From Sphingobacterium chungjuense (lineage in GTDB: Bacteria; Bacteroidota; Bacteroidia; Sphingobacteriales; Sphingobacteriaceae), in assembly GCF_011316935.1 (NCBI RefSeq), contig NZ_WLYS01000001.1, positions 248,001-312,000 on the forward strand: 64,000 nucleotides of DNA, in the 5' to 3' direction. Made by a program: the position numbers and the translations under genes. Positions 1 to 64,000 of this stretch are shown in pieces. Numbering within the stretch: the first letter of the stretch is position 1; each line of letters opens with the position of its first letter. The notes under the pieces were generated by a model. That model was not told the origin of the DNA and searched no databases. It saw only the letters and a program-made list of their open reading frames with translations.

Positions 1-434
1 AAGATGGCACGGTCACCATTCAGTTTCCAAAGCAAAAAATCCCTATTCCAGAAGTAGCGCGCTACCAGTTAGATGTAGAAATCGACGATTGTATTGTCTG
101 CGATCTTTGCGCTAAAGCTTGTCCGGTAGATTGTATTGCCATTGAATCGATTAAATCGCCGGAGGCGATTGGCAAAACCTCTGATGGTAGCGTAAAAAGA
201 CTGTACGCCGAAAAGTTCGAAATCGATATGGCCAAATGCATGTACTGCGGATTATGCACTGTGGTATGCCCCACAGAATGCATTACCATGACCGATCAAT
301 ACGACCGCACCACCACGAAATTAACGGATCTGATCTACGGCTTTGGCGAGATGAGCGATCAAGAGATCGTGCAACGCAAGGAAGAGTGGACACGTTTTCA
401 AGCTGAGAAGGAGGCGGCAAAATCTAAAAAATAA
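1..434 (+). CDS. nuoI: NADH-quinone oxidoreductase subunit I, 3' fragment
   Basis: The gene enters from the left edge. The reading frame starting at base 3 is open to the TAA at 432-434, giving about 143 residues of the C-terminal part. It carries two complete ferredoxin-type 4Fe-4S motifs, CIVCDLCAKACP and CMYCGLCTVVCP, as in the NuoI subunit that carries clusters N6a and N6b between the peripheral arm and the quinone site of complex I. The stop overlaps the nuoJ start (TAATG), which indicates translational coupling in the nuo operon. An internal ATG at 228 would remove the first cluster motif and is not the real start. Confidence 0.95.
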   Translation, partial: DGTVTIQFPKQKIPIPEVARYQLDVEIDDCIVCDLCAKACPVDCIAIESIKSPEAIGKTSDGSVKRLYAEKFEIDMAKCMYCGLCTVVCPTECITMTDQYDRTTTKLTDLIYGFGEMSDQEIVQRKEEWTRFQAEKEAAKSKK

Positions 435-979
435 TGGACTTATTTCTTTTTTACACTTTTGCTTTCTTAGCGATTACCAGCGCCTTATTGGTCGTGAGTC
501 TCAAAAATACTGCCCGTGCGCTTTTCTTATTTTTTATTGTGCTATTCGCCATGGCGGGCTTGTATTTGTTTGCCTTAGCAGATTTTGTGGCTATCACCCA
601 AGTGCTGGTGTATGTGGGTGGCGTTTTGATTTTGATGATCTTCGCCTTTATGTTGAGCAACAAAGAATTGTTGAGCGATCTGCAGGATCTTTCCGGATCC
701 TTTATTCAATTGCCTAACTGGCAATCGCTCGCACTTTCCCTCGGCTTTTTAGGCTTGATGGGCTACGGAATCTGGCAATGGGATCAAGCGTATTCCCCAT
801 CGTGGATGGAACAGAATATAAGAACCGGACAGATCATCCTTTCCAGAGATAACAATATTAATCAGCTCGGCATGCTATTTATGTCACGTTACATATTGCC
901 TTTCGAGATTATTTCCATCTTTCTGATGATGACCTTAATCGGTGCAGCGCATATTGCCAGAAAGGGGGATGAAGCGTGA
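434..979 (+). CDS. nuoJ: NADH-quinone oxidoreductase subunit J
   Basis: A 181-residue hydrophobic protein with about five predicted membrane helices, the size and hydropathy expected for NuoJ, a membrane-arm subunit next to the quinone chamber. The segment VGGVLILMIFAFML matches the conserved region around the helix with the pi-bulge in this family. The start ATG overlaps the nuoI stop, and its own stop overlaps the GTG start of nuoK. The assignment rests on this position between nuoI and nuoK as well as on the sequence. Confidence 0.95.
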   Translation: MDLFLFYTFAFLAITSALLVVSLKNTARALFLFFIVLFAMAGLYLFALADFVAITQVLVYVGGVLILMIFAFMLSNKELLSDLQDLSGSFIQLPNWQSLALSLGFLGLMGYGIWQWDQAYSPSWMEQNIRTGQIILSRDNNINQLGMLFMSRYILPFEIISIFLMMTLIGAAHIARKGDEA

Positions 980-1281
980 TTCCCATTACACATTTCTTAG
1001 CAGTAAGTGCTTGTATCTTCTGCATCGGTTTGTATGCCGTGATCTCCAAACGAAATGCGATTATGATTTTGGTCGGTATCGAGCTCATGATCAATGCGGC
1101 CATTCTCAATTTGGTAGCCTTCGGCCGCTATGATAAAGCGGACTATGGCGGACAGGTATTTGCCTTATTTGCGATTGTGCTCGCTGCGGCGGCGGTAGCT
1201 GTAGGCTTGTCGATTATCCTGATGACCTACCGAAAATATAAAACCATTAATCCAGACCAAATCACCGATCTGCGCGACTAA
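976..1281 (+). CDS. nuoK: NADH-quinone oxidoreductase subunit K
   Basis: A 101-residue protein with three membrane helices, the standard NuoK length. It has the conserved GIELMINAAILN segment, whose glutamate belongs to the chain of charged residues through the proton-pumping membrane arm. It starts at GTG, overlapping the nuoJ stop by 4 nt. The TAA stop overlaps the nuoL ATG (TAATG). An ORF from 942 in another frame covers part of this gene but has no family resemblance and was ignored. Confidence 0.95.
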   Translation: MIPITHFLAVSACIFCIGLYAVISKRNAIMILVGIELMINAAILNLVAFGRYDKADYGGQVFALFAIVLAAAAVAVGLSIILMTYRKYKTINPDQITDLRD

Positions 1282-3293
1282 TGATGAATTTGCTACACAT
1301 ATCGCCCATACATGCCAGTTTAGCAGTGCTGCTATTCCCATTAGCGGCATTTCTTTATCAAGCTTTGCGTGGCAAGCAGGATCAATCAGGCATCGTAGGT
1401 TTATTAGGCATACTATTAAGTACCGCAGCAAGTGCCTTTTTTGTCTTTTTCCCTATTTGGCAACAAACGCCTGTAGAAGCCACTGCTTCTTGGTTTACGG
1501 TCGGAAAACATACTTTCTCAGCGGGCATTCTGTTGAATAACTTGACGGTGCTGATGCAATTATTGGTCTGTATCATCGCCTTGCCAGTACATATTTATTC
1601 CCGCGTATACATGAAAGGCGATCCGGGCATTCATCGTTATTGGATGTACCTAAGCCTTTTTTGCTTTGCGATGCTAGCACTTTGCGTAGCCAATAATTTA
1701 TTATTGATGTACGTATTTTGGGAATTGGTAGGCTTTGCGTCTTACCTACTCATTGGATTTTGGTTTACCAAAGATGCCGCTGTCCAAGCCAATAAAAAGG
1801 CATTTATCGTGAACCGCATCGGTGATATCGGCTTCTTAATTGGTATTGCCTTGGTGTATGCACACATGGGAACGTTAAACTTATCGGAACTATTTGGTAA
1901 GCAGAGTCCGCTTTTTGAACAGATTCCTCTATGGCATACTGAGCGATGGATGACTTATGCCGGATTGGCCTTTTTTGTCGGCGCGATGGCCAAATCCGCA
2001 CAATTCCCTTTCCACGTTTGGCTGCCCGATGCGATGGAAGGACCAACTTCTGTATCGTCACTTATTCACGCGGCAACAATGGTCGCAGCCGGAGTATTTT
2101 TATTGGCTACCGTCTTCCCGCTGTTCAATGAAAGTATACTTTTAGTCATCGCTATTATCGGCACGATTACCGCGCTTACCGCATCGTATTTTGCGCTGGC
2201 GCAACAAGATATCAAAAAAGTATTGGCCTTTTCGACCATATCACAGCTTGGATTTATGGTGGTTGCAGTCGGAATTGGCGCTTGGAATGCCGCGATCTTC
2301 CATTTGGTCACGCATGCGTTCTTCAAATGTCTGCTTTTCCTTTGTGCTGGAGCAATTATACATGAAATGGCACATGCGATTCCTGCTGCCGCAAAAGTAG
2401 ATCCTCAAGACATGCGCAACATGGGCGGATTACGCCGTTTTATGCCATATACTTTCATCTTAATGGTGATTGCTTCGCTAGCATTAGCCGGATTCCCGCT
2501 TACTTCTGGATTTTTATCCAAAGATTCGATCGTCATCGCAGCTTTCGAATGGGCAGTCGAGCGTGGTGGCACTTACCTTATTATTCCGATTGTATTGGTA
2601 TTGGTGAGTTTCCTTACAGCATTTTACATCGGGCGAATGATTTTCAAAGTGTTTTTCGGGAAACCCAAATTGTGGAGCGATGAAAAGGTTACGGTATTTC
2701 ATGAAGCACCTAAGGGAATGTGGATACCGATGGCTTTTCTTGGTTTGTGTTCGCTTTTCTTTGTTTTCTCGTTCAATCCAATTTCCCACCAAAATGCAGC
2801 CCTGATGCAGGGCTTGACACTACTAACAGGATTTCAACCGATTGATTCGCTGCATATGTTTATTCCCATCGTACTCATCACAGGCTCCGCCATTGGCTGG
2901 TGGCTTGGCTACCGCTGGTACGTACAAGGAAAATATCCTTTTCAAGAAAACAATGCTTGGGTGCAGCACGCGCAGAAACAAGCTTATATCAACGAATTTT
3001 ATCAGTTCATCATCGTGCGCAGTACGTTGTATCTTTCACGAGGATTATATTGGTTCGATCATTATATCGTAGACGGGTTGACCAATGGAGCAGCTAGCGT
3101 GACACGCGCAGTTGGACGTGTATCGGCATGGGTCGATCGTAATCTGGTCGATGGATTGGTCAATTTAGTAGCTCAAACCAGCTATTATGCTGGTCATTTG
3201 CTACGCTGGGTGCAAAATGGACGCTTACAAAACTATATGGGTTTTGCGTTTACGATGGTTTTATTTGGCATACTTTATTTGGTTTTAAGATAA
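1281..3293 (+). CDS. nuoL: NADH-quinone oxidoreductase subunit L
   Basis: A 670-residue antiporter-like subunit of complex I with many membrane helices. Typical segments include FWELVGFASYLLIGFW, HVWLPDAMEGPTSVSSLIHAATMV and LAQQDIKKVLAFSTISQLGF, which contain the Glu, Lys and His residues of the proton channel. The C-terminal extension, with its long lateral helix, is present, which separates NuoL from the shorter NuoM and NuoN. The start region is ATGATG, so either of two adjacent codons could be used. nuoM follows after a single nucleotide. Confidence 0.97.
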   Translation: MMNLLHISPIHASLAVLLFPLAAFLYQALRGKQDQSGIVGLLGILLSTAASAFFVFFPIWQQTPVEATASWFTVGKHTFSAGILLNNLTVLMQLLVCIIALPVHIYSRVYMKGDPGIHRYWMYLSLFCFAMLALCVANNLLLMYVFWELVGFASYLLIGFWFTKDAAVQANKKAFIVNRIGDIGFLIGIALVYAHMGTLNLSELFGKQSPLFEQIPLWHTERWMTYAGLAFFVGAMAKSAQFPFHVWLPDAMEGPTSVSSLIHAATMVAAGVFLLATVFPLFNESILLVIAIIGTITALTASYFALAQQDIKKVLAFSTISQLGFMVVAVGIGAWNAAIFHLVTHAFFKCLLFLCAGAIIHEMAHAIPAAAKVDPQDMRNMGGLRRFMPYTFILMVIASLALAGFPLTSGFLSKDSIVIAAFEWAVERGGTYLIIPIVLVLVSFLTAFYIGRMIFKVFFGKPKLWSDEKVTVFHEAPKGMWIPMAFLGLCSLFFVFSFNPISHQNAALMQGLTLLTGFQPIDSLHMFIPIVLITGSAIGWWLGYRWYVQGKYPFQENNAWVQHAQKQAYINEFYQFIIVRSTLYLSRGLYWFDHYIVDGLTNGAASVTRAVGRVSAWVDRNLVDGLVNLVAQTSYYAGHLLRWVQNGRLQNYMGFAFTMVLFGILYLVLR

Positions 3294-3294
3294 C

Positions 3295-4899
3295 ATGGGA
3301 TTTTTATCTATACTCATATTCCTTCCCTTACTTGCAGCATTAGTCATGTTACTTCTGCCCAAATCTGCGGCAGGGAGCGCTAAGTATTTGGCTTTAGCCG
3401 CGACAGCTGGGCAACTATTGCTAACCGGATATTTGTATGTGCATTTTGATAGCGCGCAAGCGGGCATCAATGATGTCAATAGCTTCCAATACGTAGAGCA
3501 GTTGTCCTGGATTCGCTTACAGATCGGTGCAGATAAGCTTCTAGAAATTGACTATTTCTTAGGATTAGACGGGCTATCTCTGCCTCTGATTGTGCTAAGT
3601 GCGGTCGTGATGCTGATGGCTATTGGCGCGTCGTGGAATGTCACGAAAAGTGTCAAAGGTTATTTCGCTTTGCTGATGTTGTTGAACACGGCAGTGATGG
3701 GCGTGTTCTGCGCATTGGACTTCTTCCTGTTTTACGTATTTTATGAGGTGATGCTACTCCCTCTTTATTTCCTAATCGGAATCTGGGGTGGCGTAAGACG
3801 CGAATATGCGGCCGTCAAGTTTTTTATCTATACGCTATTAGGTTCAGTGTTTATGCTATTGGTGATCGTCGGTTTGTATTTCTCGGTTACCAATCCAGCG
3901 ACAGGTGCAAACACCTTCAACATGTTGCACATGATGAATCCGGCTAATTATGGGGAGGAATCTTTCTTTGGTTGGGTGCGTAATTTTCACGAAATATTTG
4001 GTATTCCAGCTCGACTGATCGGTTTTGCTATTTTATTTATCGCCTTCGCAATCAAAGTTCCTATCGTACCATTGCACACTTGGCTTCCGGATGCACACGT
4101 AGAAGCTCCTACGCCGGTTTCGATTATACTGGCAGGGATTTTACTCAAAGTGGGTGGATACGGTATTCTACGCATCTGTATTGGCATATTCCCAGATATG
4201 GCAGCACTCAGCAACTGGTGGTTAGGCTTAATTGGCGTAATATCTATTTTGTATGGCGCATTTAATGCGTTGGCACAAAAAGATTTAAAACGTTTGATTG
4301 CCTATTCTTCCGTGTCGCATATGGGTTTTGTGTTGTTGGGTATCGCGACGCTTACTACCGAAGGTATTTCTGGTGCAATGTTCCAAATGATTAGTCACGG
4401 TTTTCTATCCGCCGCCTTATTCTTCTTAGTCGGTGTGATCTACGATCGGGTGCACGATCGAGATATTTACAATTTCCGCGGTCTGGCAAGTCATATGCCG
4501 CGTTATACCGTGTTTGTTGCCATTGCCTTTTTTGCCTCGCTAGGTCTTCCTGGTTTTTCTGCTTTCATTGGCGAAGCCTTCGTGATCATCGGCGCATTCA
4601 ATAGTGAATCGGTGGGAACGGGACTGCCGCGTTGGATGGCCGTTGGAGGTTCGATCGGTATCCTGCTTAGTGCGGTTTATTTCTTGTGGACTTTGCAGCG
4701 CATGTTTTTCGGACAAACCCGATTTAAAGGTGGTGAAGAGTGGGCGACGGCATTGAATGACGTAACGATGCGCGAACAAATCATCTTGTATCCAGCTTTA
4801 GCATTGGCTATTATTCTGGGTATCATGCCTTCCTTAGTATTCACGCCACTAAATGAAAGTGTGATGCGTCTAGTTTCTGTGGTTTCATCATTTCTATAG
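3295..4899 (+). CDS. nuoM: NADH-quinone oxidoreductase subunit M
   Basis: A 534-residue antiporter-like membrane subunit of complex I. It shows FYVFYEVMLLPLYFLIGIWGG, with the conserved channel glutamate, and HTWLPDAHVEAPTPVSIILAG followed by LAQKDLKRLIAYSSVSHMGF. The length matches the NuoM family, and there is no long C-terminal arm as in NuoL. It lies between nuoL (1-nt gap) and nuoN (12-nt gap) and is part of the same operon. Confidence 0.97.
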   Translation: MGFLSILIFLPLLAALVMLLLPKSAAGSAKYLALAATAGQLLLTGYLYVHFDSAQAGINDVNSFQYVEQLSWIRLQIGADKLLEIDYFLGLDGLSLPLIVLSAVVMLMAIGASWNVTKSVKGYFALLMLLNTAVMGVFCALDFFLFYVFYEVMLLPLYFLIGIWGGVRREYAAVKFFIYTLLGSVFMLLVIVGLYFSVTNPATGANTFNMLHMMNPANYGEESFFGWVRNFHEIFGIPARLIGFAILFIAFAIKVPIVPLHTWLPDAHVEAPTPVSIILAGILLKVGGYGILRICIGIFPDMAALSNWWLGLIGVISILYGAFNALAQKDLKRLIAYSSVSHMGFVLLGIATLTTEGISGAMFQMISHGFLSAALFFLVGVIYDRVHDRDIYNFRGLASHMPRYTVFVAIAFFASLGLPGFSAFIGEAFVIIGAFNSESVGTGLPRWMAVGGSIGILLSAVYFLWTLQRMFFGQTRFKGGEEWATALNDVTMREQIILYPALALAIILGIMPSLVFTPLNESVMRLVSVVSSFL

Positions 4900-4911
4900 G
4901 TCGTATTCGCT

Positions 4912-6417
4912 ATGTATGAATTTGCTCCTCAGATTACGCCCATCATTGACCACATTATAGATTCCGTGCGCTCTTTCCGACCCGAGATCACGATAAGCAT
5001 TGCTTTTATAGGCACGATATTTTGTAGCTTGTTTGCTGATCGGTATTGGAAACAAGCCTCTTTTAGCGTTTTCCTAATCGGATTACTGTCCGCAGCTTAT
5101 TTGACTCATGTCCAAAACACAGAAAGCATACCGGTATTCTTCGACATGCTGCGTGTGGATGCTTTTTCTCAGTATGCACGGCTAATTATTCTGTTTGCTG
5201 TGGCCATTATTGGTGTATACATTCAGCAATATGGTAGTTATCAACTGTCACAAAAACGCTTGGGCGATATCTACTCTATTTTGTTGGCCACGACCTTAGG
5301 TTTGCATTTGCTCACCTTGACCACGCATTGGATTATGACATTTATTGCGGTGGAAATGGTTTCTATAGGTTCTTACGTACTTGTCGCCTACTTTGCGCAA
5401 AATAAAAAAGAGTCTGAGGCAGCCATGAAATACGTCTTGTTTGGATCTACTTGTGCCGCGTTTATGCTGTACGGACTGTCGTTATTGTATGGATTCACAG
5501 GTTCACTAGACTTCACCAGCATCGCGCAGATGAAAGGCATGATTGCTGCCCCAATGGTGTTAAGTACCGTGGCGCTGCTATTTGTATTTGTAGGAATAGG
5601 TTTTAAATTAGGTTTCGTGCCTTTTCACGTTTGGACGCCCGATGTGTACGAAGGTGCTCCTACTCCGATTACAGCTTTCTTGGCCACCGTACCAAAGGTT
5701 GGTGCCATCGTGTTATTTAGTCGACTGATATTAGCTTGGACAGCAAGTCCATTTTATTTTGGAGAAGTGACCTTGCACTTCTTGTGCTTTATAGCTATTG
5801 TGACCATGCTAATTGGTAATTTGGTCGCCTTGCGGCAGCAAAACATCAAACGATTGTTGGCCTATTCTTCTGTGGGACATACGGGTTTCTTATTACTTGC
5901 CGTCTTGAGCTATGTGCATCGTGAGCCCGAAGTGCTCTTCTTTTATTTGGCGACCTACACCTTGATGAATTTAGCTGTTTTTGGCTTCATCATGATTTTA
6001 GAGAAACAAACCGGATCTGCTAATCTATCCGATTATGCTGGCTTAGGCAAGCGCTTTCCCATCGTGTTCTCAGGGCTTACATTTGCCGGCATATCGCTCG
6101 TTGGTCTTCCACCGACTGCAGGCTTCGTTGGAAAGCTTTTGGTCTTTACTTCGATCTTCGATATCTACCAGACGTTGGATCAATCGCTGTATTTGTATTT
6201 ACTGATCGTTGGTGTATTGACATCCGTCATTTCTTTATTCTATTATCTAAAGATTCCCCTTTACGGTTTTCTTCGCCAACCGCCTTCTGGCGCTACAACG
6301 GATGTAACTGTCCGGATTTCCGGTCCTATTTATGCAATTGCGGTATTTTTCACGGTTTTATTGTTAGTTTTTGGTCTTTTTCCCGATTTACTATTAGCTT
6401 TCTTCCGCGTTCCATAA
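4912..6417 (+). CDS. nuoN: NADH-quinone oxidoreductase subunit N
   Basis: A 501-residue member of the same antiporter-like family, with FVPFHVWTPDVYEGAPTPITA and LRQQNIKRLLAYSSVGHTGF, the signatures of NuoN. It is the last gene of the nuo operon here. After its stop come 110 nt without a gene, holding a new promoter for the next transcription unit. No strong intrinsic terminator was seen directly after it, so some read-through is possible. Confidence 0.96.
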   Translation: MYEFAPQITPIIDHIIDSVRSFRPEITISIAFIGTIFCSLFADRYWKQASFSVFLIGLLSAAYLTHVQNTESIPVFFDMLRVDAFSQYARLIILFAVAIIGVYIQQYGSYQLSQKRLGDIYSILLATTLGLHLLTLTTHWIMTFIAVEMVSIGSYVLVAYFAQNKKESEAAMKYVLFGSTCAAFMLYGLSLLYGFTGSLDFTSIAQMKGMIAAPMVLSTVALLFVFVGIGFKLGFVPFHVWTPDVYEGAPTPITAFLATVPKVGAIVLFSRLILAWTASPFYFGEVTLHFLCFIAIVTMLIGNLVALRQQNIKRLLAYSSVGHTGFLLLAVLSYVHREPEVLFFYLATYTLMNLAVFGFIMILEKQTGSANLSDYAGLGKRFPIVFSGLTFAGISLVGLPPTAGFVGKLLVFTSIFDIYQTLDQSLYLYLLIVGVLTSVISLFYYLKIPLYGFLRQPPSGATTDVTVRISGPIYAIAVFFTVLLLVFGLFPDLLLAFFRVP

Positions 6418-6488
6418 GATCCGGCTTTTATCCCTGATTTTCTTTCATCAAACACTGAATTAGGCCGCGCAATTCTCCGTTATAATAG

Positions 6489-6496
6489 TAAATTTG
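6489..6496 (+). promoter_or_regulatory. promoter -7 box for the lactate dehydrogenase gene
   Basis: TAAATTTG is an exact match to the Bacteroidota TAnnTTTG box. It lies 31 nt before the start codon at 6528. No clear TTG box was seen at the expected -33 distance. Confidence 0.55.
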
Positions 6497-6527
6497 TGCA
6501 CAGTATAAATACTCACGCATTCAGGCA

Positions 6528-7694
6528 ATGATTAAGAAACCACTTTTCCCATACAACCCAAAATATCCTTCGGTAGCCGATTTAAAACGCCGTGCCAAAT
6601 GGCGTATTCCTAAGTTTGCGTTCGACTATCTGCAAGGAGGCTGTAACGAGGAACTTAATCTGGGGCGTAATGAATCGGATTTTGACAATATCTATCTGAA
6701 ACCACATTATTTGAAAACCGGTGGCGAGATCGATATGTCAGTCGAATTATTTGGTCGTACCTATAGTGCACCATTTGGTATTTCGCCCATCGGATTGCAA
6801 GGATTGATGTGGCCCAATGCGCCAGAAATTTTGGCAAAAGCTGCCGCAAAACATGATATTCCATACACGCTAAGTACGGTATCTACGTCAAGTATTGAAC
6901 GCATCGCAGAAGTATCGGATGGTAAAGCGTGGTTTCAATTATATCACCCGACCGAAGATCGCTTACGCGACGATATTCTCAACCGATTGAAAGCAGTTTC
7001 CTGTCCAGTCTTGGTAGTGCTAATCGATGTACCATCTTTCGGTTTACGCTATCGCGAAATTAAAAGTGGGCTATCGATGCCGCCAAAGATGAATATTGAA
7101 AATATATTCCAAGCGATGGTTTGTCCAGAATGGGGAATCAAAACGTTGCAACATGGTATTCCATCTTTCGCAACCTTGAAACCTTACATGGAAAAAGGAC
7201 TGGATCTTAGTCAGCTTGGACAATTTATGAATAAAACTTTCACTGGCAAGGTGAATATGGAGAAAGTAAAAGCCATTCGGGATCTTTGGCCTGGACCATT
7301 GGTATTGAAGGGCGTAGCGAGCGAAGAGGATATGGAAGGTGCGATCAGCCTAGGTGTAGATGGCGTCATTATTTCGAACCATGGCGGTCGTCAGATCGAT
7401 GCGGGTGAATCTTCGTTGATTTCCCTGATAAAACTAGCCAACAACCCGAAATATACGGGTAGAGTAAAAATCATGATGGACGGCGGTATTCGCTCGGGTG
7501 TGGATCTAGCAAGAGCGCATGCGGTGGGATCTGAATTTAATTTTATGGGTCGGCCATTTATGTATGGTGTGGGCGCACTCGGCGACGAAGGGGCGGATCA
7601 TGCCATCAATATGTTCAAAGCGCAACTCTATCAGGTGATGCAGCAATTGACTTTGGAAAAGGTGCGCGATTTCCCGACACGTTTAATTCGGTAG
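6528..7694 (+). CDS. lldD: FMN-dependent alpha-hydroxy-acid dehydrogenase, probably L-lactate dehydrogenase
   Basis: A 388-residue FMN-dependent alpha-hydroxy-acid dehydrogenase fold. The C-terminal half has GPLVLKGV, with the lysine that contacts FMN, and IISNHGGRQIDAG, with the active-site His and Arg. The family oxidises L-lactate or related 2-hydroxy acids and, in LldD-type enzymes, passes electrons to the quinone pool. That would feed the same respiratory chain as the preceding nuo genes. The exact substrate cannot be read from the sequence, and glycolate or mandelate-type activity remains possible. Confidence 0.85.
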   Translation: MIKKPLFPYNPKYPSVADLKRRAKWRIPKFAFDYLQGGCNEELNLGRNESDFDNIYLKPHYLKTGGEIDMSVELFGRTYSAPFGISPIGLQGLMWPNAPEILAKAAAKHDIPYTLSTVSTSSIERIAEVSDGKAWFQLYHPTEDRLRDDILNRLKAVSCPVLVVLIDVPSFGLRYREIKSGLSMPPKMNIENIFQAMVCPEWGIKTLQHGIPSFATLKPYMEKGLDLSQLGQFMNKTFTGKVNMEKVKAIRDLWPGPLVLKGVASEEDMEGAISLGVDGVIISNHGGRQIDAGESSLISLIKLANNPKYTGRVKIMMDGGIRSGVDLARAHAVGSEFNFMGRPFMYGVGALGDEGADHAINMFKAQLYQVMQQLTLEKVRDFPTRLIR

Positions 7695-7734
7695 GCAACA
7701 GCATACGGCTATATCTGCCTGTTCAAAAATTCTG

Positions 7735-7742
7735 TATCTTTG
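7735..7742 (+). promoter_or_regulatory. promoter -7 box directly before queD
   Basis: TATCTTTG is an exact TAnnTTTG match. Only four nucleotides separate it from the queD ATG, so transcription should start at or just beside the start codon and produce a leaderless or nearly leaderless mRNA. Confidence 0.6.
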
Positions 7743-7746
7743 CGGC

Positions 7747-8172
7747 ATGATTACAGCAGAGCGATATCACGATATATCTTGTGGCCATAGAGTGGTTGGT
7801 CACGAAGGCAAGTGCCGGTTTTTACACGGGCACAATTACCGTATTCACTTTGTGGTAGCTGGCGAGCAGCTTGATGAAATCGGTCGGGTGCTAGATTTCT
7901 CAGTGATCAAAGAAAAACTCTGCATGTGGTTAGAAGAACATTACGATCACAAGTTTTTGATTTGGGAGCAAGATGAGTTGCTACCGCAATTACAAGTGCT
8001 CAGCGGCGAAAGCTTAGTTGCTGTACCATTCAATCCCACCGCTGAAAATATCGCGCAATATTTGGTGGAGGTAGTAGGACCAGCACAATTGGCTGGAACT
8101 AATACCAAATTGATTCTTTGTAAGGTCGAAGAAACGGCGAAATGCGCTGCTACCTATCGACTTGCTGAATAA
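7747..8172 (+). CDS. queD: 6-carboxy-5,6,7,8-tetrahydropterin synthase
   Basis: A 141-residue member of the 6-pyruvoyl-tetrahydropterin synthase/QueD family. Zinc ligands His14, His27 and His29 and the catalytic Cys23 lie in the CRFLHGH motif (CxxxHGH), which favours QueD of queuosine and 7-deazaguanine synthesis over the eukaryotic-type enzyme. The ATG at 7747 is supported because the conserved region begins within a few residues. The adjacent -7 box suggests a leaderless transcript. It is convergent with uvrB, with a gap of only 3 nt. Confidence 0.88.
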   Translation: MITAERYHDISCGHRVVGHEGKCRFLHGHNYRIHFVVAGEQLDEIGRVLDFSVIKEKLCMWLEEHYDHKFLIWEQDELLPQLQVLSGESLVAVPFNPTAENIAQYLVEVVGPAQLAGTNTKLILCKVEETAKCAATYRLAE

Positions 8173-8175
8173 TTA

Positions 8176-10206
8176 CTATCCGAAGCGTTCTTTATACGCA
8201 TTTTCTAAGCTAAACATTTCATCACGCAGCTTCGCCGCTTCCAAGAAGTCCATATTCTTGGCTGCCTTCTCCATGCGCTTGCGCACCGTTTCGATGGCTT
8301 TGCTCAGATCTTTCTCGCCCATGTATTCGATTAAAGGATCTGCCGCAACCATGCTGCCTGCTTCTGGCTCTACATAAGCTTTTGCTTCACCCACTTTAAG
8401 ATCAGCAACGGAAGTTTGTTCCATGATCTCCTCACGAGATTTTCCAACCGTTCGGGGTGTGATGCCGTGCTTCAAATTATACGCGATCTGCTTGTCACGA
8501 CGACGATTGGTTTCTTCAATTGTGACATTCATACTCTGTGTCATCTGATCGGCATACATAATTACACGGCCTTTATCATTCCGCGCAGCGCGACCAATGG
8601 TTTGGATCAACGATCTTTCGGACCGTAAAAATCCTTCTTTATCCGCATCCAAGATCGCCACCAAGGTTACTTCTGGAAGATCCAAGCCTTCGCGCAACAA
8701 ATTCACCCCGACTAACACATCAAACTCACCCAAACGCAAGCCACGCAGGATTTCCACCCGTTCTAATGTCTTTACTTCCGAGTGAATGTACCGCACTTTG
8801 ATGTTCAGGCGATTCATGTATTTGGTCAACTCTTCAGCCATGCGCTTGGTCAGCGTAGTAGCTAAGATGCGACCACCTTCTTTAATCGTTTTATCGACTT
8901 CTTCTAATAAATCATCGACTTGGTTGACGGCCGGACGAACCTCGATTACTGGATCCAGCAATCCTGTTGGGCGGATTACTTGTTCTACCACCACGCCTTC
9001 CGTTTGTTGCAATTCATAATCACCCGGCGTAGCCGATACGTACAGTGTTTGATTGGTCAAGGATTCAAACTCTGGAAAGTTCAGTGGTCGGTTATCCAAC
9101 GCAGCTGGCAAACGAAATCCGTGCTCTACGAGCGAAATCTTACGTGATCGGTCACCACCATACATGGCACGCACCTGCGGCAGCGTCACGTGGCTTTCAT
9201 CAATCACCAACAAATAATCTTCTGGAAAATAATCGAGCAAACAGAATGGTCGCATTCCGGGTGTACGCCCATCGAAGAAACGAGAATAATTCTCAATACC
9301 CGAACAATATCCCAATTCACGCATCATCTCCAAATCATAATTAACGCGTTCTTCCAAACGTTTGGCCTCAAGCAATAAGCCATCGCCCTCTAATTGGGCT
9401 TTTCGCTGCGTCAATTCTTCCTGAATCTGCCAAATAGATTCGGTAAATTTCTCTTTTGGCGTCACGAATAAATTGGCTGGGAAAAGTGCCAAGTCCTCGT
9501 GTTTTTCCAATGTACTGCCCGATATCGGATCAATGGTGCTCAACTCTTCAATCTCATCACCAAAGAAAGAAATACGATAAGCCGTATCCAAATAGGCCGG
9601 ATACACATCTACGGTATCGCCTTTCACACGAAATGTTCCGCGTTTGAAATCGCTCGTAGTACGCGCGTAGAGAATCTCGACCAAGCGATGCAAAAAGGCA
9701 TTGCGCGATACCGTCATCCCGACACCAAAACGAAAGATAGACCTAGAAAAATCTTCTGGATTACCCATACCATAAATACAGGATACAGACGACACCACAA
9801 TCACATCGCGTCGGCCAGACATCAAGGCCGAGGTCGTCGCCAAACGAAGCTTTTCAATCTCTTCATTGATCTGCAAATCCTTCTCAATATAGGTACTGGT
9901 AGATGCAATAAAAGCCTCCGGTTGGTAATAATCGTAATAACTCACAAAATACTGCACCGAATTATTCGGAAAAAACTGCTTGAACTCGCCATATAACTGC
10001 GCTGCAAGTGTCTTATTGTGGCTCAGGATCAAGGTCGGCTTTTGCGTTTGCTGGATCACATTGGCTACCGTAAACGTTTTCCCAGAGCCCGTTACTCCCA
10101 ACAGTGTTTGATAAGTTTCTCCGCCATTGACGCCCGCCACAAGCTCTTTAATAGCTTGCGGTTGATCTCCGGTAGGTTGGTATTCTGATGTTAATTCGAA
10201 TTTCAT
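8176..10206 (-). CDS. uvrB: excinuclease ABC subunit B
   Basis: A 676-residue UvrB, the damage-verifying helicase-like subunit of nucleotide excision repair. Walker A is GVTGSGKT (residues 37-44). The tyrosine-rich beta-hairpin YYDYYQPEAF that clamps DNA, the VIDESH box, and helicase motif VI (QTIGRAARN) are all present. A C-terminal UVR domain for UvrC contact ends the protein. The length is standard. Upstream on the minus strand, TTG followed 20 nt later by TACATTGC is a reasonable promoter candidate. Confidence 0.97.
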   Translation of the reverse strand: MKFELTSEYQPTGDQPQAIKELVAGVNGGETYQTLLGVTGSGKTFTVANVIQQTQKPTLILSHNKTLAAQLYGEFKQFFPNNSVQYFVSYYDYYQPEAFIASTSTYIEKDLQINEEIEKLRLATTSALMSGRRDVIVVSSVSCIYGMGNPEDFSRSIFRFGVGMTVSRNAFLHRLVEILYARTTSDFKRGTFRVKGDTVDVYPAYLDTAYRISFFGDEIEELSTIDPISGSTLEKHEDLALFPANLFVTPKEKFTESIWQIQEELTQRKAQLEGDGLLLEAKRLEERVNYDLEMMRELGYCSGIENYSRFFDGRTPGMRPFCLLDYFPEDYLLVIDESHVTLPQVRAMYGGDRSRKISLVEHGFRLPAALDNRPLNFPEFESLTNQTLYVSATPGDYELQQTEGVVVEQVIRPTGLLDPVIEVRPAVNQVDDLLEEVDKTIKEGGRILATTLTKRMAEELTKYMNRLNIKVRYIHSEVKTLERVEILRGLRLGEFDVLVGVNLLREGLDLPEVTLVAILDADKEGFLRSERSLIQTIGRAARNDKGRVIMYADQMTQSMNVTIEETNRRRDKQIAYNLKHGITPRTVGKSREEIMEQTSVADLKVGEAKAYVEPEAGSMVAADPLIEYMGEKDLSKAIETVRKRMEKAAKNMDFLEAAKLRDEMFSLENAYKERFG

Positions 10207-10315
10207 GTGATAGCAATGTAAGCGATTATTATTAAAATAACAAGGCGTTCGAAAAAGGGTTTTTGTAAACTATTCTAGCCTCTATTTGTTTAGCTCCTTA
10301 ACTAACAGGAGAAAC

Positions 10316-10960
10316 ATGATTACGATCTTGACAGAGCAAAATAGTCTGGTGAACCAGTACTTGGTAGAATTAAGAAATACCGATATCCAAAAGGATCGTA
10401 TGCGTTTTCGCCGTAATCTGGAACGCATCGGTGAGATGATGGCCTACGAAATTAGTAAAGTCTTGCCCTATCAACCGGCCGAAGTAGATACGCCTTTGGG
10501 CTTGGCCGAAACGAATGTGCTGTCCGAACAACCTGTGCTCATCACCATTATTCGGGCTGGATTACCGTTTCATCAAGGTTTTTTAAATGCTTTTGACGAA
10601 GCGGATAGCGGATTTATTGGTGCGTATCGCCACACGAAAAAAAGTGGGGAATTTGAGATTCATAAAAAATACCAAAACACACCCAATCTAGATGATAAAA
10701 TCGTCATCGTGGCCGATACCATGTTGGCCACCGGCCAAAGTTTGGTACTCTGCTGTAAGGAACTATTAGCTGACTACAATATCAAGGAAATGCACATCGC
10801 TACCGTTATTGCTTCGGAAGTAGGCGTGCAGCACGTACGTGCATTCTTGCCAGAAGCGAAGATTTGGATTGGTGATCTAGACAAAGAATTAACGAGCAAA
10901 GCATACATCGTTCCTGGACTGGGGGATGCAGGAGATCTGTCTTACGGCACGAAAGATTAA
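10316..10960 (+). CDS. upp: uracil phosphoribosyltransferase
   Basis: A 214-residue protein that converts uracil and PRPP to UMP in pyrimidine salvage. The PRPP loop is VIVADTMLATGQS and the uracil-binding end is YIVPGLGDAGDLSYGT. A longer frame opens at a TTG at 10286, but the ATG at 10316 is preceded by AGGAG at a suitable distance (10307-10311), an unusually good ribosome-binding site for this genome, so 10316 is chosen. Divergent from uvrB. Confidence 0.95.
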   Translation: MITILTEQNSLVNQYLVELRNTDIQKDRMRFRRNLERIGEMMAYEISKVLPYQPAEVDTPLGLAETNVLSEQPVLITIIRAGLPFHQGFLNAFDEADSGFIGAYRHTKKSGEFEIHKKYQNTPNLDDKIVIVADTMLATGQSLVLCCKELLADYNIKEMHIATVIASEVGVQHVRAFLPEAKIWIGDLDKELTSKAYIVPGLGDAGDLSYGTKD

Positions 10961-11058
10961 TAGTTGTGATGGAAAAGTTAAATTCCAAAAAATTAATAAA
11001 TACTTAATAATAAATAAGATACAAGTTCGTAAATTTAGAGATACGTAATCTCTTAACT

Positions 11059-11532
11059 ATGAATTGGCAAAAATTCAATGGAGAAACACTCCACGTACCC
11101 ATCATCCAAGCAGTCGAAGACACCATCATTCGCGAGCATCAATTAGGAAACAAACTTAAAATCTACATCGGCACTGACTCTCAAGTAAAGCGTGGCATCG
11201 TCGAGTTTGCGACGGTCATTGTGTTTCTGCGCGAGCACCGAGGTGGATTTATGTTTATCCACAAAGACCGAAAGACGCACAACATGTCGATCAAAGAGCG
11301 CATGCTGATTGAAGTGCAACATTCGATCGACATTGCTTATCAAGTATGCCCGCTATTGGAGCAATATCACGTGGATCTGGAAGTGCATGCGGACATCAAC
11401 ACCAATCCAAATTTCCAATCGAATACTGCGCTGAAAGAAGCGATGGGATACATTATGGGAATGGGATTCATGTTCAAGGCAAAACCAGAATCCTTCGCTA
11501 GTACGAATTGCGCAAACAAGCTCGTACAGTAA
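11059..11532 (+). CDS. YkuK-type ribonuclease H-like protein (DUF458)
   Basis: A 157-residue protein resembling the YkuK/DUF458 family, which has a ribonuclease H-like fold. The segments IYIGTDSQV near residue 35 and LEVHADINTNP near residue 114 hold the acidic residues expected of that fold. The biochemical role of the family is not established. A near-consensus -7 box (TAAATTTA, 11030-11037) lies 21 nt before the ATG. No operon partner is evident, and pnuC follows after 71 nt. Confidence 0.7.
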   Translation: MNWQKFNGETLHVPIIQAVEDTIIREHQLGNKLKIYIGTDSQVKRGIVEFATVIVFLREHRGGFMFIHKDRKTHNMSIKERMLIEVQHSIDIAYQVCPLLEQYHVDLEVHADINTNPNFQSNTALKEAMGYIMGMGFMFKAKPESFASTNCANKLVQ

Positions 11533-11603
11533 ACCGAGAGTTCATGCAAAGCCTGATTTTGCGGGGATAATACGTATCTTTATTCCTGCTTACTCAGACA
11601 CGC

Positions 11604-12233
11604 ATGCCGCAATTTATTTTCGATTTTTTGCATCAGCTCAAGAGTACTTCGGAGCTGGAGTGGATAGGAACCGTCACTGGTGTAGTCTGTGTCTATTTGG
11701 CTGCGAAGCAGCGTATTTGGAACTGGCCGATCAGCATCGTGAGCGTGTGTTGCTATCTGATCATATTTTACCAACATCGCTTGTATGGCGATAGCATCTT
11801 GCAGATCTACTTCCTTCTCACCGCCATCTACGGTTGGTATTATTGGCGTAAGCGCGACCTTTCCGACGAAAAACCAATCAGTTCTCTTTCCTTAACACAC
11901 ATAGCACTCACCATCGCAGCGATTGTGGTATTAGGATTAAGCTTGGGATTTACCTTGCGATATTGGACCGATACCGACGTACCTTTTGCCGATGGGATGT
12001 GCACCGCCATGAGTTTTGTAGCGCAATTCCTCATGACACGCAAAATACTACAAAGTTGGGTGATATGGATAGCCGTCAATCTGTGTTATATTCCATTGTA
12101 TCTGCACAAAGAATTGGCCATGACCGCCGTTTTATATGTTATATTTGCTGGAATTGCCTGGAATGGTTACCGGGATTGGAAAAGAACATATTCAGCCAAC
12201 ATATTAGAACATGCAAGTACCCCCGCTTCTTAA
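11604..12233 (+). CDS. pnuC: nicotinamide riboside transporter PnuC
   Basis: A 209-residue membrane protein with about seven helices and the PnuC landmarks WNWPISIVSV and YGWYYWRKR. The family moves nicotinamide riboside by facilitated diffusion, made unidirectional by phosphorylation inside the cell. The next gene overlaps it by 23 nt and encodes a NadR-like P-loop kinase, the usual partner, which strengthens the call. TATCTTTA at 11575-11582 is a one-mismatch -7 box before the gene. Confidence 0.9.
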   Translation: MPQFIFDFLHQLKSTSELEWIGTVTGVVCVYLAAKQRIWNWPISIVSVCCYLIIFYQHRLYGDSILQIYFLLTAIYGWYYWRKRDLSDEKPISSLSLTHIALTIAAIVVLGLSLGFTLRYWTDTDVPFADGMCTAMSFVAQFLMTRKILQSWVIWIAVNLCYIPLYLHKELAMTAVLYVIFAGIAWNGYRDWKRTYSANILEHASTPAS

Positions 12234-12753
12234 AATTGCTGTTGTCGGCCCAGAATCTACGGGCAAATCTACTATGGCCAAAAAGTTAGCCGAACACTAC
12301 CAAACCGTATGCGTGCCGGAATATGCGCGCTATTACTGCCAAAACCTCGACAATAAATATACGCTGCAAGACGAAGTGAACATGTATTATGGGCAGATCG
12401 CTTTAGAAGAATCGTTGATACCTTTAGCGAGTAAAGGGCTTTTAATAGCAGATACAACGATTATGACCATAAAGATATGGAGCGATCATCTGTTTGGGCA
12501 TACGCCCGAGGAGGTCTTGAAAGAAATCAAGCTTCGCCAATATGATTTCTACCTACTGATGGATATTGACTTACCTTGGGAAGATGATCCTTTGCGCGAT
12601 TTCCCAGAACAGCGCCCGCATTTTTTGGAGGTTTGGAAAAAAGAACTAAACCAGCTCAACGCCAACTACAGCCTGATATCGGGGCACGGTGAAGAACGCG
12701 TGGAAAACGGCATAGCCGCTGTCCAATCCTTTCTAACCGGCCACTTGGGTTAA
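12211..12753 (+). CDS. NadR-like P-loop kinase, probable nicotinamide riboside kinase
   Basis: A 180-residue ATPase with Walker [10 protein letters not shown] at residues 13-21 and the NadR C-domain-like segment VPEYARYYC. It lacks the N-terminal nucleotidylyltransferase domain of full NadR, so the likely reaction is phosphorylation of nicotinamide riboside to NMN. Overlap with pnuC makes a salvage pair of import followed by trapping. Its 3' end overlaps the convergent parE stop by 21 nt. Confidence 0.82.
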
Positions 12754-14586
12754 TTCATCTTCTGTATCCAATTCGACGCGCAAGTTATTGACGATGTGTT
12801 TTTGTCGATCTGGCGTATTCTTACCCATATAGTATTCTAACAAATGCGACAGCTTGTTTTCTTTGGAAAGAATGACTGGATCTAGGCGCATATCTTTCCC
12901 GATGAATAAGCCAAATTCGGAAGGAGAGATCTCTCCCAGCCCTTTAAATCGCGTAATCTCTGGCTTTGCTCCCAATTTCTTTATAGCTTGTTGCTTCTCT
13001 TCTTCGGAGTAACAGTAAATCGTTTCCTTCTTATTGCGCACGCGAAATAACGGTGTTTGCAAGATCGAGACATGTCCCGCTTTGACCAAATCGGGGAAGA
13101 ACTGCAAGAAAAACGTCAGCAACAACAGGCGAATGTGCATACCATCCACATCGGCATCCGTAGCTACGACAATATTATTATAGCGCAATCCATCCAAGCC
13201 ATCTTCTATATTTAGCGCATGTTGCAACAAGTTAAACTCTTCATTTTCATACACAATCTTTTTAGACATGCCGTACGAGTTGAGCGGCTTACCTTTCAAA
13301 CTGAATACCGCTTGCGTCATTACATCGCGGGATTTGGTAATCGAACCGCTGGCTGAATCACCCTCGGTAATAAACAAAGTCGTTTCTAGGTTACGTTCGT
13401 GCTTGTCGGAGAAATGCAATTTACAATCTCTCAACTTTCGATTGTGCACCGAGGCTTTTTTGGCGCGTTCATTGGCCAATTTCTTGATTCCGGCAATATC
13501 CTTACGCTCGCGCTCGGATTGCAAAATTCTTTTTTGCAAAGCATCTGCCGTATCTGGATTGCGGTGCAAATAATCGTCCAGCGCCTTTTTCAGAAAATCA
13601 TTGATGAAGGTTCTCACGCTTGGCCCATCAGGACCAATATTTTGCGAACCCAACTTCGTCTTCGTTTGCGACTCAAAAACCGGCTCCTGTACTTTGATCG
13701 CAATCGCACCGATAATAGAAGCCCGAATATCCGAAGCATCGTAATCTTTCTTATAAAACTCCCGAATGGTTTTGACCACCGCTTCGCGGAATGCCGCTTG
13801 GTGTGTACCACCTTGCGTGGTATGCTGACCGTTGACGAAAGAATAATATTCCTCACCGTATTGCTGTCCATGCGTTAATGCAATCTCAATATCCTCTCCG
13901 CGGAGATGAATAATTGGGTAGCGCATGGATTCTGTTTCTATATTACGCTCCAGCAAATCTTTCAAGCCATTCTCCGAAACAAACTTTTGTCCGTTGAAAT
14001 TGATCGTCAAACCAGAATTCAGGAAAACATAATTCCAGATCATGTTTTCTACAAATTCCATTCGGTATTTGTAGTTTCTAAAAATGCTATTGTCTGGATA
14101 AAATGTAACCGCAGTACCGTTGCGTTGTGTGGTATCCTTTTTCTCATCCGACACCAATTCGCCTTGCGCAAACTGCGCTATCCGCGTCACGTTCTGGCGA
14201 TAAGATTGTACCGTGAATTGTGTAGAGAGTGCATTAACTGCCTTGGTACCTACTCCATTCAGTCCGACTGATTTTTGGAAAGCTTTGCTATCATATTTAC
14301 CACCGGTGTTGATCTTGGAGACCACATCTACGACAGAACCAATCGGAATACCTCGGCCATAATCGCGAATGGACACCTTATTTTCATTTACTGTGATATC
14401 AATGGATCGGCCTGCGCCCATCACAAACTCATCAATGGAGTTATCCATCACCTCTTTTAGCAATACATAGATGCCATCATCATATGCCGAACCGTCGCCC
14501 AGCTTACCGATGTACATCCCCGGACGGAGCCTGATATGCTCTTTCCAATCCAGTGATCGTATACTATCTTCATTATATGTGCTCAT
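12733..14586 (-). CDS. parE: DNA topoisomerase IV subunit B (type IIA ATPase subunit)
   Basis: A 617-residue type IIA topoisomerase ATPase subunit. The GHKL ATPase shows [10 protein letters not shown] and RDYGRGIP near the N terminus, and the TOPRIM region shows [10 protein letters not shown] and [10 protein letters not shown]. ParE is preferred over GyrB because of the length and the general layout of Bacteroidota ParE, but this distinction was not tested against the genome's other copy. ParE decatenates chromosomes with ParC. parC is not adjacent in this window. Confidence 0.85.
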
Positions 14587-14631
14587 GCGTATCTATGTAT
14601 TGTAATATGGAGGTATTTGGTGGTCGGAATA

Positions 14632-14639
14632 CAAAAATA
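14632..14639 (-). promoter_or_regulatory. promoter -7 box for parE
   Basis: On the minus strand this reads TATTTTTG, an exact TAnnTTTG match, 45 nt before the parE ATG. Confidence 0.5.
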
Positions 14640-14659
14640 ATAAAATTCGCGCAATCGCC

Positions 14660-15730
14660 TTAATCAGACTTTTTAATAAGGCCGATACCGGGACGATCAG
14701 GTAGAATACATAATCCCATTTCTACGCGCATGCCTTCGAACAAATCATTATCGATCAGTAAGGCACCATCCAAATCTGCCCAATCTGCCAATGGTGCTAA
14801 TTGCGCTGCTGCGGAAATCGCGCACGAGGTCTCGGTCATGCAACCCAACATCACTTTCATCTGTAAGGTGCGCGCTAACTCCGCCATTTGCTTTGCTTCG
14901 CGCATACCGGTACATTTCATCAATTTTATGTTGATGCCGCTATAAATATCTTTCAGCGCAGCAACATCCGACAAACGCTGACAGGCTTCATCCGCAATCG
15001 TAGGAATAGGTGATCTTTCTGTCAGCCAAGCATTGTCTTCCGGCCGATCTTTGGGCATCGGTTGTTCCAAAAAAACCACATTTTTTTCGGCTAGCCAACC
15101 GGCCATATCCACCGCCAAATGCTTGTCTTTCCAGCCCTGATTGACATCGGCACACAGTGGCACATCTGTCACGGATCGGATCGTTTCAATAATCATTTTA
15201 TCGGTTTCCAGGCCTAATTTTACTTTCAACATGCGATAAGCACTCGCTTCCGATACTTTTTGCCGAATCATCGCTTCGGTATCTATCCCAATAGTAAAGG
15301 AAGTGGGTGGAATTTTCTGCGGATTCAATCCCCATATTTTGTAAAAGGGCTGCTGCATGATCTTACCCAGCAAATCATGTAAGGCGATATCTAGCGCAGC
15401 TTTGGCAGCGGTATTGTTCGCGGCTATCGCATCTACATAAGCCAATATATCAGCCGTTTCGAATGGAGAAGAAAACCGAGATAGATCTACTTGATGTAGA
15501 AAAGCAAATACACTTTCTTGCGATTCGCCCAAGTACGGCGGCATCGATGCTTCACCATATCCAGTAGTACCGTCAAACTCTAATTCCAATAAGACGACCG
15601 GTGTAGTGTTTCGGCTAAATGATGCGACCGTGAATACGTGATGCATCTGTAACGTGTAGGGTCTATACCGTATTCGGAATTTACCTTGTTGATGCGTTGT
15701 CCAATTGCATGGAACCGAAGCGTTGTGCAT
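14660..15730 (-). CDS. dipeptide epimerase (L-Ala-D/L-Glu epimerase type, enolase superfamily)
   Basis: A 356-residue enolase-superfamily protein of the muconate lactonising/dipeptide epimerase group. The KVKLG catalytic lysine pair, the metal ligands in CADVNQGW, FLEQPMP and IADEAC, and the second catalytic lysine in NIKLMK are in the expected order. Such enzymes commonly epimerise L-Ala-D-Glu from peptidoglycan recycling, though other dipeptides are possible. AATATTTG before the start is a one-mismatch -7 box. The gene has no clear operon partner. Confidence 0.82.
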   Translation of the reverse strand: MHNASVPCNWTTHQQGKFRIRYRPYTLQMHHVFTVASFSRNTTPVVLLELEFDGTTGYGEASMPPYLGESQESVFAFLHQVDLSRFSSPFETADILAYVDAIAANNTAAKAALDIALHDLLGKIMQQPFYKIWGLNPQKIPPTSFTIGIDTEAMIRQKVSEASAYRMLKVKLGLETDKMIIETIRSVTDVPLCADVNQGWKDKHLAVDMAGWLAEKNVVFLEQPMPKDRPEDNAWLTERSPIPTIADEACQRLSDVAALKDIYSGINIKLMKCTGMREAKQMAELARTLQMKVMLGCMTETSCAISAAAQLAPLADWADLDGALLIDNDLFEGMRVEMGLCILPDRPGIGLIKKSD

Positions 15731-15894
15731 GACCGTGCTGAATGTTTTCCTTTTTTGCTATCAAATATTTACTTTTAAGCCCTGCTATATTCGATCGCTA
15801 ACAGACCTGATGGAATGATAGCCAGCTTAGCAAAAAGCACTACTTGATGTAAGCTAAAATACGAATAAATCGGCACAGAAAAAGAACAACATTC

Positions 15895-16926
15895 ATGAAT
15901 AAAAAGATAGATTCTCGACGCATTTTCATAAAAAAGGCGATGATAGGTGCCATATCGGCCAGCGCGCTTCCAACTTCGTTGGCTATGTCACATACAGCAA
16001 ACACCGCATCTAAAAAACCAATCGTCATCTCAACTTGGGATTTCGGTGTAGCAGCGAATCAAGCTGCATGGAAAATCTTGCAAACGGGCGGATCAGCATT
16101 GGACGCCGTGGAAGAAGGCGTAAAAGTCGCTGAGTCGGATCTATCGAATCCTACGGTGGGCAAAGGCGGCTATCCTGATCGCGATGGCCATGTGACGTTG
16201 GATGCATGCATCATGGATGCGGAAGGGAATTGTGGATCGGTCGCGGCACTAGAACATATTGCGCATCCAATCTCTGTGGCACGCAAAGTGATGGAAGACA
16301 CACCGCATGTAATGCTGGTGGGCGAAGGCGCCCTGCAATTTGCTTTAGAGAAAGGATTTAAAAAAGAAGATTTATTGATCCCTTCTTCGAAAGAAGCTTG
16401 GCAAGAATGGCTGAAAGAACGCCAATACAAGCCGATTATGAATATTGAGAACAAATCCTTCAATACAGAACGTTTGCCTGGCAATCAGTATAATCACGAC
16501 ACGATTGGTATGCTAGCATTGGATGCATCAGGAAATCTTTCGGGCGCGTGCACGACTAGTGGTATGGCTTTTAAAATGCGTGGTCGTGTAGGCGATAGCC
16601 CGATAATTGGTGCAGGTTTGTATGTGGATAATGAAATTGGCGCGGCTACTTCAACCGGTGTTGGTGAAGAGGTGATTCGTACTGTCGGCAGTTTTCTCGT
16701 GGTAGAATTGATGCGGCAAGGTTATTCGCCGGAGGCGGCATGTAAAGAAGCCGTTGAGCGTATTGTTAAAAAGAAACCGGAGATCGCCAAAGAAATTCAA
16801 GTGGGATTTCTGGCACTTAATAAAAAGGGGGAATATGGATCGTATGCCTTACAGTCTGGCTTTTCGTTTGCCGTATGTCATAATGAGCAGCAGGATATCC
16901 TCGAAAAGGGTAAACATATTTTTTAG
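15895..16926 (+). CDS. N4-(beta-N-acetylglucosaminyl)-L-asparaginase (glycosylasparaginase), Tat-exported
   Basis: A 343-residue Ntn-hydrolase. The N terminus SRRIFIKK followed by a hydrophobic stretch is a twin-arginine signal. The HDTIGML motif holds the threonine that becomes the N-terminal nucleophile after self-cleavage between Asp and Thr, and GACTTSGM lies in the beta subunit. The family cleaves the GlcNAc-Asn linkage from degraded glycoproteins. Export suggests periplasmic action. It stands alone, with msrA downstream from its own promoter. Confidence 0.88.
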   Translation: MNKKIDSRRIFIKKAMIGAISASALPTSLAMSHTANTASKKPIVISTWDFGVAANQAAWKILQTGGSALDAVEEGVKVAESDLSNPTVGKGGYPDRDGHVTLDACIMDAEGNCGSVAALEHIAHPISVARKVMEDTPHVMLVGEGALQFALEKGFKKEDLLIPSSKEAWQEWLKERQYKPIMNIENKSFNTERLPGNQYNHDTIGMLALDASGNLSGACTTSGMAFKMRGRVGDSPIIGAGLYVDNEIGAATSTGVGEEVIRTVGSFLVVELMRQGYSPEAACKEAVERIVKKKPEIAKEIQVGFLALNKKGEYGSYALQSGFSFAVCHNEQQDILEKGKHIF

Positions 16927-16930
16927 TGCG

Positions 16931-16938
16931 TATCTTTG
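16931..16938 (+). promoter_or_regulatory. promoter -7 box for msrA
   Basis: TATCTTTG, an exact TAnnTTTG match, begins 5 nt after the asparaginase stop and lies 55 nt before the msrA ATG. Confidence 0.55.
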
Positions 16939-16993
16939 TATCGTGATTTGACCTATGCAGATCACGCATTTTTTCATTTAAAATCATACGATT

Positions 16994-17512
16994 ATGTTAG
17001 CGACATTCGGAGGAGGTTGTTTCTGGTGCACAGAGGTTATATTCCAACAACTAGAGGGTATTGTATCCGTGTTGCCTGGTTATATGGGCGGACAACGTGA
17101 AAACCCAACTTATGAGCAAGTTTGCAGTGGAGCAACTGGCCATGTGGAGGTGATTCAGATCGAATTCGACGAAACGAAACTTTCCTTTATCGATCTATTA
17201 GGCATCTTTTTTAGAACACACAACCCGACTACATTAAATCGTCAGGGAGCTGACGTAGGCACTCAATATCGCTCGGTGGTATTTTATCATAGCGAAGAGC
17301 AGCACTTACAAACGGTACAATTTATCGAGGGGTTGACATCGCAAGGCGTATTTGCAGATCCTATCGTAACGGCAGTAGAGCCTGCAGTGACTTTTTGGAA
17401 AGCCGAAGATTATCACGTCAACTATTTCAATCGCAATCCGGAAAACCAATATTGCCAAGCAGTAGTGGCACCGAAGTTGAAGAAATTCTTAGATAGTTAC
17501 GGAAACGCTTAA
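16994..17512 (+). CDS. msrA: peptide-methionine (S)-S-oxide reductase
   Basis: A 172-residue MsrA that reduces the S-epimer of methionine sulfoxide. The catalytic Cys9 lies in GGGCFWC at the extreme N terminus, followed by LPGYMGG and, later, YRSVVFYHS. There is no signal peptide, so it is cytosolic. No MsrB domain is fused and none is adjacent. The 3' end forms one arm of a terminator shared with the convergent methyltransferase gene. Confidence 0.95.
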   Translation: MLATFGGGCFWCTEVIFQQLEGIVSVLPGYMGGQRENPTYEQVCSGATGHVEVIQIEFDETKLSFIDLLGIFFRTHNPTTLNRQGADVGTQYRSVVFYHSEEQHLQTVQFIEGLTSQGVFADPIVTAVEPAVTFWKAEDYHVNYFNRNPENQYCQAVVAPKLKKFLDSYGNA

Positions 17513-17529
17513 GGCGATTCCGTAACTAT
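17493..17529. terminator. bidirectional terminator between msrA and the methyltransferase gene
   Basis: A 12-bp perfect stem: ATAGTTACGGAA (17493-17504) pairs with TTCCGTAACTAT (17518-17529). The left arm lies inside the 3' end of msrA. Confidence 0.7.
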
Positions 17530-17533
17530 TATC

Positions 17534-18433
17534 TTATTTAAACTTTCTGAATTTCCCAAAAACACCCAATGGTAATTTGGTGCCAGCGGTGGCTTGTAGA
17601 TATAATTCCCCTACTTCCAAGTTCTGCACAGCAGGAAAAGAAGTGCGAATCAGATTCTCCACAATTACAGAAGAAAACCCGAGTGAATAGGTATTCAGGA
17701 TTAGGAAATGCTCTTCTGGATCAAGCAACTGGACCACGTCACGCATCATATCGCGGATATTATCTTCTAGCTTCCACTTCTCCCCTTTTGGTCCGTGACC
17801 ATACGCTGGCGGATCTAATATAATGCCGTGATAGGTATTGCCGCGCTTTAATTCACGTTGCACAAATTTCAAGGCGTCTTCTACCATCCAACGAATATCT
17901 TGCAGTCCGGATAACTCTTGATTTTCATTCGCCCAAGTTACCACTTGCTTGATAGAATCTACATGCGTGACCTCTGCTCCAGCGGCGCGCGCAATCAGAG
18001 ATGCTCCACCCGTGTAGGCAAATAGATTCAAGAATTTTGGTTTCGGGTTTTTAATCGCTTTGACCGATTCGGATATATAATCCCAGTTTACGGCTTGCTC
18101 CGGAAAAATCCCCACATGCTTGAAGGACGTAAGTCCTAGACGAAAACGAATCTCTACCGATTCATTGCGGTACGCAATATGCCAACGGTCAGCGAGTCGA
18201 GGATTTTTCTTCAACCATTCGCCACTGGTCGCCGACCTTCCTTTGAATTTGATATGATATCTTTTCTCCCATTCGGCGTTGGACAAACTTTTTGGCCAGA
18301 CGGCCTGAGGCTCAGGACGGATCAAAATCATGTCGCCGAATCGCTCTAGTTTTTCGAAATCTCCGCAATCGATCAGTTCGTAGTCTTTCCAGTGTTTCGG
18401 TGTAAGCAGCTGTATATCTGTGGTTGTCGTCAA
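17534..18433 (-). CDS. class I SAM-dependent methyltransferase, RlmI/RlmK-like
   Basis: A 299-residue methyltransferase with SAM-binding LFAYTGGASLIAR and the catalytic LDPPAYGHG motif seen in rRNA (cytosine-5 or guanine-N2) methyltransferases of the RlmI/RlmK type. The exact target is unknown. The frame begins at TTG (18431-18433), and the first internal ATG is about 35 residues in, after conserved-looking sequence, so TTG is likely. Its promoter sits in the 66-nt gap behind the Cas12f-like gene. Confidence 0.8.
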   Translation of the reverse strand: MTTTTDIQLLTPKHWKDYELIDCGDFEKLERFGDMILIRPEPQAVWPKSLSNAEWEKRYHIKFKGRSATSGEWLKKNPRLADRWHIAYRNESVEIRFRLGLTSFKHVGIFPEQAVNWDYISESVKAIKNPKPKFLNLFAYTGGASLIARAAGAEVTHVDSIKQVVTWANENQELSGLQDIRWMVEDALKFVQRELKRGNTYHGIILDPPAYGHGPKGEKWKLEDNIRDMMRDVVQLLDPEEHFLILNTYSLGFSSVIVENLIRTSFPAVQNLEVGELYLQATAGTKLPLGVFGKFRKFK

Positions 18434-18455
18434 AATTATTGTATCTTTTATTGGG

Positions 18456-18463
18456 CAAAGATA
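18456..18463 (-). promoter_or_regulatory. promoter -7 box for the methyltransferase gene
   Basis: Minus-strand TATCTTTG is an exact TAnnTTTG match 22 nt before the TTG start. It separates the housekeeping gene from the accessory block upstream of it. Confidence 0.55.
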
Positions 18464-18499
18464 ACAATTTACACATCATCCTACGATGCACAGGTCAAG

Positions 18500-19594
18500 C
18501 TATTCCACAATCAGATGTATTCCTGCCAATTCTGCCTTGTACCGAATCTTTTCTATCAGGCCATGATAACCCCAATTACGCAACAAAAATACATCTTCGT
18601 GCGCCACGACATTTTTAGGGGTTTGATTCACTAATATCAAAGTGCCTGCCTGATGGCGGATGCAAAAATCAATTAATTGCCGACTATAAAGGTGCAACTT
18701 ACTTTGCACGTAATTCTTTTCTTTCTGCCTGAATGTTTCCAAACGATGTAGTTTCTTCTTCTTGCCATGCCCACCACTATTATAGCTACAAGAAGCTTCA
18801 ATTCGATGCCGAGCGGCTTGTATTGCTAATCGTCGGTATAGAAACTCTTCTTTATTACCGATGCGATATAGATCGTGACCGACCTGTACAACAACTGGAT
18901 GTTCAAGAGACAAAGATGCTTCCGCTACCACACCTTGCTTCAACTCCATTTCGTCAATTGGTTTTTCAAAACATAGAAATAGGAATAGACCAGATTTTTC
19001 GCGCTTGATGGCACATTGCACAATTTTAATATCACCTGCGATTATCTGCTGGATCAATTTCTTCTTGCGACCACTGTCTCGCCCTAAGAATGTCCGAAAA
19101 GGTAATTTGAACAACACGAATTTAAAATCCCGATCTTCCACTAGACCTATCCATTTCAGCAATTTTCCAGAAAATGGTATAGGCATATTCTTCTGATAAT
19201 TTCGAAGCGAATGCTCTCCTTTAGCATACGCTTGACGATCAGTAAAAAAGGCTTTAACGATGGATGTATTCAAATTGGTGATAATATTTGAATGTACCTT
19301 ACCTTTAAAATATTTGGATAGTAGCTGATATGTGGTATTTCTGCGCGATGTGGTCAATATTCCTGCTGCATTCTGCTTACCATCCAACAATTTAACTTTT
19401 GCTTCTTCTTTCAAGTAAAGCAAATCTTTGATGTTCTCCTGCATAAATTGATGAGAAATCGCAATATTGGAGGCTTTGAAAATCAGATCGTGCCATTGAT
19501 GAAGTCGATTTTGATAGACACGTCGCTTTTCTGGATCTGATTCATCCAATAAGATTTGGATCTTGCGTGTAAGTATGACTTTTTTCTTCGCCAT
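18500..19594 (-). CDS. nuclease-dead, C-terminally truncated Cas12f/TnpB-like protein
   Basis: A basic 364-residue protein with Cas12f/TnpB layout: a helical N-terminal region, the SLRNYQKNMPIPF motif near residue 129 that resembles a conserved Cas12f motif, then a RuvC-like C-terminal half. At the RuvC-I position (about 221-235) the usual GIDLG pattern is replaced by VVAEASLSL, with no aligned Asp. At RuvC-II (about 317-324) the usual EDL reads LVNQ. The protein ends after GIHLIVE, just where TnpB and Cas12f continue into the CxxC zinc ribbon and RuvC-III Asp, and no such sequence follows the stop. It should bind an RNA but not cut DNA. Its ATG lies 1 nt after the sigma-factor stop, implying translational coupling. 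A degenerate IS605 orfB is the main alternative, but no tnpA or transposon ends were seen. Confidence 0.75.
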   Translation of the reverse strand: MAKKKVILTRKIQILLDESDPEKRRVYQNRLHQWHDLIFKASNIAISHQFMQENIKDLLYLKEEAKVKLLDGKQNAAGILTTSRRNTTYQLLSKYFKGKVHSNIITNLNTSIVKAFFTDRQAYAKGEHSLRNYQKNMPIPFSGKLLKWIGLVEDRDFKFVLFKLPFRTFLGRDSGRKKKLIQQIIAGDIKIVQCAIKREKSGLFLFLCFEKPIDEMELKQGVVAEASLSLEHPVVVQVGHDLYRIGNKEEFLYRRLAIQAARHRIEASCSYNSGGHGKKKKLHRLETFRQKEKNYVQSKLHLYSRQLIDFCIRHQAGTLILVNQTPKNVVAHEDVFLLRNWGYHGLIEKIRYKAELAGIHLIVE

Positions 19595-19595
19595 T

Positions 19596-20414
19596 TTACC
19601 ACATAGTTAAAAGCTCACTTCGAGACGCGGATGATTTGGTTTTGCGATAAGCACGGACAAACAAACTATTCGCTACAGCTAGATCAACATCCAAGGCGGT
19701 GGCAATTTCGTTAAAAGTCTGCTGTTGATTACATCTCAAGTACAAAACTAATGCTTCATCAGAATTCAAATTTGCTACTTGATCTTGCGTACTATCTCTC
19801 TCAAATTCTTGTAATTTTTCGGTATTCTCAAATACTGATCGCATTTGCGCAATTGCCTGTTCTGCTTTATATTTCACTTCTTGCGACGACCGCCCGCCGA
19901 GGTAATCTGCAATACGATCGTAATTAAAGCTATATTCTAAGCATAGGCGAATAAGCATTTGTTGATCTTGTCGCAAATTAGGCATGAGCGCATTAATTTT
20001 TCTAATATAAATTCGATCTTCTGGATCTTGCCTACCGCTCACTCCTTCAATTTCCGAATCTAACGACATATACAAACAATTACCTTCAGTATGGAAGGGC
20101 TGTAATGGCACAAAATTACGCCTGAACTGCTCTGATGGACTGCCATAGTATTCTCTCGTAGCCCGTTTAATTTCGGCTTCTAAAAAACTTTGCATGTTGT
20201 CCACACTATCAATATGTTTGCGAAAAAGCCACAAACGAAAAAAAGCCTCCTGAACAAAAGTTTTGCTAACATCTACATCCCCAGTAGCTAACCGTGCTTT
20301 GGCAAATAGATCACTATAGTAGTTTTTGTAAAAATAATCCAATGCTCTCTCCTCACCATTATTCAGAAAGCTTACATATTGTTGCGAAGAATACATCGTT
20401 TGCTTTATGCTCAT
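19596..20414 (-). CDS. ECF-type RNA polymerase sigma factor with an extra C-terminal sigma-4-like region
   Basis: A 272-residue protein. Residues 20-80 match sigma region 2, including the segment around FVQEAFFRLWLFRK. Residues 136-195 resemble sigma region 4 (MPNLRQDQQMLIRL, then RIADYLGGRSSQEVKYK). A second region-4-like helix-turn-helix follows at about 215-262 (LNSDEALVLYLR, FNEIATALDVD). Ordinary ECF factors are about 180-200 residues with one region 4. No anti-sigma gene lies next to it. It shares an operon with the Cas12f-like gene, so the plausible job is to bring RNA polymerase to sites chosen by that protein's guide RNA. This role is inferred from context. A one-nucleotide gap separates the genes. 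Confidence 0.8.
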   Translation of the reverse strand: MSIKQTMYSSQQYVSFLNNGEERALDYFYKNYYSDLFAKARLATGDVDVSKTFVQEAFFRLWLFRKHIDSVDNMQSFLEAEIKRATREYYGSPSEQFRRNFVPLQPFHTEGNCLYMSLDSEIEGVSGRQDPEDRIYIRKINALMPNLRQDQQMLIRLCLEYSFNYDRIADYLGGRSSQEVKYKAEQAIAQMRSVFENTEKLQEFERDSTQDQVANLNSDEALVLYLRCNQQQTFNEIATALDVDLAVANSLFVRAYRKTKSSASRSELLTMW

Positions 20415-20793
20415 AATATTACCATTAACTTATTTGATTTCGCGCTTGGCCGCGCCGTTCGAAATTTGAGCTTTCAAAAAAAGTCAATACATTACTCATT
20501 AGAATCCGAATTACAAAATCTGCGGACGCTGTTGTGTACAATATCCAATCAATCAATGAGAGACCATTAATATTCTTGAAAATTGCTCAGTGAGCGAATA
20601 AAATCCTCACCCTGCGGCATCACAAGAAACCTCCACTTTTGTTTAAGTGTATCTAAGTTATTTTTTTTGGTTCTATCCCGGAACGCTTATACGATATAAA
20701 CAGGAAATTTTACGGCTTAATATTCACCGAACCATTCATGAAATCCTACGAATTCTATTCAAATTTCTTTAAAATTAATTATTATTCTTTATT
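20415..20793 (-). ncRNA. long structured leader upstream of the sigma gene, candidate guide RNA locus
   Basis: About 380 nt without a credible gene lies between a consensus minus-strand promoter and the sigma start. It can form several stems: GAACCA/TGGTTC arms at 20729-20734 and 20668-20673 enclosing a TTATA/TATAA hairpin, CACTT/AAGTG (20634-20649), GTGAG/CTCAC (20590-20610), TTTGA/TCAAA (20465-20478), and a GC-rich hairpin with TTTCG/CGAAA base (20438-20464). A run of seven T on the minus strand lies at 20476-20482. A Cas12f-type RNA has a folded scaffold and a 3' guide, which would fit, but no scaffold homology, guide boundary or target was established. It could instead be a regulatory 5' UTR. 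Confidence 0.4.
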
Positions 20794-20799
20794 TGAAAT

Positions 20800-20830
20800 C
20801 AAATGTAAACAAAATATTCGACTAAGCAAA
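20800..20830 (-). promoter_or_regulatory. consensus promoter for the leader RNA/sigma/Cas12f-like operon
   Basis: On the minus strand, TTTG (20827-20830), a 19-nt spacer, then TACATTTG (20800-20807) match both elements and the spacing of the Bacteroidota promoter. Transcription should begin near 20793. Confidence 0.7.
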
Positions 20831-20846
20831 TAATTATAGATTTTGT

Positions 20847-20882
20847 TTATTCCCATTTTGCGAGAATATTTATTCATTTTGC
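20847..20882 (+). repeat. direct repeat in the XRE promoter region, candidate operator
   Basis: TTATTCCCATTTTGC (20847-20861) and TTATTCATTTTGC (20870-20882) share a TTATTC half and an ATTTTGC half. The ATTTTGC cores are 21 bp apart, about two helical turns. They lie between the two divergent transcription units and overlap the probable XRE promoter (TCATTTTG, 20874-20881), as expected for a regulator's own operator. Confidence 0.4.
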
Positions 20883-20885
20883 AAC

Positions 20886-21371
20886 GTGACTGAATCAAAC
20901 AAATTAATTTTAAGGAAACTCGGGGGTCTGCTCCGATCTCGTCGGGAATATTTATCCTATTCGCAACGGGATGTTGCCAGCATGACGGGGCTCACTATGA
21001 CCACAATCGCCGCGATGGAAAGAGGCTCAGGATCAACCATGCATAACTTTTTATTAGTATGTCGAGCATTAAATTTTCAGCCGCGTAAGTTTTTTTCTGA
21101 AGACATCGATCTTACCCCGTTATATAATATATCACCACAAGCCAAAAGTCGAATTGATCTACGTACTAAGCTTGATAGACTTGTCTCAGAATCAGATTTT
21201 TTCACGACACCAAGACGTGTTTCTGAAGTGTTGGAAGAACTCGATTATGACACGAGTGTGAGTAACAAATTCTCCGTATATCTTACAGCATATTGTAGAG
21301 AAGGTGAGTTAGAATATTTTAAAACAGGAAACGTAAAGCGTTATATTAAGAATAAACCACCTTCTAAATAA
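20886..21371 (+). CDS. XRE-family transcriptional regulator
   Basis: A 161-residue protein with an N-terminal HTH domain (about residues 7-70; SQRDVASMTGLTMTTIAAMERG is split across the recognition helix) and a C-terminal region (about 90-155) with a winged-helix-like pattern of unknown role. The only plausible start is GTG at 20886, since no ATG lies in frame upstream of the HTH before a stop. A near -7 box 5 nt before it suggests a leaderless mRNA. It is divergent from the sigma/Cas12f-like operon and probably regulates it or itself. Confidence 0.75.
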   Translation: MTESNKLILRKLGGLLRSRREYLSYSQRDVASMTGLTMTTIAAMERGSGSTMHNFLLVCRALNFQPRKFFSEDIDLTPLYNISPQAKSRIDLRTKLDRLVSESDFFTTPRRVSEVLEELDYDTSVSNKFSVYLTAYCREGELEYFKTGNVKRYIKNKPPSK

Positions 21372-21386
21372 TACTGAAAATTCACA

Positions 21387-22148
21387 CTAATGACTTGTTA
21401 AACTGTCTTTTGCAGAACGCATCAGCGGACTTGCAAATACAAAGTCATTCAACTCTTGTATATCTGCCTGTAACATATCTTGACTAGAGCCCTCCCAGAA
21501 CTTTTGTCCCTTATGCAAGAATAAAATATATTGCCCAATTCCCATAACGGAATTCATATCGTGTGTAACCACTACGGTAGTAGAATTATACTCTTCAGTA
21601 AGTTCTTGAATTAGTTCATCGATCAATATGGAGGTAGCAGGATCCAGGCCTGAATTGGGTTCATCACAAAATAAATATTTCGGATTCATGCTAATCGCAC
21701 GCGCAATTCCTACCCTTTTTTTCATTCCACCCGATAGTTCCGCTGGAAATAAAGCGTTTCTTCCCGCCAAATTCACTCTTTCTAAACAGAAATTTGCGCG
21801 ATCTAGCTTTTCAGCTTGGCTCATATTGGTAAACATATCTAAAGCAAACACGATATTCTGCTCGACCGTCATCGAATCAAACAAGGCAGAATTCTGAAAT
21901 AACATACCGATCTCTTTTCGAATAGGCACTCTTTCTTCGAAACTAAGCTTAGTAAATTCTTGCTTATCAAAAAATACTTTTCCGGACTCTGGTGTGTGCA
22001 AACCTACTATACACTTGAGCAGGGTACTTTTTCCGGATCCTGAACCTCCAATAATTAAGCTCACCTTACCGGGCTCAAAAATGGCATCAATGCCTTTCAG
22101 CACGTGATTATCCTCAAAGGATTTATTGATATTTTGAATTTCGATCAT
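21387..22148 (-). CDS. mlaF: ABC transporter ATP-binding protein, MlaF-like
   Basis: A 253-residue ATPase with Walker A GGSGSGKST, signature LSGGMKKRVGIARAI and Walker B FCDEPNSGLDP. It pairs with the MlaE-type permease 8 nt upstream in the operon. Together they form the core of a Mla/MCE phospholipid transporter that keeps the outer membrane asymmetric. The MCE-domain substrate-binding subunit is not adjacent here. The gene ends 15 nt beyond the convergent XRE gene. Confidence 0.88.
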   Translation of the reverse strand: MIEIQNINKSFEDNHVLKGIDAIFEPGKVSLIIGGSGSGKSTLLKCIVGLHTPESGKVFFDKQEFTKLSFEERVPIRKEIGMLFQNSALFDSMTVEQNIVFALDMFTNMSQAEKLDRANFCLERVNLAGRNALFPAELSGGMKKRVGIARAISMNPKYLFCDEPNSGLDPATSILIDELIQELTEEYNSTTVVVTHDMNSVMGIGQYILFLHKGQKFWEGSSQDMLQADIQELNDFVFASPLMRSAKDSLTSH

Positions 22149-22156
22149 AGTATTAA

Positions 22157-22891
22157 TTATAACATTAAGGCCGTTATCATATAATCACAAGCAAGGATAG
22201 TGATACAACCAATCACAACAGCACGCGTACCTGCTTGCCCTACTTCCAAAGCGCCTCCGCGCACATGGAAACCTTTGTGCGCTGGCACGGAAGTGATGAT
22301 AAACCCAAAAACAACGGCTTTGACCATCGCGACAGAGACGGTAAATCCATTAAAGGAATCTCGAATTCCAAGAATGTAATCGTTTGGAGATACCGCTCCC
22401 GAAAGAGCTCCACCGATTAGTCCACCCACCAAAGCGCAGACAATAGCAATCGTGACGAGCACGGGCACCATAATAATACCCGCAACTATTTTAGGTAAAA
22501 TAAGATAGCCCGCAGCATTAATTCCCATGATTTCTAACGCATCAATTTGCTCGGTGACGCGCATAGATCCGATTTGAGAAGAGATCGCAGATCCAACTTT
22601 TCCCATTAATACAAGCGCCGAAATAGTAGGACCTAATTCTAAGATATTTGAATCGCGATTAATTTGTCCAATTACGGAGGTAGGAATCAGATCAGAAGCC
22701 AATTGGAAGGCGATCTGCATCGTCATTACCGCTCCAATAAAACTGGAAATAATAACGATTAACCCAAGCGATCCTACGCCTATCTCGTTCATTTCGTGCA
22801 CAATCTCTTTCCGGTAGATTTTCCATTTCTCCGGTCTGCGAAACACTTGTTGCAACAATAGGAGATATTCCCCGAAATAATAGAAAAACAT
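22157..22891 (-). CDS. mlaE: MlaE/YrbE-family lipid ABC transporter permease
   Basis: A 244-residue membrane protein with the MlaE family features SSFIGAVMTMQIAFQL near the N terminus and MGKVGSAISSQIGSMRVTEQ in the coupling region, plus LEVMGIN-like text (ALEIMGINAAGYL). It is the permease of an ABC lipid transport system and lies directly upstream of mlaF in one operon. The 226 nt upstream hold no gene. A repeated CTTTACCGA there was noted but not interpreted. Confidence 0.88.
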   Translation of the reverse strand: MFFYYFGEYLLLLQQVFRRPEKWKIYRKEIVHEMNEIGVGSLGLIVIISSFIGAVMTMQIAFQLASDLIPTSVIGQINRDSNILELGPTISALVLMGKVGSAISSQIGSMRVTEQIDALEIMGINAAGYLILPKIVAGIIMVPVLVTIAIVCALVGGLIGGALSGAVSPNDYILGIRDSFNGFTVSVAMVKAVVFGFIITSVPAHKGFHVRGGALEVGQAGTRAVVIGCITILACDYMITALML

Positions 22892-23082
22892 ATTCAGCTG
22901 TTTAAATGACGTGTTTGGACAATTTATACTGTAAATAGCTAACTCTATTTGACAGAAAATGTTTCAACGATACTATTAATATACAAATTTGTTTATTATT
23001 TCTTTACCGACAAAACGCGGAGCTTTACCGAAAATTTGAATAACATAGCCTAATATAGGGCTTATTACACTATTTTAGCTCG

Positions 23083-23090
23083 TAAGTTTG
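23083..23090 (+). promoter_or_regulatory. promoter -7 box for the LiaF-like gene
   Basis: TAAGTTTG is an exact TAnnTTTG match. It overlaps a possible upstream TTG start, showing that translation begins further on, at the ATG at 23118. Confidence 0.55.
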
Positions 23091-23117
23091 ATCCTATTAG
23101 ACCAAAACATCACAAAA

Positions 23118-24017
23118 ATGAACAACAAAATTGCAACTGGAATCTGGCTCGTGTTTATTGGAGCAATCATATTGCTCCACAATATGGATATTATACATTT
23201 CAATTTCTATGCGATCATCAAGTACTGGCCGCTGGCGATTGTGTCGGTTGGTATATCACTTTTATTGCAAAATCGACCTCATGGCGTATTGATCAGTACC
23301 GTTTGCAATGTTCTGATCTGTTCTTTTTTAGTATATCAAGGTACTACAAATAGCGACCACGACTTCTCTAGCGGCGAAGCCGGCATAGATTCGCAAGCTC
23401 AAAGCCAGCGTGTCGCGCTAGATTATAGCACAGAGATAGAACAAGTAAAATTACATCTTAATGGCGGTGCTGCTAATTTCAAATTGGTAAGTCCCGAAGA
23501 TTCCACTAAACTAATCGCGGCTTGGACGGATAGCCCTAGCGTTGGTCTTAGACTCGATGAATCTGGAACTAAGGAGAAAGAGATCGTTTTTGAAGCGAAG
23601 CACAACGATAGCCGATCAAAGAAAAATACGGTAGAGTTTTATTTAAACCCCGCGCCAGTGTGGGATTTAGAATTGAATGTAGGTGCTGTCAATTTCAAAG
23701 CTGATTTTTCTATATATCGTTTTCAGACTTTGGCTATCAATGCTGGGGCAAGTAATATTGGGCTTACTTTTGGAGAACCTTCATTAGAATATACCAAAAT
23801 AGAAATCAATACCGGAGCCTCCAATTTAAGCTTACGCGTACCAAAAGGTGCTGCTTACCGCGTGACTGGCAAAAACGTAATGTCGTCAACGCGATATGAA
23901 GGTGCAGAGAAGGTGAGCAAGGGCGTCTATGAAACCGAGAATTATCAATCCGCCTCATTGAAGTACGACATCGAACTGAATGGCGCTGCAAATTCATGTT
24001 CTATTAACACCTATTAG
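23118..24017 (+). CDS. membrane protein with LiaI/LiaF-like N-terminal helices and a beta-rich C-terminal domain
   Basis: A 299-residue protein. The first 80 residues hold about three short helices with the pattern GIWLVFIGAIILLHN and KYWPLAIVSVGISLLL, typical of DUF5668/LiaF-like regions. The rest is rich in beta strands with repeated GAANFK/GAVNFK/GASNI/GASNLSL units, as in the toastrack-type domains of envelope-stress proteins. The function is not established. The start at 23118 is set by the promoter box lying over the earlier TTG. Confidence 0.65.
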   Translation: MNNKIATGIWLVFIGAIILLHNMDIIHFNFYAIIKYWPLAIVSVGISLLLQNRPHGVLISTVCNVLICSFLVYQGTTNSDHDFSSGEAGIDSQAQSQRVALDYSTEIEQVKLHLNGGAANFKLVSPEDSTKLIAAWTDSPSVGLRLDESGTKEKEIVFEAKHNDSRSKKNTVEFYLNPAPVWDLELNVGAVNFKADFSIYRFQTLAINAGASNIGLTFGEPSLEYTKIEINTGASNLSLRVPKGAAYRVTGKNVMSSTRYEGAEKVSKGVYETENYQSASLKYDIELNGAANSCSINTY

Positions 24018-24030
24018 TTTTAAAAATAGC

Positions 24031-24038
24031 TAACTTTG
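24031..24038 (+). promoter_or_regulatory. promoter -7 box directly before ispG
   Basis: TAACTTTG is an exact TAnnTTTG match with only 7 nt to the ispG ATG, predicting a transcript with almost no 5' leader. Confidence 0.55.
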
Positions 24039-24045
24039 GTGCCAG

Positions 24046-26058
24046 ATGGAAGCACCAAATTCAACTCGATTGACTGGAGGATATTGTAATACCAAATTGG
24101 CGTACAGCCGGTTTCGGACGCGCGAGGTTTTTGTAGGCAACATACCGATGGGCGCGGATAATCCGATCCGTATCCAAAGTATGACTACGATCGACACCAT
24201 GGATACGATCGGATCGGTTGAGCAAACCATCAAAATGGTTGATGCAGGCTGTGAATATGTTCGTATTACGGCGCCAAGTATGAAGGAAGCCGAAAACCTG
24301 CAAAATATCAAGAAAGAACTACGTGCCAGAGGTTATGAAGTCCCTTTGGTGGCAGATATACACTTTACACCAAACGCTGCAGAAGTTGCTGCTCGCATAG
24401 TCGAAAAAGTACGGGTGAACCCCGGAAACTATGCCGACAAAAAGAAATTTGATCAAATTGACTTCACCGATGCGGCATATCAAGCCGAGCTGGAGCGGAT
24501 TTACAAGAAATTTGCACCTCTGGTCGGGATTTGCAAAGAGTATGGTACGGCTATGCGTATTGGTACAAATCATGGCTCTCTCTCCGACCGTATCATGAGC
24601 CGCTATGGCGATACACCAGATGGTATGGTGGAGTCAGCCATGGAATTCATTCGCATCTGCGAAGATTTACAATACTATAATCTAGTGATTTCGATGAAAT
24701 CTTCCAATCCACAAGTCATGGTGCAAGCGTACCGTTTACTCGTGGAGAAAATGGTCGCCGAAAACATGAATTATCCGTTGCACCTTGGCGTTACCGAAGC
24801 AGGCGATGGTGAAGATGGCCGTGTAAAATCGGCAGTCGGTATCGGCACTTTGCTGGAAGATGGTTTGGGAGATACTGTTCGTGTCTCGCTCACCGAAGAG
24901 CCAGAGAAGGAAGCACCAGTCGCGCGAGCGCTGGTAAATCGGTACAGCAAAAGGGAGGCTCAGATCGCGCAAGAATCGCCGCGAGAGATTCTGCATTTGA
25001 AGGAAGAATCTCGTACAAACCCGTACGAAGCGTCCGAAGTAAATACCTTTGTGGGTGGATCATTAGTGCCACGTGTCATCATTGATCTATCTCAACAAAA
25101 CCTGAAAGATCCATTTATCTTAACCCAAGTCGGATACCGCTATGATGCGCTACTGGACAAGTTTCATATGGGTGATCAATCGGTAGATTTTGTATTTCTT
25201 GGAGACGCTTTGCCTTCGTTTGCCATGCCAGGCAATTTGAAACAGTTGTACAACTACCAAACTTGGCTTAACATTCAAGAACGAGCAAATATCCATCCCA
25301 TCTATACGCTTTCAGAATTTAATCATGGTACCCATAAAGACCCTGTGCTGAATATGGTGTATATCAGCAATCGCGATCTAGCAACGGATAGCTTTGCTGA
25401 CATGGCGCTAGATGAAACGGTGGTATTTATTCTGGAAACGGATTATACGCATGGTATGGCGGACCAACGTCAGTTCTTTGCTAATATGCAGGAATTAGGT
25501 TTGTCAAACCCGGTGATTCTAAAACGCAGCTACTCGGCGGAAGATTTCAGCGGTCCGGTCGGCGACATTATGAATCCCGAAGAACCTATTTCTAAAATTC
25601 AGCTTTATGCTGCCACGGATTTTGGTGCGCTGTTGATCGATGGATTAGGATCCGGCATCTGGATCGATTCTCCAGCAACGCCAGTCGATAAATTAGCTTC
25701 GCTATCCTTCGGGATTTTGCAAGCTACACGCTCCCGAATTTCTAAAACCGAGTACATCTCCTGCCCGAGCTGCGGACGTACGCTATTTGATTTGCAAGAT
25801 ACTACGCAGATGATTCGCCAGCGAACCAATCATTTAAAAGGCCTCAAAATAGCTATAATGGGCTGTATTGTGAATGGCCCGGGAGAAATGGCTGATGCCG
25901 ATTATGGTTATGTCGGTGCTGGCCCCGACAAGATCACGCTTTATCGTGGCAAAGAAGTCATTAAACGAAATGTATCTTCGGCCAACGCACTAGACGAGTT
26001 AATCAACATCATCAAAGGAGACGGTCTTTGGATCGAAGAAAACGAGGTCGCATTATAA
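24046..26058 (+). CDS. ispG: 4-hydroxy-3-methylbut-2-en-1-yl diphosphate synthase, long form
   Basis: A 670-residue IspG (GcpE) of the non-mevalonate isoprenoid pathway, converting MEcPP to HMBPP with a 4Fe-4S cluster. The N-terminal TIM-barrel part includes NPIRIQSMTT and RVNPGNYADKKKF. The C-terminal part has the cluster cysteines in SCPSCGRTLFD and MGCIVNGPGEMADADYGYVG. Between them is a large extra domain of roughly 250 residues, as in plant and Bacteroidota enzymes and unlike the short E. coli form of about 370 residues. Confidence 0.95.
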   Translation: MEAPNSTRLTGGYCNTKLAYSRFRTREVFVGNIPMGADNPIRIQSMTTIDTMDTIGSVEQTIKMVDAGCEYVRITAPSMKEAENLQNIKKELRARGYEVPLVADIHFTPNAAEVAARIVEKVRVNPGNYADKKKFDQIDFTDAAYQAELERIYKKFAPLVGICKEYGTAMRIGTNHGSLSDRIMSRYGDTPDGMVESAMEFIRICEDLQYYNLVISMKSSNPQVMVQAYRLLVEKMVAENMNYPLHLGVTEAGDGEDGRVKSAVGIGTLLEDGLGDTVRVSLTEEPEKEAPVARALVNRYSKREAQIAQESPREILHLKEESRTNPYEASEVNTFVGGSLVPRVIIDLSQQNLKDPFILTQVGYRYDALLDKFHMGDQSVDFVFLGDALPSFAMPGNLKQLYNYQTWLNIQERANIHPIYTLSEFNHGTHKDPVLNMVYISNRDLATDSFADMALDETVVFILETDYTHGMADQRQFFANMQELGLSNPVILKRSYSAEDFSGPVGDIMNPEEPISKIQLYAATDFGALLIDGLGSGIWIDSPATPVDKLASLSFGILQATRSRISKTEYISCPSCGRTLFDLQDTTQMIRQRTNHLKGLKIAIMGCIVNGPGEMADADYGYVGAGPDKITLYRGKEVIKRNVSSANALDELINIIKGDGLWIEENEVAL

Positions 26059-26090
26059 CGACTACCTCCATTTTACTGCTCATATTTATC

Positions 26091-26423
26091 ATGAAAAATA
26101 CTTTATTACAAGACCTGAAAGACGGAAAACTCATTTTTACGGATGTAATCGCTTACATAGAGTCTGCTTACAATCATACGCCAACAGCGTTTTGGAACGG
26201 GGAGATCCACAATGAAGCGACGCAAAATCAGGGAAGTGCCAAGGTATTGCAATTCGCCTTAATCAAATCGCTAAGCGAGGAAGACACTTTGCAACTCTTT
26301 GCCGAGCATTACCGCGCTGTATTAGATGATCCTAATGGAAATGACCATCAGAATATTCGGGCTTTTATGCTGCATGGCTGGGAAGGCGTACGATTCGAAG
26401 GCACCGCGCTTACTATCAAATAA
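26091..26423 (+). CDS. HopJ-type III effector family protein
   Basis: A 110-residue acidic protein matching the small HopJ family through its LIFTDVIAYIESAYNHTPTAF and HGWEGVRFEG text. It is widespread in non-pathogens, and the effector name is historical. The role is unknown. A frame open from 26028 overlaps ispG, but the ATG at 26091 begins the conserved part. It follows ispG after 32 nt and may share its transcript. Confidence 0.72.
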   Translation: MKNTLLQDLKDGKLIFTDVIAYIESAYNHTPTAFWNGEIHNEATQNQGSAKVLQFALIKSLSEEDTLQLFAEHYRAVLDDPNGNDHQNIRAFMLHGWEGVRFEGTALTIK

Positions 26424-26505
26424 TCCGAAACTAATCTTATAATTAGTTGTTCTCATCTGTGACTGCTCGTGATAGAGCAGCTTTCTACACGAAAAACAGA
26501 GCAAT

Positions 26506-27570
26506 TTGCAGATGAGACAACAAACGAAGCTAGAGCGAGCGGTTCTGATCCTTGCTTTATTTGGATTGAGCATCGCGCTCCTATATTTCGGAAAACCTTT
26601 CTTAGTTCCATTTGCCTTGGGCGGTCTTTTAGCCATGCTTTTGACGAAAGTATGTGAATGGCTAGAACGATTCAAGATTCCGCGTGGTGTCGCAGCACTG
26701 CTCGCATTAGTAGGATTTGTACTCCTTTTTGCTGGTGTATTGACTTTGCTGGGTTGGCAGCTAGCAGGATTCTCCGAAAATATGGACGAGCTGCAGCAAA
26801 GAGCGACCCAAGTAATAGCGCAATTTCGCGCTTGGCTACAAAACAGCTTAGGAATAGATCAACAGCAGCAACAGAAAATAGTAGAAAGTCCCTCCTCTTC
26901 CGGAGGGAATACTAGCAGCGTGCTCATGGATTTCGCCTCGGGCACGATGAGTATAGCCGTAGATACCATACTGGTGATGGTGTATACCTTTCTCTTCATC
27001 ACTTTCCGAAGACAGCTCAAAAATTTTGTATTGTTGCTTGTACCATTAGATCAACGCGACAAAACCACCAAAGTATTGCATGAATCGGCTAGCGTGGCAC
27101 AACATTACCTAGGTGGCATGTCTAAGATGATCGTCGCGCTTTGGATTATGTATGGTATAGGATTTTCGATTTTAGGCGTAGAAAACGCCATCTTTTTCGC
27201 GGTATTTTGCGGACTGATGGAGATCATTCCTTTTGTAGGAAACTTACTGGGCACCTCCTTCACCGTATTGGCGGTCGCAGTGCAAGGTGGCGATAGCAAA
27301 ATGATTCTTGGTGTTATTGGTGTATATCTGCTGGTGCAATTTATTCAAACCTACTTGTTAGAACCATTGGTCGTAGGCAATGAAGTGCGCATCAATCCGC
27401 TGTTTACGATTATTGGGCTCGTCGTCGGGGAATTAATTTGGGGTGTAGGCGGCATGGTACTTGCCATACCGCTATTGGGCATTTTATTGATCGTGTTCGA
27501 TCATGTTCCCAGCCTGAAACCTTATGCATATCTGATTGGGTCGTACAAAGACAAGAAAAAGAAGAAATAA
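26506..27570 (+). CDS. AI-2E transporter family (PerM-like) permease
   Basis: A 354-residue membrane protein with about eight helices: two near the N terminus, a cytosolic or periplasmic middle region (about 85-150) and a C-terminal bundle with GLMEIIPFVGNLLG and VGNEVRINPLFTIIGLVVGELIWG, the family signature. Members are reported as autoinducer-2 exporters or ion/H+ antiporters, and the substrate here is unknown. A lysine-rich tail ends the protein. Confidence 0.82.
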   Translation: MQMRQQTKLERAVLILALFGLSIALLYFGKPFLVPFALGGLLAMLLTKVCEWLERFKIPRGVAALLALVGFVLLFAGVLTLLGWQLAGFSENMDELQQRATQVIAQFRAWLQNSLGIDQQQQQKIVESPSSSGGNTSSVLMDFASGTMSIAVDTILVMVYTFLFITFRRQLKNFVLLLVPLDQRDKTTKVLHESASVAQHYLGGMSKMIVALWIMYGIGFSILGVENAIFFAVFCGLMEIIPFVGNLLGTSFTVLAVAVQGGDSKMILGVIGVYLLVQFIQTYLLEPLVVGNEVRINPLFTIIGLVVGELIWGVGGMVLAIPLLGILLIVFDHVPSLKPYAYLIGSYKDKKKKK

Positions 27571-27571
27571 A

Positions 27572-27615
27572 GTGGAAAGCGGCTAAGTTGTCTTAGCTGC
27601 TTTCCCACCTTTTTT
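27572..27615. terminator. bidirectional terminator after the AI-2E-type permease
   Basis: GTGGAAAGCGGCTAAG (27572-27587) pairs, with one bulge, with CTTAGCTGCTTTCCCAC (from 27592), followed by a T run at 27609-27615. It overlaps the 3' end of the convergent M14 gene. Confidence 0.65.
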
Positions 27616-29334
27616 ACTATTCACGGTTACGGTATATTTCCCATTTCCCTTCACAATCCAACGCACCGTCACGGTGCCGTTACCAGGAATGTTTGGTATT
27701 TGAATATTCGCTGCATCTCGTTTCTGCTCAGTTGTCATTCCGAAATCTCGGTCATTGACAATCATACCTGCAACCACTGTTCCTCCAGTCAAGGAAGCTA
27801 CATCAGGTACTTCAATTTTATTGGCCACATCCAACGATGAATGAGTCGGAATAATCCGCTGATTTCTAATGACCGCCGTTACTTCGGATAAACCAGCTCC
27901 CAAATCCTTCACGGAAATTTCAGACACTTCCAGTTTTGGAGTATGGTATGCATGATAAATCACAAAAGAAGCATTGCGATGCGCATCGCTTTCCATCAGA
28001 AATCCGGGATGCATACGGCCGTAGTTCTTTTTAAATCCACCAATTTCGATCGCGCCATATTGCGGATGTTCGTAGGGAGTCCACTCGACAAAGCCATCGC
28101 CAAAGAGCAGAAATTGATCAAATATGTATTGTTCATTTTGCGCACTCGCGTAATCATTTGGCTGTTGTCCGGTTTTTTGGAAATAATAGTTGGCCATCCA
28201 CAGCTCATTGCTCATGGCAAAAATGCCTCGCGCACTGTGCATCCAGTCAAATTCGCCACCATACACCGAGTACAAATCTTTATACGTGACGATGTAACGA
28301 TAACCAGGAATTAACAACTCCGCCTTTTTGCCCAAGGCATCGTAGACGGCAATATCTGCCGGTCTGAAATTATCTTCATCATCCTGTGCACCAGGTCCAC
28401 GCAAAATCATACCACCATAGTTGTGGAAACTTTGCCCTGCTGCGATATTTGGATGCGCCATGATAAAGTCGGCTACGGCACGATTCTCCGGCAAAGAAAA
28501 TGGATATTTGTACGCGCCACTCTGCACATAATTCGGCTGCCAATTCCAGCCCCAATCGCGGTTCGGGTCATATCCGCCCACACCGTCCTCATTCACCAAA
28601 CCATCGCCATCATTATCCAAACCTTCATAACCCAGCAATTCGTAAACACCTTGCTGTCCTTCAGGTGCTGGTATAAGGCGACGTGGATCTGCCGGATCGG
28701 TGATGAAACGGCCATAATCACTCTTTCTACGCATCTGCGTGATATGCCCATCACCATTCAAATCATCAAAATCATCTTCGTCCACCAAACCATCCCGATC
28801 ATTATCCAAAGGTTTGCGCCCCGTACGCGAAGAATGTTGCGTGTTTGGCCCGTGGATAAAGTTATCACGAGAATCTGGACTAATGCTTGGCACAATGTAA
28901 AAGGTTTTATCTGCCAATAATTGTTGGAAGAATGGATTCCCTGAGGCGTGCATCTCGGTCACGTACCAAGCAATATACAAGGCAAACTCCACCGTTTGCA
29001 CTTCATTGGCATGGATTCCACCATCAATATAAGTAGCCGGCTTGGTCGCAGATTCTCCTTTTTTCTTATCAGAAATAGTCAACAACCACAGGTCGCGCCC
29101 TTCGACAGATTTGCCGATGGATTCCAAATTTACCAAATCAGGATGTGCGGAGGCCATCTTACGATAGATCTCCAATAAAGCGGTATTGTCGTGGTAGCGA
29201 TTCCAGCTGATCGATACCTTTGGATTGGCCGGCGAACCTGCCGCAGCTAATATATTTTCTGCTTTCTGAGCCAATGACTGAGTAGCACAAAGTACCGCCA
29301 AGCTTATTACGATAGTATACTTATATAAATTCAT
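27583..29334 (-). CDS. secreted M14-family zinc carboxypeptidase
   Basis: A 583-residue protein with signal peptide (MNLYKYTIVISLAVL...LAQ). The zinc motif is GGIHANE (His108, Glu111), the substrate-binding Asn258-Arg259 lies in DPNRD, the third zinc ligand His304 in QSFHNYGG, and the likely general-base Glu in FAMSNELW. An insert at about 177-255 has three Asp/Asn-rich loops (DNDRDGLVDED, LNGDGHI, DNDGDGLVNED), which look like calcium sites. The C-terminal 100 residues look like a beta-sandwich. All catalytic residues are intact, so it should be an active exported peptidase. Confidence 0.88.
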   Translation of the reverse strand: MNLYKYTIVISLAVLCATQSLAQKAENILAAAGSPANPKVSISWNRYHDNTALLEIYRKMASAHPDLVNLESIGKSVEGRDLWLLTISDKKKGESATKPATYIDGGIHANEVQTVEFALYIAWYVTEMHASGNPFFQQLLADKTFYIVPSISPDSRDNFIHGPNTQHSSRTGRKPLDNDRDGLVDEDDFDDLNGDGHITQMRRKSDYGRFITDPADPRRLIPAPEGQQGVYELLGYEGLDNDGDGLVNEDGVGGYDPNRDWGWNWQPNYVQSGAYKYPFSLPENRAVADFIMAHPNIAAGQSFHNYGGMILRGPGAQDDEDNFRPADIAVYDALGKKAELLIPGYRYIVTYKDLYSVYGGEFDWMHSARGIFAMSNELWMANYYFQKTGQQPNDYASAQNEQYIFDQFLLFGDGFVEWTPYEHPQYGAIEIGGFKKNYGRMHPGFLMESDAHRNASFVIYHAYHTPKLEVSEISVKDLGAGLSEVTAVIRNQRIIPTHSSLDVANKIEVPDVASLTGGTVVAGMIVNDRDFGMTTEQKRDAANIQIPNIPGNGTVTVRWIVKGNGKYTVTVNSKKGGKAAKTT

Positions 29335-29349
29335 GATTTCTGCGGCTAA

Positions 29350-30987
29350 TTAGAGTGATACGTTTACTGTTTTTTTGCCACTGGAAGCATTGCCTGCTTC
29401 TATGGCTAGCTTTCCACTTCCTTGGATCAACCAGCTCAATTCGGTGAATCCATGTCCTTCCAGTGCGTTGATGGTTTGTCGGTTCTTTCCACTGATTACT
29501 TTCTGTCCGCTACCAGTCTTGACTTCAACCGCCACATGCTTCAGAAAATAACTACGCTCGCCCACCTGCGTCAAAGTTGGGAAGGCACCTTTATTCAGCA
29601 CCTTCACCGAAACGCGTGTAAGTCCGCCATCCAATTTCTCCGTCTTCACGTCCACGATGTCAATCATGGGCGCCATATCCGTCAGCTTAATTACAAAGTC
29701 CGTATGCTTGGCCACCAAGCTATCGACCATTTGATAAGGCGGATTATGAAGTACAAATGGATGAATACCGCCTACTTCTACCGTTTTGTTCGGGAAATCA
29801 GGATGAGAAATAGTTTTCCACGGTGTGTAATTGCCCGTTATTCCTTGCGCATCTGCCCATTTGAAATAAGAAGCCACTGGATCTTTCTCGGTATCAGGCA
29901 GCCACCATCCCGGCGTAGAAAAGCTTAATCTCCCGTAATGATAATATGCCCAATCAGCAAAGTTGCCATTTCCAGCTTTTTGCTTTGGCGCGTCCCCGAG
30001 TTGTACTATATTATTATATAAGTCCGAAACAGCCCCATTAACTTGCGCATCGCGCTCCGACCAGCTATTGATCATGCGACCACCTGGCCGGCGACTTCCA
30101 GAAGGTGCCGATTCCCCTCCACGCCCAGCTTGCTGTGGTGTGGAAAGATTGTTCTCCGACCCAAAAGACACGACTGCATATACATTAAATGCATCGTATA
30201 GGAAATCGTACAGAGCTCTATTCTCTAGCTCCGATACGGCATGCTCTCCAGCTCCTGGTTGGAAGTTTTTATAATTATAAGTGTTGTTTTTATTAAAAGC
30301 TACACCCTCTTCGCCATCTTCATTAAATTGTCCGTCCTTATCATTGTCCAGTCCTTCGGAAAGCACTAGGTATTGACCGCGCTGATTTTTTGCCGGATCG
30401 GCTAAGATCATTGATCTTGGATCTTTTGGATTAGGCAAATAGGTACCACTTGGATCAAGCACACGCATCCAAGTGATCTTGCCATCGCCATTTAGGTCGT
30501 CGTACCCGTCTTCCCCTTTTTGGCCATCGCGATCATAATCCAATGGGCGTGCATTGCCCGTACGTTCATACTGCAATTTGGCAAAATATTGCTCCGTAGC
30601 ATCCGGGCTCATGTTTGGAAAAACGTAAAACGTTTGCTGATCTAGCAAAGTACGAATGCTATCTTGCGAAGCATTGGCCAACAATTTTTCAGCAAATCCA
30701 ACCGCCAATTCCACACCAAATAAGTGATCTCCAGATACGCCACCAACCACAGCGACAGCAGGTTTCTGCTCCAAGTTTCCCGTACCTATGGATAGCATCC
30801 AAATGTCGGAGCCGCCCAAAGTCTTAGTCATAGAAGTCAATTTTACCAATTGAGAATAACGCGATGCCAATGCTTTCACGCGCTGTGCCAGCTGCTGCTT
30901 GTTGCTGTAATCTGACGGCGCTTGTGCCTGAGCGGTCATACCACATAAGGACACGAAGCCCAGATAAAGGAAGATAATACGATTCAT
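29350..30987 (-). CDS. M14-family carboxypeptidase homologue with lost active site
   Basis: A 545-residue paralogue of the downstream gene, with signal peptide MNRIIFLYLGF...QAQ. The start at 30987 is chosen because it begins the signal peptide (a frame opens at 31032). Alignment to the intact copy shows the zinc motif HANE as SGDH (residues 85-88), the Asn-Arg pair as Asn-Asn (234-235), SFH as SFG (276), and the catalytic Glu region as LSFSTPGWW. The fold, the Asp-rich loops and the C-terminal region are kept. It is therefore probably a non-catalytic binding protein. It lies 15 nt from its active partner in the same operon. Confidence 0.85.
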   Translation of the reverse strand: MNRIIFLYLGFVSLCGMTAQAQAPSDYSNKQQLAQRVKALASRYSQLVKLTSMTKTLGGSDIWMLSIGTGNLEQKPAVAVVGGVSGDHLFGVELAVGFAEKLLANASQDSIRTLLDQQTFYVFPNMSPDATEQYFAKLQYERTGNARPLDYDRDGQKGEDGYDDLNGDGKITWMRVLDPSGTYLPNPKDPRSMILADPAKNQRGQYLVLSEGLDNDKDGQFNEDGEEGVAFNKNNTYNYKNFQPGAGEHAVSELENRALYDFLYDAFNVYAVVSFGSENNLSTPQQAGRGGESAPSGSRRPGGRMINSWSERDAQVNGAVSDLYNNIVQLGDAPKQKAGNGNFADWAYYHYGRLSFSTPGWWLPDTEKDPVASYFKWADAQGITGNYTPWKTISHPDFPNKTVEVGGIHPFVLHNPPYQMVDSLVAKHTDFVIKLTDMAPMIDIVDVKTEKLDGGLTRVSVKVLNKGAFPTLTQVGERSYFLKHVAVEVKTGSGQKVISGKNRQTINALEGHGFTELSWLIQGSGKLAIEAGNASSGKKTVNVSL

Positions 30988-31133
30988 TAATAATGGTTTT
31001 CTAGTATGTAGCCAAATGCTGCTTTCACGCAAAGCGTAAGCCGCTCACATTAATCTAAAAAAGGGTAATTCCCGAGATTAGAAATAGTCAGGTTGACTAA
31101 CCTAAGATATAAAATAAATCGCTTAACGAGTAA

Positions 31134-32654
31134 TTAGAGCACTCGATTTTTAAAGGTTTCTTTTAGGGGTTGACTTAAGTCGATGAGATAACCATTCAAC
31201 ACGGCATACCGCAATGTTCCGGCGTCATCTGCCAAATAAAAGTTAGCTGTCCCACCCAAGTCGATTCGTGAAGTGGTGTAAAATGTTGGTTGACTAAATA
31301 CATGTATGGGTAGGTTATGAAATTGTTCGGCGCTGCCCACAGCTGCGGGATTTAAACGAACAGCCATAAATCCTTGTTTTAGTAAAGCAAATGCCTGCGA
31401 TCTAGACAACTCCTTCACCGAAGAAATCATCTTATCTGACACTTTACCTTGCACAAAATGCAATGATGAAGCATCTACTTGATCGTATCCAAATGATTCT
31501 TGCAGATCGCCTAAATCTTCCACCCAACCGCGCACAAAGTAATCACGACCGATGGTATTCTCGGCTCGGCGGATGGCAATATCCGTGCGGAGTGGAATAG
31601 AATCTGAGCCAATTTCTAGGTTGTGAATAAAGACATCGTGCAATAAAGAAGAGCCGTTAAACGGGATATCGTCATATTGCGTAATTTCATATTGCTCATA
31701 ACTACCTTCTGCGATCTGCATCAAAGCATTGAGGATAATAATAAAGTTGAGCTTACGAATTTGCTGCTTCTCTACATCGCCCTTTAATCCACCCGATTCG
31801 ATGAGCACCGTAGATGCTCCCCATTTTTGAAAATTATCTCCAAAGCCTCGCGGCGAGTGCGTATCGTCGTATTTTGCCACCGCATCAGGCATATACTGTT
31901 GTACCATTTGTTGGATTCCTGCAATCAACTTCATGGCATTGCCGCGCGTTTCGTTGATATCGCGTTCCGGATTGTAAGCTGGTGCTAATAATGATATCGT
32001 GACTGGGTTTTGGGTTTCGGGCACGTGGTAATAAATAGACTGATCGTGCAGATTGAAACCAAAAGCAGGTTTTACAGCATCGGCACGTGCTGCCAAGAGC
32101 TTGCCTTCCACCGTCTGCTGCGCGCGTGCATCCCGGTTCAGATCCACACTTTGCGCATTCCGACGAGTGTAGATCTCTGCTCCATCGGGGTTTAACATGG
32201 GAATAAAATGGATCTGCAGTTTGTTTTTCAACAAATTGCGCAGGGAATCTCCATCATCTTCTTGGCCTTCGAGAAAATTAAAAATATCCAGCAATGCCAT
32301 CGTCGCGGTTGGTTCGTCGCCATGCATCTGCGACCACAGCATCACCTTAATATCTCCCTCTCCGTAGGTCAATTCGGAAATAGATCGGCCTGCGGCCGAT
32401 GCACCGATTCGTTCTACTTGTAAAATGCCTTTCTGCGCGTGCTGCTGCACCAGCGAATCTACCTCCTGATGTTTGAATCGTCGGTGCTGAATCGCCGGTT
32501 CGCGATAGGTCGCAAACAGCGAATCCCATTCGGAAGTCGTAAGTGTCATGGCCGATGAATAGTCTTTTTTAAACGATGTGACGGTCTTATCTACTTGCTG
32601 GCAACTAACTGTCAGCAGCCCAAGCAGGCAGATATACAAAATAACTTTACCCAT
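31134..32654 (-). CDS. M14-family metallopeptidase, lipoprotein
   Basis: A 506-residue protein with lipobox LLTVSC (Cys18), so it is membrane-anchored. Catalytic elements are complete: MHGDE (His111, Glu114), DLNRD, FNLHDQ and TVLIESGG. It lacks the Asp-rich calcium-like insert of the two neighbouring relatives and belongs to a different M14 branch. Residues after about 330 form an additional C-terminal region. It probably trims peptides at the cell surface. About 147 nt of non-coding sequence separate it from the next M14 gene. Confidence 0.85.
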   Translation of the reverse strand: MGKVILYICLLGLLTVSCQQVDKTVTSFKKDYSSAMTLTTSEWDSLFATYREPAIQHRRFKHQEVDSLVQQHAQKGILQVERIGASAAGRSISELTYGEGDIKVMLWSQMHGDEPTATMALLDIFNFLEGQEDDGDSLRNLLKNKLQIHFIPMLNPDGAEIYTRRNAQSVDLNRDARAQQTVEGKLLAARADAVKPAFGFNLHDQSIYYHVPETQNPVTISLLAPAYNPERDINETRGNAMKLIAGIQQMVQQYMPDAVAKYDDTHSPRGFGDNFQKWGASTVLIESGGLKGDVEKQQIRKLNFIIILNALMQIAEGSYEQYEITQYDDIPFNGSSLLHDVFIHNLEIGSDSIPLRTDIAIRRAENTIGRDYFVRGWVEDLGDLQESFGYDQVDASSLHFVQGKVSDKMISSVKELSRSQAFALLKQGFMAVRLNPAAVGSAEQFHNLPIHVFSQPTFYTTSRIDLGGTANFYLADDAGTLRYAVLNGYLIDLSQPLKETFKNRVL

Positions 32655-32722
32655 GGTTTTTATGATTATAATGTGTTAACACGTGCACGCCTGTCAGATC
32701 TTGCTTATTACTCCCCGTTTTG

Positions 32723-34057
32723 TTAACGATCAAAAAGCATCCGATGTCCTGATCCTACTTCTTGTATTTTTCCATTAGAATAGGCCACATTTCCCGACAC
32801 GATCGTATGCTCGATACTGGCGCTAAAGGTGTGTCCTTCAAATGGAGACCATTTACATTTCGACAAAATATTTTCTCTTGTCACGGTATAAGGTTTATTC
32901 AGATCCACTAATACCAAATCTGCCCAATATCCTTCGCGGATAAATCCGCGTTGCTCGATCTGAAAACATTGTGCCGTATTGTGCGCTGTTTTTTGCACCA
33001 ATTGTTCCAATGTCAATCGCCCTTCTTTGACCTTATCCAACAAGGCCTGCATTGCATGCTGTACCAACGGTCCGCCTGAGGGCGCTTGTAAATAAGGTTG
33101 CGATTTCTCTTCAAAAGTGTGTGGCGCATGATCTGTAGCGATGACATCGATCCGTCCATCCAATACGGCTCGCCAGATTTCATCGCGATCGGCTGCTGTT
33201 TTCACCGCTGGATTCCACTTAATGAAATTTCCTTTTGTAGCATAATCTGCATCCGAAAACCATAAATGATGTACGCAGGCTTCGGCAGTTATGCGTTTCT
33301 TCTCTAACGGAATATCCTTACTAAAAAGATGGGTCTCTTTTCCGGTCGAAATATGCAAGATGTGCAATCTGGTATCGTACTTTAACGCTAATTCGACCGC
33401 TTTGGAGGAAGACAGGTAACACGCTTCTTCCGAACGAATGGCTGGGTGCATATCAATGGTAACATCTTCGCCATACTTTTCTTTGTAAACGGCCATGTTC
33501 CTACGAATGGTAGTTTCGTCTTCGCAATGTGTTGCCACAAGAGTCGGTGCATTCTGGAAAATATTGGCCAACGCCGTTTCGTTGTCCACCAGCATATTCC
33601 CCGTAGAAGATCCCATAAATACTTTGATACCACATACATCGCGTGGATTGGTTTTCAGCACTTCTTCTAAGTTATCATTGCCTGCTCCCATAAAGAAGGA
33701 GTAGTTGGCCAATGAGCTATCTTGTCCAATATCATATTTATCCTGCAACAACTTTTGTGTCAAAGCATTGGGCACCGTGTTTGGCATCTCCATAAAGGAT
33801 GTCGTTCCACCTGCTACCGCTGCACGACTTTCGGTAGCGATATCTGCTTTGTAAGTAAGCCCTGGTTCGCGAAAATGAACCTGATCGTCGATCAATCCTG
33901 GCAAGAGGTGCAATCCCTCTGCATTGATTTCTTGCGCAGCGGCTTTATCAATTGTTGGCGCGATCTGCTCGATGCGGCCATCTTTTATAAATATATCTAA
34001 TACCTTGATTTCGCCTTCGTTGACGACTTGTGCATTCTTTATTAATATCGTAGACAT
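32723..34057 (-). CDS. pyrC: dihydroorotase
   Basis: A 444-residue class I-type dihydroorotase, an amidohydrolase of pyrimidine synthesis that interconverts carbamoyl-aspartate and dihydroorotate. DDQVHFREPG is the phylum's version of the metal-binding HxH motif. VATHCEDE, HILHIST and ATDHAPHTFEEK give the remaining ligands. The frame opens at 34084, but ATG 34057 is chosen because a -7 box (TATTTTTA) lies only about 5 nt before it. Allantoinase is a less likely alternative. Confidence 0.88.
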   Translation of the reverse strand: MSTILIKNAQVVNEGEIKVLDIFIKDGRIEQIAPTIDKAAAQEINAEGLHLLPGLIDDQVHFREPGLTYKADIATESRAAVAGGTTSFMEMPNTVPNALTQKLLQDKYDIGQDSSLANYSFFMGAGNDNLEEVLKTNPRDVCGIKVFMGSSTGNMLVDNETALANIFQNAPTLVATHCEDETTIRRNMAVYKEKYGEDVTIDMHPAIRSEEACYLSSSKAVELALKYDTRLHILHISTGKETHLFSKDIPLEKKRITAEACVHHLWFSDADYATKGNFIKWNPAVKTAADRDEIWRAVLDGRIDVIATDHAPHTFEEKSQPYLQAPSGGPLVQHAMQALLDKVKEGRLTLEQLVQKTAHNTAQCFQIEQRGFIREGYWADLVLVDLNKPYTVTRENILSKCKWSPFEGHTFSASIEHTIVSGNVAYSNGKIQEVGSGHRMLFDR

Positions 34058-34211
34058 GTTGTAAAAATAACATTTAATCCCCAAAAGTGCAGCTAACTGT
34101 CTGCTTCTCCATCATAAAACGCCCCTGTTTAAAACAGCACACTACTTATTTTGTTGTAAATGGAATACATACAATGAATTACGCCACTTTTTGGCCATAA
34201 TCAATGGGGAT

Positions 34212-35441
34212 ATGATGAAGAATTTTTATTTATTAGTGATCATGAGCGGGTTTTGTTTCTCGGCTCTAAGTCAGGAACAGGATAGTACCTTGTTGCAAAA
34301 TAGCAACATGATTACACAAAGCGAAGATGCCCAGACCATTGCACTTCTCACAAAGCAGGTAGAAAGCATGACGCGGGAGCTGAAGAACAATACCGAGAAC
34401 ATCAATATGTTGATGGCGAGTAAGGATCTGGATGCCCAAAATCGGTACATGATCGTACGTCAAAATCTGGAAAACGCGACGAACGCTTACCGCCTCTTAC
34501 ATACTAAGATCCAAGTCATGAAAAACTATCCATCAAGCCGTTCGTTCGAGCCATTGGTCAAGGAATTGGGTAATCCTGAAAGCGACAAACTGGGATTTCG
34601 ATTTGATCAAAAAGTCGTGTCTTTGGTAGAGGACAATGTGAAGCCTAAAAAGAAAAATATGGCTTCCAAGATCTATGACGGCGTTACTTCAATTGCCAAA
34701 AATCCGATCGTGAGTGCTATTCCGGTGGTATCGCCTGCGGCACAGTTAACAAGTAGCGTGATGGGATTCTTGCGCAGCACCAGTATCATGACCGATGATG
34801 TCGATCAAGCAACCATTGCCAAGATGGAGAACGAGTTGAATGGTTACATTCGCTTTTATAACTTATTGGCCGAAGCCAATACCGAATTTGATTACAATCT
34901 CAATATACAACGGCAAGAGTTGGGCTTACTACAACGCAATCTGTATGATCAGGTTCGCTATTTTGCAGAGAAAGTGGGCTTGGAACCTGAAGCTAGAGGG
35001 GATAAGGAGAGTGTTGATGAATATCTAAACAAACTCTTTCTACGTTTAGATCAGAATTATATGGTGACCTTATTTTCTCAATTTGAGCAGAAAAATCGCT
35101 CCGGAAACCGCGTAAACTATGATCAAATGTTGATCACCGATGAAGGTAATGACCTAAAGGATGCCAATAATCGTTTAGAAGAATTTGTGGGTTTGATCAA
35201 TCAGTTGGAATTTCAATACAGCAAGCACAACCGCTACACGGAACAATATACCGAAAAGATAAAAGTCGCTTTGGATGAGGCCACGACAACTGGTGTAACT
35301 AATGCGGATACCGGTTCTAAAATCAAAACGGAAGTAGATGCTGCGCAAACAACAACGGACAACGAGTTCCGAAACGCGATCAATCTAGATGAATTGAGCA
35401 AAGCAAAAAAATCAATCCGCTATACTGCTAGGATTATATAA
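34212..35441 (+). CDS. exported alpha-helical protein of unknown function
   Basis: About 410 residues, not recognised. The N terminus (MMKNFYLLVIMSGFCFSALSQ) is a signal peptide with a likely cleavage after LSQ. The mature part is hydrophilic and almost wholly helical, with Glu/Lys/Gln-rich heptad-like stretches (about 20-110 and 330-400) that suggest coiled coils, and a short apolar segment, NPIVSAIPVVSPAAQL, near the middle. The start is ATG 34212 or 34215. An upstream TTG at 34191 would precede the signal peptide. No operon partner is adjacent. Confidence 0.6.
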   Translation: MMKNFYLLVIMSGFCFSALSQEQDSTLLQNSNMITQSEDAQTIALLTKQVESMTRELKNNTENINMLMASKDLDAQNRYMIVRQNLENATNAYRLLHTKIQVMKNYPSSRSFEPLVKELGNPESDKLGFRFDQKVVSLVEDNVKPKKKNMASKIYDGVTSIAKNPIVSAIPVVSPAAQLTSSVMGFLRSTSIMTDDVDQATIAKMENELNGYIRFYNLLAEANTEFDYNLNIQRQELGLLQRNLYDQVRYFAEKVGLEPEARGDKESVDEYLNKLFLRLDQNYMVTLFSQFEQKNRSGNRVNYDQMLITDEGNDLKDANNRLEEFVGLINQLEFQYSKHNRYTEQYTEKIKVALDEATTTGVTNADTGSKIKTEVDAAQTTTDNEFRNAINLDELSKAKKSIRYTARII

Positions 35442-35454
35442 AATATACTTTCTT

Positions 35455-35660
35455 TTAGCCGTCGCGAGGCACGATGCAGTCTGAACGCTAGGTCGGCGGT
35501 AAAATCCATTAGTCATGAAATAATACTTCGTTAAAGCACCATCCTTCCAACTCATAAAATGCCGTCTTAGCGGATTGGCAATAGCAAGGGGATGCACTAC
35601 CGTTGTGCCACTACGGTCAGCGGCGAGTTTTGGATACTTTTGCGTTTTGTAGCCATGTTG
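35455..35660. other. non-coding block with promoter-like box, possible dispersed element or gene remnant
   Basis: This gap has higher G+C than other gaps and several short inverted repeats, such as GCAC-TACCGTT-GTGC near 35595-35610. An exact plus-strand TAnnTTTG box (TACTTTTG, 35635-35642) is followed by only a 22-codon frame. The reverse-strand 61-codon frame here resembles no known protein. It may be a decayed gene or a repeated intergenic element. Confidence 0.25.
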
Positions 35661-35696
35661 ACTTTTATAATATCTAGCGATCCGGCATCTTCTATT

Positions 35697-37067
35697 TCAC
35701 CCAAAAAATCTCTTAATCATATTTAGTTTTGAAGCTGTTCGGGGATAATATTTAAAACCAAATTCGATCCAAGTGGGTTTATCGAGCACACTTTTGTAAT
35801 GTGTGAAGCTTTTGAAGCCCGCTTCGCCATGGTAGGCTCCCATGCCACTATTGCCCACGCCACCAAAAGGCAGTTTGGGATTCGTGATATGCATGACCGC
35901 ATCATTCACAGCACCGCCACCGAATGATAATTCTTGCAGAATTCGTTTCTTGATCTTGCTATCATTGGTAAATACATAGCAAGATAGCGGTTTTGGCAAT
36001 CGCTTCACCTGATGGATCGCTTCAGCAAGATCATCATAAATAATAATAGGCAAAATAGGTCCGAAAATCTCTTCCTGCATTACCGGATCATCAAAGCTCA
36101 CATCATTCAAGATTGTCGGTTCTACATAGCGGCTTTCCCGATCCACACGGCCTCCAGCATATACTTTCGTCGGGTCAATTAACTTGGCCAACCGATCCAC
36201 ATTTTTATCATTAATAATCTGTACCAAGGTCCCCGCTTCGAAGCTAAACTCATTCTTTTTCATTTCTGCTGATAAAGCATCCAAGAATGCTTGCTTAACC
36301 TTGTGGTGTACCAAAATATAATCCGGTGCGATGCAGGTTTGTCCTGAATTTAGAAACTTTGCCCATACCAATCGCTTTACCGACATTTTCATGTCGCAAC
36401 TTTCGGTGATAAAGGCCGGACTTTTCCCACCTAACTCTAGCGTGACAGGCGTAAGATGTTTTGCTGCCGCTTGGTATACAATACGACCAACCGTGGTACT
36501 TCCCGTGAAAAAAATCTTGTCAAAGCGCTGCTCCAACAAGGTGGTCGTTGTTTCTACATCTCCTTCTACTACTGCCAGATAGTTTGGATCAAAATTATTG
36601 GCAATCATATTGGCCATGATGCGGCTCGTATTGCTAGGCAATTCGCTGGGTTTCAAGATCACAGTGCAGCCGGCGGCTATTGCCGGGATAATTGGTGCAA
36701 GGGAAAGCTGATAGGGATAATTCCAAGCACCGATAACCAGAGCAACACCTAGTGGCTCGGGAATGATGTAACTACGTGCTGGAAAATTGATCATATTTGT
36801 ACCGACACGACGGATTCGACTCCAAGATTTTAATTTTCGAATCGCCTCATCCAAATCATGGTACAACAAGGCCAATTCGTTGGTATAGGTGTCAAATTCG
36901 GATTTCTTGAAGTCCAATGCAATACCGGCAATCATTTCATCCTCATGTGCTTTTATCACACTTTTAAGCTTCTTAAGTTGTTGCAATCTAAAGTCAATTG
37001 GCTTAGTGGCATCACTCCAAAAAAAATCGCGCTGTGCGTTTACTAGGTTTTCGATCGAATCTTTCAT
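35697..37067 (-). CDS. NAD(P)-dependent aldehyde dehydrogenase
   Basis: A 456-residue aldehyde dehydrogenase of the short class-3/fatty-aldehyde type. It has GAWNYPYQLSLAPIIPA, the FTGST cofactor region, the TLELGGKSP general-base Glu and the NSGQTC catalytic Cys. The PFGGVGNSGMG end region is present. It likely oxidises medium or long-chain aldehydes to acids. It starts 2 nt after the SDR stop, so the two are one operon, plausibly acting in sequence on alcohols and aldehydes. Confidence 0.88.
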   Translation of the reverse strand: MKDSIENLVNAQRDFFWSDATKPIDFRLQQLKKLKSVIKAHEDEMIAGIALDFKKSEFDTYTNELALLYHDLDEAIRKLKSWSRIRRVGTNMINFPARSYIIPEPLGVALVIGAWNYPYQLSLAPIIPAIAAGCTVILKPSELPSNTSRIMANMIANNFDPNYLAVVEGDVETTTTLLEQRFDKIFFTGSTTVGRIVYQAAAKHLTPVTLELGGKSPAFITESCDMKMSVKRLVWAKFLNSGQTCIAPDYILVHHKVKQAFLDALSAEMKKNEFSFEAGTLVQIINDKNVDRLAKLIDPTKVYAGGRVDRESRYVEPTILNDVSFDDPVMQEEIFGPILPIIIYDDLAEAIHQVKRLPKPLSCYVFTNDSKIKKRILQELSFGGGAVNDAVMHITNPKLPFGGVGNSGMGAYHGEAGFKSFTHYKSVLDKPTWIEFGFKYYPRTASKLNMIKRFFG

Positions 37068-37069
37068 CG

Positions 37070-37867
37070 CTACGTATTTTGTCGTCCTTTAAAATCGTCC
37101 ATTGTTTTATAAATACCCAATACACCGCCCACAAACCAATCAAAAAACCGGATGGGGAATATCCCTTGAAAAAATCGCACGAAATGAATGCTCCACGGCA
37201 TACTGACAATCGGTTTACCAGAAGCTATACCACGTAAAATTTTTTTGGCTACTTTTTCAGGGCGGAGGATCGGTACCAAAGATCGAACACCATCAAACAT
37301 ACCCGTATTAATGTAATAGGGCGTGACGGTAGTTACACGTATATTTTTCTGCAATAACTTCATCTCAATACGCAAGCTATCCGACCAGCCAAATATAGAC
37401 CATTTGCTTGCCACATATACAGACATCTTCGGATTAGATATGTAAGATGCCGAAGAGGCAATATTGCATATGGAGCCATTATTTTGTGCGATCATATCCG
37501 GCAAGAATAAACTGGTAATATACATAGGTGCTAATGCATTAATATCCATAGAACGCCTAATGTCTAACTCAGTATGTTCGTGAAAATACTTTCCAACCAC
37601 GATACCGGCATTGTTTATTAACACATCAATTACTCCGTGGTTTGCTTTTACTTTTTCAAAAGCTTGCTGCACCTTTGTTTGATCTGCTATATCTACGGAA
37701 TAGCCAAAGATCTCTCCCCGCTCTACAAATTCGTCCACTATCGATTTAGGATCTATATCCCAGATAATGACCCGAGCACCACGATCTAAGAATAGTCCGC
37801 CCATTATTTTGCCAATTCCAGACGCTCCTCCCGTAATTAACACATTTTTTTGATGGAAATTTCTCAT
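37070..37867 (-). CDS. short-chain dehydrogenase/reductase
   Basis: A 265-residue classical SDR. The Rossmann motif is ITGGASGIGK, the NNAGI motif is present, and the active-site YVASK supplies the Tyr and Lys. A C-terminal hydrophobic stretch may attach to the membrane. The frame is open back to 37972, but a consensus -7 box at 37918-37925 lies inside that extension, so ATG 37867 (MRNFHQKNVLITGG) is the start. The substrate is unknown. Operon with the aldehyde dehydrogenase. Confidence 0.82.
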   Translation of the reverse strand: MRNFHQKNVLITGGASGIGKIMGGLFLDRGARVIIWDIDPKSIVDEFVERGEIFGYSVDIADQTKVQQAFEKVKANHGVIDVLINNAGIVVGKYFHEHTELDIRRSMDINALAPMYITSLFLPDMIAQNNGSICNIASSASYISNPKMSVYVASKWSIFGWSDSLRIEMKLLQKNIRVTTVTPYYINTGMFDGVRSLVPILRPEKVAKKILRGIASGKPIVSMPWSIHFVRFFQGIFPIRFFDWFVGGVLGIYKTMDDFKGRQNT

Positions 37868-37917
37868 AATAAATTGGCTATATGACCATGAATGATATAC
37901 CGCAACAAAAAATAAAC

Positions 37918-37965
37918 CAAAAGTAAAAATAGAATGCAATGGATCGTTCATTGCGTGAACAATGA
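37918..37965 (-). promoter_or_regulatory. SDR/ALDH operon promoter with adjacent inverted repeat
   Basis: Minus-strand TACTTTTG (37918-37925) is an exact -7 box 50 nt before the start codon. Just upstream, TCATTG (37948-37953) and CAATGA (37960-37965) form an inverted repeat with a 6-bp centre, a possible operator at the -33 region. Confidence 0.45.
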
Positions 37966-38126
37966 CTATCACCGTGGGAAACCGATCTAATTAAATTGGT
38001 TTACATCTTTCATAACTTCAGATTGGCTCAATACTCGCAACATTGATTCCGCGACAACGAAAAATCGGTGCGCGAGCGGAATCTATCAATTGTAACAAGA
38101 TATGTACTAGGAAGTTGGAAAAAAGA

Positions 38127-38157
38127 CAAAAAATAAAGCCGTTCATCTCTGAACGGC
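38127..38157 (-). terminator. intrinsic terminator of the tRNA-fMet gene
   Basis: GCCGTTC and GAACGGC form a strong stem (38138-38157). On the minus strand it is followed by a T-rich tail (38127-38137). Confidence 0.8.
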
Positions 38158-38163
38158 TCTTAG

Positions 38164-38236
<73 letters not shown>

Positions 38237-38295
38237 ATATATTTTTATAGATTCTGCGCTTATTTGGTGTTATTCGCAGATATTGCTTTCCTGAA

Positions 38296-38335
38296 TTGTT
38301 TCACAAAGATATAACTTGTACTTTTGAAAAGCAAA
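38296..38335. promoter_or_regulatory. overlapping divergent promoters of era and tRNA-fMet
   Basis: Plus strand: TTG (38296-38298), 20 nt, TACTTTTG (38319-38326), serving era. Minus strand: TTTG (38332-38335), 20 nt, TATCTTTG (38304-38311), serving the tRNA. The two core promoters are interleaved, so RNA polymerase cannot occupy both at once. Confidence 0.7.
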
Positions 38336-38348
38336 TAAAAAATGAAAA

Positions 38349-39227
38349 ATGTCTCATAAAGCTGGATTCGTAAGTATAATAGGTAAGCCGAACGCGGGGA
38401 AATCAACGTTAATGAATGCGTTAGTGGGGGAAAAGATGTCTATCATCACTCCTAAAGCACAAACAACTAGGCATAGAATTATTGGTATTGTGAATGAAGA
38501 GGATTATCAAATTGTCTTTTCGGACACTCCGGGAATCATCAAACCCAACTATTCCTTGCAGGAATCGATGATGAGTTTTGTACAAGGATCGATTATCGAC
38601 GCCGATGTTATTCTTTTCGTGACCGACATTCATGAGCGCTATGACGAAGAGGATGTATTGGAGAAACTGCGTAATACAAAATCTCCAGTCGCCGTATTGA
38701 TTAACAAAGTAGATAAATCTTCGGAAGAGGAGGTTAAAGAGAAAGCAGCGTACTGGAAAGAAAAGATAAACCCTGACGTGGTCTTTGCCCTTTCTGCATT
38801 GCACAAATACAATGTAGACGGTGTCATGGCTTACATCAAGGAGAAAATGCCTGTACACCCACCTTATTACGAGAAAGACGAGCTTACCGATAAATCGGTT
38901 CGTTTCTTTGTCTCGGAAATGATCCGGGAAAAGATTTTCAAATTATACGATAAAGAAATCCCATACAGTACAGAAGTGGTCGTGACTTCTTACAAAGAAG
39001 AAGGACGGATTACCAAGATCGCAGCAGAGATTATTGTAGAAAGAGATTCTCAGAAAAACATTATCATCGGCACCGCAGGTGCTATGATCAAAAAAGTAGG
39101 TACCTACGCTCGTCAAGACATTGAAGAATTTATCGACGGAAAAGTATTCTTGGAATTATTCGTGAAAGTATTGCCCGATTGGAGAAGTAAGAAGAATTAC
39201 CTAAAACGGTTCGGCTACGAAGATTAA
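38349..39227 (+). CDS. era: GTPase Era
   Basis: A 292-residue GTPase needed for 30S ribosome maturation. GTPase motifs are GKPNAGKSTL (G1), FSDTPG (G3) and LINKVD (G4), followed by a C-terminal KH RNA-binding domain (about 200-290) with the IIGTAGAMIKKVG-type GxxG loop (the motif here is TAGAMIKK). An ATG at 38342 is out of frame and not used. The gene is monocistronic, with its own promoter and a strong terminator. Confidence 0.96.
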   Translation: MSHKAGFVSIIGKPNAGKSTLMNALVGEKMSIITPKAQTTRHRIIGIVNEEDYQIVFSDTPGIIKPNYSLQESMMSFVQGSIIDADVILFVTDIHERYDEEDVLEKLRNTKSPVAVLINKVDKSSEEEVKEKAAYWKEKINPDVVFALSALHKYNVDGVMAYIKEKMPVHPPYYEKDELTDKSVRFFVSEMIREKIFKLYDKEIPYSTEVVVTSYKEEGRITKIAAEIIVERDSQKNIIIGTAGAMIKKVGTYARQDIEEFIDGKVFLELFVKVLPDWRSKKNYLKRFGYED

Positions 39228-39254
39228 TCTAAGCGCGATATAACGCATTTATCC

Positions 39255-39300
39255 ACGCGCAATCATAGCCTTTTAGTCACAGCTATGATTGCGCGTTTTT
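39255..39300. terminator. strong bidirectional terminator between era and the antiporter gene
   Basis: A perfect 15-bp stem: ACGCGCAATCATAGC (39255-39269) with GCTATGATTGCGCGT (39282-39296), followed by T residues. The right arm overlaps the antiporter stop region. Confidence 0.85.
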
Positions 39301-40542
39301 GTTGAGCTCCGAAAGTGCTTCGAGGTCACTCAACTTTTTACGAACCGGTTTCACGTCTTTCGACGAACCGCTTAAAGCATTCCAGATATTTTTCGATTCT
39401 TTGGTAAGTAATGGAGAAATGATAGACAGCAATAGCACATACACGACTACAAAGGATTGTACAACCGGCAACAAACCACCGGCTTTACCAATGTTGGCCA
39501 TGATGATTGAAAACTCGCCACGCGCCGACAATGTGAAACCAATATCCACGGCATTCCTCGGTTTCAATCCGGAGAATTTGGTCGCAAAATATCCCGAAGC
39601 CACATTCACGACCACAGTAATTAAGGCCGCTATTGCGCCCCAACCGATTGCACCGCTCAGAGAATACATATCAATAGACAGTCCGAAACTGAAGAAAAAC
39701 ATCGCGCCGAAAAAGTCCTTGTAAGGCAATACCATGCCCTCAATCTTTTTGATGTATTTCGAATCGGCCAATACCAAACCTGCCATCAGCGCACCGATCG
39801 CTTCGGCCACGTGAATAGTTTCGGAGAAACCCGCAATGACAAATAATAAGCTAAAGATGATCAACACAAAAAGCTCCGAAGTCTTGTCCTGTAAAACTTT
39901 GTCGATCGCTGGCACTAACTTACGCCCCAGCACCAAAAAAGTAAGAATAAACGTCAAAGCCAATGCCGAAGTTCCGGCAACCGCCAAAATCGACGTAGAT
40001 CCCGTCAGGATCAATCCCGACAAAAAGGAAATGTGCATGGCGATGAACAAATCATCGAACATAATCATGCCCATGATCACCTCTGTTTCTGGATTCGCCG
40101 TACGCTTTAGATCGGTCAATACCTTGGCTACGATCGCGGTAGAAGAGCTCGTCATGATACCGCAGAGCACCATCATCTCTTTGAAGGGCAGCTCCATCAT
40201 CCATCCGATAAATAAACCGGAGAAAAAGTTGAGCAATACGTAGAATAATCCACCGGATACGATGGATTTACCCGACTTCATGAGTCGGCCTACAGAAAAT
40301 TCTAGACCGAGATAGAACAATAAAAATAGTACGCCCAATCGCCCCATGAAGTCGATGAAGGGCTTACTTTCGGTAAAAGTAAGATCTACCGCTCCGAAGG
40401 TAGGCGCATGTTGCCCCAACACCATACCAATCAATATAAAAAAGGGAATAACAGAAAAACGCAGCTTATTGGCCAATAGGCCCACTAGCGCCACTAATAA
40501 AACAGCAATTCCGATTTCTAATATTAAGGTATGACTCAGCAT
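39283..40542 (-). CDS. monovalent cation:proton antiporter, CPA2/KhtU-like
   Basis: A 419-residue membrane protein of the CPA2 family with about twelve helices, including GLEFSVGRLMKSGK and the SSSTAIVAKVLTDL segment followed by a MFDDLF region. It has no cytosolic RCK domain; that is supplied by the separate regulator gene 14 nt upstream. Together they resemble the KhtTU K+/H+ antiporter that expels K+ at high pH or under electrophile stress. K+ specificity is inferred. Confidence 0.82.
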   Translation of the reverse strand: MLSHTLILEIGIAVLLVALVGLLANKLRFSVIPFFILIGMVLGQHAPTFGAVDLTFTESKPFIDFMGRLGVLFLLFYLGLEFSVGRLMKSGKSIVSGGLFYVLLNFFSGLFIGWMMELPFKEMMVLCGIMTSSSTAIVAKVLTDLKRTANPETEVIMGMIMFDDLFIAMHISFLSGLILTGSTSILAVAGTSALALTFILTFLVLGRKLVPAIDKVLQDKTSELFVLIIFSLLFVIAGFSETIHVAEAIGALMAGLVLADSKYIKKIEGMVLPYKDFFGAMFFFSFGLSIDMYSLSGAIGWGAIAALITVVVNVASGYFATKFSGLKPRNAVDIGFTLSARGEFSIIMANIGKAGGLLPVVQSFVVVYVLLLSIISPLLTKESKNIWNALSGSSKDVKPVRKKLSDLEALSELNKNAQS

Positions 40543-40556
40543 GAATACAAGTTAGG

Positions 40557-41039
40557 TTATAGCAAAATTTCTTTCAGCAATTTGATATTGTTTCTTTTTC
40601 CGGCAATCACTAAAGTGGTACCAGAGGTGATCACATAATCTGGACCCGGATTGATGATGGTATCATCGTCTTTGATCGCCGCAATGATCGAAGCTCCCGT
40701 TTTTTGGCGGACTCCTAACTCTCCAATGCTTTTGTTCTCGACGCCGTCATTAGACTCGCCTACTTTGTACCATTCGATACGCAGATCATCCAACGCGACT
40801 TCAATCGTCTCCAAGGCTTTAGGCTTATAAGAAAGTCCGCCCAAAATACCAGCTACGTGACGCGATTCCTCATCGGAAAGCGTCATGACACAATGTGTTT
40901 CATGATCCGAACGTTCGTGGCGGTACAGTTCTCTACGACCGTCGTCGTGAATAACCACTACCATCTGGTCACCGGCATCTGTATCAATTTCGTACTTCTT
41001 CCCGATTCCTATCAGATCGCTTTCTCTAACTATCGACAT
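40557..41039 (-). CDS. antiporter regulatory subunit, KhtT-like with RCK_C domain
   Basis: A 160-residue cytosolic protein. The N-terminal half (MSIVRESDLIGIGKKYEIDT...) matches the KhtT N-terminal region, and the C-terminal half (about 80-160, with GASIIAAIKDDDTIINPGPD) is a TrkA_C/RCK_C ligand-binding domain, which in KhtT senses c-di-AMP or similar ligands. It has its own consensus promoter and a good ribosome site (AAGGAAG) before its ATG. The transporter gene follows. Confidence 0.83.
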   Translation of the reverse strand: MSIVRESDLIGIGKKYEIDTDAGDQMVVVIHDDGRRELYRHERSDHETHCVMTLSDEESRHVAGILGGLSYKPKALETIEVALDDLRIEWYKVGESNDGVENKSIGELGVRQKTGASIIAAIKDDDTIINPGPDYVITSGTTLVIAGKRNNIKLLKEILL

Positions 41040-41073
41040 GATTTACTTCCTTTTAATGATATAATATTTTTCA

Positions 41074-41103
41074 CAAATGTACTTATTCTGCAACTTCGAT
41101 CAA
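41074..41103 (-). promoter_or_regulatory. consensus promoter of the khtT-like/antiporter operon
   Basis: Minus-strand TTG (41101-41103), a 19-nt spacer, then TACATTTG (41074-41081). It overlaps the 3' end of the upstream hydrolase gene, so the antiporter pair can be expressed independently. Confidence 0.65.
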
Positions 41104-41865
41104 TTTGAAGGTTCCATCTTCCTTTTCTTCTGGACGACCGATTTGTATCGTTTTGGAGTGGTAGAATAAAAACAACCATCCTTCTGGCGCTCCCTTTTCC
41201 CAAAAATCAGTGCGCAAATCGCGTGATTTCTTTCCATCGAAATCATACTTCGCCACGAAGTTGCGAAAAATTTCACCCGGTTCGGATAGCACATCGCCTC
41301 CAAAGAAATAATGTTCACCACCCGTTTTGATATGAAATACCTGATGAAACTCCGAATGCCCGCCCGTCATCGCGTACGAAATCTCGTCATTCAGCTCACC
41401 ATCTCCATCTACTAAGTGCAAATTGCCACTGCGCTGCAAAGCGCGAAACAGATCTTTTCTATACGAGGCTGATTCGCTACTGTAGGCCGCTTCCCACTCC
41501 TTCTCTTGTACGATGTATTCTGCATTTGGAAATGTGATGCGCGTAGATCCATCTTGAACATCGACCACGCCGCCCATATGATCTTTATGTAAATGCGACA
41601 TCAGCACGTATTTCACGTCCGCAGGATCAAAGCCTAATTTTTCAATATTATGATGGATCAATAATTGATCATCTGCTGTACGTTCGCCCAAACCGGCATC
41701 GATAACGACCAAACCATGGCTCGTTTCTACTAAAAAAGGTCTTACGTGAACGAATAAAGAAGCTGGTCTGTCTTTGGGATCATCTTTTTCTGGATCGAAG
41801 GGAACAAAAACTTTACTGGCATCAACCGAAAAAGATCCTTCGTATAGGGAATGTGCTTGTATCAT
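41083..41865 (-). CDS. MBL-fold metallo-hydrolase
   Basis: A 260-residue metallo-beta-lactamase-fold protein. The HxHxDH motif is MSHLHKDHMGG, a further His is in GGHSEFHQ, and the bridging Asp is in FFGGDVLSEPG. The family includes lactonases, arylsulfatase-like and other hydrolases, and the substrate cannot be told. No signal peptide. It stands upstream of the antiporter regulator on the same strand, 43 nt away, but that pair has its own promoter. Confidence 0.8.
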   Translation of the reverse strand: MIQAHSLYEGSFSVDASKVFVPFDPEKDDPKDRPASLFVHVRPFLVETSHGLVVIDAGLGERTADDQLLIHHNIEKLGFDPADVKYVLMSHLHKDHMGGVVDVQDGSTRITFPNAEYIVQEKEWEAAYSSESASYRKDLFRALQRSGNLHLVDGDGELNDEISYAMTGGHSEFHQVFHIKTGGEHYFFGGDVLSEPGEIFRNFVAKYDFDGKKSRDLRTDFWEKGAPEGWLFLFYHSKTIQIGRPEEKEDGTFKLIEVAE

Positions 41866-41979
41866 TCTATATAGTTGTTACTATGTACTTTACACCGCAG
41901 CGTAAAGGTATAGGACGTAGAAATTAGGCGATTACGTGTTTAAAACCGTACATTTACCGTGATTTCACAAAGCAAAGGT

Positions 41980-43680
41980 ATGCAAAAAAGGTGGTTACTA
42001 AAACCCAAAAATAATGCGGCAGCGACCCGACATTTACGCGATGAACTCGGAGTAAGTGACGTAGTTGCCAACCTTTTAGCTTATCGAAAAATCGAAACGT
42101 ACGAAGGAGCACGTGAATTTTTCAGACCTTCTCTGTCGTATTTGCACGATCCTTTCCTGATGAAAGATATGGACGTGGCGATCGCCCGAATTACGCAAGC
42201 CATCACGAATAAGGAAAAAATCTTGGTCTATGGCGATTATGACGTAGACGGCACCACAGCTGTATCGATTGTATACACCTTTTTTCATCAATTCCATACC
42301 AAATTAGCCTATTACATTCCTGATCGTTATGCGGAAGGTTATGGCATTTCGTACCAAGGTATTGATTATGCGCAAGAGCACGGTTACACCGTGATCATCG
42401 CTTTGGATTGTGGCATCAAAGAAATCGAAAAAGTTGCTTATGCAAAAGCCAAAGGCATTGATTTTATCATCGGAGATCATCACTTGCCGGGCGACACGAT
42501 TCCTGATGCTTTGGCAGTACTGGATCCAAAACGCGTGGATTGCGACTATCCATACAAAGAACTATCGGGTTGCGGCATTGGTTTTAAGATTATACAAGCC
42601 TTCATCCAATCGAATGATATGGATATGGAAATGGCTTACCAATACTTGGATTTGGTGGCGGTGAGTATTGCTTCAGACATCGTGCCTATCACAGGAGAAA
42701 ATCGCCTGCTGTGCCATTTTGGTTTGCAAAAACTGAACAGCAATCCTTCCTTCGGCATCCGTGCCTTGATCGAGCTATCCAACAATCGCAAAGACTTTTT
42801 TACAGTCAATGATATTGTGTTTCAAATCGGCCCACGCATCAATGCCGCTGGCCGTATAGAACACGCCAAGGACGCCGTGAAACTACTGACTTCAAAATCG
42901 GTTGCAGATGCGCTAGTATTTTCCGAAAAAGTGAACTTGCAAAATAATGAGCGTAAAGATGTGGATCTTCGAATTACCGAAGAGGCCATGGCACTCATTG
43001 CCGAGGACGAGTCGCTGCAAAAGCGTAATTCGACCGTGCTCTACAAAGCAGATTGGCACAAGGGCGTAATCGGTATTGTGGCGTCAAGACTTACGGAAAA
43101 ATATTACCGCCCGACCATCATCTTGACACAAACCAATGGGCATGTGGCAGGCTCTGCTCGTTCTGTGTTGGGATTTGATCTGTATCAAGCGCTCGAATCG
43201 TGCAGTGATTTGTTGGAGCAATTCGGTGGCCATAAATATGCTGCTGGCATGACTATGCCGGTAGAAAATGTCGCTTTGTTTCAACAACGCTTTGAAGAGG
43301 TGGTCACGCAAAGTATCACACCGGAGATGCTCACACAGGAAATTTCCATTGATTTAGCGATACATTTGAAAGAGATCGATGCGAAACTCTTTCGCCTACT
43401 TAAACAATTTGAGCCCTTCGGGCCACAAAATGAACAGCCGACCTTCATCTCCAAAGGCATCACGGTACAAGGACAGGCTCATATTGTGGGAGCCAATCAT
43501 ATCAAGATGACTGTTGTACAAGAAGATAGCGCACCTTTTTCTTGCATTGCCTTCGGCTTATCGGAGCATGTTGCGCATATCAACGCGGGTAAGCGGTTTG
43601 ATATTTGCTATACCATTGAAGAAAACACCTGGAAAACCCGGAAGAATTTACAGTTGAACATTAAGGCAATTCGATATTAA
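41980..43680 (+). CDS. recJ: single-stranded-DNA-specific exonuclease RecJ
   Basis: A 566-residue DHH-family 5'-3' exonuclease acting in recombination and mismatch repair. [11 protein letters not shown] (motif I), DCGIKE and GDHHLPG (motif III, DHH) are present, followed by the DHHA1 region with GSARS and [13 protein letters not shown] at 41959 opens the frame earlier, but a -7-like box (TACATTTA, 41949-41956) places the transcript start beyond it, so ATG 41980 ([10 protein letters not shown]) is used. Confidence 0.95.
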
Positions 43681-43684
43681 CCGA

Positions 43685-43692
43685 TATATTTG
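43685..43692 (+). promoter_or_regulatory. promoter -7 box for lptB
   Basis: TATATTTG is an exact TAnnTTTG match, 5 nt after the recJ stop and 20 nt before the lptB ATG. Confidence 0.5.
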
Positions 43693-43712
43693 TAGGTGAA
43701 GAAGTTGGATAC

Positions 43713-44447
43713 ATGATACTAAAAGCGGAACACCTAGTTAAAAAATATCGGCAACGTACGGTTGTAAATGATGTCTCATTTCAAGTGGAGCAAGGCGAAA
43801 TCGTTGGTCTTCTAGGCCCGAACGGTGCCGGAAAAACGACTTCATTTTATATGATCGTGGGCTTGATTAAACCCAACGATGGGCACGTTTACTTGGACGA
43901 TGTAGATATCACTCAAGATGCCATGTATCAGCGCGCACAGCGCGGAATCGGATATTTGGCACAAGAAGCATCTGTATTCCGCAAAATCACGGTCGAGAAC
44001 AACATTCTCGCTGTGTTAGAAATCCACTACCCCAACAAACAAGAACGCAAAGAAAAACTCGAGGAATTATTAACTGAATTTAGCCTGCATCGTGTACGCA
44101 AAAACCGAGGCGACTTACTTTCCGGTGGGGAGCGTAGACGTACGGAGATTGCGCGAGCATTGGCGGCTAATCCCAGCTTTATTTTACTGGATGAGCCCTT
44201 TGCCGGTGTAGACCCGATTGCTGTAGAAGAAATTCAGACGATCGTAGCCAAGCTGAAAACCAAGAACATTGGAATTTTGATCACCGACCACAATGTGCAG
44301 GAAACGCTTTCGATCACGGATCGCGCCTATTTATTGACCGAAGGTAAGATCATGCTAACGGGTACGCCCGAGGAAATCGCGGACAACGAATTGGCGCGCA
44401 AGTTTTATCTCGGTCGACATTTTGAGTTGAGAAGAAAAAAACTCTAA
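43713..44447 (+). CDS. lptB: LPS export ABC transporter ATP-binding protein
   Basis: A 244-residue ATPase that powers LPS extraction from the inner membrane with LptF and LptG. Walker A is GPNGAGKTT, the signature is [15 protein letters not shown], Walker B is [19 protein letters not shown] and the switch His is in [10 protein letters not shown]. These last two stretches are typical of LptB. lptF, lptG, lptA and lptC are not in this window. The GH3 gene follows after 32 nt. Confidence 0.94.
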
Positions 44448-44479
44448 ATTAGTAGCTACCGACATTACACTAAACCTAT

Positions 44480-46024
44480 ATGGCCATTCTAAATTCATTA
44501 TTCACATGGTTTATGAAAAAGCGCATTCATCAGATTGAGCTTTTTATGAAATATCCGCATGATGTGCAAGAAGAATGGTTTCAGAGCCTGATATCTACTG
44601 CGGAAGCGACCGAATGGGGCAAACAGCACGACTATAAAAGCATCTTTTCGGTCGAGGACTTTAAGAACCGCGTACCGATACAAACGTACGATTCGATCAA
44701 AGGACACGTAGATCGGATGATCAAGGGAGAGCAAAATATCTTATGGCCTTCGGATATCAAGTGGTTTGCAAAATCTTCGGGAACTACGGCCGATCGTAGC
44801 AAGTTTATTCCCGTCAGTCGTGAAGCCCTCGACGAATGTCATTATCAAGGTGGCAAAGATATGCTCTCCATCTATTGCCATAATAGACCAGAAAATAAGG
44901 TGTTTAATGGCAAATCGGTGGTGATTGGCGGATCTTCGCAATTCAACAATTTTAGCAGTGATTCTTATTCTGGCGATTTATCCTCGATCTTGATTCGTAA
45001 TCTACCATTCTGGGCAGAATTCAAGCGCACCCCAACACTGGAAGTAACGCTAAACCCGAACTTCGAAGATAAGATCGATCAGATTGCACGCATCACTATC
45101 GAAGAAGATGTCACCAGCTTGGCTGGCGTACCTACTTGGAATATTGTGATGGCGCAACGTATTTTAGAAATTACGGGTAAAAGTAATTTATTAGAAGTTT
45201 GGCCGAACTTGGAGTTTTATGGCCACGGCGGTGTCAGTTTTAAACCGTATCGCGAAGAATTCAAGCGATTGATTCCTTCCACCGACATGTACTATCTAGA
45301 GAATTACAATGCATCAGAAGGCTATTTCGGTATTCAGGATCAATCCGATTCTGAAGATTTGTTGTTGATGTTGGATTACGGAATTTATTACGAATTCCTC
45401 CCGATGGAAAACATCGGCGATGCTGACCCGAAAACGTATAATTTAGGTGAAGTAGAATTAGGTAAAAATTATGCTTTAATTATATCTACGAACGCGGGAT
45501 TGTGGCGCTACATGATTGGTGACACGATCAAATTCACGTCATTATCACCCTATAGATTTCAAATATCAGGGCGCACCACCGCTTATATTAATACGTTTGG
45601 CGAAGAATTAATCGTTGATAATGCAGATCAGGCTATTCAAGCGGCTAGTGTGGCGACGGGAGCTACGGTAAAAGATTACACGGCAGGGCCGGTATATTTT
45701 GATAGCGGTAAAGCTGGTGCTCACGAATGGGTTATTGAGTTTGTGCAGCAACCTAGCTCCTTTCGGGAATTTTGCGAAGTATTAGACGCGAAATTACGAG
45801 AGATAAATTCGGACTATGATGCTAAGCGTCACAAAGATATGGCATTGACTTTTCCTATTGTGCATAATGCACCTGTCAATACTTTCTATCAATGGATGAA
45901 ATCTAGAGGAAAGTTAGGCGGACAAAATAAAGTTCCTCGCTTAGCGAATGATCGAACTTACTTGGAGCCTATTTTAATGGAATTACGCTTAAATGATCAG
46001 TTGGGACGTACCGCTACTTTGTAG
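44480..46024 (+). CDS. GH3 auxin-responsive promoter family protein
   Basis: A 514-residue acyl-adenylate-forming enzyme of the GH3 family. AKSSGTTADRSKFIPVS is the ATP-phosphate loop, LENYNASEGYFGIQD the second adenylation motif, and YMIGDTIKF the third. In plants the family joins amino acids to hormone acids. In Bacteroidota the substrate is unknown, an acyl or lipid conjugation role being a guess. No signal peptide. It may be co-transcribed with lptB. Confidence 0.85.
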   Translation: MAILNSLFTWFMKKRIHQIELFMKYPHDVQEEWFQSLISTAEATEWGKQHDYKSIFSVEDFKNRVPIQTYDSIKGHVDRMIKGEQNILWPSDIKWFAKSSGTTADRSKFIPVSREALDECHYQGGKDMLSIYCHNRPENKVFNGKSVVIGGSSQFNNFSSDSYSGDLSSILIRNLPFWAEFKRTPTLEVTLNPNFEDKIDQIARITIEEDVTSLAGVPTWNIVMAQRILEITGKSNLLEVWPNLEFYGHGGVSFKPYREEFKRLIPSTDMYYLENYNASEGYFGIQDQSDSEDLLLMLDYGIYYEFLPMENIGDADPKTYNLGEVELGKNYALIISTNAGLWRYMIGDTIKFTSLSPYRFQISGRTTAYINTFGEELIVDNADQAIQAASVATGATVKDYTAGPVYFDSGKAGAHEWVIEFVQQPSSFREFCEVLDAKLREINSDYDAKRHKDMALTFPIVHNAPVNTFYQWMKSRGKLGGQNKVPRLANDRTYLEPILMELRLNDQLGRTATL

Positions 46025-46116
46025 AGATAAACAAAATATCCTGCGATAAATTGAATCATATTTACTTTTTGTTCCTGCTTAACATTCTCTTTTTGAAGCA
46101 CTTGCATCGTATTCAT
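45997..46116 (-). CDS. candidate small protein gene, 39 codons
   Basis: Not recognised. A minus-strand frame reads MNTMQVLQKENVKQEQKVNM and continues through an apolar, aromatic stretch (FIAGYFVYLY) to end KVAVRPN. A consensus promoter lies upstream (46170-46200). The fourth codon (ATG 46105-46107) has GAGG nine nucleotides before it, so translation may begin there and give 36 residues. The C-terminal half could form a short amphipathic or membrane helix. Its last codons overlap the 3' end of the GH3 gene in antisense. Confidence 0.4.
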   Translation of the reverse strand: MNTMQVLQKENVKQEQKVNMIQFIAGYFVYLYKVAVRPN

Positions 46117-46169
46117 CCTCGTAATTGTTTTGATTCTTTCTATTAAACGGTTAATATCCGAATCTGCTA

Positions 46170-46200
46170 CAAAGGTAGTTTAATTTTATCCCAAATGCAA
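46170..46200 (-). promoter_or_regulatory. consensus promoter for the 39-codon candidate gene
   Basis: Minus-strand TTG (46198-46200), a 20-nt spacer, then TACCTTTG (46170-46177), both matching the Bacteroidota promoter. Transcription should start near 46163 and run into the small frame. Confidence 0.6.
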
Positions 46201-46298
46201 TAAATTTATTTTAATAACGTTGCGCACAGCGAAAAAGAAATCGTCTCCTTTCTAATTTTTTCCCTAAATTGCAGGCATTCAGCACAAATAATTTAGCA

Positions 46299-47357
46299 AT
46301 GAGCAATACTAATATTCGTATAGAGCAAACACCACAATCCAGGTTTGCTGACGTCGATTTTGACAATTTGGTTTTCGGCAAGATTTTATCTGATCACATG
46401 CTTGTTGCAGAATACAGCAATGGCACTTGGAATGAAGTGAGCATCGTACCTTACGGAAATATTTCGATCAGCCCGTCTATGTCCGCATTGCATTATGGCC
46501 AATCCATCTTTGAAGGCATTAAAGCCTATAAACTCGATGATGGCCGGGTGAGTATTTTCAGACCAGATCAAAACTGGGAACGTTTTAACAAATCTGCGGC
46601 AAGATTGCAGATGCCAGAGGTGCCGAAAGAAATCTTTTTAGATGGCTTAAAGCAATTGCTGGAAATAGATCAAAACTGGGTACCTAGCAAGGATGGCGCT
46701 TCTTTATACATTCGTCCATTTATGTTTGCCACAGAAGCGGCGCTGGGCGTACATCCTTCAGACTCTTATAAATTCATCATCATTACAGGGCCAGTTGGTG
46801 CGTATTACAGCAAGCCAATTAGTTTAAAAGTTGAAACACACTACACGCGTGCCGCAGATGGTGGCGTTGGTTTTTCCAAAAACGCTGGAAACTATGCATT
46901 AGCCTTGTACCCAACAGAGTTGGCGCACCAGGAAGGTTACGATCAGGTGATGTGGACCGATGCGCGTGACCATAAATACATCGAGGAAGCTGGGACGGCG
47001 AATTTACTATTCCGCATCGGTGATACGATTATTACACCACATGGCGACACCATCTTGCATGGTGTAACACGCCGTACCATCATCGAGCTAGCTGACAAAT
47101 GGGGATTGAAAACGGAACAACGCAAGGTATCTGTGGCTGAACTAATCGAAGGTATTGAATCCGGCGCCGTGACAGAAGCATTTGCTGCTGGTACTGCAGC
47201 AACTATTACGCATATCTCTAAGATTGGATACAATGGTAAGGACTACGAATTGCCTGCTGTAGAAACGCGCGAGTTTTCGAATAAAGTATTCCAATACTTG
47301 AATGATCTTCGCTACGGCAAGATTGAAGATCCATTTGGCTGGAACTTCATCGTCTAA
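46299..47357 (+). CDS. ilvE: branched-chain amino acid aminotransferase
   Basis: A 352-residue class IV PLP aminotransferase for the last step of Leu, Ile and Val synthesis. SALHYGQSIFEGIKAY, the PLP lysine in GFSKNAGNYA, IEEAGTANLLF and the AGTAATIT phosphate region are present. A TTG at 46269 extends the frame, but ATG 46299 (MSNTNIRIEQ) starts the protein; TAAATTG at 46265-46271 may be part of the promoter. A strong terminator follows. Confidence 0.94.
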   Translation: MSNTNIRIEQTPQSRFADVDFDNLVFGKILSDHMLVAEYSNGTWNEVSIVPYGNISISPSMSALHYGQSIFEGIKAYKLDDGRVSIFRPDQNWERFNKSAARLQMPEVPKEIFLDGLKQLLEIDQNWVPSKDGASLYIRPFMFATEAALGVHPSDSYKFIIITGPVGAYYSKPISLKVETHYTRAADGGVGFSKNAGNYALALYPTELAHQEGYDQVMWTDARDHKYIEEAGTANLLFRIGDTIITPHGDTILHGVTRRTIIELADKWGLKTEQRKVSVAELIEGIESGAVTEAFAAGTAATITHISKIGYNGKDYELPAVETREFSNKVFQYLNDLRYGKIEDPFGWNFIV

Positions 47358-47380
47358 ACTATTTATAATAACAAAAAAAG

Positions 47381-47411
47381 AACGCTCCTCTTTCAGAAAG
47401 AGGAGCGTTTT
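47381..47411. terminator. bidirectional terminator between ilvE and the GLPGLI gene
   Basis: AACGCTCCTCTTTC (47381-47394) pairs with GAAAGAGGAGCGTT (47396-47409), with A-rich sequence before and T-rich sequence after. Confidence 0.85.
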
Positions 47412-47427
47412 ACGTTTATGGAGGATA

Positions 47428-48237
47428 TTAAAGTTGCATAGCTGCTAAGAGCAAATTCAGCTGTTTTTCCGACAGCCAATTGCCCATGGTCTCGCGCATT
47501 TTGGCTTCCATCTCACGTCGCGTCATCGCAGTAGCGCGCTTGCCACCGATGTTGGTTTTAATTACCGGAGAAGAGAAATCTACTTTGGTGGCGTACATGT
47601 TAAAATGTTGCTCTGGAACGACTAAACCTAAAATCATCCCCGGTAGACCGTGCATTACATTGGGTCCGGCAGACAAGGGAATTTGATCCGTGTAAAAAGC
47701 AACCACGTAGACCGAATCTAAGACGACACCATTGGCACGACGACACGAATAGCCAGCGATTTCACGGTATTCATCCGTGATTTTCCATTTCACATTTAAT
47801 AGTGAATCTTTGACATAAATATTGGAGCCGGCCAAGTCGAAAGAGGATTGTGCTTCATCTGTCTTAATATTCTGATAGGCGGTATTTTGGTAATCCACCA
47901 AGCCCATATTAAGCAGGTTTGTAACAATTGGATTCATGGTTTCTTTAATGGGTTCCCAGTTGGTTTCTTGGCCACTAAAAGACAATTTCTTCTTCAACAC
48001 AATTGTTTCGCTCACCTTGGGGATCAGTTCTTCGATAAAGCGCTTTTGAAAGTCGCCATCTTTCAAGGAAGTAACGTGGCGTTTGAGTAAGTTTTTGATA
48101 TGCACCGTCTTGTCAAAGGTAATCACTCCTTCTTGTGGAAAGTAGGCGTACTGAGCGGTAGCCGAATACATGGGCAACAACGCAACAAGCACTAATAGCT
48201 GTAATATCTTTTTCATTGTTTGATTTTTCATCGTCAT
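47428..48237 (-). CDS. GLPGLI family exported protein
   Basis: A 269-residue protein with a signal peptide (KKILQLLVLVALLPMYSATAQ). The family-defining motif appears as HGLPGMILGL near residue 195. Function unknown; the family is restricted to Bacteroidota and often accompanies outer-membrane barrel proteins, as here, where the barrel gene ends 13 nt upstream. A role in periplasmic or outer-membrane assembly or peptide handling is speculation. Confidence 0.85.
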   Translation of the reverse strand: MTMKNQTMKKILQLLVLVALLPMYSATAQYAYFPQEGVITFDKTVHIKNLLKRHVTSLKDGDFQKRFIEELIPKVSETIVLKKKLSFSGQETNWEPIKETMNPIVTNLLNMGLVDYQNTAYQNIKTDEAQSSFDLAGSNIYVKDSLLNVKWKITDEYREIAGYSCRRANGVVLDSVYVVAFYTDQIPLSAGPNVMHGLPGMILGLVVPEQHFNMYATKVDFSSPVIKTNIGGKRATAMTRREMEAKMRETMGNWLSEKQLNLLLAAMQL

Positions 48238-48250
48238 TAAATTCTACTAA

Positions 48251-51028
48251 TTAATCGGCAGACATGCCACCCATCATACTGAAGTCCCAAGATACTTTCA
48301 CCATAAAGAAACGGGAGATCGTATTGTAATTCTGCTGAGAAATCATACCTGCTTGCTGAAAACGGCTGAAACCAATATTTTGATTAAACACATCGTTTAC
48401 ATACACTTCCGCCGTCAACGTTTCATTCTTCAGGAAGCGCTTTGAAACACCTGGAGTAAAGATAAACCGTGTGAAGCTCTGATCGAATACTTCCGTAGGT
48501 GCTTCGTACGTATAGTTTCCCGTTCCATACAACTGTATTTTCCATGGCAAATAAGCTTTAAACCAGAGATTGGAACCCAAGGTAAAACCGGAGCTATTGA
48601 ATTGTGGCTGTAGAGACGAAGCTAAACGTCTCCACCCTGGATTGACACCGACACGGAAGTCAATGGTTTTTGTGGTATTTCTTTCAATGTTCAAATCAAA
48701 ACCGTAGTTGTAATTCTGGTTTCTATTCAGGTCACCATTCAAGAAATTGTAGTTGTCATTGAGATTTCCATTGACACCGTAGCGCGCGTCAATTTTGTAT
48801 TTTTTGATTAGAGTCCTGCCCATACCTGTCCAGATATTTGCATTGTTATTTACCCGTTCGCGCATATTATCAAATATGATCGTACGCACACCGGATTCAC
48901 TGATATTCACGTTTTGCTGAATTGCATTATATTGCTGAGAAAATCCAACCGAAGCAAACATCCACGTATTTTTCAATAGATCCCAGGAGTTGTAAGACAA
49001 ATTATAGCTATTGCTCTGAGCCGGAGTCAAATCAGCATTACCTTCTACAATATTTAATGGATCATTATTCTGGCGCAGAGGCTGAATCTGCGTTAACGAT
49101 GGCAAGATATTGTTTCGGTTGAAATTGAGACTAATCATCTTCGCTTTCGTGATATTATAACGAATGCGCGCAGAAGGATTATAGGTAAGAAAACCACGAT
49201 CCAGCTCCATACTTTGATGATTATTGCGCTGGAATAAATCATCATTACGCAGATTATTATTAAAGTTAAATTCGATCTTATCCGATTTATAACCGACGGA
49301 AAGATCACCGGCATTACGAACAGTATTGAAGTTAAAGTCATTACTAAATTCTTCATCAAACACCGTGTAATCGCCATTAGCATCCGCATTAAATGAGTTG
49401 TTGATAGAATGAGTTCTAGAATTATTAAATGTATACCCGATCGATGTCCTCCATTTGTCGGTAATAGGCTCCGTGTACGTAGCAGATGTTTGCAAGTTAT
49501 TGGAGTTCCGCGCTATGTCTTTGTACTGATCCGTAATATTGGTATTTACCAATGTCCCATCTGCATTAAATTGATTTGTGGTAGCATCTAGAAATGAATC
49601 ACCGGTGTCATCTGCGACGTTACCCGCCACGCGTAATGATAACGAGCGACCAACTTTGTTAAATTTGCGCGTGAGCAAACCGTCGTAAGTGATATTAGAG
49701 GTCTTTGCATCGGTGACTAATCGAGTTGTATTATCGTTAATACGCACGTTTGCTTCGTTGACACTAAACGCTTCGCTATAATCATTGGACTGGCGTTGTC
49801 CGCGTGTACCAGATAACTTCACGATCAAGGTGGTTAATGAATCGATATTCCAATCATATCTACCATTGAAGCGATGACGTTGATTCTCGACATAGTTATC
49901 ACTTAACGTATTTTGATTAAATGTGCCGTTGGGTAAATTCTGTTGACTCAATCCTGTCGTAATTTCATTATTTTCGATACGACCGAACTTGTAGCTGAGG
50001 TTGAGCTTATTGTTTCTTTTGCCTAACCGATCCATAAAGCTAACACCAGTGTTAAGGGCTTTCGGACGACCGCGACCATTCCAGTAACTAAATTCGTCGC
50101 CACCGCTTCCAAAAAACATCATAGAACCATCATCCGACATCTGCATCTGATCACTTTCCAGTCCGAATTTTTCTTCATCTTGCCAACCAAGACTTACTGT
50201 TCCATCATTAGAAGTTAAACCGTAAGCAGCGATTTTACGCGATCCTTTAAATTTATTGACAGCTACTTTACCCATATAAAAGTCATCATTACCGACTGCA
50301 CCTTCTACTTTTCCAAACATGCCGTTTTTAGCGTCTTCTTTTAGCGTGACATTGATGGTCTGAATACGTTCGCCATCATCCACCCCCGTACGCTCTGCCA
50401 AATCAGATTTCTTTTCATAAACCTGTACCTTATCGACCATATCCGAACGAATATTGCGGGTTACTAGTGTGGGATCATCTCCAAAAAATTCTTCACCATC
50501 TAGCAATACTTTCTCCACCGTCTTTCCCTGAGCGGTAATCTTTCCTGCCGCATCGACGGTAATACCCGGAAGTACTTTTAACAAATCTTCGACCTTGGCA
50601 TTTTTCTCGGTGGTAAAACTACCCGCATCGTATTCAATCGTATCACCTTTAATGACCACAGGAATACGACCGGTGATCATGACTTCCTCAATTAAGTTAG
50701 CAACGCCAGTAAGTCCTACTTCCCCAATATCCACGTTTCCAGCCCCTTTCTCCAAAAGCTGTGAGAACGAACCATATTTCGGGTAGCTGATCATCAAAAG
50801 ATAATCTTGCGAATCGGATTTTGTCAAACTAAAGCGCCCACTTTCGTCAACGCGAGTAAAGTCTACTAAAATGGAATCTTTCGCTTGCAACAGCATAACT
50901 GTGGCATTTTGAAGGCCGGTTTTATCGGTATCGTCTACCACTTTACCGCCTACTTTGGATTGCGCGTACCCTCCCAAGGCACACAAGAATGTTAGCACAA
51001 TTACTAAAGGAATAGCAAATTTTTTCAT
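48251..51028 (-). CDS. outer-membrane beta-barrel protein, TonB-receptor-like with carboxypeptidase-regulatory-like domain
   Basis: A 925-residue exported protein. After the signal peptide (to about YAQ, residue 22) comes a carboxypeptidase-regulatory-like beta sandwich (about 24-110), then a plug-like domain (about 125-220, LEDLLKVLPGITVD-type text with VEKVLLDGEEFFGDD), then a long beta-barrel rich in Asn and aromatic residues ending in SWDF. This is the OMP_b-brl_3 type seen with GLPGLI proteins. It may import an unknown substrate or act in surface assembly. No clear TonB box was seen. Confidence 0.82.
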   Translation of the reverse strand: MKKFAIPLVIVLTFLCALGGYAQSKVGGKVVDDTDKTGLQNATVMLLQAKDSILVDFTRVDESGRFSLTKSDSQDYLLMISYPKYGSFSQLLEKGAGNVDIGEVGLTGVANLIEEVMITGRIPVVIKGDTIEYDAGSFTTEKNAKVEDLLKVLPGITVDAAGKITAQGKTVEKVLLDGEEFFGDDPTLVTRNIRSDMVDKVQVYEKKSDLAERTGVDDGERIQTINVTLKEDAKNGMFGKVEGAVGNDDFYMGKVAVNKFKGSRKIAAYGLTSNDGTVSLGWQDEEKFGLESDQMQMSDDGSMMFFGSGGDEFSYWNGRGRPKALNTGVSFMDRLGKRNNKLNLSYKFGRIENNEITTGLSQQNLPNGTFNQNTLSDNYVENQRHRFNGRYDWNIDSLTTLIVKLSGTRGQRQSNDYSEAFSVNEANVRINDNTTRLVTDAKTSNITYDGLLTRKFNKVGRSLSLRVAGNVADDTGDSFLDATTNQFNADGTLVNTNITDQYKDIARNSNNLQTSATYTEPITDKWRTSIGYTFNNSRTHSINNSFNADANGDYTVFDEEFSNDFNFNTVRNAGDLSVGYKSDKIEFNFNNNLRNDDLFQRNNHQSMELDRGFLTYNPSARIRYNITKAKMISLNFNRNNILPSLTQIQPLRQNNDPLNIVEGNADLTPAQSNSYNLSYNSWDLLKNTWMFASVGFSQQYNAIQQNVNISESGVRTIIFDNMRERVNNNANIWTGMGRTLIKKYKIDARYGVNGNLNDNYNFLNGDLNRNQNYNYGFDLNIERNTTKTIDFRVGVNPGWRRLASSLQPQFNSSGFTLGSNLWFKAYLPWKIQLYGTGNYTYEAPTEVFDQSFTRFIFTPGVSKRFLKNETLTAEVYVNDVFNQNIGFSRFQQAGMISQQNYNTISRFFMVKVSWDFSMMGGMSAD

Positions 51029-51180
51029 GTATTAAATTAATTTTATCAGTCAGTCGGGTGCAGAATTATCCTTCTTACAGCATGCACATTTTTTCTTTCA
51101 CAGTAGACTATGAACCCTTCTATTAAACTTTGTCGCGCGAAAGCGAATAATGTTACAATTTTTAACAAAAAATATTTCAG

Positions 51181-51188
51181 TAGTTTTG
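51181..51188 (+). promoter_or_regulatory. promoter -7 box for the M20 dipeptidase
   Basis: TAGTTTTG is an exact TAnnTTTG match 17 nt before the ATG at 51206, which rules out the earlier in-frame ATG at 51110 as the main start. Confidence 0.6.
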
Positions 51189-51205
51189 TGGAAACACAAC
51201 AAGTC

Positions 51206-52576
51206 ATGCAAAAAATTAAAGATTATGTATCGGCGAACACCGATCGCTTCTTGGCAGAATTATTTGAGCTATTACGTTTTCCATCTGTAAGTGCAGATCC
51301 CAAATTCAAGGAAGATGTCGTAAAAACGGCGGCTTTCGTGGCGCAGAAACTCGAGGAAGCGGGCGCAGACAAAGTAGAAGTTTGTCAAACAGCTGGTTAT
51401 CCGATTGTATATGGAGAAAAATTAATTGATCCTAACTTACCGACCGTTTTGGTTTATGGCCATTACGATGTGCAACCGGCCGATCCATTGGAATTGTGGG
51501 ATACACCCCCTTTTGAGCCTACGGTACGCGATGGTAAGATTTACGCGCGTGGCGCTGCCGATGATAAAGGACAGTTTTACATGCACGTAAAAGCATTCGA
51601 ATACATGATGCGCGAGCAAGAGCTACCTTGTAATATCAAATTTATGATCGAAGGCGAAGAAGAAGTAGGTTCCTCTAACTTAGGTACATTCGTCAAAGAA
51701 AACAAAGCGCGTCTAAGCGCTGATGTGATTGTGATATCTGATACAGCCATGATCAGCTTAGAGCAGCCATCTATCGAAACGGGACTGCGTGGACTTTCGT
51801 ATGTGGAAGTGGAAGTCACTGGACCAAATCGCGATTTGCACTCCGGTGTTTATGGTGGCGCTGTCGCCAATCCAGCGACCATCTTATCCAAAATGATTGC
51901 TTCGTTGCACGATGAGAACAATCATATTGCCATTCCGGGCTTCTATGATGATGTGGTAGAATTATCGGATGCAGAACGAAAAGCGCTGAACGAAGCACCT
52001 TTTGATGTTGAAGAATATAAGGCTGATCTTGGTGTAAATGAGATCTGGGGCGAAGCAGGCTACTCTTCTATTGAGCGCGCTGGTACACGACCAACCTTGG
52101 AAGTGAACGGTATCTGGGGCGGATATATTGGTGAAGGTGCGAAAACGGTATTACCTTCTAAAGCATTTGCCAAAATCTCTATGCGTTTGGTACCTAACCA
52201 AAACTCGGCACGCATTACCGAACTTTTCCAATCGCATTTTGAAGGTATTGCTCCAAAATCGGTAAAGGTAAAGGTAACACCGCATCACGGGGGTGAACCA
52301 GTGGTAACACCAACGGACAGCATTGCGTACAAAGCAGCAGAAAAAGCTTTACACGAAACATTTGGCAAAATGCCGATCCCAACACGTGGTGGCGGATCAA
52401 TCCCAATCGTGGCCTTATTTGAAAAAGAATTGGGCATCAAAACCGTGCTATTAGGATTTGGCTTAGATAGCGACAACCTGCATTCTCCAAATGAGAAATA
52501 CGGTATAGACAATTACCTGAAAGGTATTGAGACCATTCCACTGTTTCACAAATACTTTACGGAATTAAGTAAATAA
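51206..52576 (+). CDS. M20-family dipeptidase
   Basis: A 456-residue M20 metallopeptidase. VYGHYDVQPADP holds the first zinc His and Asp, YARGAADDKGQ the bridging Asp, EGEEEVGS the catalytic and metal Glu, and RGGGSIPI and a late LHSPNE the remaining ligand region. It is a cytosolic dipeptidase of broad specificity. The frame extends to 51110, but the promoter at 51181-51188 fixes the start at 51206 (MQKIKDYV). It is transcribed alone, with a terminator behind it. Confidence 0.92.
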   Translation: MQKIKDYVSANTDRFLAELFELLRFPSVSADPKFKEDVVKTAAFVAQKLEEAGADKVEVCQTAGYPIVYGEKLIDPNLPTVLVYGHYDVQPADPLELWDTPPFEPTVRDGKIYARGAADDKGQFYMHVKAFEYMMREQELPCNIKFMIEGEEEVGSSNLGTFVKENKARLSADVIVISDTAMISLEQPSIETGLRGLSYVEVEVTGPNRDLHSGVYGGAVANPATILSKMIASLHDENNHIAIPGFYDDVVELSDAERKALNEAPFDVEEYKADLGVNEIWGEAGYSSIERAGTRPTLEVNGIWGGYIGEGAKTVLPSKAFAKISMRLVPNQNSARITELFQSHFEGIAPKSVKVKVTPHHGGEPVVTPTDSIAYKAAEKALHETFGKMPIPTRGGGSIPIVALFEKELGIKTVLLGFGLDSDNLHSPNEKYGIDNYLKGIETIPLFHKYFTELSK

Positions 52577-52582
52577 TTTGGC

Positions 52583-52620
52583 GGGTTCGGAGCAGTCAGC
52601 TTACGAACCCTTTTTATTTT
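52583..52620 (+). terminator. intrinsic terminator after the dipeptidase gene
   Basis: GGGTTCG (52583-52589) pairs with CGAACCC (52604-52610), followed by TTTTTATTTT. Confidence 0.8.
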
Positions 52621-52668
52621 ACATTTCCATTTATCGGCACGTCACTACAGGTTGAGGCATCAAGCTAT

Positions 52669-53418
52669 ATGAAGCTATTTTTACGAAAAGCACATCGGAT
52701 CTACTATTTGAGCATGGTATTTTTATGCTTTTTACTCTTCTTGCCGATTCTTTTAGTCTTGACACGCCAACCCGATCGTTACTACAACCAGCTGGTTTTC
52801 TTTCGGAAATGGATTAGCGTCATAAGTGCGGCCGCGGCCGGCATTCGTTTTCAATTTCATTTTGAAGTGCCCATCGATTGGTCTCGCCCTTATGTGCTAT
52901 GCCCCAATCACACTTCTATGCTGGACATATCCGTATTGACACATTTATGTCCGCAGCCATTTTCATTTTTAGGAAAAGTAGAATTATTGCGCAATCCAGT
53001 AACCGCCCTCTTTTTTCGCAGTATTGATGTGCCAGTAGATCGGAGTAACCGTATGTCGTCTTTTCGAGCTTTTCAGCGAGGAAGTGAAATACTAAAAAAA
53101 GAACGCTCACTGGTCGTTTTTCCCGAAGGGAAAATCGATGACGAATACCCACCACGGTTACACCCATTCAAGTCAGGACCTTTTCGATTAGCCAAAGACA
53201 ATCAAGTGATGGTATTGCCTATCGTGATTCACAATGCATGGCAGTTATTATGGGATGATGGCGGCAAATATGGCTCGAAGCCTGGCACTATTCATATTTC
53301 CGTGTTGAAACCTATTGTGGCAGACAATGTGATGACCGAAAATCTGGCCTCTATAGAGGATTTGACCTACAATCGCATGCAAGAAACATTATGTCACAAA
53401 AAAAATAATCACCTGTAA
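52669..53418 (+). CDS. plsC: 1-acyl-sn-glycerol-3-phosphate acyltransferase
   Basis: A 249-residue membrane-associated acyltransferase that makes phosphatidic acid. The HxxxxD motif is NHTSMLD, the second block is VPVDRSN, and the third is FPEGKIDDEYPPRLHPFKSG, where the usual FPEGTRS is altered to FPEGKID. An N-terminal hydrophobic helix (about residues 13-35) is present. The substrate range is not readable from the sequence. No partner gene. Confidence 0.88.
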   Translation: MKLFLRKAHRIYYLSMVFLCFLLFLPILLVLTRQPDRYYNQLVFFRKWISVISAAAAGIRFQFHFEVPIDWSRPYVLCPNHTSMLDISVLTHLCPQPFSFLGKVELLRNPVTALFFRSIDVPVDRSNRMSSFRAFQRGSEILKKERSLVVFPEGKIDDEYPPRLHPFKSGPFRLAKDNQVMVLPIVIHNAWQLLWDDGGKYGSKPGTIHISVLKPIVADNVMTENLASIEDLTYNRMQETLCHKKNNHL

Positions 53419-53462
53419 AATAGATAGTTACTATTTAATAAGACAGCATTCTGTGATAAGAG

Positions 53463-53492
53463 TTGCATAAAACAACTATTTTGCTACTTTTG
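53463..53492 (+). promoter_or_regulatory. consensus promoter of the DUF2795 gene
   Basis: TTG (53463-53465), a 19-nt spacer, then TACTTTTG (53485-53492), a full match to the Bacteroidota consensus. Confidence 0.7.
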
Positions 53493-53523
53493 CGAAAAGT
53501 AACAAGCTTAAATAGAGAAGACT

Positions 53524-53745
53524 ATGTATTGGACACTTGAATTAGCTTCGCATTTGGAAGATGCGCCGTGGCCTGCTACGAAAGACGAGTTAATTGACTA
53601 CGGAATTCGTTCAGGAGCACCGGTAGAGGTTATTGAAAACCTACAGGCACTAGAAGACGATGGTGAGCCATACGAAAATATCGAAGAGATATGGCCAGAC
53701 TATCCAACTAAGGATGATTTCTTCTTCAATGAAGATGAATACTAG
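53524..53745 (+). CDS. small acidic DUF2795-family protein
   Basis: A 73-residue very acidic protein (MYWTLELASHLEDAPWPATK...) matching the DUF2795 family of Bacteroidota in size and in the YWTLELASHLEDAPWPATKDEL pattern (cited here only as a family resemblance). The C-terminal third is rich in Asp, Glu and Phe. Its function is unknown. It has a full consensus promoter and a strong terminator of its own, so it is an independent and probably well-expressed gene. Confidence 0.8.
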   Translation: MYWTLELASHLEDAPWPATKDELIDYGIRSGAPVEVIENLQALEDDGEPYENIEEIWPDYPTKDDFFFNEDEY

Positions 53746-53753
53746 ACCTTAAA

Positions 53754-53785
53754 AAGCCGCTTGACAAGAAATCAAGCGGCTTTTG
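53754..53785 (+). terminator. intrinsic terminator after the DUF2795 gene
   Basis: AAGCCGCTTGA (53754-53764) pairs with TCAAGCGGCTT (53772-53782), followed by T-rich sequence. Confidence 0.85.
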
Positions 53786-53903
53786 TTTTATCGCGTTCTC
53801 GTACCTTCGCGCGAAGAGGACATCATGGACACCCGACTCCATATGCTATCATGTAATTTTTTAATCCTTTACACCAAATCCCTGTCCAACAAAAAACACC
53901 GGA

Positions 53904-54422
53904 ATGAAAAAGACTTTACTTGCGCTCCTACTATCGATTATCAGCTTACCGATTTTTGCGCAGATGCGTATTAAGCGCGACAAAACGCCGCAAACTCAAG
54001 CCATGCAAATCAATACGGATACCGTCGCTGCACCGACAACGCGATCCAATAGTCTACGCACCGCACAGCAGTTTATCGCAGATTTGGCCAATCCGGATCT
54101 CGCTTTGGATATTGTACTAAGTAAGCACGTCCTCGTACAAGATGCTGATGATGAAATGTATGACTATTTACTAGCCAGCTTGGCAGAAATACGACTGAAC
54201 CTGATGAGCAAGCGCGTTGAAGATATTCGTTACGTAACTTATAATGAGATGCCACGAAAGGAAGTCGCAGACATTGATACCGAAGGAAAAAACACCGCGG
54301 ATATGGTCTTTTTGTACTCTGGCAAGCGCCAAATGACGGCGTTATTAACACAAAATAATAAGATCGCCTCCTTTACACTAGTATCAAAAGGTGGAAATCG
54401 TGCCCATTTTGTGACGTATTGA
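53904..54422 (+). CDS. exported protein of unknown function
   Basis: A 172-residue protein with a signal peptide (MKKTLLALLLSIISLPIFAQ). The mature part begins with a basic, Thr-rich linker (about 21-48) and then a compact alpha/beta region (about 50-172) whose strand-rich end (MVFLYSGKRQMTALLTQNNK) recalls NTF2-like folds, but no family is recognised. It stands alone upstream of the trp operon and is not likely to be co-regulated with it because the trp promoter lies after its stop. Confidence 0.55.
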   Translation: MKKTLLALLLSIISLPIFAQMRIKRDKTPQTQAMQINTDTVAAPTTRSNSLRTAQQFIADLANPDLALDIVLSKHVLVQDADDEMYDYLLASLAEIRLNLMSKRVEDIRYVTYNEMPRKEVADIDTEGKNTADMVFLYSGKRQMTALLTQNNKIASFTLVSKGGNRAHFVTY

Positions 54423-54433
54423 TTGTCAAATTA

Positions 54434-54465
54434 TTTGTTTTATCAAAAAGTATTCGCAATATTTG
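54434..54465 (+). promoter_or_regulatory. promoter of the trp operon
   Basis: TTTG (54434-54437), a 20-nt spacer, then AATATTTG (54458-54465), one mismatch to TAnnTTTG. Transcription would start a few nucleotides before the leader-peptide ATG. Confidence 0.55.
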
Positions 54466-54477
54466 TTTTACAGAAAC

Positions 54478-54525
54478 ATGAGAAATTACAGTACATTTAA
54501 AGCATGGTGGTGGCATAACGGATAA
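54478..54525 (+). CDS. trpL: trp operon leader peptide
   Basis: A 15-codon frame, MRNYSTFKAWWWHNG, with three consecutive Trp codons (TGG at 54505-54513) near its end. It precedes a terminator stem and the trpD start, the classic layout of ribosome-mediated attenuation. When charged tRNA-Trp is scarce the ribosome stalls on the Trp codons and changes the fold of the downstream RNA. Confidence 0.9.
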   Translation: MRNYSTFKAWWWHNG

Positions 54526-54602
54526 CGTTGTGGCAACATCCTATGTCTTCAAAATTATACTGATAGAAATAGTGGGCTTGCCTTTTTGGCAAGCCTTTTT
54601 TT
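54520..54602 (+). promoter_or_regulatory. trp attenuator
   Basis: Region 1-2: GGAT (54520-54523) and GTTG pair with CAAC and ATCC just downstream, forming an early hairpin next to the leader stop. Region 3-4: GGCTTGCC (54575-54582) and GGCAAGCC (54588-54595) form a perfect 8-bp terminator followed by seven T. Region 2 contains GGCAA (54532-54536), which can pair instead with TTGCC of region 3, a weak 5-bp antiterminator. A stalled ribosome on the Trp codons would free region 2 and allow transcription to continue into trpD. Confidence 0.85.
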
Positions 54603-54684
54603 ATGACCTGAATGGCGCTTGATAAGCAGAAATAAACCAGCAAGCGTACTTCAAACAGCGTGATAAAACGCGAAATAAATACAG

Positions 54685-55674
54685 ATGAAAGAAATATTAT
54701 CCCATCTATTCGAATACAAATCCTTCGACCGCAAGGAGGCTTATGATATATTGACCAATATTGCTACGGGCAAATACGATAGTCACCAAATTGCTGCTTT
54801 TATGACTACTTACGGCATGCGAAGTATTCGAGTGGAAGAATTACAGGGATTTCGCGACGCGATGTACGACCTGTGCCTTAAAATAGAATTTCCCGGCTAT
54901 CGACTTATCGACATGTGTGGTACTGGCGGAGATGGTAAAGACACGTTTAACATTTCTACATTAGCTTCCTTTGTAGTTGCAGGCGCTGGTTACCATGTTG
55001 CCAAACATGGGAATGTGGGTGTATCTTCCGGTTGTGGCTCTTCTAACGTGATGGAATTATTGGGTTACAACTTCACTAGCGATCGCGATGCGCTACAAAA
55101 GCAGTTGGATGAAGCCAATATTTGCTTCTTACATGCTCCCCTCTTCCATCCGGCCATGAAAACCGTAGCGCCGATTCGTCGCGCATTGGGTGTCAAAACC
55201 TTTTTCAATATGCTAGGGCCCTTGACCAATCCAGCAAATCCAGAATTTCAGTCCGTAGGCGTGTTCAGTTTAGAATTGGCTCGTTTGTATGCCTACCTTT
55301 ATCAAGGTGGCGAAAAGAAATACAGCATTATGCATGCGCTGGACGGCTACGATGAGATATCGCTGACGGGCGATTTTAAAGTGATTGACAATGCAGGCGA
55401 GCATTATTTTCAGGTTTCAGATCTTGGCTTCGATCCAGTCCTGGCAGAGCAGATCGGCGGGGGCAGCGATCCAGCCGAATCGGCCGCCGTCTTTCGCAAA
55501 ATCATTGACGGAGAGGGAACCGATGCGCAGAATCAGGTGGTATTGACAAATGCGGCCTTTGCCATCAAAACACTAGAGCCGGAGAAAACTTTCGGAGACT
55601 GCTTTTATGAAGCAGAATCATCCTTATTAGGAAAGAAAGCGCTTAATAGCTTATTGAAGTTGACCAATGGATAA
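54685..55674 (+). CDS. trpD: anthranilate phosphoribosyltransferase
   Basis: A 329-residue TrpD that joins PRPP and anthranilate. GTGGDGKDTFNIST is the PRPP-binding loop and KHGNVGVSSGCGSSN the second conserved block. No glutamine amidotransferase (TrpG) domain is fused. It is the first structural gene after the attenuator. Its stop overlaps the trpF start by 8 nt. Confidence 0.95.
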   Translation: MKEILSHLFEYKSFDRKEAYDILTNIATGKYDSHQIAAFMTTYGMRSIRVEELQGFRDAMYDLCLKIEFPGYRLIDMCGTGGDGKDTFNISTLASFVVAGAGYHVAKHGNVGVSSGCGSSNVMELLGYNFTSDRDALQKQLDEANICFLHAPLFHPAMKTVAPIRRALGVKTFFNMLGPLTNPANPEFQSVGVFSLELARLYAYLYQGGEKKYSIMHALDGYDEISLTGDFKVIDNAGEHYFQVSDLGFDPVLAEQIGGGSDPAESAAVFRKIIDGEGTDAQNQVVLTNAAFAIKTLEPEKTFGDCFYEAESSLLGKKALNSLLKLTNG

Positions 55675-56311
55675 GAAATTAGTGGTAAAGGTTTGTGGAA
55701 TGAAGGATGTCCAGAACATTGCATCCTTACTTGAATTGCCGGCAGATTATATCGGCCTGATCTTTTATGCAAAATCGCCAAGATTTGCTGGGAATCTGGA
55801 TCCGCAGATTTTCGATCAACACGACACAGCCAAAGTGGGGGTTTTCGTCGATCAGCCATTAGAAGAAATAGTAGAAAAACAGCAAGCATTTCAGCTGGAT
55901 GCAATTCAATTGCACGGGCAGGAATCTCCAACGTTTTGCCAAGAGGTAAAAAACAAAGGCTTGACAGTTTGGAAAGCTTTTGGTGTAAATGCGGACTTCG
56001 ATTTCGGCATACTGGATGCATACAGCGATGTGGTAGACCTATTTCTATTTGACACAAAAACACCTACTCACGGTGGCAGCGGAAACACCTTCGATTGGGA
56101 TTTATTGGATAAATACACCGGAAAAACTCCTTACTTATTAAGCGGCGGCATCGGCGTACATAACTTGGCGCCCGCATTAAAACGAAAAGATAGTAGAATG
56201 GTCGGGCTAGATCTCAACTCTAAACTGGAAATTGCCCCCGGCCTCAAAGACATAGATTTAGTAAAAAAAGCACTTAAAATAATTCATCATGAGCCAATAT
56301 CAAGTAGATGA
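55667..56311 (+). CDS. trpF: phosphoribosylanthranilate isomerase
   Basis: A 214-residue TIM-barrel isomerase. VKVCGMKD at the N terminus holds the catalytic Cys, VGVFVDQP follows, IQLHGQES is the middle block, and [19 protein letters not shown] holds the catalytic Asp and phosphate region. It is a stand-alone TrpF, not fused to TrpC. It overlaps trpD and trpB (23 nt) in frame-shifted fashion, indicating coupled translation. Confidence 0.95.
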
Positions 56312-57473
56312 TCGGGGATATTATGGTCCGTTTGGCGGAGCATACGTACCCGAAATGCTTTACCCAAATGTAGAGGAACTACAAAATGAATATCAAAACA
56401 TCATCCAAGATCCCAGCTTTCGGGAGGATTTTGTCAAATTGTTAAAAGATTATGTGGGTCGGCCTTCACCATTATATTTGGCGAATCGCTTATCTGAAAA
56501 ATACGGTGCACGCATCTTTTTGAAAAGAGAAGATCTCAATCATACAGGTGCACATAAAATCAACAATACCATCGGCCAAATTTTGCTGGCCGAGCGTTTG
56601 GGCAAAAAAAGAATCATTGCCGAAACAGGCGCTGGCCAACATGGTGTGGCAACGGCGACTGTTTGTGCGCTGAAAGGTTTGGAATGCGTGGTGTACATGG
56701 GCGAGATCGACATTGAACGCCAAGCGCCCAACGTTGCTCGCATGAAAATGATGGGCGCCACCGTTGTACCCGCCACATCGGGCAGCAAAACCTTAAAAGA
56801 CGCGACAAACGAAGCATTGCGCGACTGGATTAATAATCCAGTAGATACACATTATATCATCGGCTCGGTCGTAGGACCACATCCTTACCCTGATATGGTA
56901 GCGCGTTTTCAATCGATTATCTCTGAAGAAACGCGTAAGCAATTGGTGGAACAAACAGGCAGCAGCCATGCTGATCACGTTATCGCCTGCGTTGGTGGCG
57001 GCTCGAATGCAGCCGGCATGTTTTACCATTTCTTGGATGATGAAGCGGTGAATCTCATTGCTGTAGAAGCGGCAGGACATGGCGTCAATTCGGGAGAATC
57101 AGCAGCGACGACCGCTTTAGGACGCGAAGGCGTATTGCACGGCAGTCGCTCAATCTTGATGCAAACCGAAGACGGCCAAGTCATTGAGCCCTATTCCATT
57201 TCTGCCGGATTAGATTATCCCGGAATTGGACCGCAGCATGCCTGGTTGTTCAAAAGCGGACGCGGCACATTTGTTAGCGCCACAGACGACGAAGCTATGC
57301 AGGCGGGATTGCTACTCACGAAGTTAGAAGGCATTATTCCGGCAATAGAAAGTGCCCATGCTTTGGCGCATCTGGAGAAAATGACCTTCAAAGGCGACGA
57401 AACCGTGGTAATTTGTCTGTCTGGCCGTGGCGACAAGGACTTGGATAATTACATGAAATACTTTGGCTTTTAA
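56289..57473 (+). CDS. trpB: tryptophan synthase beta chain
   Basis: A 394-residue PLP enzyme joining indole and serine. The PLP lysine is in GAHKINN, the phosphate loop is [10 protein letters not shown], and [17 protein letters not shown] includes the catalytic Glu. It is the standard TrpB1 type that pairs with TrpA. The ATG lies 23 nt inside the end of trpF. trpA follows after 6 nt. Confidence 0.97.
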
Positions 57474-57479
57474 GAACAC

Positions 57480-58253
57480 ATGCGTACACTAGATCATACT
57501 CGAAAAATAGTACAAGGCGAACGCCTGCTATCCATTTATTATACGGCGGGCTACCCAACGTTGGAATCCACCTTGAACATCGCAGCGACTTTAGAAAAAA
57601 GCGGAGCAGATTTCTTAGAAATCGGCATTCCTTATTCGGATCCCGTGGCCGATGGCCCCGTCATTCAAGAAAGCTCCCAGAAAGCCTTGCGAAATGGCAT
57701 GTCGCTGAAGGTTCTATTCGAACAGCTAAAGCCACTACGCGAACAAGTACAAATTCCCGTCTTCCTGATGGGCTATTTCAATACGATATTGCAGTACGGC
57801 GTCGAAAAATTTTGTGCAGATTGTCAGGCTGTCGGCGTAGATGGGGCGATCATTCCAGATCTTCCATTGTACGAATATGAGGAGATGTATCAGCCAATCT
57901 TTGAAAAATACGGAATCAGTAACGTATTCTTAGTCACTCCGCAGACTTCAGATGAACGGATTCGTAAGATCGACGCGCTAAGCACGAGTTTCATCTATTT
58001 ATTGAGCTCTAATGCGACCACAGGCAAGCAACTACAAGTGGAAGATCGATCGGAAGCCTATTTCGCCCGTATCAAAAACATGGGACTATCTTCCCCGATT
58101 GTGATCGGATTTGGCATCTCTAACAGAGAAACGCATCAAAAAGCAACAAATTATGCGAATGGCGCTATCGTCGGAACGGCTTTTGTGAGAGTACTAGGGA
58201 AAGAAAATGTAGCGGCAGCTGATATTTCAGAATTCATCGCTTCGTTCAAATAA
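57480..58253 (+). CDS. trpA: tryptophan synthase alpha chain
   Basis: A 257-residue TIM-barrel lyase that releases indole from indole-3-glycerol phosphate. EIGIPYSDPVADGPVIQ has the catalytic Asp and substrate region, and LEIG holds the catalytic Glu. PDLPLYE carries the loop residues. GFGISN near the C terminus binds phosphate. It is the last gene of the trpDFBA set, and sixA follows 14 nt later. Confidence 0.96.
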   Translation: MRTLDHTRKIVQGERLLSIYYTAGYPTLESTLNIAATLEKSGADFLEIGIPYSDPVADGPVIQESSQKALRNGMSLKVLFEQLKPLREQVQIPVFLMGYFNTILQYGVEKFCADCQAVGVDGAIIPDLPLYEYEEMYQPIFEKYGISNVFLVTPQTSDERIRKIDALSTSFIYLLSSNATTGKQLQVEDRSEAYFARIKNMGLSSPIVIGFGISNRETHQKATNYANGAIVGTAFVRVLGKENVAAADISEFIASFK

Positions 58254-58267
58254 AAACCTAAGTCCAC

Positions 58268-58753
58268 ATGAAAAGATTGTACATCATTCGTCACGGAAAA
58301 GCAGAAGATCCCAATTTTTCAAAGCGCGATTTCGACCGTAATTTAGTTGAAAAAGGGAAGCAAGATGCCTTGCGCATAGCGAATGATATCGTGCAAAGCA
58401 GCACTTTTGATGACCATACTTTAATAGTTTCCTCTTCCGCAAATCGTGCTATTCAAACGGCTGAACTGATGTGCCCGACATTCAATTTCCCTGTAGATCA
58501 GATCAAGCAGGCGGTAGAAATTTACGAAGCACATCATCTGGATATCTTAAAAGTTATTAATGAGGTGCCTGATCATGTATCTACGCTGCTCGTTTTCGGA
58601 CATAACCCCGGCCTTTCCGCGCTAGTCAATTATCTAACAGATCAATACGCAGAACTGAAAACGGCTAACGCTGCTTATCTGGAATTCCCAGACAATATGA
58701 CTTTTGCACAGCTTTCCGGACAGACCGCAACGCTGAAACACGTTTTTGAATAA
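58268..58753 (+). CDS. sixA: histidine phosphatase family protein, SixA-like
   Basis: A 161-residue phosphatase of the histidine phosphatase superfamily. The phosphate-binding RHG is in LYIIRHGKAED, the second Arg is in SSANRAIQTAE, and the later catalytic His is in VFGHNPGLS. This short form resembles SixA, a phosphohistidine phosphatase of phosphorelays. The true substrate is unknown. It lies close enough to trpA to share transcription, without an obvious link to Trp synthesis. Confidence 0.82.
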   Translation: MKRLYIIRHGKAEDPNFSKRDFDRNLVEKGKQDALRIANDIVQSSTFDDHTLIVSSSANRAIQTAELMCPTFNFPVDQIKQAVEIYEAHHLDILKVINEVPDHVSTLLVFGHNPGLSALVNYLTDQYAELKTANAAYLEFPDNMTFAQLSGQTATLKHVFE

Positions 58754-58774
58754 TCGCACTCATCCATCACAATC

Positions 58775-60778
58775 ATGGCCAATAAACTAGCAAACGAACG
58801 CTCGCCCTATCTTCGTCAACATGCACACAATCCAGTGGATTGGCATCCTTGGTCTGCCGAAGCATTGGAGAAAGCCAAAGCAGAAAACAAGCTCTTGATC
58901 GTTAGTATTGGCTATTCGGCGTGCCACTGGTGCCATGTGATGGAGAAGCAGAGTTTTGAGAATGAAGCCATCGCACAGACGATGAACAAATTCTTTGTAC
59001 CGATCAAGGTAGATCGCGAAGAACGTCCAGATATCGATCAGGTTTATATGATTGCGGTGCAGCTAATGACTAATGCGGGCGGCTGGCCGCTGCACGCCGT
59101 TTGCTTGCCAGATGGGCGTCCTATTTATGGCGGAACGTATTTCAAACCGCAAGATTGGCAAAACACCTTGTTGCAGATTGCCAAAATGTGGGAAGAAACC
59201 CCCGAAGTAGCCATCGAATATGCAGAGAAACTCACGGCAGGAATACATCAGGCAGAGCAATTGCCCATTAGTGCCATTCCAGAAAAGTACACCGTAGATG
59301 ACTTGCAAGATATTGTACGACCATGGAAAGCCACCTTTGATTATAAAGATGGTGGATATGATCGCGCGCCAAAATTTCCGTTGCCAAACAATTGGTTATT
59401 CTTTTTGCGCTTCGGCGCACTATCCAAAGATCAGGATCTTCTCGATCATGTTCATTTTTCGTTAGAACAGATGGCCAATGGCGGCATTTACGATCATGTC
59501 GGTGGCGGATTTGCACGCTATTCGGTAGATGGCCGCTGGCATGTCCCTCACTTTGAAAAAATGCTGTATGACAATGCCCAACTCATCGGATTGTACAGCG
59601 AAGCTTACCAACATCGCCCGACCTTATTGTACAAAAGAACGGTAGAAGAAACCATTGCATGGTTAGTTCGGGAGATGAAAGCACCTAATGGCGGTTTTTA
59701 TAGTGCCTTAGATGCGGATAGCGAAGGTGTTGAAGGAAAATATTATACCTTTAACCACGAGGAATTTGATCTACTCGGGGAAGATGCCAATTTATTCCGC
59801 CACTACTATCATGTGACGCAGAAGGGAAACTGGGAAGAGGAAGCCACGAATGTACTTTATGTGAGCCAAGATGAAAAAGCGCTGATTCAAGAAGCAGGAT
59901 TTACCGACGAGGAATGGCATGAGTACCTACAAGAAATAAAACATAAGCTGTATTCCTATCGGGAAAACCGTGTAAGACCTGCGCTAGACGATAAGCAGAT
60001 CGTTACTTGGAACGCTCTTTTGATGAAAGGTTTTGTAGATGCTTATCGCGTTTTCGACGAACCAGAATATCTAGAGCAAGCCAGTGATATTGCAAATTTT
60101 ATTCGCCAGCATGCCCTTACAACCGACGGACAATTACTACATCAACCAGCGGATAAAAACCGAGAAATTGGTGGATTCCTAGATGACTATGCCTTTACCA
60201 TCGAAGGTTTCATTAGCTTGTACGAAGCGACTTTCGATGAGCAATGGCTGGATTTTGCCCAAAAGATCACTGAGCAGGCGATCCAGCTATTCTATGATCC
60301 AGCAGCACAAACATTCTACTACACCAGTGCTACGAGCGAGAAGCTGATTGCACGCAAGAGCGAAATTATGGATAATGTTATCCCCGCCTCAGCTTCTACG
60401 ATAGTACGTCAGCTTTTTAAACTAGGGCTGCTATACGACAAGCAAGAATGGACGGAGATCGCCGAACAAATATTTGCTAATGTATTTCCTTCGATTAAAA
60501 GATACGGGTCTGCATATTCTAATTGGGCCATTCAGCTCACGGAGTTGGTGTACGGCACCAACGAAATTGCCCTTACCGGAAAAGATGCTACAGACTGGCG
60601 TAAGGAACTTGATCGGCACTATGTTCCCAACAAATTGACACTCGGAGGAACAAAAAGTACACTTCCGTTGTTGTCTGATAGACAGGGTTTGGAATCAAAA
60701 GCCTACCTTTGTCGACATAGTACATGTAGTCTTCCGCAAGACTCCGTAACATCAATACTAGAATTAATAAATCAGTAA
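58775..60778 (+). CDS. DUF255/thioredoxin-domain protein, YyaL type
   Basis: A 667-residue protein. The N-terminal thioredoxin-like part (about 1-160) has [11 protein letters not shown] with the CxxC pair, and the remainder forms a six-hairpin-type alpha/alpha barrel with [29 protein letters not shown] and GGGFYSA-like text. This is the conserved YyaL/spermatogenesis-associated SSP411 layout. The reaction is unknown; the barrel resembles glycoside-modifying enzymes. No signal peptide. Confidence 0.85.
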
Positions 60779-60813
60779 CGGGGAGTATTTAAACTCCTCC
60801 TAAAACAAAACAA

Positions 60814-61314
60814 ATGGCAGTAGAAAACAACAACGTGGTTACGTTGAACTACACACTCCATACCGTGGAAGAAAACGGTGAGAAAACGTTCGTAGAACAA
60901 ACTTCTTCAGAAAATCCTTTGACATTTTTACATGGCGTAGGCATGATGCTTCCTAAGTTTGAGGAAAACATCACTGGCTTAGACGCTGGTGATAAGACTT
61001 CTTTTGAGCTAAACGCAGTAGACGCATATGGTGAGCGTGATGATAAAGCGATCGCACAATTGCCAGCAGATATGTTTGGTGAAATGGGGTTACCTCCTGT
61101 AGGTGAAGTATTGCCTTTGCAGGACAACGACGGAAACCAATTCCGTGCTGTCGTGGTAGAGGTTACTCCAGAAGCAGTCGTTGCCGATCTAAATCATCCA
61201 ATGGCAGGCAAGAAATTGAATTTCGATATCGAGATTTTAAGTGTACGCCCCGCTACTGAAGAAGAGTTGTCTCACGGACATGCTCATGGTGCTGACGGTA
61301 CAGAAAGTCACTAA
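60814..61314 (+). CDS. FKBP-type peptidyl-prolyl cis-trans isomerase, SlyD-like
   Basis: A 166-residue SlyD-type isomerase. PLTFLHGVGMMLPKFEENI and SFELNAVDAYGERDD are the FKBP core, interrupted by the insert-in-flap domain (about 70-120). The C-terminal tail is His-rich (SHGHAHGADGTESH), a possible metal site as in SlyD. It speeds prolyl isomerisation and acts as a chaperone in the cytosol. A terminator palindrome follows. Confidence 0.9.
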   Translation: MAVENNNVVTLNYTLHTVEENGEKTFVEQTSSENPLTFLHGVGMMLPKFEENITGLDAGDKTSFELNAVDAYGERDDKAIAQLPADMFGEMGLPPVGEVLPLQDNDGNQFRAVVVEVTPEAVVADLNHPMAGKKLNFDIEILSVRPATEEELSHGHAHGADGTESH

Positions 61315-61320
61315 ATAAAA

Positions 61321-61350
61321 TAAGAAAGCCACCGATCGGTGGCTTTCTTA
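61321..61350. terminator. perfect palindrome, bidirectional terminator between the FKBP gene and mnmD
   Basis: A 30-bp perfect inverted repeat with AAGAAAGCCACCGAT and ATCGGTGGCTTTCTT arms, flanked by A-rich and T-rich runs on either side. Confidence 0.85.
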
Positions 61351-61352
61351 TT

Positions 61353-62030
61353 TTATAGTTTCGTAGCGCGCAGCATTTCCCTTTTACCCGGCGCTCCCGG
61401 CGCTTTCTCGATCGAGAAGCCCAAGGCCTTCATACTTCTTTTCAGATTTCCAGTAATCGCATACGTGACAAATACACCACCAGTCACCAGCAAATTAGCG
61501 ACATGGTTCAATACTTCGTCGGTCCACATGTCCGGTTGATGAATGGCCGCAAACGCATCAAAGTACACGACATGAAAACGCCTTTGTGGCGCAAAATCCA
61601 ATATCTTCTGATGAGCAATCGCTAATGTGGCGTGAGCACTCACCTCATGATCTCCTACTAACGCTTTTTCATAACTATTCAAAAAGCTCTCCCACAACTC
61701 TGGCTCTATATATGCCTCATAGCCCGTTTGGCTAATCACCTCTTTGCTTAATGGAAAGGCTTCTACTCCGCAGTAGTACAGATTTATTTTTTCGGCAGTG
61801 ACATAATCAGCGGTCAACAAGAAATTGAGTCCCGTTCCAAAACCGACTTCCAGAATACTCACTTCGGTATCGGACGGATTTCCTGCTAAGTAATGCTGCA
61901 AGCCTTGACCTAAAAACACATGTCTACTTTCTTGATGTGCGCCATGTTTGGAGTGATAATGCTCGCCCACCTCGGGTTGAAACAAGGTGCGAGAGCCATC
62001 GGCCGTCACCACAAAATGTGTATTATCCAT
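61353..62030 (-). CDS. mnmD: tRNA (5-methylaminomethyl-2-thiouridine)(34)-methyltransferase, MnmD
   Basis: A 225-residue methyltransferase resembling the MnmC methyltransferase domain without the FAD-dependent MnmC2 part. EVGFGTGLNFLLT is the SAM motif and VYFDAFAAIHQPDMWT the DAF catalytic block. It would methylate the wobble uridine side chain of tRNA. In most organisms both activities are fused, and the split form is common outside enterobacteria. A -7 box directly before the ATG suggests a leaderless mRNA. Confidence 0.87.
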   Translation of the reverse strand: MDNTHFVVTADGSRTLFQPEVGEHYHSKHGAHQESRHVFLGQGLQHYLAGNPSDTEVSILEVGFGTGLNFLLTADYVTAEKINLYYCGVEAFPLSKEVISQTGYEAYIEPELWESFLNSYEKALVGDHEVSAHATLAIAHQKILDFAPQRRFHVVYFDAFAAIHQPDMWTDEVLNHVANLLVTGGVFVTYAITGNLKRSMKALGFSIEKAPGAPGKREMLRATKL

Positions 62031-62034
62031 GCGC

Positions 62035-62042
62035 CAAAAATA
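62035..62042 (-). promoter_or_regulatory. promoter -7 box directly before mnmD
   Basis: Minus-strand TATTTTTG is an exact TAnnTTTG match with only 4 nt between its last base and the ATG. Confidence 0.55.
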
Positions 62043-62104
62043 CGATTATATCCGACATTACCGATGGATGTGCATCTTGTATGAAAAAGCAGTAACTTAG
62101 AAGC

Positions 62105-63352
62105 ATGCGTCGCATTCTCAAAAATTATCAATCGATCATATTGCTGCTCATCGGTATCGTGCTGGGCAGTCTGATCGGCGTATTTGCGCCAGATCTGGTG
62201 ACGTACCTGAAACCATTGGGAGAGATTTTTCTGAATCTACTTTTCGTCGCTGTCATACCCTTACTCTTTTTTGCGATCACCGCATCCATTGGCACCATCC
62301 AAGATGGTGGCCATTTGGTGAAGATTGTCGGGACGATGACCGCTGTTTTTGTCTTGACGATCTGCATCGCCGCGATAGCCACTATCGCGGGTCTTTGGCT
62401 CGTGCCAGTCACCGCCGTGGCTGATGCTGACGCAACACAATCCTTGTTAGATAGTGGACTGGCAGATGAATCATGGGGGGATCGCATCGTTCGTTTTCTG
62501 ACTGTGAGCGAATTTAATCAACTATTATCACGTCAAAATATATTAGCATTTGTACTTATTTCGGTGTTGATTGGTATTGCGGTACGCAAAACGGGTAAAG
62601 GAGCCGATGCATTTCTGAGTTTCTTGACTTCCGGTAGCGAAGTGATGCAGCAATTATTGGCACTCATTATGAAGGCTGGACCTATTGGTTTGGGGGCGTA
62701 TTTCGCCTATCAAGTGAAAACATACGGACCTGAACTTTTTGGATTTTATGCCAAGCCCATGGCTTTTTATTACCTATTTAGTCTGCTATACTTCTTCGTG
62801 TTTTTTAGTTTGTATGCTTATGTAGCACGCGGATTTTCTGGAATTGGAACGTACTGGCGTAATAATATCACCCCCAGTCTGACGGCAATTAGTACCTGTA
62901 GTAGCTTGGCTACGATGCCTGCTAACATTGCCGCGGCAAAACGAATGGGCATACCCGATGTAGTGGCTAATGTGGTCATTCCTTTGGGAAATACGCTTTA
63001 TAAAAATGGCTCCGCCATTTCGTCTATTTTAAAAATTTATGTGGCTTTCGCTATTTTGGGTTGGAATTTCTTCGAACTAGAAACGCTGGTAATTGCCGTG
63101 GGCATTACGCTGTTGGTCAGCATGGTCGCTGGCGGCATTCCCAATGGTGGCTTTATTGGCGAATTGTTGATGATTTCCATCTATAACATTCCCAACGAAG
63201 CAGTCCCAGCTGTACTCATCATTGGTGCATTGGTCGATCCTTTGGCCACCATATTGAATGCAACGGGCGATACGGTAGCTGCCATGTTGGTGGCTCGATT
63301 TGTCAAAGTCGAAGCCACTTCTAAAGAAATAGTGACAGTGCGCGATACGTGA
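62105..63352 (+). CDS. dicarboxylate/amino acid:cation symporter
   Basis: A 415-residue DAACS-family transporter of the GltP/DctA type with about eight helices and two re-entrant loops. TAISTCSSLATMPAN is the serine-rich loop HP1, VIPLGNTLYKNGSAI and DPLATILNATGDTVAAML (helix 8, with the substrate-binding Asp) complete the core. It likely takes up glutamate, aspartate or C4-dicarboxylates with Na+ or H+. The substrate is not determined. Confidence 0.88.
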   Translation: MRRILKNYQSIILLLIGIVLGSLIGVFAPDLVTYLKPLGEIFLNLLFVAVIPLLFFAITASIGTIQDGGHLVKIVGTMTAVFVLTICIAAIATIAGLWLVPVTAVADADATQSLLDSGLADESWGDRIVRFLTVSEFNQLLSRQNILAFVLISVLIGIAVRKTGKGADAFLSFLTSGSEVMQQLLALIMKAGPIGLGAYFAYQVKTYGPELFGFYAKPMAFYYLFSLLYFFVFFSLYAYVARGFSGIGTYWRNNITPSLTAISTCSSLATMPANIAAAKRMGIPDVVANVVIPLGNTLYKNGSAISSILKIYVAFAILGWNFFELETLVIAVGITLLVSMVAGGIPNGGFIGELLMISIYNIPNEAVPAVLIIGALVDPLATILNATGDTVAAMLVARFVKVEATSKEIVTVRDT

Positions 63353-63485
63353 TAATTTAGTTACACCCATTAATAACATCTACATAATTGAGTTTTACTC
63401 ACTGTCAATCACTTATTTATTTCTTTAGAATATTTCTAAATAATTAGCGAAAATTGTAAAATTCATTCCTTCTCTGCTTAATTCG

Positions 63486-63493
63486 TAATTTTG
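63486..63493 (+). promoter_or_regulatory. promoter -7 box for ccmE
   Basis: TAATTTTG is an exact TAnnTTTG match 20 nt before the ccmE ATG. Confidence 0.5.
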
Positions 63494-63513
63494 CAATTCG
63501 AAAAGAGCATAAT

Positions 63514-63933
63514 ATGAAAAAGAGTTCCATTTTATTGATGGTCATCATTGCCGTAGCGATTGCTATGATTTTGGTGATCTACACCGATTCTAGCACGTAT
63601 TCTACGTTTACCGAAGCCAAAGAAAAGCAGACGGAGCTGTATGTGGTTGGTGTGTTGAATAAAGAGAAATCTTTGGATTACGATCCGGTGAAAGATCCTA
63701 ATCATTTCTCCTTTCATATGTTTGACAATGATAGCACAGAGTGTATGGTAGTGTTCAATGGATCTAAACCACAGGATATTGAACGTTCTGAGCAGATCGT
63801 GTTGACGGGCAAGATGGATGGCAATGTATTTCATGCTTCCAAGATCTTGATGAAATGCCCATCGAAATACAATCAAGACCAGATGGAAGTCATTGAGACA
63901 TCTTCTGCTTTCAATACCACTACCGTAAAATAA
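63514..63933 (+). CDS. ccmE: cytochrome c maturation heme chaperone CcmE, Cys-type
   Basis: A 139-residue membrane-anchored periplasmic beta-barrel (OB fold) with an N-terminal helix (about residues 5-25). The heme-binding site, HxxxY in the usual family, appears here as CPSKY, a Cys at the position of the His that holds heme covalently. The rest follows the family (GKMDGNVFHASKILMKCPSKY end region). It hands heme to the cytochrome c synthase; ccmF begins directly downstream. Confidence 0.9.
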   Translation: MKKSSILLMVIIAVAIAMILVIYTDSSTYSTFTEAKEKQTELYVVGVLNKEKSLDYDPVKDPNHFSFHMFDNDSTECMVVFNGSKPQDIERSEQIVLTGKMDGNVFHASKILMKCPSKYNQDQMEVIETSSAFNTTTVK

Positions 63934-63958
63934 ACTCCTCTACATCCCAATCTTAGAT

Positions 63959-64000
63959 ATGGATATCAACTTTATAGGCGAAAACTTATTACCCGGCCAG
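63959..64000 (+). CDS. ccmF: cytochrome c biogenesis heme lyase CcmF, 5' fragment
   Basis: The first 14 codons (MDINFIGENLLPGQ) are in view before the window ends. The MDI.FIGENLLPG start is that of Bacteroidota CcmF proteins, which attach heme to apocytochrome c, and the position after ccmE supports it. The remainder lies outside the window. Confidence 0.75.
   Translation, partial: MDINFIGENLLPGQ

Follow-up and report, generated by a model that had tools for sequence, protein, structure and literature searches.

Architecture of the locus

The window analysed here is a stretch of 64,000 nucleotides from Sphingobacterium chungjuense (contig C10, positions 248001-312000; genome total 3.87 Mb). 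On its minus strand, an open reading frame for an ECF-like sigma factor is followed, after a single base (19595), by one for a Cas12f-like protein (Table 1). The preliminary description had likewise placed the two genes one nucleotide apart on the same strand, behind a consensus promoter and a 380-nt leader. Its promoter claim stood in part only. Since a scan for E. coli-type promoters gave four candidates versus 2.8 expected, the sigma-70 consensus promoter was discarded as evidence. However, the sequence TTTG-N19-TACATTTG, which we take to be a Bacteroidota-type promoter, lies on the minus strand upstream of both genes, and the leader that starts from it is indeed ~380 nt long. This promoter would drive the synthesis of guide RNA, sigma factor, and dCas12f.

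Alignment of the leader with those of two close relatives revealed two conserved non-coding blocks. One lies beside a divergent gene for an XRE-type regulator and includes the promoter, which is conserved in both relatives; the other resembles a guide RNA. The AT-rich stretch between the XRE gene and the operon is possibly an XRE operator.

Table 1. Features annotated at the locus, with positions given for the window
Feature	Position	Strand	Evidence
dCas12f gene, 364 aa; RuvC-I Asp replaced by Ser227, RuvC-II Glu replaced by Val322; without zinc ribbon and RuvC-III	18500..19594	-	PDB, PADLOC, Foldseek, alignments
Gene for an ECF-like sigma factor of 272 aa; matches to Myb/HTH-like (149-186) and region 4 (210-258)	19596..20414	-	PDB, Foldseek, Pfam Sigma70_r4_2
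Predicted Cas12f-type guide RNA gene	20515-20639	-	In leader; covarying stems
Guide segment AGCGTCCGCAGATTTT, 3' end of predicted guide RNA	20515..20530	-	Identical in 4/4 genomes carrying it
Scaffold with two stems (tracr-like core 20572-20633) and a hairpin resembling a fused repeat:anti-repeat; ends in ...TACACAAC	20531..20639	-	Covariance model, folds
Putative Bacteroidota-type promoter TTTG-N19-TACATTTG	20800..20830	-	Pattern match
AT-rich intergenic block between XRE gene and operon	20822..20889	.	Almost invariant across three species (alignment)
Gene for an XRE-type HTH regulator of 161 aa, oriented away from the operon	20886..21371	+	Pfam HTH_31/HTH_3

The Cas12f-like protein lacks a catalytic RuvC site and is linked to a sigma factor

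In a PDB sequence search, the Cas12f-like protein matched 9n9c, entitled 'Nuclease-deactivated Cas12f', over residues 3-363 (E 1.2e-101). Active Cas12f proteins matched far worse (best E 1.8e-33). PADLOC assigned the protein to Cas12f (E 1e-49), and with 46 bits against a cut-off of 100 for the NCBIfam model guided_TnpB it falls short of the TnpB family. The predicted structure (mean pLDDT 79, pTM 0.61) retrieved 9n9m and 9n9c as top Foldseek matches (E 6e-36 and 6e-35), which represent dCas12f-guide RNA complexes with and without DNA.

Alignment with the active Cas12f 9nzo places S227 of the motif VAEASLS opposite the aspartate of GVDLG in RuvC-I and V322 of ILVNQ opposite the glutamate of QMERL in RuvC-II. 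We extended the comparison to a family alignment of 42 rows, consisting of 40 loci, the repeated query, and locus L072 as two pieces. Column 227 contains serine in 37 rows, alanine in two, aspartate in one (L059), and a gap in two; column 322 contains valine (33), threonine (5), isoleucine (2), leucine (1), or a gap (1), and never glutamate. Counted by locus, the first catalytic acid is kept in 1/40 and the second in 0/40. Active Cas12f was therefore rejected, the catalytic acids being missing in nearly the whole family, and judged by its residues the protein has no catalytic RuvC site of the kind used in CRISPR-Cas12f (type V-F) immunity and would be a Cas12f homologue with an inactive RuvC. 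Its C-terminus, ...YKAELAGIHLIVE, lies ahead of the zinc ribbon and RuvC-III. Because the solved dCas12f (365 aa) and the relatives stop at about the same point, this truncation is not local. This confirms the preliminary description, in which RuvC-I and RuvC-II had lost their catalytic acids and both zinc ribbon and RuvC-III were absent, but the truncated effector is a trait of the family and not, as assumed there, a peculiarity of this locus.

The sigma factor matched 9n9q chain C (RpoE) over residues 16-262 (E 2.7e-22). Its structural model was weaker than that of dCas12f (pLDDT 73, pTM 0.36), and the top Foldseek match, 9n9q_C of an 'RNA-guided transcription complex', had an E value of 2e-10 and a TM-score of only 0.30, obtained with a moderate-confidence model. 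With the one-base spacing, the 9n9q match identifies a linked RpoE-type sigma factor. The sequence and fold matches of the two proteins, modelled singly, to 9n9c and 9n9q support the initial proposal of a dCas12f-sigma pair, and by sequence we assign the pair to a known kind of RNA-guided transcription system.

Conservation of the gene neighborhood

A survey of dCas12f genes yielded 43 rows, from which 40 loci were analysed; three partial rows of genomes G099 and G076 were left out. A close relative within the genus is S. corticibacter (G117, the same DNA), whose dCas12f is 86% identical. In 37 of the 40 loci, the sigma gene is located directly upstream of dCas12f. A decayed IS605-type element surrounded by unrelated neighbors in relatives, which had been considered as a source of the pair, was accordingly rejected, as the neighborhood of sigma gene and guide RNA is conserved. 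The remaining three loci (G132, G199, and G112) have kept guide RNA, XRE gene, and dCas12f, but no sigma gene adjoins them. A homologous sigma factor is encoded elsewhere in G132 and G199 (33% and 32% identity, E 4e-41 and 7e-41), whereas the sigma factors retrieved from G112 were all distant (E 1.5e-6 or worse).

In 31/40 loci, the upstream region contains a divergent XRE-like gene, with 15 strong matches (E below 1e-30), while the other matches could be different HTH proteins. Thus, the XRE partner is not specific to the window locus, as had been supposed. CRISPR-type arrays with at least three repeats at a ~66-nt period are present in 8/40 loci, a consensus-based count in which diverged arrays may be missed. 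Within 15 kb of the window locus (L033 in the survey), no repeat copy was detected with the consensus taken from relatives. One relative (G190:C32) carries a broken dCas12f.

The leader contains a predicted guide RNA gene

The leader had been suggested as a likely source of the guide RNA, and we find there a predicted gene with a conserved, structured scaffold that ends in ACACAAC and is followed by the guide AGCGTCCGCAGATTTT. The covariance model R1 matched the tracr-like core on the minus strand with 61.4 bits (E 3e-24), the locus itself being part of the training set. Alignment A1 comprised 48 of 61 sequences, four pattern-failing nhmmer matches and some further copies having been left out. 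For six of the 12 modelled pairs, one or more sequences have changes on both sides that preserve the pairing; in 14/48 sequences, the second stem has a break or gap at its outermost pair. Folded alone, the region had a z-score of -2.3 relative to shuffled sequences, of which 4/200 folded equally well. The leader of the window gave no phage match.

The covariance model found the scaffold at 41/41 dCas12f loci (the 40 fetched loci and L032), of which 34 supplied training sequences and seven did not. Of 83 covariance matches, eight with E values of 2e-4 or worse were excluded as weak, and that of the window coincides with L033; of the 74 left, 73 lie in the 40 fetched loci, which include the window locus. 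All 73 copies are on the dCas12f strand, solely upstream of the gene in 20 loci and solely downstream in the other 20. Genus-wide, 54/93 Sphingobacterium genomes gave a scaffold match, including 18/18 with dCas12f and 1/17 listed without it (a weak match); since many of the loci trained the model, this co-occurrence demonstrates consistency and is not a fully independent test.

The own genome contains exactly one guide RNA copy. Before any target search, we fixed the guide as the 16 bases that three species have in common; it is identical in four genomes, and the bases 3' of it differ. In the relatives among these genomes, the sigma factor is 61-72% and dCas12f 75-86% identical to the proteins of the window locus (in G239, 75% over the first 194 residues). 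Even in G223 and G239, which are the most distant among the four, both genes adjoin the guide.

The guide matches a single site upstream of a TetR-like gene

Among the checks proposed at the outset was a genome search for guide matches upstream of genes. Apart from the guide itself, the 16-mer AGCGTCCGCAGATTTT occurs exactly once in the own genome (G000:C11:376938-376953, minus strand), and the start codon of a TetR-like gene follows 52 nt downstream; by arithmetic, ~0.002 such second occurrences are expected by chance. S. corticibacter likewise has one other exact 16-mer, in the orthologous place. The site is present in all four guide-bearing genomes at 51-53 nt from the ATG. Counted from the guide start, the match extends over 16 nt in G000, 17 nt in G117, 15 nt in G223, and 14 nt in G239, and mismatches inside the 16-mer are therefore confined to its 3' end. 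GTTA directly precedes the match in 4/4 sites. The sequence TTAAGCGTCCGCAG occurs exactly once without mismatch in each of the four genomes; with one mismatch, four further sites appeared in G223 and G239, compared to one for the reversed control. The published target motif of dCas12f is a minimal 5'-G. The base 5' of the match is, however, an A in 4/4 sites; a register two bases later would give G, but the scaffold ends argue against it.

At two mismatches, the guide found four extra sites in the own genome and the reversed pattern two, which is near chance. With up to one mismatch, 16 matches were obtained across the genus (four guides, three TetR sites, and nine others) versus seven for the reversed pattern; the fourth TetR site has two mismatches and hence falls outside this set. 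An exact 16-mer at an unrelated place in G219 is within chance, as ~0.2 are expected over 93 genomes by arithmetic.

In the own genome, the stop codon of a sugar-metabolism operon and a terminator-like hairpin precede the target site. Gene families and terminators around the site were scanned in S. corticibacter, where a terminator lies just upstream of the site, and the arrangement is the same in all four genomes. In the own genome, no TAnnTTTG motif occurs between -120 and +60 relative to the site. The downstream DNA is likewise conserved.

The TetR-like protein has 198 aa in the own genome and in S. corticibacter. Its assignment is weak, with a Pfam E value of 0.005 (below cut-off) and a best PDB E value of 0.036. 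A close TetR-like gene (at least 65% identity) is present in exactly the four guide-bearing genomes out of 93, the own genome included. Relative to the S. corticibacter protein, the identities are 100, 89, 66, and 65%, with 31-34% in three further genomes. The four genomes form one clade, and the co-occurrence of guide and TetR-like gene therefore does not represent four independent events. In G239, the TetR-like gene has an internal TAG, and no XRE gene was found within 1.5 kb upstream of the guide.

Searches with the guides of other loci gave less. For the guide of the sigma-less loci G132 and G199, we found imperfect sites and no clear target: with up to two mismatches there were 7 and 12 pattern matches, guides included, versus 4 and 2 for the reversed pattern. 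Neither the guide common to G072 and G192 nor that of G137:C3 had a second site at up to one mismatch. The spacers of the G028 array produced weak self matches (best 31 nt at 94%) in no clear pattern and no phage match. A target search within the fetched stretches gave 119 matches, apparently made up of repeats, copies of the scaffold, and spacers present in duplicate, and no targets; the reversed control gave one match.

Discussion

RNA-guided transcription by dCas12f and a sigma factor was reportedly described by Hoffmann, Sternberg and colleagues in 2025-26; within the literature open to our search, no study pairing dCas12f with a sigma factor came up. Both proteins of the window match those of the dCas12f-sigma(E) system (PDB 9n9c, 9n9m, 9n9o, and 9n9q) over nearly their full length, and the dead RuvC-I motif AEASLS and the C-terminal end are common to both systems. 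The comparison with the solved system covered its proteins; beyond these, the window locus may be distinguished by a single, fused guide RNA encoded in the leader ahead of the sigma gene, by a lone TetR-like gene as the predicted target, and by the divergent XRE gene. A further difference may be the A of GTTA 5' of the match in place of the G of the published system. Possibly new are the pairing of this guide with its target, the placement of the fused guide RNA within the leader, and the linkage to an XRE gene.

Active CRISPR-Cas12f proteins (Al3Cas12f, 9nzo/9nzr; CnCas12f1, 8hr5; AsCas12f, 7wju/8j12) share the fold over most of its length. Their guide RNAs consist of scaffold stems, an end ...CAAC, and a 3' guide, and the RNA predicted at the window locus follows the same general plan. 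The window system differs in lacking the catalytic acids, the zinc ribbon, and an array at the locus. TldR proteins, TnpB-like nuclease-dead repressors, are not known to work with a sigma factor. The window protein is closer to Cas12f than to TnpB according to NCBIfam, PDB, and PADLOC. TldR is portrayed as a nuclease-dead RNA-guided protein that was adopted as a transcription regulator, as we propose for dCas12f, and that represses transcription (PMC13418256).

We interpret the locus as a dCas12f-sigma RNA-guided system with a guide gene in its leader, whose complex would likely bind the 16-nt site and start transcription of the TetR-like gene, and we give this reading a probability of about 0.78. 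The analysis shows the identities of the proteins, a scaffold that is conserved and structured, and a match between guide and site that is conserved across four genomes. The operon transcript would be processed into the guide RNA, and guide-loaded dCas12f would open the site adjoining GTTA. The sigma factor would then recruit RNA polymerase in place of a normal promoter, a step suggested by the absence of TAnnTTTG near the site and by the terminator just upstream. Transcription would proceed from the site toward the TetR-like gene in a sigma-dependent manner, and the divergent XRE protein may gate the operon. Several observations weigh against this reading, namely the restriction to one clade, the other guides that were tried and had no clear target, the published 5'-G that is not at the expected position, the internal TAG and the missing XRE gene in G239, the weak TetR assignment, and the conserved DNA downstream of the site.

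The same site might be bound to the opposite effect, with the dCas12f-guide RNA complex blocking the TetR-like promoter as TldR does and the sigma factor acting elsewhere. Its position in the upstream region of the gene would suit a repressor, and the three loci with dCas12f but no adjacent sigma gene make a sigma-free mode conceivable. Yet two of these exceptions encode a sigma homologue elsewhere, and the site has no Bacteroidota -7 motif nearby that could be blocked. With the sigma gene directly upstream in 37/40 loci, one base away at the window locus, no TAnnTTTG, a terminator upstream, and related proteins solved in an RNA-guided transcription complex, activation is favored and we consider repression unlikely.

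That the 16-mer is instead the operator of an ordinary transcription factor, such as the XRE or the TetR-like protein, seems very improbable to us. Short stretches conserved between two intergenic regions commonly point to a shared operator, and the conserved sequence downstream of the target would fit as well. Against an operator speaks that the 16-mer in the operon begins directly behind the scaffold end ACAA(C/T), a position at which other genomes have unrelated sequences, that it keeps its place and orientation in all four genomes, and that within it the match fades at the 3' end only. We give even less credence to a decaying relic with machinery that is non-functional in the source strain. 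The single guide RNA copy, the lack of an array, and the broken dCas12f in G190:C32 are what decay might leave behind, but the open reading frames are intact, and the guide is identical in four genomes despite the divergence of sigma factor and dCas12f to 61-72% and 75-86% identity.

Transcription activation by the dCas12f-sigma complex thus remains our preferred reading. The machinery is known from solved structures, and a natural guide with its natural target makes the biology testable: one guide, one site, and one gene, conserved in four genomes, provide a specific candidate target. The survey furthermore lays out a series within one bacterial family, with CRISPR-type arrays at one end and a single, fused guide RNA at the other. 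Tentatively, the locus might be CRISPR-derived machinery hard-wired into a one-gene circuit, in which a single guide, retained unchanged by several species, leads to one promoterless site with a GTTA-type target motif. A TetR-like regulator would thereby come to depend on dCas12f-sigma, with XRE as the probable gate. The arrays of relatives, read by the same machinery, would then serve to list the addresses of genes to be switched on, and some species would supply the sigma factor from a distant gene.

Variation among the dCas12f loci

The aspartate at the RuvC-I position is kept at only one of the 40 fetched loci for dCas12f, the Cas12f-like protein lacking the RuvC catalytic acids. At this locus (L059, G038:C31), the RuvC-II glutamate is replaced. 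Arrays of the CRISPR type were found near the guide RNA scaffold at eight dCas12f loci (L035, L036, L037, L046, L048, L049, L050, and L051), with a period of approximately 66 nt and a repeat ending in GGTATATACAAC or a close variant. The effectors of these array-bearing loci nonetheless lack the catalytic acids. The spacers of L046 gave no match to phage records and weak matches to their own genome.

One dCas12f gene (L072, G190:C32), which has six guide RNA copies beside it, is broken by two stops; the same genome contains a second dCas12f without stops. At three loci, dCas12f, guide RNA, and XRE gene adjoin, and the sigma gene is absent (L053, G132:C14; L056, G199:C2; L057, G112:C53). Genomes G132 and G199 encode an unlinked sigma homologue, and the sigma factors found in G112 are distant ones only. 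A weak match to the guide RNA scaffold (E 1e-7) in G147, a genome without a dCas12f match, is perhaps a leftover.

In G239, the predicted target, the TetR-like gene, contains an internal TAG; despite this, guide and site are conserved.

Coordinates of the features discussed
Feature	Sequence	Position
Weak scaffold match	G147:C1	703949
TetR-like gene (predicted target) with internal TAG	G239:C1	1561540-1562127
AT-rich intergenic block	window	20822-20889

Regulatory region and database naming

The AT-rich block between the XRE gene and the operon is nearly invariant in an alignment across three species and contains the repeated motif GCAAAATG(G)GAATAAA. It is a possible operator.

In public records, several dCas12f relatives are labelled "transposase" or "IS605 OrfB", and these labels conceal the family in databases.
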